15,631 nucleotides of DNA. Source: a bacterium (lineage in GTDB: Bacteria; SM23-31; JAUVVT01). The stretch lies in the NCBI GenBank assembly GCA_030616165.1, contig JAUWXV010000064.1, forward strand, positions 1-15,631, written 5' to 3'. The position numbers were made by a program, and so were the translations under genes. Below the pieces are notes generated by a model that was not told the DNA's origin, searched no databases, and saw nothing but the letters and a program-made list of their open reading frames with translations. This document shows, one piece after another, positions 1 through 15,631 of this stretch (its first letter is position 1; the number at the start of each line of letters is the position of its first letter).

Positions 1-81
1 CCTCACTGAAGTAAGGGGTTAATAGGTTATGGTTTTTGCCCCTCACTGAAGTGAGGGGTTAATAAGCCTGAGGCTTATTAA
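1..81. repeat. Consecutive hairpin repeats at window edge
   Basis: Positions 39-58 form a near-loopless hairpin (CCCCTCACT, 2-base spacer, AGTGAGGGG), and positions 59-81 form a second one (TTAATAAGCC, TGA, GGCTTATTAA). Positions 1-20 hold a decayed copy of the first hairpin with one arm mutated. They are seen directly. They could act as terminators or RNA-stabilising structures for whatever lies left of the window, but neither is followed by a clean T tract, so I list them as repeats. Confidence 0.6.
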
Positions 82-260
82 TGAAATTTAGAGAATTAAT
101 CGCAGAGCCACAGGGCAAGCCCGAAGGGCAAGGGGGCAAAGAGGAATTTTCGAATTTCCCATCATCTCCTTTGGGAGCAGTTATATTCAATCTTTTAGGG
201 CTATGCTTAACCGGGCTGAGTGTGTTCGTATTTGAACGCCGAAAGTCATATCTTGAATAA
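81..260 (+). pseudogene. Probable C-terminal remnant of an ABC-2 type permease
   Basis: An open frame of 59 codons runs from ATG at 81 to TAA at 258. Its last ~28 residues (from LGAVIFNLLGL to FERRKSYLE) look like the final transmembrane helix and short basic tail of an ABC-2 permease. The first ~25 residues are not protein-like: they translate a dispersed repeat with two 13-bp units at 108-133. No start, RBS or further helices lie upstream, because a TGA in this frame occurs at 69. My reading is that a permease gene was cut down and its 5' side replaced by repeats. The family assignment rests on one helix and on the permease gene immediately downstream; it could also be a random membrane-like stretch. 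Confidence 0.35.
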
Positions 261-615
261 TTTTATATTGTTGGTAGAGAATTAAAACAAAAATAGTGCA
301 TAATAAAATTGGTTAACGTGAAGAATTGTGATTTTTGGGTTAAAAATAAGTATAAGGTAATATCAATAAATTTTTTAAAATGTTGCAAATTTTAAAATTT
401 ATTAATATTTTAAAAAGGTATTAATCAATTGGGGATATATTAAAATTTGGTGGTGTCAAAAGTTCTATGAAAAACTATGAAACCACCCACAGGGCAGGCA
501 GAGACCACTCACACAGGGCAAGCCCACAGGGCAAGCAGAGAGGAGAGAATAGTATTTCCCTTAACTCATTGATGTTAAATTTTGACAATACCTAAAATTT
601 ATCAAGGAGGTCATT
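261..615. other. AT-rich gap with 13-bp repeat units and promoter region of the ABC operon
   Basis: The stretch has no gene I can support. It is very AT-rich until about 470, then holds repeat text with 13-bp units at 487-499 and 511-536 (two in tandem), followed by AGAGAGGAGAG. The last 15 bases carry a strong ribosome binding site, AAGGAGG at 604-610, for the permease starting at 616. The promoter of the ABC genes must lie here or upstream, but I could not pick a convincing -35/-10 pair. Confidence 0.5.
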
Positions 616-2025
616 ATGCTGTTAAATATTATAAGAAAAGAAATCTTGGAAAATATCACCAGTCCAAAATTTGTCTTCACCTTCTTGCTCTGCACAATTT
701 TAATTTTACTGTCAGTCTATACGGGGATAAATAATTACAGAGCGGAATTACGGGAATATAATGCAGCAGTATCCCTGAATACAAAGAATCTTGAAAGCCA
801 GCCGAGTTATGGTGCTCTTGCGGGTTTCGGCACGAAGGTTAATAAGCCTCCTCAGGTTTTGAGTACAATAATCACCGGAATTCAAGAGGCGGTTGGGCGA
901 CAGGCAACGGTCAATATCGCTTACGACCCAAGCCTTGTCGAATCAAAATACGACAGCAATCCCGTATTTGCGATATTCGGTGAACTCGACATGACATTGA
1001 TTGTAAAAATCGTGCTGAGTCTTTTCGCGATTCTGTTTACCTATGATGCAATTGTCGGCGAGAAAGAACGGGGCACCCTGAAACTATCCCTGTCGAACCG
1101 CGTACCCCGTGACCAGTTAATTCTCGGGAAGGCAGTCGGGGGTTTTATCAGTCTGCTGCTCCCCTTGATTGTTCCGCTCTTGATGAGTTTAATCATATTA
1201 TTCATATATCCGGATATCTCGCTTTACGGAGAAGATTGGATGCGGATAGGATTGATATTCGTGCTGTTTCTCCTGTATCTATCAGTCTTTTTTACGCTGG
1301 GTCTTTTTATCTCATCGAGGACGAGCCGTTCCTCGAGCAGTCTTTTCATACTGCTGTTTATCTGGGTAACATTTATCTTCATTATTCCGAAAGTGGCGGT
1401 TATGGCGGCTGGACAAATAAATCCTATTCCGTCCATGCATGAAGTTACCGCGCAAAAAGATGCATTCTTGCAGGAAATCCAGGGTTCTGCTCGACCGAGG
1501 CTTATGGAGTGGATAAAGAAAAACGAGAGACTGCAAAAAGAAAACAAAAAAGAATGGCAAGAGAAATACAGAAAATTTTTAGAAGATTTTCAACAGGACC
1601 TAATTGCACAAATAGATGCCAGAAATGCGGAACTCGTAGAGGAATATCAGGCAAAGCGGAGTAAACAGGAGATGCTTGCGTTTAATCTGTCCCGTGTTTC
1701 TCCGGCGTCTGTGCTGACATTTGGAGCAATGAGACTCGGAAAGACGGGTATTCACGAACATGAACGTTTCTTGAATTCAATCAAAACATATAAGCCCATT
1801 TTTACCAAATGGGCAAATACCAAGATGATGCAGAGTATCAATTTTAGCGACCCTGCTAACCAGCCGAAACCGGATATCGGTGATATGCCCCGGCACGAAT
1901 TCAGACCGGAGAGTTTGCGGGATTCATTCGCACAGGCGATTCCAGATTTTGCGATAATGATTCTGATGATTATTATCTTTTTCATCCTAACGTTCGTTTC
2001 GTTTCTCAGATACGATGTTAGGTGA
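616..2025 (+). CDS. ABC-2 type transporter permease
   Basis: Integral membrane subunit of an ABC exporter, 469 residues. Predicted helices lie at about 19-37, 126-146, 175-198, 210-232, 241-262 and 443-463, the usual six of the ABC-2 fold. The motif YDAIVGEKERGTLKLSLS at 143-160 is the hallmark cytoplasmic segment of this permease family (Y/FDxxxGERExGTLxLxLS). Two large soluble insertions, 38-125 and 263-442, are typical of the longer members related to DUF3526 and gliding-type GldF/NosY permeases; the second contains a charged, probably coiled-coil stretch at 296-350. The start is supported by AAGGAGG five bases upstream. The ATPase gene follows after 150 bp on the same strand, and the two probably form one transporter. 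Substrate cannot be deduced. The downstream gap contains short AT-rich direct repeats only. Confidence 0.88.
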   Translation: MLLNIIRKEILENITSPKFVFTFLLCTILILLSVYTGINNYRAELREYNAAVSLNTKNLESQPSYGALAGFGTKVNKPPQVLSTIITGIQEAVGRQATVNIAYDPSLVESKYDSNPVFAIFGELDMTLIVKIVLSLFAILFTYDAIVGEKERGTLKLSLSNRVPRDQLILGKAVGGFISLLLPLIVPLLMSLIILFIYPDISLYGEDWMRIGLIFVLFLLYLSVFFTLGLFISSRTSRSSSSLFILLFIWVTFIFIIPKVAVMAAGQINPIPSMHEVTAQKDAFLQEIQGSARPRLMEWIKKNERLQKENKKEWQEKYRKFLEDFQQDLIAQIDARNAELVEEYQAKRSKQEMLAFNLSRVSPASVLTFGAMRLGKTGIHEHERFLNSIKTYKPIFTKWANTKMMQSINFSDPANQPKPDIGDMPRHEFRPESLRDSFAQAIPDFAIMILMIIIFFILTFVSFLRYDVR

Positions 2026-2175
2026 TATGATTGACGATTTTCGATTTACGATTGAGGATTTAAGAATTAAGGGTTTTTATTTTCATAAAGTTTAAAATCG
2101 TAAATATAAAATAATTTAAATAAATAAAATAAAGGTTGCAAAACTATAAATTAATTATTTATCAGGAGATATATT

Positions 2176-2889
2176 ATGTTACAAGCAATCGATTTAACTA
2201 AACGCTATGAAGATGACCTTTTGGCTCTGGACAATTTGAATTTAGAAATCAAAGAAGGTGAGATTTTCTGTTTGTTGGGTGCTAATGGAGCCGGTAAAAC
2301 CACTGCCATTAACCTGTTTCTGAACTTCATAGAGCCCACCTCCGGAACGGCTCTAATTAATGATATCGATGTAAACAAAGACCCGTTGGAAGCTAAGGAG
2401 TATGTTTCATACGTATCGGAGAACGTAATGCTTTACGGCAACTTCACTGCCCGTCAAAATCTCGATTACTTTGCCAAACTTGGTGGGAAAAAGGATTTGA
2501 CTAAAGAGGATTATCATAAACATATGAGCAAGGTCGGACTTCAAGAGGAAGCATTTGAAATGCGGGTGAAAAATTACTCCAAAGGAATGCGACAAAAATT
2601 GGGTATAACCATTGCTATCATTAAAGATGCGCCGAATATTTTATTGGATGAACCGACTGCCGGTCTTGACCCTACAGCGGCAGCCGATTTCATCAAGATT
2701 CTAAAAGGGCTGCGTGATGATGGGAAATCAATTCTTATGTGTACACATGATATATTCCGCACCAAGACTGTCGCAGACCGTGTGGGAATAATGAAAGAGG
2801 GACGGTTGGTGATGCTGCGAACACGGGAGGAATTTTTGGAAGAAGATTTGGAAAAAATCTACCTGGAGTATATGCAGGAGGCAGTGTGA
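2176..2889 (+). CDS. ABC transporter ATP-binding protein
   Basis: Soluble nucleotide-binding subunit, 237 residues, the normal size for partners of ABC-2 permeases. Walker A is GANGAGKTT (35-43), the signature is YSKGMRQKLG (134-143) in the degenerate form usual for this subfamily, Walker B with the catalytic Glu is ILLDEPTAGLD (155-165), and the switch His is H191 in CTHD. The Q-loop position reads VSEN (80-83), so Glu stands where many ABC proteins have Gln; this is common among CcmA/NatA-like exporters. AGGAG at 2164-2168 precedes the ATG. It should pair with the permease encoded at 616-2025 to drive export of an unknown substrate. It may be co-transcribed with it, although a 150-bp gap leaves room for its own promoter. 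Confidence 0.92.
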   Translation: MLQAIDLTKRYEDDLLALDNLNLEIKEGEIFCLLGANGAGKTTAINLFLNFIEPTSGTALINDIDVNKDPLEAKEYVSYVSENVMLYGNFTARQNLDYFAKLGGKKDLTKEDYHKHMSKVGLQEEAFEMRVKNYSKGMRQKLGITIAIIKDAPNILLDEPTAGLDPTAAADFIKILKGLRDDGKSILMCTHDIFRTKTVADRVGIMKEGRLVMLRTREEFLEEDLEKIYLEYMQEAV

Positions 2890-3203
2890 GAAAAATGTGT
2901 CAAAATTCCCATTTTTCCCATATATGAGAGTTTCCGGGAATTTTGTGCCAGGGGTTAATTTGCTTATAATCAAGGATTAAAGCCAAATATTTATCCGATA
3001 AAAATCAGGATTTTTTTGGAGGATTTTTAGAATTTTATGTTTTTTGATTTTCATTTTGATTTAATAATAAAAAAAATAGTGAGGACAGAACCCACAGGGC
3101 AAGCAATGTTCTGTCCCTACAAGTAATATAAATACATATCAAAAGACTTAATACCTCATGCCTGCGTTATTATGTATATATTTATTTTAAAATTACAAAT
3201 TTT
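2890..3203. other. Gap with a long-loop inverted repeat and a 13-bp-interrupted hairpin
   Basis: Just after the ATPase gene a 10-bp inverted repeat (CAAAATTCCC at 2901-2910, GGGAATTTTG at 2936-2945) could fold in the transcript end; without a T tract I do not call it a terminator. At 3083-3116 lies a hairpin element whose arms GGACAGAAC and GTTCTGTCC are separated by a 13-bp unit (3092-3104), ending in the CCCTAC tail shared with other repeats here. I see no gene. Confidence 0.5.
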
Positions 3204-3587
3204 TTAAATAGAATTTTCATTTTTAAGTTTTTTGTTTTTTACACTAATCCGGGCTAAATTGATTAACTGGTCAGGAGTCAATTCTTCTGATTTTTTAACG
3301 GCGTCATATCTTTCGAGATAGAGTTTTATTGCTCTTACATCTCCCTGACGAGCCTTTTCAAATAAAGCAACCTCTAATTCGTGTATTTGTTCTTCGTTTT
3401 CCACAGCATTTGCTTCTTCAGCGAGCTCCAAGAGTTTTTCATCCCTGAGCCATCTGTAAAATGTTGATTTGCTTATATCGAGTTCTTTCATAATTTTTGC
3501 CGAATTGGGTTTTTTATAATTTATGGTTTTTAAGAAACCGACAAATTTTCTCTTCTGAGGAGAAAGTTTTTGTTTATTATTGCTCAT
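3204..3587 (-). CDS. Small helix-turn-helix protein, phBC6A51/terminase small-subunit-like
   Basis: 127 residues. A helix-turn-helix is visible at about 28-49 (SAKIMKELDISKSTFYRWLR), followed by an acidic helix and the segment LEVALFEKARQGDVRAIKLYLER (71-93). That second segment, with its GDVRAIKLYLE core, is characteristic of phBC6A51-type phage homeodomain proteins, which bind DNA and resemble small terminase subunits. No other phage gene is near, so this is probably a stray or domesticated phage gene. A good minus-strand promoter lies at 3679-3707 and a palindrome at 3636-3657 sits in its leader, which suggests autoregulation (inference). There is no clear Shine-Dalgarno before the ATG. 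A specific role cannot be given. Confidence 0.7.
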   Translation of the reverse strand: MSNNKQKLSPQKRKFVGFLKTINYKKPNSAKIMKELDISKSTFYRWLRDEKLLELAEEANAVENEEQIHELEVALFEKARQGDVRAIKLYLERYDAVKKSEELTPDQLINLARISVKNKKLKNENSI

Positions 3588-3635
3588 AAATAATTAATAT
3601 ACAGGATATTATATTTATTTAAAACATGTAAACAG

Positions 3636-3657
3636 ATGTTATATTATATAATAACAT
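3636..3657. promoter_or_regulatory. Palindromic operator candidate upstream of HTH gene
   Basis: Arms ATGTTAT (3636-3642) and ATAACAT (3651-3657) are perfect inverted repeats around an 8-base AT centre. The site lies between the predicted transcription start and the ATG of the HTH gene at 3587, where a repressor would block elongation or initiation. The palindrome is seen; binding by the adjacent HTH protein is inference, and AT-rich palindromes also arise by chance. Confidence 0.35.
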
Positions 3658-3678
3658 TTTTATTATTAGTTATATATA

Positions 3679-3707
3679 AATATAACAAATTTATTGGGGG
3701 AAGTCAA
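3679..3707 (-). promoter_or_regulatory. Sigma-70-like promoter for the HTH gene
   Basis: On the minus strand TTGACT (3702-3707) and TATATT (3679-3684) are separated by exactly 17 bp, close to the vegetative consensus TTGACA-17-TATAAT. The transcript would begin near 3672 and give a leader of about 85 bases before the HTH start codon at 3587. Confidence 0.55.
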
Positions 3708-4660
3708 GGATTATTTTGGTGGAGATGAAAATTAAGGATGAACCACAGAGGACACAGAGAAAAAAGAAAGAGAGAACACAGAGAGAGGAAGATGTTGGAA
3801 AAAAGAATTAACCGCAGACCCACAGGGCAGGGTCGCAGAGGGAGAGGAGAGTGAATGGATTCCCCCGAGTACTCGGGGGAATGACAAAGGGGGGCGGGAA
3901 TGACGAAATATAAATGAAAAATGTCAAAGATCAAATGTCATCCCGAGGAATCGGGACAAAGACGAATGAATGAAATAATAAAAATGAAAAATTTAAAAAT
4001 CCAAATGTCATCCCGAGGAATCGGGACAAAGACGAATGAATGTCATCACGCTAAAGATTGAAGGGCGAACAAGTTCGCCCCTACGGAAGATGAAGATGTT
4101 TAGGGCGAATCCAAAGGACAAGCCCAAAGGACAGGCCCAAAGGACAAGCAAGTTTGCCCCTACGGTGGGATGTTTTTTGATGTTGGTGACAACATTAATT
4201 CAATGAAGAAGTTAGAAATTGAAAGTAGTATGGACAGACAAGAATGTCTGTCCTACTCAAATATAAAAAAGGTTAAACCGCAAAGGTGCGGAGAGGAAAT
4301 AGAGGGATGGGATTGCAACGTCGCTTCGCTCCTCGCAATGACAAAAAGTGTGCAGGTCAAGGAGGGGGAGTTGATTTTTGGAAGGGCGAAGGTGAAGAAC
4401 ATATTCGCCAGTATGAGTTCAATTGTTTGAGATTTCTCCGCTTAGGTCGTCCGCTAAAGTGGATCCGCCTCTGGCGGAAAATAACAAGGATAGGGTTAAT
4501 CCCGTGGGTCATGAAAATAATTGTAAGGACAGAACACTGTTCTGTCCCTACATCTAATTTCTTTAATCTGTGTAATCCGTGAAATTAGTGGTTCTATTTT
4601 AGGAATAAAACTGGCAAGAGTTGGCAGGATGTCTAGAAGGAACTCATCAAATTGACAATT
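3708..4660. repeat. Repeat-rich gap with composite dispersed repeat (copy A, about 3979-4380)
   Basis: No believable gene; open frames on both strands are translated repeats. Contents in order: a 13-bp unit at 3820-3832; a perfect 24-bp palindrome at 3859-3882 (arms ATTCCCCCGAGT / ACTCGGGGGAAT); two exact 41-bp repeats 70 bp apart (3932-3972, 4002-4042) centred on TCCCGAGGAATCGGGA; hairpin GGGCGAAC-AA-GTTCGCCC (4063-4080); a second such hairpin opened by three tandem 13-bp units (4111-4149); hairpin GGACAGACA-AGAA-TGTCTGTCC (4232-4253); an ATTGC...GCAAT element near 4313-4342; TCCGCC/GGCGGA hairpin near 4463-4478; and hairpin GGACAGAAC-ACT-GTTCTGTCC (4527-4547). The order from 3979 to 4380 is repeated at 11489-11896. 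Confidence 0.75.
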
Positions 4661-5836
4661 TTACTTTTGCGAAAAAGGGATAATCTTTATGCATACAGGT
4701 GAAGGGATTTCGAGAACGCTGCCCGCCAGGATCAGGTTTCCCGTTTGAGAATTAATCCGAAATGTAACAATGTTATTGCTTCTCTGGTTTGCTGCCAATA
4801 AAAAGGTTCCGGTTGGGTCAATGGCAAAGTTTCGCGGGGTTCTGCCCTGTGTCGGTTGATGACCGACATAAGTTAATCTGCCTGTTTGTACGTCAATCGC
4901 GAAGATAACAATGCTGTCGTGACCACGATTGGAGCCGTAAATAAAGTTTCCGGAAGGAGAAACGTGAATGTCGGCGCAGGAGTTTCTGCCTGAGAAATCT
5001 CCAGGCAGGGTTGAGACTGTCTGTATTTCTTTGAGACTGCCGCGAGTTTCATTATGTAAAAACGCCGTTATCGTGGAGTTAAGTTCATTAATGACATAGG
5101 CATATTTGCCGCCGGGATGAAAAGTGAAATGACGCGGACCGGCACCGGGTTTTAGTTTAACCGAGGGTTCATCATCAGGAATCAACTTTCCTTTTTCAGT
5201 ATCAAACCTGTATATCATTATTTTGTCGATGCCAAGGTCAGCAGCAAATGCGTACCGATTGGAAGGAGCCATAATGATAGAATGAGCATGAGGGGCTTTC
5301 TGCCGCTCAGGGTCCAGACCGGAACCCTGATGCTGAACAAAATCCGTCATGGCACCAAGCCTGCCGTCAGAGAGTACAGGAAAGACCGAGACATTTCCCC
5401 CACCATAATTTGCCGTTAAAACAAATTTGCCAGTGTTGTCAACAATCAGATGACAGGGGGCTGCCCCGCGTGTTGGCTGCTGATTTAAAAAGGTCAGGTC
5501 ACCGGTTTTCTGATTGATTGAGAATGCGCTGACTGCTCCACCAGTCCTGCCATCAAATTTCGAGACCTCGTTAACCGAATAGAGATAGCGATGCTGCGGA
5601 GCAATTGCCAAAAAAGAGGGATTAACCAAACCCTTTACTGTTTTTACCAATGTTAGTTTACCCGAGGATAAATCCAACCGACAGATGTATACTCCCTCAC
5701 TATCACCGGAAGTATATGTTCCAACATAAACAATGAGTTCTTTAGTCTCAGCCTGTTCTGGAAAAGATATGAATACGCCGAGAGTTCCAATGTTGATTAT
5801 CTTTAAAAAATCCCGTTTTGTGTAAAGATGTTTCAT
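4661..5836 (-). CDS. Lactonase-family beta-propeller protein (6-phosphogluconolactonase-like)
   Basis: 391 residues if it starts at the ATG at 5836, which is chosen over an upstream in-frame ATG at 5878 because GGAGG lies 7 bases before it. The N-terminus MKHLYTKRDFLK plus a hydrophobic stretch to about residue 30 resembles a Tat signal with Lys-Arg for the twin Arg, so the protein is probably exported. The rest is a seven-bladed propeller of the YbhE/lactonase type: YVGTYT (37-42), PCHL (127-130), ANYGGGNVSVFP (142-153), PHAHSI (182-187), GPRHFTFHPGGKYAYVINE (233-251), SNRGHDSIVIF (302-312), GRTPRNFAIDPTG (331-343). Family members hydrolyse 6-phosphogluconolactone or other lactones, and an exported version more likely acts on another sugar lactone or carboxy-muconolactone-type ring (inference). 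It stands alone, between two repeat fields. Confidence 0.88.
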   Translation of the reverse strand: MKHLYTKRDFLKIINIGTLGVFISFPEQAETKELIVYVGTYTSGDSEGVYICRLDLSSGKLTLVKTVKGLVNPSFLAIAPQHRYLYSVNEVSKFDGRTGGAVSAFSINQKTGDLTFLNQQPTRGAAPCHLIVDNTGKFVLTANYGGGNVSVFPVLSDGRLGAMTDFVQHQGSGLDPERQKAPHAHSIIMAPSNRYAFAADLGIDKIMIYRFDTEKGKLIPDDEPSVKLKPGAGPRHFTFHPGGKYAYVINELNSTITAFLHNETRGSLKEIQTVSTLPGDFSGRNSCADIHVSPSGNFIYGSNRGHDSIVIFAIDVQTGRLTYVGHQPTQGRTPRNFAIDPTGTFLLAANQRSNNIVTFRINSQTGNLILAGSVLEIPSPVCIKIIPFSQK

Positions 5837-6118
5837 CAAATTACCTCCAGTTATTTTTTGTAGGTAGTGACCTGGCACAATACGTAGAAACGTTAAAAAT
5901 AGAAATCCAAGAGGAAAATCCGGGAAAGTTATTAATGCTTATAATATTTATAAATTAAAAATTATATATTTAATGTCAATAAAAAATTAGAAAAATGCAC
6001 CAGGAGTATAAACAAATAATTACCCGAAAATTGCGATAGGTTATTTAAAATTAATATAAACAGATAATTATTTGAATCAAATAAGTGCTAAAAAAAATCG
6101 ACCTTTTTGTCATTGCGA

Positions 6119-6310
6119 GTCCCGAGTAATCGTCCCGATGGATCGGGATCGCAATGACAGGGGGTTGCGAGATTTCTCGACTTCGCCCCGAAGTCTCGGG
6201 GCTACGCTCGAAATGACAAAGGGGGAGAGAAATTGCCCCGAGGTATCGGGATTAAGAAACCACTTCGTCGTCCCGAGTAATCGTCCCGATGGATCGGGAT
6301 CGTAATGACA
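6119..6310. repeat. Paired 41-bp repeat with nested inverted repeats
   Basis: Two copies (6119-6159 and 6270-6310) differ at one base and flank a GC-rich stretch that itself holds CCCCGAAGTCTCGGGG-type inverted sequence (about 6186-6202). The composition is very unlike the AT-rich surroundings. The unit is related to the TCCCGAGGAATCGGGA repeats at 3932-4042. Confidence 0.7.
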
Positions 6311-6532
6311 TTTTATTTTTTAGATTTTAGTAAAACATCTGATTTTTTTTGAAATTATTATTATTGTATCACAATTTTCAGGTAATTAGTTTTATCAGAA
6401 CATTTGTACTTAATAAATGAGTCCGCTCTAAAAACCGCTAATTACGCGAATTTCATGAATTTAATATTACACAATTTAATAAAAATCAATTAGTTTTGAT
6501 TAGCGAAATTCGCAGTTTTAACCTTTTTAAAC

Positions 6533-6561
6533 TTGACTCATAAATTGAAGCAATATATGTA
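6533..6561 (+). promoter_or_regulatory. Possible sigma-70-like promoter
   Basis: TTGACT at 6533-6538 and TATGTA at 6556-6561 are separated by 17 bp. It lies about 315 bp before the HTH-receiver gene and about 50 bp before a 32-codon hydrophobic frame, so it could serve either. AT-rich DNA yields such matches by chance. Confidence 0.3.
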
Positions 6562-6613
6562 GTATTATTGATATATAAAAAAATCTGTCCAATCTTTTTT
6601 GCAGTTTGAGCAA

Positions 6614-6712
6614 ATGTTAAAAAAATTAATAGTTTACATCATAAATTCCATCGGTGCTGCGTTTTCCTCTCTGCTTACCCAGATTTTTCCCTTGTTTTCG
6701 AATTTATTATAA
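6614..6712 (+). CDS. Possible 32-residue hydrophobic peptide
   Basis: An ATG frame of 32 codons encodes a peptide starting MLKKLIVYIINSIGAAF and continuing with mostly hydrophobic residues, which would form one membrane helix with a basic N-terminus. A promoter-like sequence ends about 50 bp upstream. There is no strong ribosome binding site and no relative that I recognise. Small toxins and regulatory peptides look like this, but so do chance frames; I keep it only as a candidate. Confidence 0.2.
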   Translation: MLKKLIVYIINSIGAAFSSLLTQIFPLFSNLL

Positions 6713-6876
6713 AATCCCGCTTATAAAGCTGCATTAGAATAAAACACACCATCAAACTCAATATTTTATTAAAATAATAAAATTTTTCTTGATAAAAATA
6801 AAAATTATATGTAGATTATTTTCATTAAATTAAACAAATCAATCAAATCAATCATAACATACATACGTAAAAGATT

Positions 6877-7443
6877 ATGGCAAAAGACGTTTTTTCTACA
6901 TTCAAGGCAGCCGATTATTGTAATTCAAGCGATTCATCAATCAAAAGATTTATAAATTCCGGCAAGCTGAAAGCCTATAAGACTCCCGGCGGGCATTACA
7001 GGATTTTAAAGGATGATCTTCTGAGTTTTATGAAAGAAAATTATATCCCTATTCCTGAAAAAAGGGAGATAGTCAGAAAAAAAATACTTGTTGTAGATGA
7101 TGATGAACAGGTACGTGAAGGTATGGCTAAACATTTAAGATTGAACGGCCATAATTTTGACGTAACCACTGCCGAAGATGGTTTTGAGGCCGGTATTTTA
7201 TTTACACAGTTTGTGCCGGATTTAATTGTTCTGTATTTAATGATGCCCCATACGGATGGATTCAATGTTTGTAAAAAGATAAACAGTAATCCAATGATAA
7301 AGAACACAAAAATATTGGTTATAACAGGATATGCAAATGAAAAAAATGTAAAAAAAGCCTATGAATGCGGAGCGGATAAAGTTTTGGCAAAACCGATAGA
7401 AAAAGAGGAATTATTAAATGAAATTAATTCATTAATTTCATAA
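6877..7443 (+). CDS. Excisionase-like HTH fused to a receiver domain lacking the phosphoacceptor Asp
   Basis: 188 residues. Residues 5-53 form a MerR/excisionase-type DNA-binding domain (FKAADYCNSSDSSIKRFINSGKLKAYKTPGGHYRI; note the GGHYR wing). Residues 68-188 are a CheY-like receiver: acidic cluster VVDDDE (72-77), T150 in VITGYA and K172 in LAKPI are all in place. The phosphorylation site should be the Asp before LMMPHTDGF, but residue 120 is Tyr (codon TAT at 7234-7236). One base change (G to T) from GAT would explain it. The protein is therefore either an atypical, phosphorylation-independent regulator or a recently mutated one. It heads a signalling cluster, 185 bp before a histidine kinase. 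Family members of this architecture are presumed transcription regulators; its targets are unknown. The ribosome binding site is weak. Confidence 0.85.
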   Translation: MAKDVFSTFKAADYCNSSDSSIKRFINSGKLKAYKTPGGHYRILKDDLLSFMKENYIPIPEKREIVRKKILVVDDDEQVREGMAKHLRLNGHNFDVTTAEDGFEAGILFTQFVPDLIVLYLMMPHTDGFNVCKKINSNPMIKNTKILVITGYANEKNVKKAYECGADKVLAKPIEKEELLNEINSLIS

Positions 7444-7474
7444 AGAGGTTTAATAGATGGCACGGCAAAAAGTG

Positions 7475-7496
7475 GAGACATGCCATGGCATGTCTC
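7475..7496. repeat. Perfect 22-bp palindrome with CTAC tail
   Basis: GAGACATGCCA and its exact complement form a loopless palindrome followed by TACA, placed between the HTH-receiver gene and the histidine kinase gene. The layout (inverted repeat followed by CTAC) matches the other hairpin repeats in the window. In a transcript it could act as a processing or attenuation structure between the two genes. Confidence 0.65.
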
Positions 7497-7628
7497 TACA
7501 ATATTAACCTAAATCAATATTTTACAATTGAATATTTTTGTAAAAAGATTTAAAAATAAATTATTTTGACTTTTTGCCGTCGTATATTAATAAAGAATTT
7601 CATTTTACCTTAAAACAGAGAGTTTTAC

Positions 7629-9182
7629 ATGAATAATAATAAGAAAAAGACAAAAGAACAGTTACTGAATGAAGTTAATCAGTTGAGTCGACGGATTAGT
7701 GAATTGGAGACATCAGAATCCAATCGTAAGAAGGTGTGTGAGTTGCAGTGTGAGAACGAAGAAAAATACAGGGAACTTGCAGACAGTATTAATGATGTTT
7801 TTTTTGCAATGGACAAGGATTTAAGATATACGTATTGGAATAAAGCATCAGAAAAATTGACAGGGATTGCAATGAAAGATGCTATTGGAAAATCCATTTT
7901 TGATATTTTTCCGGATACTGAGGATACAAGAAGAGCAGTGTCGGTATACCGCGATGTATTGAAGAGGCGGCAATCCCAAAATTTTGTAAATGAGTACAAT
8001 CTTAAAGGAAAAACCTACTTCTTTGAAATAAGCGCATATCCTTCCAAGAATGGAATATCAGTTTTCGTCAAGGACATCACCGAACGCAAGAAAGCAGAGG
8101 AAAGAATTCAAAATCAAAGTAAATTTTTAGAAAATATATTAGAGTCTATCACCAATCCTTTGTATGTTTTAAATATAAATGATTACACAATTAAGATGGC
8201 AAATAAAGCAGCCCGATTCGGCAGTATATCGGAAAGATCAACTTGTTATGAACTTACTCATAAAAGTGACGAACCATGCGTTTTTCCGGAAGATTTCTGT
8301 CCGCTTGAGGAAATAAAAAAAACTAAAAAACCGGTAACGGTTGAGCATATTCATTACGATAAAGATGGAAATGCCAGGTTTCTTGAAATTCACGGCTTTC
8401 CAATTTTTGATAGTGAAGGAAATGTATTTCAAATGATCGAATATTCCATTGACATCACTAAACGCAGAAAGGCGGAAGAAGAATTAGCCGAGTATAAAAA
8501 ACAACTTCATCAATCAGAACGATTAGCAGCGACGGGCAGGCTCGCGGCGAGCATCGCACACGAGATAAATAATCCGCTTCAGGCAATTTCATTTAATTTA
8601 GATTTTGTAAAAAATGAAATTCCTGATGATTTTAAAGAAAAAAGCAGCATTGAGCAGATTAAGATTGGCACCAAAAGAATTAAAAGTACTGTCAGACAAC
8701 TTCTTGACATACATCGTGGTAAAATTGAGGTAAAAGAAAAAGTAAATGCGAATGATATTATTGAAGCAACTTTGAACTTATTTAAAAACCAGTTAGTGAT
8801 AAATAAAATTGAAGTTAAAAAGAGTTTGAGCAGTGATATTCCTTTGATAAACGGTTTGACACAGGAATTATACCAAGTATTCATGAATCTAATTTTAAAC
8901 GCCCAAGATGCGATGGAAAAAGGTGGTATTCTAAATATAAGCACCAAAGCAAAGGATAATAAACTAAGAATAATTTTTGAAGATAATGGTTGCGGGATTT
9001 CGAAGGAAGAGATAGACCATATTTTTGAACCTTTTTACACCACGAAACCTGTTATGCTTGGAACCGGATTAGGATTATCAACTTCCAAAGGTATTATTGG
9101 AAGTTATGGTGGTGAAATCGATGTAAAAAGCACAATTGGAAAAGGCTCTACTTTTACTATTACTTTTCCAATTATTAAATAA
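7629..9182 (+). CDS. PAS-PAS sensor histidine kinase
   Basis: 517 residues, no transmembrane helix, so a cytoplasmic sensor. Order: N-terminal coiled coil (5-50), PAS 1 (about 45-150, ending in VKDITERKKAEE), PAS 2 (about 165-283, ending in DITKRRKAEE), HisKA with H311 in SIAHEINNPLQ, and an HATPase_c domain with N box MNLILNAQDAM (419-429), G1 box EDNGCGIS (451-458), F box EPFYTTK (467-473) and G2 box GTGLGLS (478-484). All catalytic boxes are intact. PAS 2 carries C206, H211, C217 and C224 in a CYELTH...PC...CPLEE pattern that recurs in redox- or metal-responsive PAS domains, so an iron-sulfur, zinc or thiol sensor is possible (inference). The receiver gene starts 20 bp after its stop, and they very likely form an operon. 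The kinase would phosphorylate the downstream receivers. Confidence 0.93.
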   Translation: MNNNKKKTKEQLLNEVNQLSRRISELETSESNRKKVCELQCENEEKYRELADSINDVFFAMDKDLRYTYWNKASEKLTGIAMKDAIGKSIFDIFPDTEDTRRAVSVYRDVLKRRQSQNFVNEYNLKGKTYFFEISAYPSKNGISVFVKDITERKKAEERIQNQSKFLENILESITNPLYVLNINDYTIKMANKAARFGSISERSTCYELTHKSDEPCVFPEDFCPLEEIKKTKKPVTVEHIHYDKDGNARFLEIHGFPIFDSEGNVFQMIEYSIDITKRRKAEEELAEYKKQLHQSERLAATGRLAASIAHEINNPLQAISFNLDFVKNEIPDDFKEKSSIEQIKIGTKRIKSTVRQLLDIHRGKIEVKEKVNANDIIEATLNLFKNQLVINKIEVKKSLSSDIPLINGLTQELYQVFMNLILNAQDAMEKGGILNISTKAKDNKLRIIFEDNGCGISKEEIDHIFEPFYTTKPVMLGTGLGLSTSKGIIGSYGGEIDVKSTIGKGSTFTITFPIIK

Positions 9183-9202
9183 ATGTTTTTAACGAGTTTA
9201 TT

Positions 9203-9874
9203 ATGGGAAAAGAGAGTATACTAATCGTCGATGATGATATTCAAGTGTTGTCAAGTTATAAAAGAGGATTAGAGGAAGATAATTATAATACAACAACTGT
9301 TAAAAGTGGAGAAGAAGCTCTAAAGTTGTTAAAAGAGCAAAAGTATAACCTTATTCTTTTGGATATCGTGATGGAAGGAATAAATGGGTTTCAGGTTTTG
9401 GAAGAGGTAAAAAAACTTTCTCCTGAAACAGTTGTAATTCTCATCTCAGGATATGGAACAATTGAAACTATGATTGAGGCGTTGAGGAAAGATGCAATTG
9501 ATTATATAGTTAAGCCCTGCGATAAAAGAGAATTAAAGTTCAGAGTTAAAAAAGCCTTAGAAAGACAACAATTAGGAATTAAAGCCAGAGAAGCTGAAAT
9601 TTATCAAAAAATGTCAGAAACCCTGGGGGCAGTCGCTCATGAACTGAGCAGTCCCCTGACTGCATTAATCGGAAATGTTGACATGCTTACAATGGATTTA
9701 CCAATAGAACATCCAATGTTTGAACAACTGTTAGATATTACTATTTCCGCGGAAAAAATGGCTGTAATAATCAATAAAATGAAAGATATTAGAGGCATTG
9801 AAACGAAACAATATACAAAAGATTCAAAAAGCCCGAAGAAAAAACCGTCCTGGTGGTCGATGATGAAAAAGTAA
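9203..9874 (+). CDS. Receiver-HisKA protein without ATPase domain (probably the 5' part of a frame-interrupted gene)
   Basis: 223 residues. Residues 5-120 are a complete receiver: D10-D12, phosphoacceptor D54 in LILLDIVMEGINGF, S82 in LISGYG, K104 in YIVKPC. Residues 133-200 form a HisKA-like helical hairpin with H146 in GAVAHELSSPLTALIGNVDML. No HATPase_c follows. The frame ends in an un-protein-like tail PSWWSMMKK. In the -1 frame the sequence continues without interruption into a second receiver (to 10233); the switch point is the run of six A at 9839-9844. One extra A there gives a continuous REC-HisKA-REC protein of about 344 residues. A programmed -1 slip (AAA AAA read after G), a real split, or a sequencing error are all possible. 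Such a protein could shuttle phosphate from D54 through H146 to the second receiver. Confidence 0.85.
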   Translation: MGKESILIVDDDIQVLSSYKRGLEEDNYNTTTVKSGEEALKLLKEQKYNLILLDIVMEGINGFQVLEEVKKLSPETVVILISGYGTIETMIEALRKDAIDYIVKPCDKRELKFRVKKALERQQLGIKAREAEIYQKMSETLGAVAHELSSPLTALIGNVDMLTMDLPIEHPMFEQLLDITISAEKMAVIINKMKDIRGIETKQYTKDSKSPKKKPSWWSMMKK

Positions 9875-10233
9875 TAACCTCAATGGTCTCAAATTTTCTT
9901 ACAAAGAATGGATATGATGTTGACACTGCTGAAAGCGGTATAAAAGCACTAAAGATGATAAAAAACAAAAATTATTCGATCGTTATTTTAGACGTATGTA
10001 TGTCTCAAATTGATGGTTATGAGACACTCCAAAAGATGAATAAGTTTTACACAGAAAAGCAAGTACAAATTACATCAACGATCATGATAACGGGATATGA
10101 TGTTGAAGATATCTTACAAAAATGTAAAGAAATCGGTGCCTACACTGCTCTTCATAGACCCTTTAAACTCTGCGTTTTGCTTGAAACAGTCAAGCATGCT
10201 GAGAAATTTATGAGAAAATATCAATCAAGATAA
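9853..10233 (+). CDS. Receiver domain, likely the 3' part of the interrupted REC-HisKA-REC gene
   Basis: 126 residues from a GTG at 9853; the receiver fold really begins four codons earlier (KTVLVVDDE), so an independent start at GTG would cut the first beta strand and no ribosome binding site precedes it. This favours translation as an extension of the preceding frame, which it overlaps by 22 bases. Visible residues, numbered from the GTG: acidic pair D3-D4, phosphoacceptor D47 in VILDVCMSQIDGY, T80 in MITGYD. The usually invariant Lys before Pro is R102 (HRPF), a conservative change that often slows or alters phosphorylation signalling. No output domain follows, so it is a terminal acceptor or protein-interaction module. 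Confidence 0.78.
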   Translation: MVDDEKVITSMVSNFLTKNGYDVDTAESGIKALKMIKNKNYSIVILDVCMSQIDGYETLQKMNKFYTEKQVQITSTIMITGYDVEDILQKCKEIGAYTALHRPFKLCVLLETVKHAEKFMRKYQSR

Positions 10234-10372
10234 TTTCTATATGTCAGAACTATGGCGATTTGAAGATACCCGGGAGAAGGATTTCTTGAACAATTTTTAC
10301 ACCCGGCGGTTTTTTTCCGCCTTCGGCGTAATCTTGCATGCTGAGGGACAAGACTGTTTCTTTATATTTTTT
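10234..10372. other. Short gap after the signalling cluster
   Basis: Contains GGCGG-T7-CCGCC (about 10306-10322), which can fold into a small hairpin but lacks a T tract on the correct side for a clear terminator. A 49-codon plus-strand frame (10241-10390) reads MSELWRFEDTREKDF... and resembles no family I know; it runs into the antisense of the Doc pseudogene, and I do not call it a gene. Confidence 0.4.
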
Positions 10373-10787
10373 TCATTCAGTTATCCTTGATGTTCTACTA
10401 TCAAGCCATTGAACAAATTCAGTGAAATTTACTTTATTTTTTGCTATATTTAAAGCCATATCAACTACTTTTGAATCAATTTTCATATTATAAACATTCA
10501 ATTCCAGGAATATATTCTACATGTCTCCACTCCAGTTCGCTTGTTACCATCGTGAAAGACGTGATTAACGATTATTCGCCAAGCGATTGCGGCCGCTTTC
10601 TCAATAAGTTTTGGAAAGGGAGTATGACCGAAAAGAGAACCCTGAATCTCATAAAGTACATGCTCAAGGGATCCAGGGTTTGCTAAATTTCTATCACCTT
10701 CGAAAAAATAACCCCAAAATTTTCGATCATTAGGCGATTGATTTCAACAATATCTTCAATTGTTAGTACTTTGAAAGTTCTTTCCAT
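10373..10787 (-). pseudogene. Doc/Fic-family toxin gene broken by two frameshifts
   Basis: Reading from ATG at 10787, the frame begins MERTFKVLTIEDIVEINRLM, typical of death-on-curing proteins, then fails at a run of four C (10712-10715). One inserted base restores GGYFFEGDRNLANPGSLEH..., ending with the full Fic signature HVFHDGNKRTG (10531-10563). A second break at the TATAT tract near 10511-10514 must be repaired to read RIFLELNVYNMKIDSKVVDMAL to a stop at 10373-10375. The repaired protein has about 138 residues, the size of Doc. Doc enzymes inactivate elongation factor Tu by phosphorylation; Fic relatives AMPylate. The ATG overlaps the end of the GIY-YIG gene by 25 bases, so the two were translationally coupled. 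Either the toxin has been killed, or both breaks are sequencing errors. Confidence 0.82.
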
Positions 10788-11161
10788 ATATTGGCGTGCT
10801 TATTTAGGCTTCGTTCAAGACTTGTAATAACAGCTGGTTGGGCTTTTGGCTTATCTTGCGATCTGGTTCGACTTGGTTTATCTCTAAGTAAGTTATACTT
10901 AGGTTTAACTCTGGCAATAATATTTGCCTCTTTACTTGCTGCTTCAGATATACTGCTCATTTGCTCAATCCTGACTTTTGAGCCAGGAATTTTACCTAAA
11001 TGCTCCTTAACTCTCTCACGAACCCTACCTTTCTTGGCAACACCTGTATAATTATTATTATTGTTTTTTGTTAGAATTTTATAAACAACTGGCTTATTAT
11101 TAGGAAGTTTATTTATATCATTTTCCTTAAATTTTACAGTCTTTGTTTTTTCTGTAGCCAT
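10763..11161 (-). CDS. Small GIY-YIG-domain protein coupled to a Doc toxin gene
   Basis: 132 residues. Residues 24-92 show the GIY-YIG pattern: VVYKI (25-29) for the GIY strand, YTG (38-40) for YIG, the basic helix GRVRERVKEHL (45-55) with the catalytic-position Arg, then E78 in SKEANIIARVKP and the terminal Asn in KPKYN (86-90). Thus the core Tyr, Arg, Glu and Asn of the nuclease family are present. The C-terminal 40 residues are basic and probably disordered, with a helix near 112-130. The stop lies inside the first codons of the Doc-like gene. A place upstream of Doc is where an antitoxin normally sits, so it may neutralise or regulate the toxin, or form a composite defence module (inference). 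No Phd-like antitoxin is seen. Confidence 0.72.
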   Translation of the reverse strand: MATEKTKTVKFKENDINKLPNNKPVVYKILTKNNNNNYTGVAKKGRVRERVKEHLGKIPGSKVRIEQMSSISEAASKEANIIARVKPKYNLLRDKPSRTRSQDKPKAQPAVITSLERSLNKHANIWKELSKY

Positions 11162-11985
11162 AACATTTCATCTTATTTAGATTTTATATTCAAAAAGATA
11201 TATACTGATATTTTGATAATTAAAAGTGTTTTTTAAATTAATAATGATTTTTAATTGATTTGATAAAAAAAATTAAAAATACAATCATAATATCTTATAC
11301 TTAACTAAAACAAAATAACCGAATCACAAATATCTATGCACTACTGTAATATTCAGCAATCCGGTTTATTAAGTTTGTGAGAAATTGTTTATTTAAAATA
11401 TAATGTAAAAATGGATAAATGTCAAGGGGAAATGGGGAGATTTTTTATTTAGATAATATATTGGTTTATAAGGAATTATGAGACGGATAAATGAAAAATG
11501 TAAAAATCTAAATGCAAAATGAATGTCATCCCGCTAAAGATTGAAGGGCGAACAAGTTCGCCCCTACGGAAGATGAATATATATAGAGCGAATCCAAAGG
11601 ACAGGCAAGTTCACCCCTACGGTGGGAGATTTTTTTTGATGTTGGTGACAACATTAATTCGATGAACAAGTGATAAACTGAAAGAAGTATGGACAGACAA
11701 GAATGTCTGTCCTACTGTATTAATTTAAGATTGAGTCCAAAGGGATATGGCGTCAAGGAGAAGTTTATTTATTAATCGCAGAGGGACGGAGGGTGCGGAG
11801 ATGAAAGAGAGGGATGGGATTGCCACGTCTCCCGCAAAGCGGGATCCTCACAATGACAATAAATGTGTAGGTCAAGGAGGGGGAGTGAGTTTTTTTGTGT
11901 GGATTCCTCCCCGCAAAGGCGGGGAGGAAATGATCCCACATGCTGCGGAATAAGACCACTGATTTTAATTTTTATATAGTTTTTG
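11162..11985. repeat. AT-rich leader plus composite dispersed repeat (copy B, about 11489-11896)
   Basis: 11162-11450 is AT-rich DNA upstream of the GIY-YIG gene and must hold its promoter, though none stands out. From 11489 the sequence follows copy A (3979-4380) element by element: hairpin GGGCGAAC/GTTCGCCC (11546-11563), the same hairpin type opened by a single 13-bp unit (11594-11606; three in copy A), the ATGTTGGTGACAACATTAATTC-type stretch near 11638-11660, hairpin GGACAGACA/TGTCTGTCC (11691-11712), the GGGATGGGATTGC element (11811-11823) and GTCAAGGAGGGGGAG (11871-11885). Beyond this is another inverted element with CCCCGC/GCGGGG arms near 11910-11926. No gene is present. Confidence 0.75.
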
Positions 11986-12069
11986 CGGAGGATGAGGGAG
12001 TCGAACCCCCAAGGGCTTGCACCCGGCGGTTTTCAAGACCGCTGCCTTACCTGTTAGGACTAATCCTCC
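11986..12069 (-). tRNA. tRNA-Ser (anticodon UGA)
   Basis: The minus strand folds into a class II tRNA. The acceptor stem is GGAGGAT (12063-12069) with ATCCTCC (11987-11993) and a G discriminator; the D stem is GTC/GGC; the anticodon stem GCGGT/ACCGC encloses CTTGAAA, giving anticodon TGA, which reads UCA; a long variable arm with GGG/CCC follows; the T arm is GGGGG-TTCGACT-CCCTC. The long variable arm and anticodon agree on serine. CCA is not encoded in full. It lies 34 bp downstream of dprA on the same strand. Confidence 0.95.
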
Positions 12070-12103
12070 ATAAAACTAATATAATAAATATTTTTGACAA
12101 TTT

Positions 12104-13198
12104 CTATAATTTTATGAACAGTTTCCCCGGAAGTTGTTTAACCAATTCCTTCAGTTCTAAATTAAGTAATGTCGATAAAGCAGATGATGTTGAAACACTT
12201 GCATTTTCTGAAATTTTATCAATGTATAATGGATTTTCAGAAAGAACCTCAATAATCTTTTTTTCTTCTTCGGAGAGTGTTATTTCTACCTCATGCTTTT
12301 TTTCTTTCTTTTTTAAGCCCTCTAAATGATTTTTAAGTTCTACTATAACATCATCAACAGACTGAACAAGTTTAGCGCTTGATTCCTTAATGAGTTTGTT
12401 GGTGCCGGCGCTTTCAGGACTGCTTATTTTACCGGGAACAGCGAAGACTTCACGATTTTGTTCGAGTGCAAGGTTTGCCGTTATGAGTGCACCACTTTTT
12501 TCGCCCGCTTCAACAACAATTACACCCAATCCCAGTCCACTGATTATTCTGTTTCTTCTTGGGAAGTTTCCGGGGTCGGGTTTGGTGCGGAAAGGGAATT
12601 CCGATACAACCGCTCCATTTTCGATTATTCTGTAAAAAAGTTGTTTGTTCCCACTTGGATATATGATGTCTAAACCGCACCCAAGGACTGCTATTGTCCT
12701 CCCTTTCGCTTTTAATGCACCCTCATGAGCTGTTGAATCTATTCCATACGCCATACCACTTATTATCGTGAGACCTTTTTCTGACAGTTCTTCGGACAAT
12801 TTACCCGCGGCAATTTTTCCGTATGGAGAAGGGTTTCTTGCTCCTACTATGCTTATTGCAAATTGGTCATCAGGAATAATATCCCCCTTTACAAATAAGA
12901 ATATAGGCGGGTCATATATATTTTTCAGATTCTTTGGATAGTTTTTATCCCAATACGTGATTATTTTTGATTTTGTCTTATCAAGTATTTTTAACTGGGC
13001 ATCAGCATATTTATCTTTTTCAAACTTTTTGATATTTTCTGCGATTTTTATGTTTATCCCATCAACTTTTTGCAGTTCTTTTATCGAAGATTTGAATACA
13101 TTTTCAGGGCTTCCGAAAAAGGCAACAAGATTTCTGAACCTCGTGGGACCGATATCAGGAACTCCAGAAAGGGCGAGCATTTCTCTTGTGTTTAACAA
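12104..13198 (-). CDS. dprA: DNA processing protein DprA
   Basis: 364 residues. DprA loads RecA onto incoming single-stranded DNA during natural transformation and protects it from nucleases. An N-terminal helix-hairpin-helix/SAM-like region (1-65) precedes the Rossmann-fold core (about 70-290), with SIVGARNPSPYG (116-127), IISGMAYGIDSTAHEGAL (145-162), VLGCGLDIIYP (171-181), FPRRNRIISGL (212-222) and KSGALITANLALEQNREVFAVPG (234-256), all classic. A short charged linker leads to a C-terminal winged helix (about 305-364, the DprA_WH type). The start is TTG at 13198, with GGGAGG 10 bases upstream; no better ATG exists until codon 7. Its promoter region and first 25 codons are duplicated at 15278-15631. 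Confidence 0.95.
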   Translation of the reverse strand: MLNTREMLALSGVPDIGPTRFRNLVAFFGSPENVFKSSIKELQKVDGINIKIAENIKKFEKDKYADAQLKILDKTKSKIITYWDKNYPKNLKNIYDPPIFLFVKGDIIPDDQFAISIVGARNPSPYGKIAAGKLSEELSEKGLTIISGMAYGIDSTAHEGALKAKGRTIAVLGCGLDIIYPSGNKQLFYRIIENGAVVSEFPFRTKPDPGNFPRRNRIISGLGLGVIVVEAGEKSGALITANLALEQNREVFAVPGKISSPESAGTNKLIKESSAKLVQSVDDVIVELKNHLEGLKKKEKKHEVEITLSEEEKKIIEVLSENPLYIDKISENASVSTSSALSTLLNLELKELVKQLPGKLFIKL

Positions 13199-13221
13199 GG
13201 GTCTTTTACCTCCCTGATTTT

Positions 13222-13243
13222 ATTACCCAAAAATTGCGATAGG
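13222..13243. promoter_or_regulatory. 22-bp conserved upstream motif (three copies in window)
   Basis: ATTACCC, one variable base, then AAAATTGCGATAGG, found at 13222-13243 before dprA, at 15376-15397 before the truncated dprA copy (part of the duplication) and at 6019-6040 in the region upstream of the lactonase gene with a single mismatch. In each case the neighbouring gene is on the minus strand. An operator or promoter element is possible; a dispersed repeat is the alternative. Confidence 0.45.
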
Positions 13244-13301
13244 ATGCATAATTAATATCTAAATAAGAAATTGTATGAATCAAAATGATGAAATAATATT
13301 G

Positions 13302-13442
13302 AACAGACAGAAATGTCTGTCCTACCTACTGACAGACAGGAATGTCTGTCCTACCTACTGACAGACAGAAATGTCTGTCCTACCCACTGACAGACAGGAA
13401 TGTCTGTCCTACCTACTGACAGACAGGAATGTCTGTCCTACT
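13302..13442. repeat. Tandem array of five 29-bp hairpin units
   Basis: Units start at 13302, 13331, 13360, 13389 and 13418. Each holds GACAGACA-GGAA-TGTCTGTC (first arm slightly changed in unit 1, GAAA in units 1 and 3) followed by CCTACCTACT. The last unit ends in CCTACTAAAA. Each unit can fold as an 8-bp hairpin, and the hairpin equals single dispersed copies at 4232-4253 and 11691-11712. There are no spacers, so it is not a CRISPR array. Confidence 0.92.
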
Positions 13443-13491
13443 AAAATAATACTGATTTAAGGGCGGACCCAAAGGACAAGCAAGTCCGCCC

Positions 13492-13680
13492 CTACGATTT
13501 GCATTGCAATTTTCGAGTATTACTTAAAAAGTCTGAAATTATATCCACAAGTCTGTCTAAACCTTTACCTGTCAATGAAGAAATTTTTATAACATAAATT
13601 TTTTCATCAATGTTTATCTTATTTGAAACATATAATAAATTTATTTTATTTGATTTACTAAATAATATATATGTGGGATT
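13492..13680 (-). pseudogene. 3'-terminal fragment of a GTPase gene
   Basis: An uninterrupted minus-strand frame of 62 codons, ending at TAG (13492-13494), reads ...YILFSKSNKINLLYVSNKINIDEKIYVIKISSLTGKGLDRLVDIISDFL.... NKINL resembles a G4 (NKxD) region and SSLTGKGLDRLVDII is a typical G5 plus final helix (SALTGEGLDELxxxI) of TrmE/Era/HflX-type GTPases. No G1-G3 lies upstream, and one frameshift near 13681 would extend similarity by about 11 residues. It is therefore a truncated tail. The stop codon lies in the end of a hairpin repeat. The parent gene may lie right of the window, upstream of the second array copy. Confidence 0.55.
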
Positions 13681-13726
13681 TTAAATTATCAAGAGTATTT
13701 TTTAATTTGATTTATAAATTTTTAAT

Positions 13727-14005
13727 TTAAGGTTCTATATTCCTTTTTTGTAATTCTAATGATAGTCTTATTCTCATTTCTTGCTGAACTTTGAGTTCAC
13801 CTTTCAAACTTGATACCATAAATATATTTCGGTTTCGACTGGATTCCTCTCTTTCCAATTCTCTTTCAAGTTTTTTTTCTTCTATTTCTGTTCTGTAATA
13901 TTTCTCTAACAATTGTTCATTTGTATATTCATATAAATTACCTAAATTTGCTTGTATTCTTTCCTCCGTAGTCATCATTGCACAAGAAAGAATAAGCATT
14001 GACAC
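13727..14005 (-). CDS. Small putative lipoprotein with coiled coil
   Basis: 92 residues from GTG at 14005. The visible N-terminus VSMLILSC ends in a lipobox (LILSC) but the signal peptide is short and lacks a basic start. In the same frame upstream lies coding-like sequence LIFLFVSMLILSCA, and an ATG-AAA start at 14028-14030 is out of frame by one base at a run of six T (14022-14027, A on the coding strand). With five A the protein would begin MKNLIFLFVSMLILSCA, a textbook lipoprotein signal. The mature part is charged and helical, with a coiled coil at about 35-60 (EKYYRTEIEEKKLERELERE). It is the last gene of the four-gene cassette, 39 bp after the zinc-ribbon gene. Function unknown. Confidence 0.6.
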   Translation of the reverse strand: MSMLILSCAMMTTEERIQANLGNLYEYTNEQLLEKYYRTEIEEKKLERELEREESSRNRNIFMVSSLKGELKVQQEMRIRLSLELQKRNIEP

Positions 14006-14044
14006 AAATAAAAATATTAAATTTTTTCATTTTATTTTTATTCT

Positions 14045-14416
14045 TTAGTTTAATACTCTATCCCTTTGTCTATACTTTTTTCGATATTCTAAAATTTCTA
14101 TCCTGTGTTCTTCCTTCCACTTTTTTCTTTCTTTACTGTGTTCAGAACGATATTGTTTTTGATACTCTTTAATTTGTATCTTGTGTTCTACCTCCCACTT
14201 TTTTCTTTCCTCTCTGTGTTCAACCCGATATTTCTTTTGATACTTTTTAGCCTTTTCTTTATTCCTTAAGGCGTATTCCCTATGGTATGCCAATCTAATT
14301 TCTCTGTTTTTCAAATAGTATTTATTTGAATATTTTTTAAGGCAGTCTTTACAAACATAATTATTACGCTTGTAAAATTCATTATACTCTTTGCACTTTG
14401 GACAAATTTTCTTCAT
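14045..14416 (-). CDS. Zinc-ribbon protein with tandem charged repeats
   Basis: 123 residues. The N-terminus has a four-Cys ribbon: C5-x2-C8 (CPKC) and C22-x2-C25 (CKDC), expected to bind zinc. The rest is a long basic helix with two 26-residue repeats, 61-86 and 87-112, each of the form K-K/Q-YR-x-EH...ERKKW...EH...EY. The repetition is also visible in DNA as a 78-bp tandem duplication. This layout (ribbon plus EYQKKY repeats) is familiar from phage and mobile-element proteins, often next to HNH endonuclease domains, but no nuclease domain is present here. The start has AGAGGA upstream. A DNA- or RNA-binding role is plausible from charge alone; no function is established. Confidence 0.68.
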   Translation of the reverse strand: MKKICPKCKEYNEFYKRNNYVCKDCLKKYSNKYYLKNREIRLAYHREYALRNKEKAKKYQKKYRVEHREERKKWEVEHKIQIKEYQKQYRSEHSKERKKWKEEHRIEILEYRKKYRQRDRVLN

Positions 14417-14434
14417 TTTTAATCCTCTTTTTGT

Positions 14435-14572
14435 TTAAATTTGTATATCAACTTCAATTTCAGAATCCTGGTCAACTTCAATATCAATTATAATATCTTC
14501 CTGTTCTTTTGAAGGGAAAATAATAGATAATAAACTGTATAAAAATCCATAAAATAATAAATAATTTAACAT
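14435..14572 (-). CDS. 45-residue membrane peptide with acidic tail
   Basis: An ATG frame of 45 codons lies exactly between two genes of the same strand, 15 bases after the stop of the upstream gene and 18 bases before the next start. Residues 4-19 (YLLFYGFLYSLLSIIF) would span the membrane; residues 22-45 are strongly acidic (EQEDIIIDIEVDQDSEIEVD). The snug fit in the operon and the clear two-part composition favour a real gene, while the weak ribosome binding site speaks against. I know no relative. It may assist the neighbouring membrane protein. Confidence 0.5.
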   Translation of the reverse strand: MLNYLLFYGFLYSLLSIIFPSKEQEDIIIDIEVDQDSEIEVDIQI

Positions 14573-14587
14573 AGTAGTTTAAGTAAA

Positions 14588-15166
14588 TTATTTAATTTTA
14601 ATAAATGTGTTAGCCTTATTATCTAAGTACTTTTTTATACCATTATGAATATTTTCAATCTTCACAAGAAAATCTTTATTTGTTAAAAGTTTTCTAAATT
14701 TATGTGATACAAATTTATCTTGTACATGAAATATAGCATTTCTAAATCGTCTTAAATCGTCATAAATATCGTCAATATCTTTTTGAATGTCTGGAATTAT
14801 AATTTCCTTTTTTTTAAAAGCCTCACACATACAGAAAACTAATCCCCACCAAATGAACATAAATATATACATTTTAATCGTAAAAAATTCAATGAGAGTT
14901 TCTTCAGGAGTGTTTTCTTTTTCATCAATAATTTTGCTTTCCTTTCTCGCATTTTCATGTGACAGTTTCATCTCTGCTGCCCATATCCAGTGTCGATACA
15001 AAGACTGTAAAAGTTCCTCTTTCATATTGTTTAATCCTTTATCTTTGATTTTTTGTTCTACATATTCATTATATTTTTTCATCATAGGTTTATAAAGCAA
15101 ATAATACCCACAAAATATAAGTAATAAAATTAACAAAATATTTTTTAACAAATAATATAATTCCAT
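14588..15166 (-). CDS. Membrane-anchored protein with an HEPN-like RNxxxH motif
   Basis: 192 residues, start supported by AGAGGA 6 bases before the ATG. A single strong N-terminal helix (8-26) is followed by a basic stretch, so the bulk is probably cytoplasmic; a second hydrophobic segment lies at 98-114 (KMYIFMFIWWGLVFCMC). The C-terminal part is helical and contains RRFRNAIFH (139-147), in which R142-N143-xxx-H147 matches the Rx4H RNase motif of HEPN domains as used in abortive-infection and toxin proteins. Domain assignment from one motif is tentative. It is the first gene of the cassette between the two dprA repeats and lies 109 bp after the truncated dprA copy. An RNase or phage-sensing role would fit but is inference. 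Confidence 0.62.
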   Translation of the reverse strand: MELYYLLKNILLILLLIFCGYYLLYKPMMKKYNEYVEQKIKDKGLNNMKEELLQSLYRHWIWAAEMKLSHENARKESKIIDEKENTPEETLIEFFTIKMYIFMFIWWGLVFCMCEAFKKKEIIIPDIQKDIDDIYDDLRRFRNAIFHVQDKFVSHKFRKLLTNKDFLVKIENIHNGIKKYLDNKANTFIKIK

Positions 15167-15274
15167 TATTTCCTCTTTAATTTCCTAATAGAATATTTTT
15201 TAACTCTTTTTTATAAATATTTCTATTTTTCAGAAAATCATAAATAAAATTTTGATTTAATTTTATGTTAAATT

Positions 15275-15352
15275 CTAAACAAGATTTCTGAACCTTGTAG
15301 GACCGATATCAGGAACTCCAGAAAGGGCGAGCATTTCTCTTGTATTTAACAA
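15275..15352 (-). pseudogene. Truncated dprA copy (first 25 codons)
   Basis: TTG start with GGAGG in the same place as the intact gene, then codons for MLNTREMLALSGVPDIGPTRFRNLV, followed directly by TAG (15275-15277), where the duplicated sequence ends. Only the helix-hairpin-helix start is encoded, so there is no DprA activity. It may still be translated as a leader peptide before the four-gene cassette downstream. Confidence 0.85.
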
Positions 15353-15631
15353 GTATCTTTTACCTCCACGATTTTATTACCCAAAAATTGCGATAGGATG
15401 CATAATTAATATCTAAATAAGAAATTGTATGAATCAAAATGATGAAATAGTATTGAACAGACAGGAATGTCTGTCCTACCTACTGACAGACAGGAATGTC
15501 TGTCCTACCTACTGACAGACAGGAATGTCTGTCCTACCTACTGACAGACAGGAATGTCTGTCCTACCTACTGACAGACAGGAATGTCTGTCCTACTAAAA
15601 TAATACTGATTTAAGGGCGGACCCGAAGGAC
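15278..15631. repeat. 354-bp direct repeat, copy 2 (continues past window end)
   Basis: Matches 13124-13477 without gaps. It contains a 22-bp leader motif (15376-15397) and a five-unit 29-bp array starting at 15456, 15485, 15514, 15543 and 15572, again without spacers; its units are more uniform than those of copy 1. Similarity is still running at the last base of the window, so the true length is unknown. Confidence 0.93.

Follow-up and report, generated by a model that had tools for sequence, protein, structure and literature searches.

A 13-bp mini-hairpin unit dispersed among the intergenic repeats of a bacterial genome

In the host genome analysed here (3.74 Mb in 343 contigs, 90% complete), a 13-bp mini-hairpin unit occurs well over a hundred times. 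We consider it probable, on balance, that these copies are one family of tiny insertions scattered through the genome, each a hairpin with a CARG tail, that have been copied precisely to many intergenic A^CA sites, mostly in repeats, and that would move as single-stranded hairpins with an enzyme acting in trans. Genome-wide, CCAMAGGRCARGC gave 97 exact matches against 0 for a reversed-pattern control, and 155 against 15 when one mismatch was allowed. Because of these controls and the deletion scan described below, a chance origin of the units was ruled out. Unit copy counts are based on whole-genome searches, unlike the counts of local context, for which ~0.83 Mb of the host genome, biased to unit-bearing contigs, was sampled.

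Results

The original prediction was made from the window (the whole 15,631-nt stretch of DNA analysed) and held that a 13-bp unit sits in the loops of otherwise perfect hairpin repeats in variable copy number. All the unit positions it listed were recovered, aside from a 1-bp shift: the register adopted here (Y...CARG) lies 1 bp further left, so that 3092-3104 becomes 3091-3103. The units and host hairpins of the window are:

107-119, plus strand: unit GCCACAGGGCAAG, in a CGCAGAG-type repeat
120-132, plus strand: second, different unit CCCGAAGGGCAAG, with a GAA loop
486-498, plus strand: unit CCCACAGGGCAGG, inserted at AAACCA^CAGAG, no hairpin
510-522, plus strand: unit CACACAGGGCAAG
523-535, plus strand: unit CCCACAGGGCAAG
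3083-3116, unstranded: filled GGACAGAA/TTCTGTCC hairpin, followed by CTAC; GTAG-tagged REP type
3091-3103, plus strand: unit CCCACAGGGCAAG, inserted at GGACAGAA^CAATGTTCTGTCC
3819-3831, plus strand: unit CCCACAGGGCAGG, at ACCGCAGA^G; direct repeat, no hairpin
4063-4080, unstranded: empty host hairpin GGGCGAACAAGTTCGCCC, followed by CTAC
4103-4109 and 4149-4159: host arms GGGCGAA and CAAGTTTGCCC around the three-unit array
4110-4122, plus strand: unit 1 of 3, TCCAAAGGACAAG, with a T1:A9 pair
4123-4135, plus strand: unit 2 of 3, CCCAAAGGACAGG
4136-4148, plus strand: unit 3 of 3, CCCAAAGGACAAG
4527-4547, unstranded: empty host hairpin GGACAGAACACTGTTCTGTCC; the same cassette is filled at loci L047 and L078
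11546-11563, unstranded: empty host hairpin GGGCGAACAAGTTCGCCC, in the paralogous cassette
11593-11605, plus strand: single unit TCCAAAGGACAGG, in the place of the three units of the other cassette
13461-13491, unstranded: filled hairpin GGGCGGA/CAAGTCCGCCC, followed by CTAC
13468-13480, plus strand: unit CCCAAAGGACAAG
15622-15631, plus strand: partial unit CCCGAAGGAC, cut off by the contig end

The predicted empty sites, GGACAGAACACTGTTCTGTCC at 4527-4547 and GGGCGAACAAGTTCGCCC at 4063-4080 and 11546-11563, are real, and an alignment of the two paralogous cassettes (~3981-4257 and ~11488-11716) shows a single gap, 26 bp long and placed precisely where the units are, three in one and one in the other. 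The host hairpins are not uniformly perfect, the filled hairpin at 11586 being imperfect (GAGCGAA/TTCACCC), and while some units of the window do lie in hairpins, many (107-132, 486-535 and 3819) lie outside them. The partial unit at 15622 sits in a 96.6% duplicate of the 13468 region.

In its best register, the unit reads Y-CC-NNA-GG-R-CARG, 13 bp in total, that is, a minimal hairpin (3-bp stem, 3-nt loop) and then a 4-nt CARG tail. The secondary structure of the units is conserved and backed by compensatory changes: positions Y1 and R9 covary in first units (57/6/3/23, p = 8e-13), including when identical flanks are collapsed (46/4/2/13, p = 1e-8), and compensatory relatives were found, namely CACACAGTGCAAG and CACAGTGTGCAGG (42 copies, G000 only), the CAC-ACA-GTG-CAAG form having a CAC/GTG stem. 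Later units within arrays are often mismatched at C1...A9 (12/47). A 19-bp relative with a 6-bp stem, CCCGCC-AGA-GGCGGG-CAAG, has 28 copies in the sample, and the 12-bp and 19-bp relatives share the hairpin-and-tail build of the 13-bp unit. The 3-bp stem of the unit is very weak, which counts against the proposed hairpin-based mobility.

Units are inserted precisely into other repeated sequences, as filled and empty counterparts show for REP hairpins, ACCRCAGAG repeats and a CACCAACAGAG repeat. When 13k bp were taken out of 112 arrays and the resulting 8+8 bp join had to exist elsewhere in the sample, 43/112 arrays were restored with zero offset and 35 with an offset of +1, against only 0-1 for 13k+-1 bp near these offsets and 0-3 at distant offsets. 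When dispersed repeats were compared without reference to any motif, insertions of 13 bp were the commonest (36 events; other lengths had 3-30 each), and these insertions were mostly units of this family. Neither the scan nor this indel spectrum indicated target duplication beyond ~1 bp. The 200-bp flanks of filled and empty long repeats are ~95% identical, with 13 bp as the sole addition; L017 and L069, filled and empty copies of the same long repeat, have 10 mismatches per 200-bp flank on each side. The filled/empty pair L117 and L120 has 1 mismatch in 137 bp on the left and 1 in 28 bp on the right, and L053, with one unit more than L049, has 3 mismatches in 60 bp on the left and 0 in 60 bp on the right.

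Units were found inserted after an A, usually before CA (A^CA), and in one orientation relative to the target site. Across 33 distinct junction contexts, the preceding base was A in 27/33 and the next bases were C in 21/33 and A in 21/33. The targets are mostly other repeats, namely GTAG-tagged REP hairpins, ACCRCAGAG direct repeats and the CACCAACAGAG inverted repeat: ~39/119 arrays lie in REP-type hairpins, 6/119 in the arm of another inverted repeat, and most of the remainder in ACCRCAGAG-type direct repeats or at other A^C sites. Inside hairpins, the cut tracks the A^CA sequence and sometimes falls 1-2 bp below the loop. Under a strict arm test (arms of at least 7 bp), 23/104 unit sites were flanked by arms, against 34/479 control positions; with the context counts, this rules out hairpin loops as the only target. 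The predicted spread into hairpin loops beside CA stands in that units occupy many sites, often in hairpins, in exact unit multiples and adjacent to CA, and falls in that loops are not the general target. Units are almost always intergenic, only 1/119 arrays being inside an ORF of at least 150 aa, though such ORFs make up 73% of the sample.

Multi-unit arrays mix different units in 37/41 cases and therefore stack different units rather than duplicates of one. One cassette series runs from no unit through one to two different ones, the second having been joined on the 5' side. The tandem expansion originally envisaged was not borne out by these arrays, and simple tandem expansion or minisatellite growth was ruled out by the 37/41 proportion.

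Units are restricted to one family-level lineage: among the six genomes of the phylum that were compared, they are limited to the host and one family member, G001 (16 units; only 70% complete). The single match in another genome, G003, lies in G+C-rich sequence of coding appearance and is probably due to chance. When 84,980 species genomes were scanned for a pair of adjoining units, three matches came up. Two have the look of accidental matches, at least one of them lying within a coding region; the third, from a Bacteroidetes MAG (L160), is a lone array, and no dispersed unit family was found in that genome. A scan of viral sequences for units gave no match.

Discussion

Under the reading that we favor, units would move as single-stranded hairpins, with an enzyme encoded outside the unit doing the cutting and joining in trans, and a site already filled can take another unit of a different kind, which produces short mixed arrays. 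Our best guess for the enzyme, held at less than even odds, is an HUH (Y1) protein, for example one of the genome's REP-associated tyrosine transposases (RAYTs) or a relative. REP elements are non-autonomous and are thought to be moved by a transposase. RAYT genes are present in the host genome (seven matches to PF01797, and NF047646 above cut-off in two proteins), some are flanked by GTAG hairpins, and CTAC is the commonest 4-mer after hairpins (97/957, the next 4-mer reaching 21). The host hairpins are accordingly GTAG REP superfamily members, being tagged palindromes accompanied by a RAYT gene. The insertions also share the IS200/IS605-like lack of target-site duplication, since removal of 13k bp restores junctions with at most 1 bp of ambiguity. 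No PF01797 match was found in G001 despite its 16 units, this genome being 70% complete. The RAYT guide rule, by which the cleavage dinucleotide is complementary to the foot tetranucleotide on the same strand, does not fit the units: a CYTG guide predicts CA, and the junction on that strand is TG^T. It is conceivable, although we would sooner doubt it, that the 13-nt hairpin and tail alone suffice for recognition, cutting and A^CA insertion by a cellular enzyme, which would place the unit among the smallest mobile DNA units of bacteria, one that stacks on itself and parasitises REP elements.

The rival that we take most seriously, while judging it unlikely, is that units are immobile and that each host repeat took up a few insertions long ago, after which amplification and gene conversion of the long repeats spread them, giving filled and empty copies. 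Filled and empty copies do sit in long repeats duplicated across the genome, and there is some sorting of unit subtypes between host repeats (GGGCGAA carries TCCAAAGGACAAG, and ACACAGAG carries CCCACAGGGCAGG), which is what copying of entire host repeats would produce if it accounted for much of the spread. However, the same unit occurs in the 33 junction contexts, in unrelated hosts and nearly always at A^C or A^G; L017 or L077 differs from L069 locally by exactly 13 bp and scattered substitutions; and heterotypic stacking requires units arriving from elsewhere. That last pattern also speaks against replication slippage or template switching at hairpins, which would make and expand units without a dedicated enzyme and which we regard as very unlikely. 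Units are tandem and hairpin-forming, the right junction has a CA or CAR that could act as microhomology, and the unit tail agrees with the third base of the target above expectation (p = 0.017 after deduplication), yet insert lengths are exactly 13k with almost nothing at 13k+-1, and local slippage cannot put the same sequence at unrelated sites.

A route in which a reverse transcriptase makes DNA from a CARG-tailed hairpin RNA, reportedly suggested earlier for the small dispersed repeats of Nostoc, would suit both the compensatory structure and the intergenic location, each of which fits a structured RNA intermediate. We hold it to be highly improbable, as reverse transcriptase (PF00078) was detected in 0/6 genomes of the phylum with working positive controls, a result that is not final given the 90% completeness of the host genome. 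Precise loss, in which ancestral units were excised to leave short hairpins, is scarcely credible: sharp boundaries without target duplication are equally expected of precise excision, but the empty forms are near-perfect palindromes, all five short GGACAGAA hairpins found in G001 are empty, no G001 unit of inspected context lies inside such a hairpin, and the CACAGTGTGC unit is absent from G001.

This genome offers a clean system for studying how bacterial repeats too small to hold transposon ends spread: insert length and target are both exact, flanks of filled copies are nearly identical to those of empty ones, several unit subtypes allow donor tracing, and stacked arrays record the order of events. 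The lower size bound for such repeats would be set near 13 bp, and the findings suggest that small repeats target one another in layers.

Comparison with known systems

The original prediction knew of no described element of this kind; this does not hold, given the small dispersed repeats (SDRs; 21-27 nt) of Nostoc and the nested palindromic repeats of organelles, which the units resemble in behavior, as far as descriptions can be compared, while being smaller. The SDRs of Nostoc punctiforme, cyanobacterial and reportedly 21-27 nt long, are reported by Elhai et al. 2008, Genome Res 18:1484, to show compensatory mutations, to nest within themselves and to be embedded in tandem heptamers. Like them, the units are very small, dispersed, thought to be mobile and situated within other repeats, with conserved structure, compensatory changes and precise insertion; they differ in length (13 bp, with 12- and 19-bp relatives, outside the SDR range), in having a 3-bp stem and CARG tail, and in their A^CA target, partly in REP hairpins. 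Fungal mitochondrial GC clusters and double-hairpin elements are likewise small, mobile and hairpin-forming, and differ in being mitochondrial; they are larger, and the yeast GC clusters come with a short target duplication.

Passages of the cited sources put the SDRs at some 20 bp (PMC2884548) and place the fungal elements, small mobile hairpins, in A+T-rich noncoding DNA (PMC4478555; Paquin et al. 2000 cited in PMC7218506). In the organelle genomes of the green alga Volvox, short palindromic repeats have a mean length of 50 nt and are inserted in one another, with no conserved tail or target rule reported in the passages describing them (PMC2670323). GTAG REPs are given as 20-40 bp long with stems mostly of 6-9 bp and a GTAG tag (PMC3733652, PMC8266576). 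Read on the opposite strand, the unit resembles the GTAG REP/RAYT system (REPtron) in being a hairpin with a 4-nt foot tag (CYTG-hairpin); at 13 bp, with a 3-bp stem, a CYTG tag and junctions at odds with the guide rule, it falls outside the REP class. No closer match than the systems compared here emerged from a literature search for a 13-bp insertion family in bacteria. Judged from sequence, the 13-bp unit would count among the smallest described DNA units that are apparently mobile, alongside comparable, slightly larger elements already known.

Unit anatomy and distribution

The window (contig C192) belongs to a draft genome of 3.74 Mb that is 90% complete, and its intergenic stretches are A+T-rich and densely filled with repeats. 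All of the 13-bp units listed in the original prediction were present, and CCAMAGGRCARGC occurred in 97 exact copies genome-wide versus 0 for a reversed control pattern (155 versus 15 at one mismatch). The register that best restored empty sites, that is, host repeat copies lacking a unit, was Y1 C2 C3 - N A/C A - G7 G8 R9 - C A R G. Among first units, positions 1 and 9 covaried (C/G 57, T/A 23, mismatched classes 6 and 3; p = 8e-13), including when identical flanks were collapsed (46 and 13 paired, 4 and 2 mismatched; p = 1e-8). Related inserts include forms whose stems are rebuilt from compensatory pairs (CACACAGTGCAAG, CACACAGTGCACG, and CACAGTGTGCAGG; 42 copies of CACAGTGTGCAGG were counted, every one in this genome) as well as 12-bp relatives (CACCAGTGCAAG, CCCCAAGGCAAG). 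At 19 bp, the relative CCCGCCAGAGGCGGGCAAG has a stem of 6 bp, and a variant of it sits in the hairpin loop of GGGCGGGTAAA^CCCGCCC. What defines the family is therefore a hairpin followed by a CARG tail, not one sequence.

Among six genomes of the phylum, the only carriers were the window's genome and one relative of the same family but a different genus, with 16 unit copies. All five short GGACAGAA hairpins found in that relative were empty, which suggests that this type of hairpin acquired its units later, in the lineage leading to the window's genome. No other dispersed family was detected in 84,980 named species genomes scanned for adjacent units, a search that single or diverged units could escape. 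A lone array of the same architecture, TCCGCAGGATAGG-CCCGCAGGACAAG-CCCGCAGGACAAG, was seen in a Bacteroidetes MAG (L160, 2498-2522), whose genome had no dispersed unit family.

Precise insertion and stacking

Insertion was examined in ~0.8 Mb of the genome, which takes in most unit sites. A segment was cut at each of 112 arrays (one or more adjoining units), and the joined flanks (8+8 bp) were sought elsewhere in this sample. Deleting exactly 13k bp from the unit start yielded matches for 43 arrays, and the same deletion shifted one base rightward yielded 35; around those two offsets, deletions of 13k+-1 bp gave 0 or 1, and positions at least 40 bp off the unit gave 0-3. A motif-free tally of every 4-45 bp insertion between dispersed repeat copies peaked at 13 bp, and the majority of these 13-bp inserts were such units. 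The strongest individual cases are long repeats occurring both filled and unfilled. Stretch L017, with an extra CCCACAGGGCAGG, has 10 mismatches per 200 bp to L069 on either flank, and L077 holds a CAAG version at the same point (mismatches 11/200 bp right, 3/90 bp left). L117 and L120 differ by 1/137 bp on one flank and 1/28 on the other, and L053 exceeds L049 by one unit (flank mismatches 3/60 and 0/60). The paralogous cassettes in the window differ in length by 26 bp, placed exactly at the units. The matches between flanks and empty sites after unit removal support insertion, in line with the original prediction.

Arrays are separate insertions stacked, more than slippage. Different units were held by 37 of 41 multi-unit arrays, and one cassette has 0 units in L121, CCCGAAGGGCACG in L049, and TCCACAGGACAAG added 5' of CCCGAAGGGCACG in L035, L052, L053, and L057. 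Units preceded by another unit nearly always start with C (46/47), the expectation if an incoming unit can join in front of an existing one only at A^C.

Targets and host repeats

Of 33 distinct contexts, 27 had A immediately 5' of the insert, and bases 3' of the insertion point were mostly C, then A. Unit hosts are mostly repeats themselves:

Host hairpins: GGACAGAA/TTCTGTCC and GGGCGAA/TTCGCCC
Host direct repeats: AACCACAGAG and ACCGCAGAG
Host inverted repeat: CACCAACAGAG

The original proposal that hairpin loops are the target was not borne out, because only ~39 of 119 arrays lay inside hairpins of the repetitive extragenic palindrome (REP) type; six lay in an arm of CACCAACAGAG, and most others in direct repeats. 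One array fell inside ORFs of at least 150 aa, though such ORFs make up 73% of the sample. Beneath the 13-bp units lies another layer of small repeats: intergenic ACCACAGAGAACACAGAG host repeats (for example, L055 4149-4183 and L054 4998) vary in steps of 9 bp (ACAGAGAAC). This layer recalls the heptamer repeats in which small dispersed repeats of Nostoc are embedded.

CTAC, the complement of GTAG, was far the most frequent 4-mer after hairpins (97/957; runner-up 21). Seven PF01797 matches were found in the genome, two of four proteins tested exceeded the NCBIfam cut-off for REP-associated tyrosine transposases (RAYTs), and some RAYT-type genes were bordered by GTAG-type hairpins; the host hairpins are therefore ordinary GTAG REPs (REP type: PMC3733652). 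Judged by the published RAYT guide rule, the unit itself is not a REP, since the rule predicts CA on its CYTG strand (PMC8266576) and the junction there reads TG^T. Separately, we observed:

Window 10763-11161 (minus): 132-aa ORF, borderline GIY-YIG match (21.8 bits versus cut-off 22.6)
Window 13124-13477 and 15278-15631: 354-bp duplicate (342/354 identical) with the dprA start (complement strand), its upstream region, the filled GGGCGGA hairpin, and the five-fold GGACAGA REP array; the second copy is cut off within its unit by the contig end
Window 13304-13442 and 15455-15595: five-fold head-to-tail GACAGACAGGAATGTCTGTCCTACCTACT-like arrays, which are tandem GTAG-tagged REPs
L165 ~2795-3284 (minus): RAYT gene within long arrays of a different GTAG hairpin (GTAGCCGGGCCTGTCCCCAGGCTCGG...), a REPtron-like layout

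Probable mobility and comparison with known systems

Exact-unit insertion, target preference, structure, stacking, and lineage restriction are observations, and mobility of the unit itself, with the anatomy described here, is the somewhat favored reading. The main rival holds that host repeats were copied through amplification and conversion; such copying surely contributes, since unit subtypes are partly sorted by host repeat. Under unit-level mobility, the unit would move as a single-stranded hairpin, with an enzyme acting in trans; an enzyme of HUH/RAYT type is a tentative candidate, rather less likely than not. A search of the six phylum genomes for reverse transcriptase gave no match.

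Small dispersed repeats of Nostoc are 21-27 nt long. These repeats, which are cited in PMC3116915, PMC4390886, and PMC2884548, represent the same kind of phenomenon as the 13-bp units, as do the palindromic repeats of Volvox organelles, which are 11-77 nt and frequently nested one within another (PMC2670323). Relative to both, the 13-bp family belongs to another lineage, differs in size, tail, and target rule, and uses REP hairpins.
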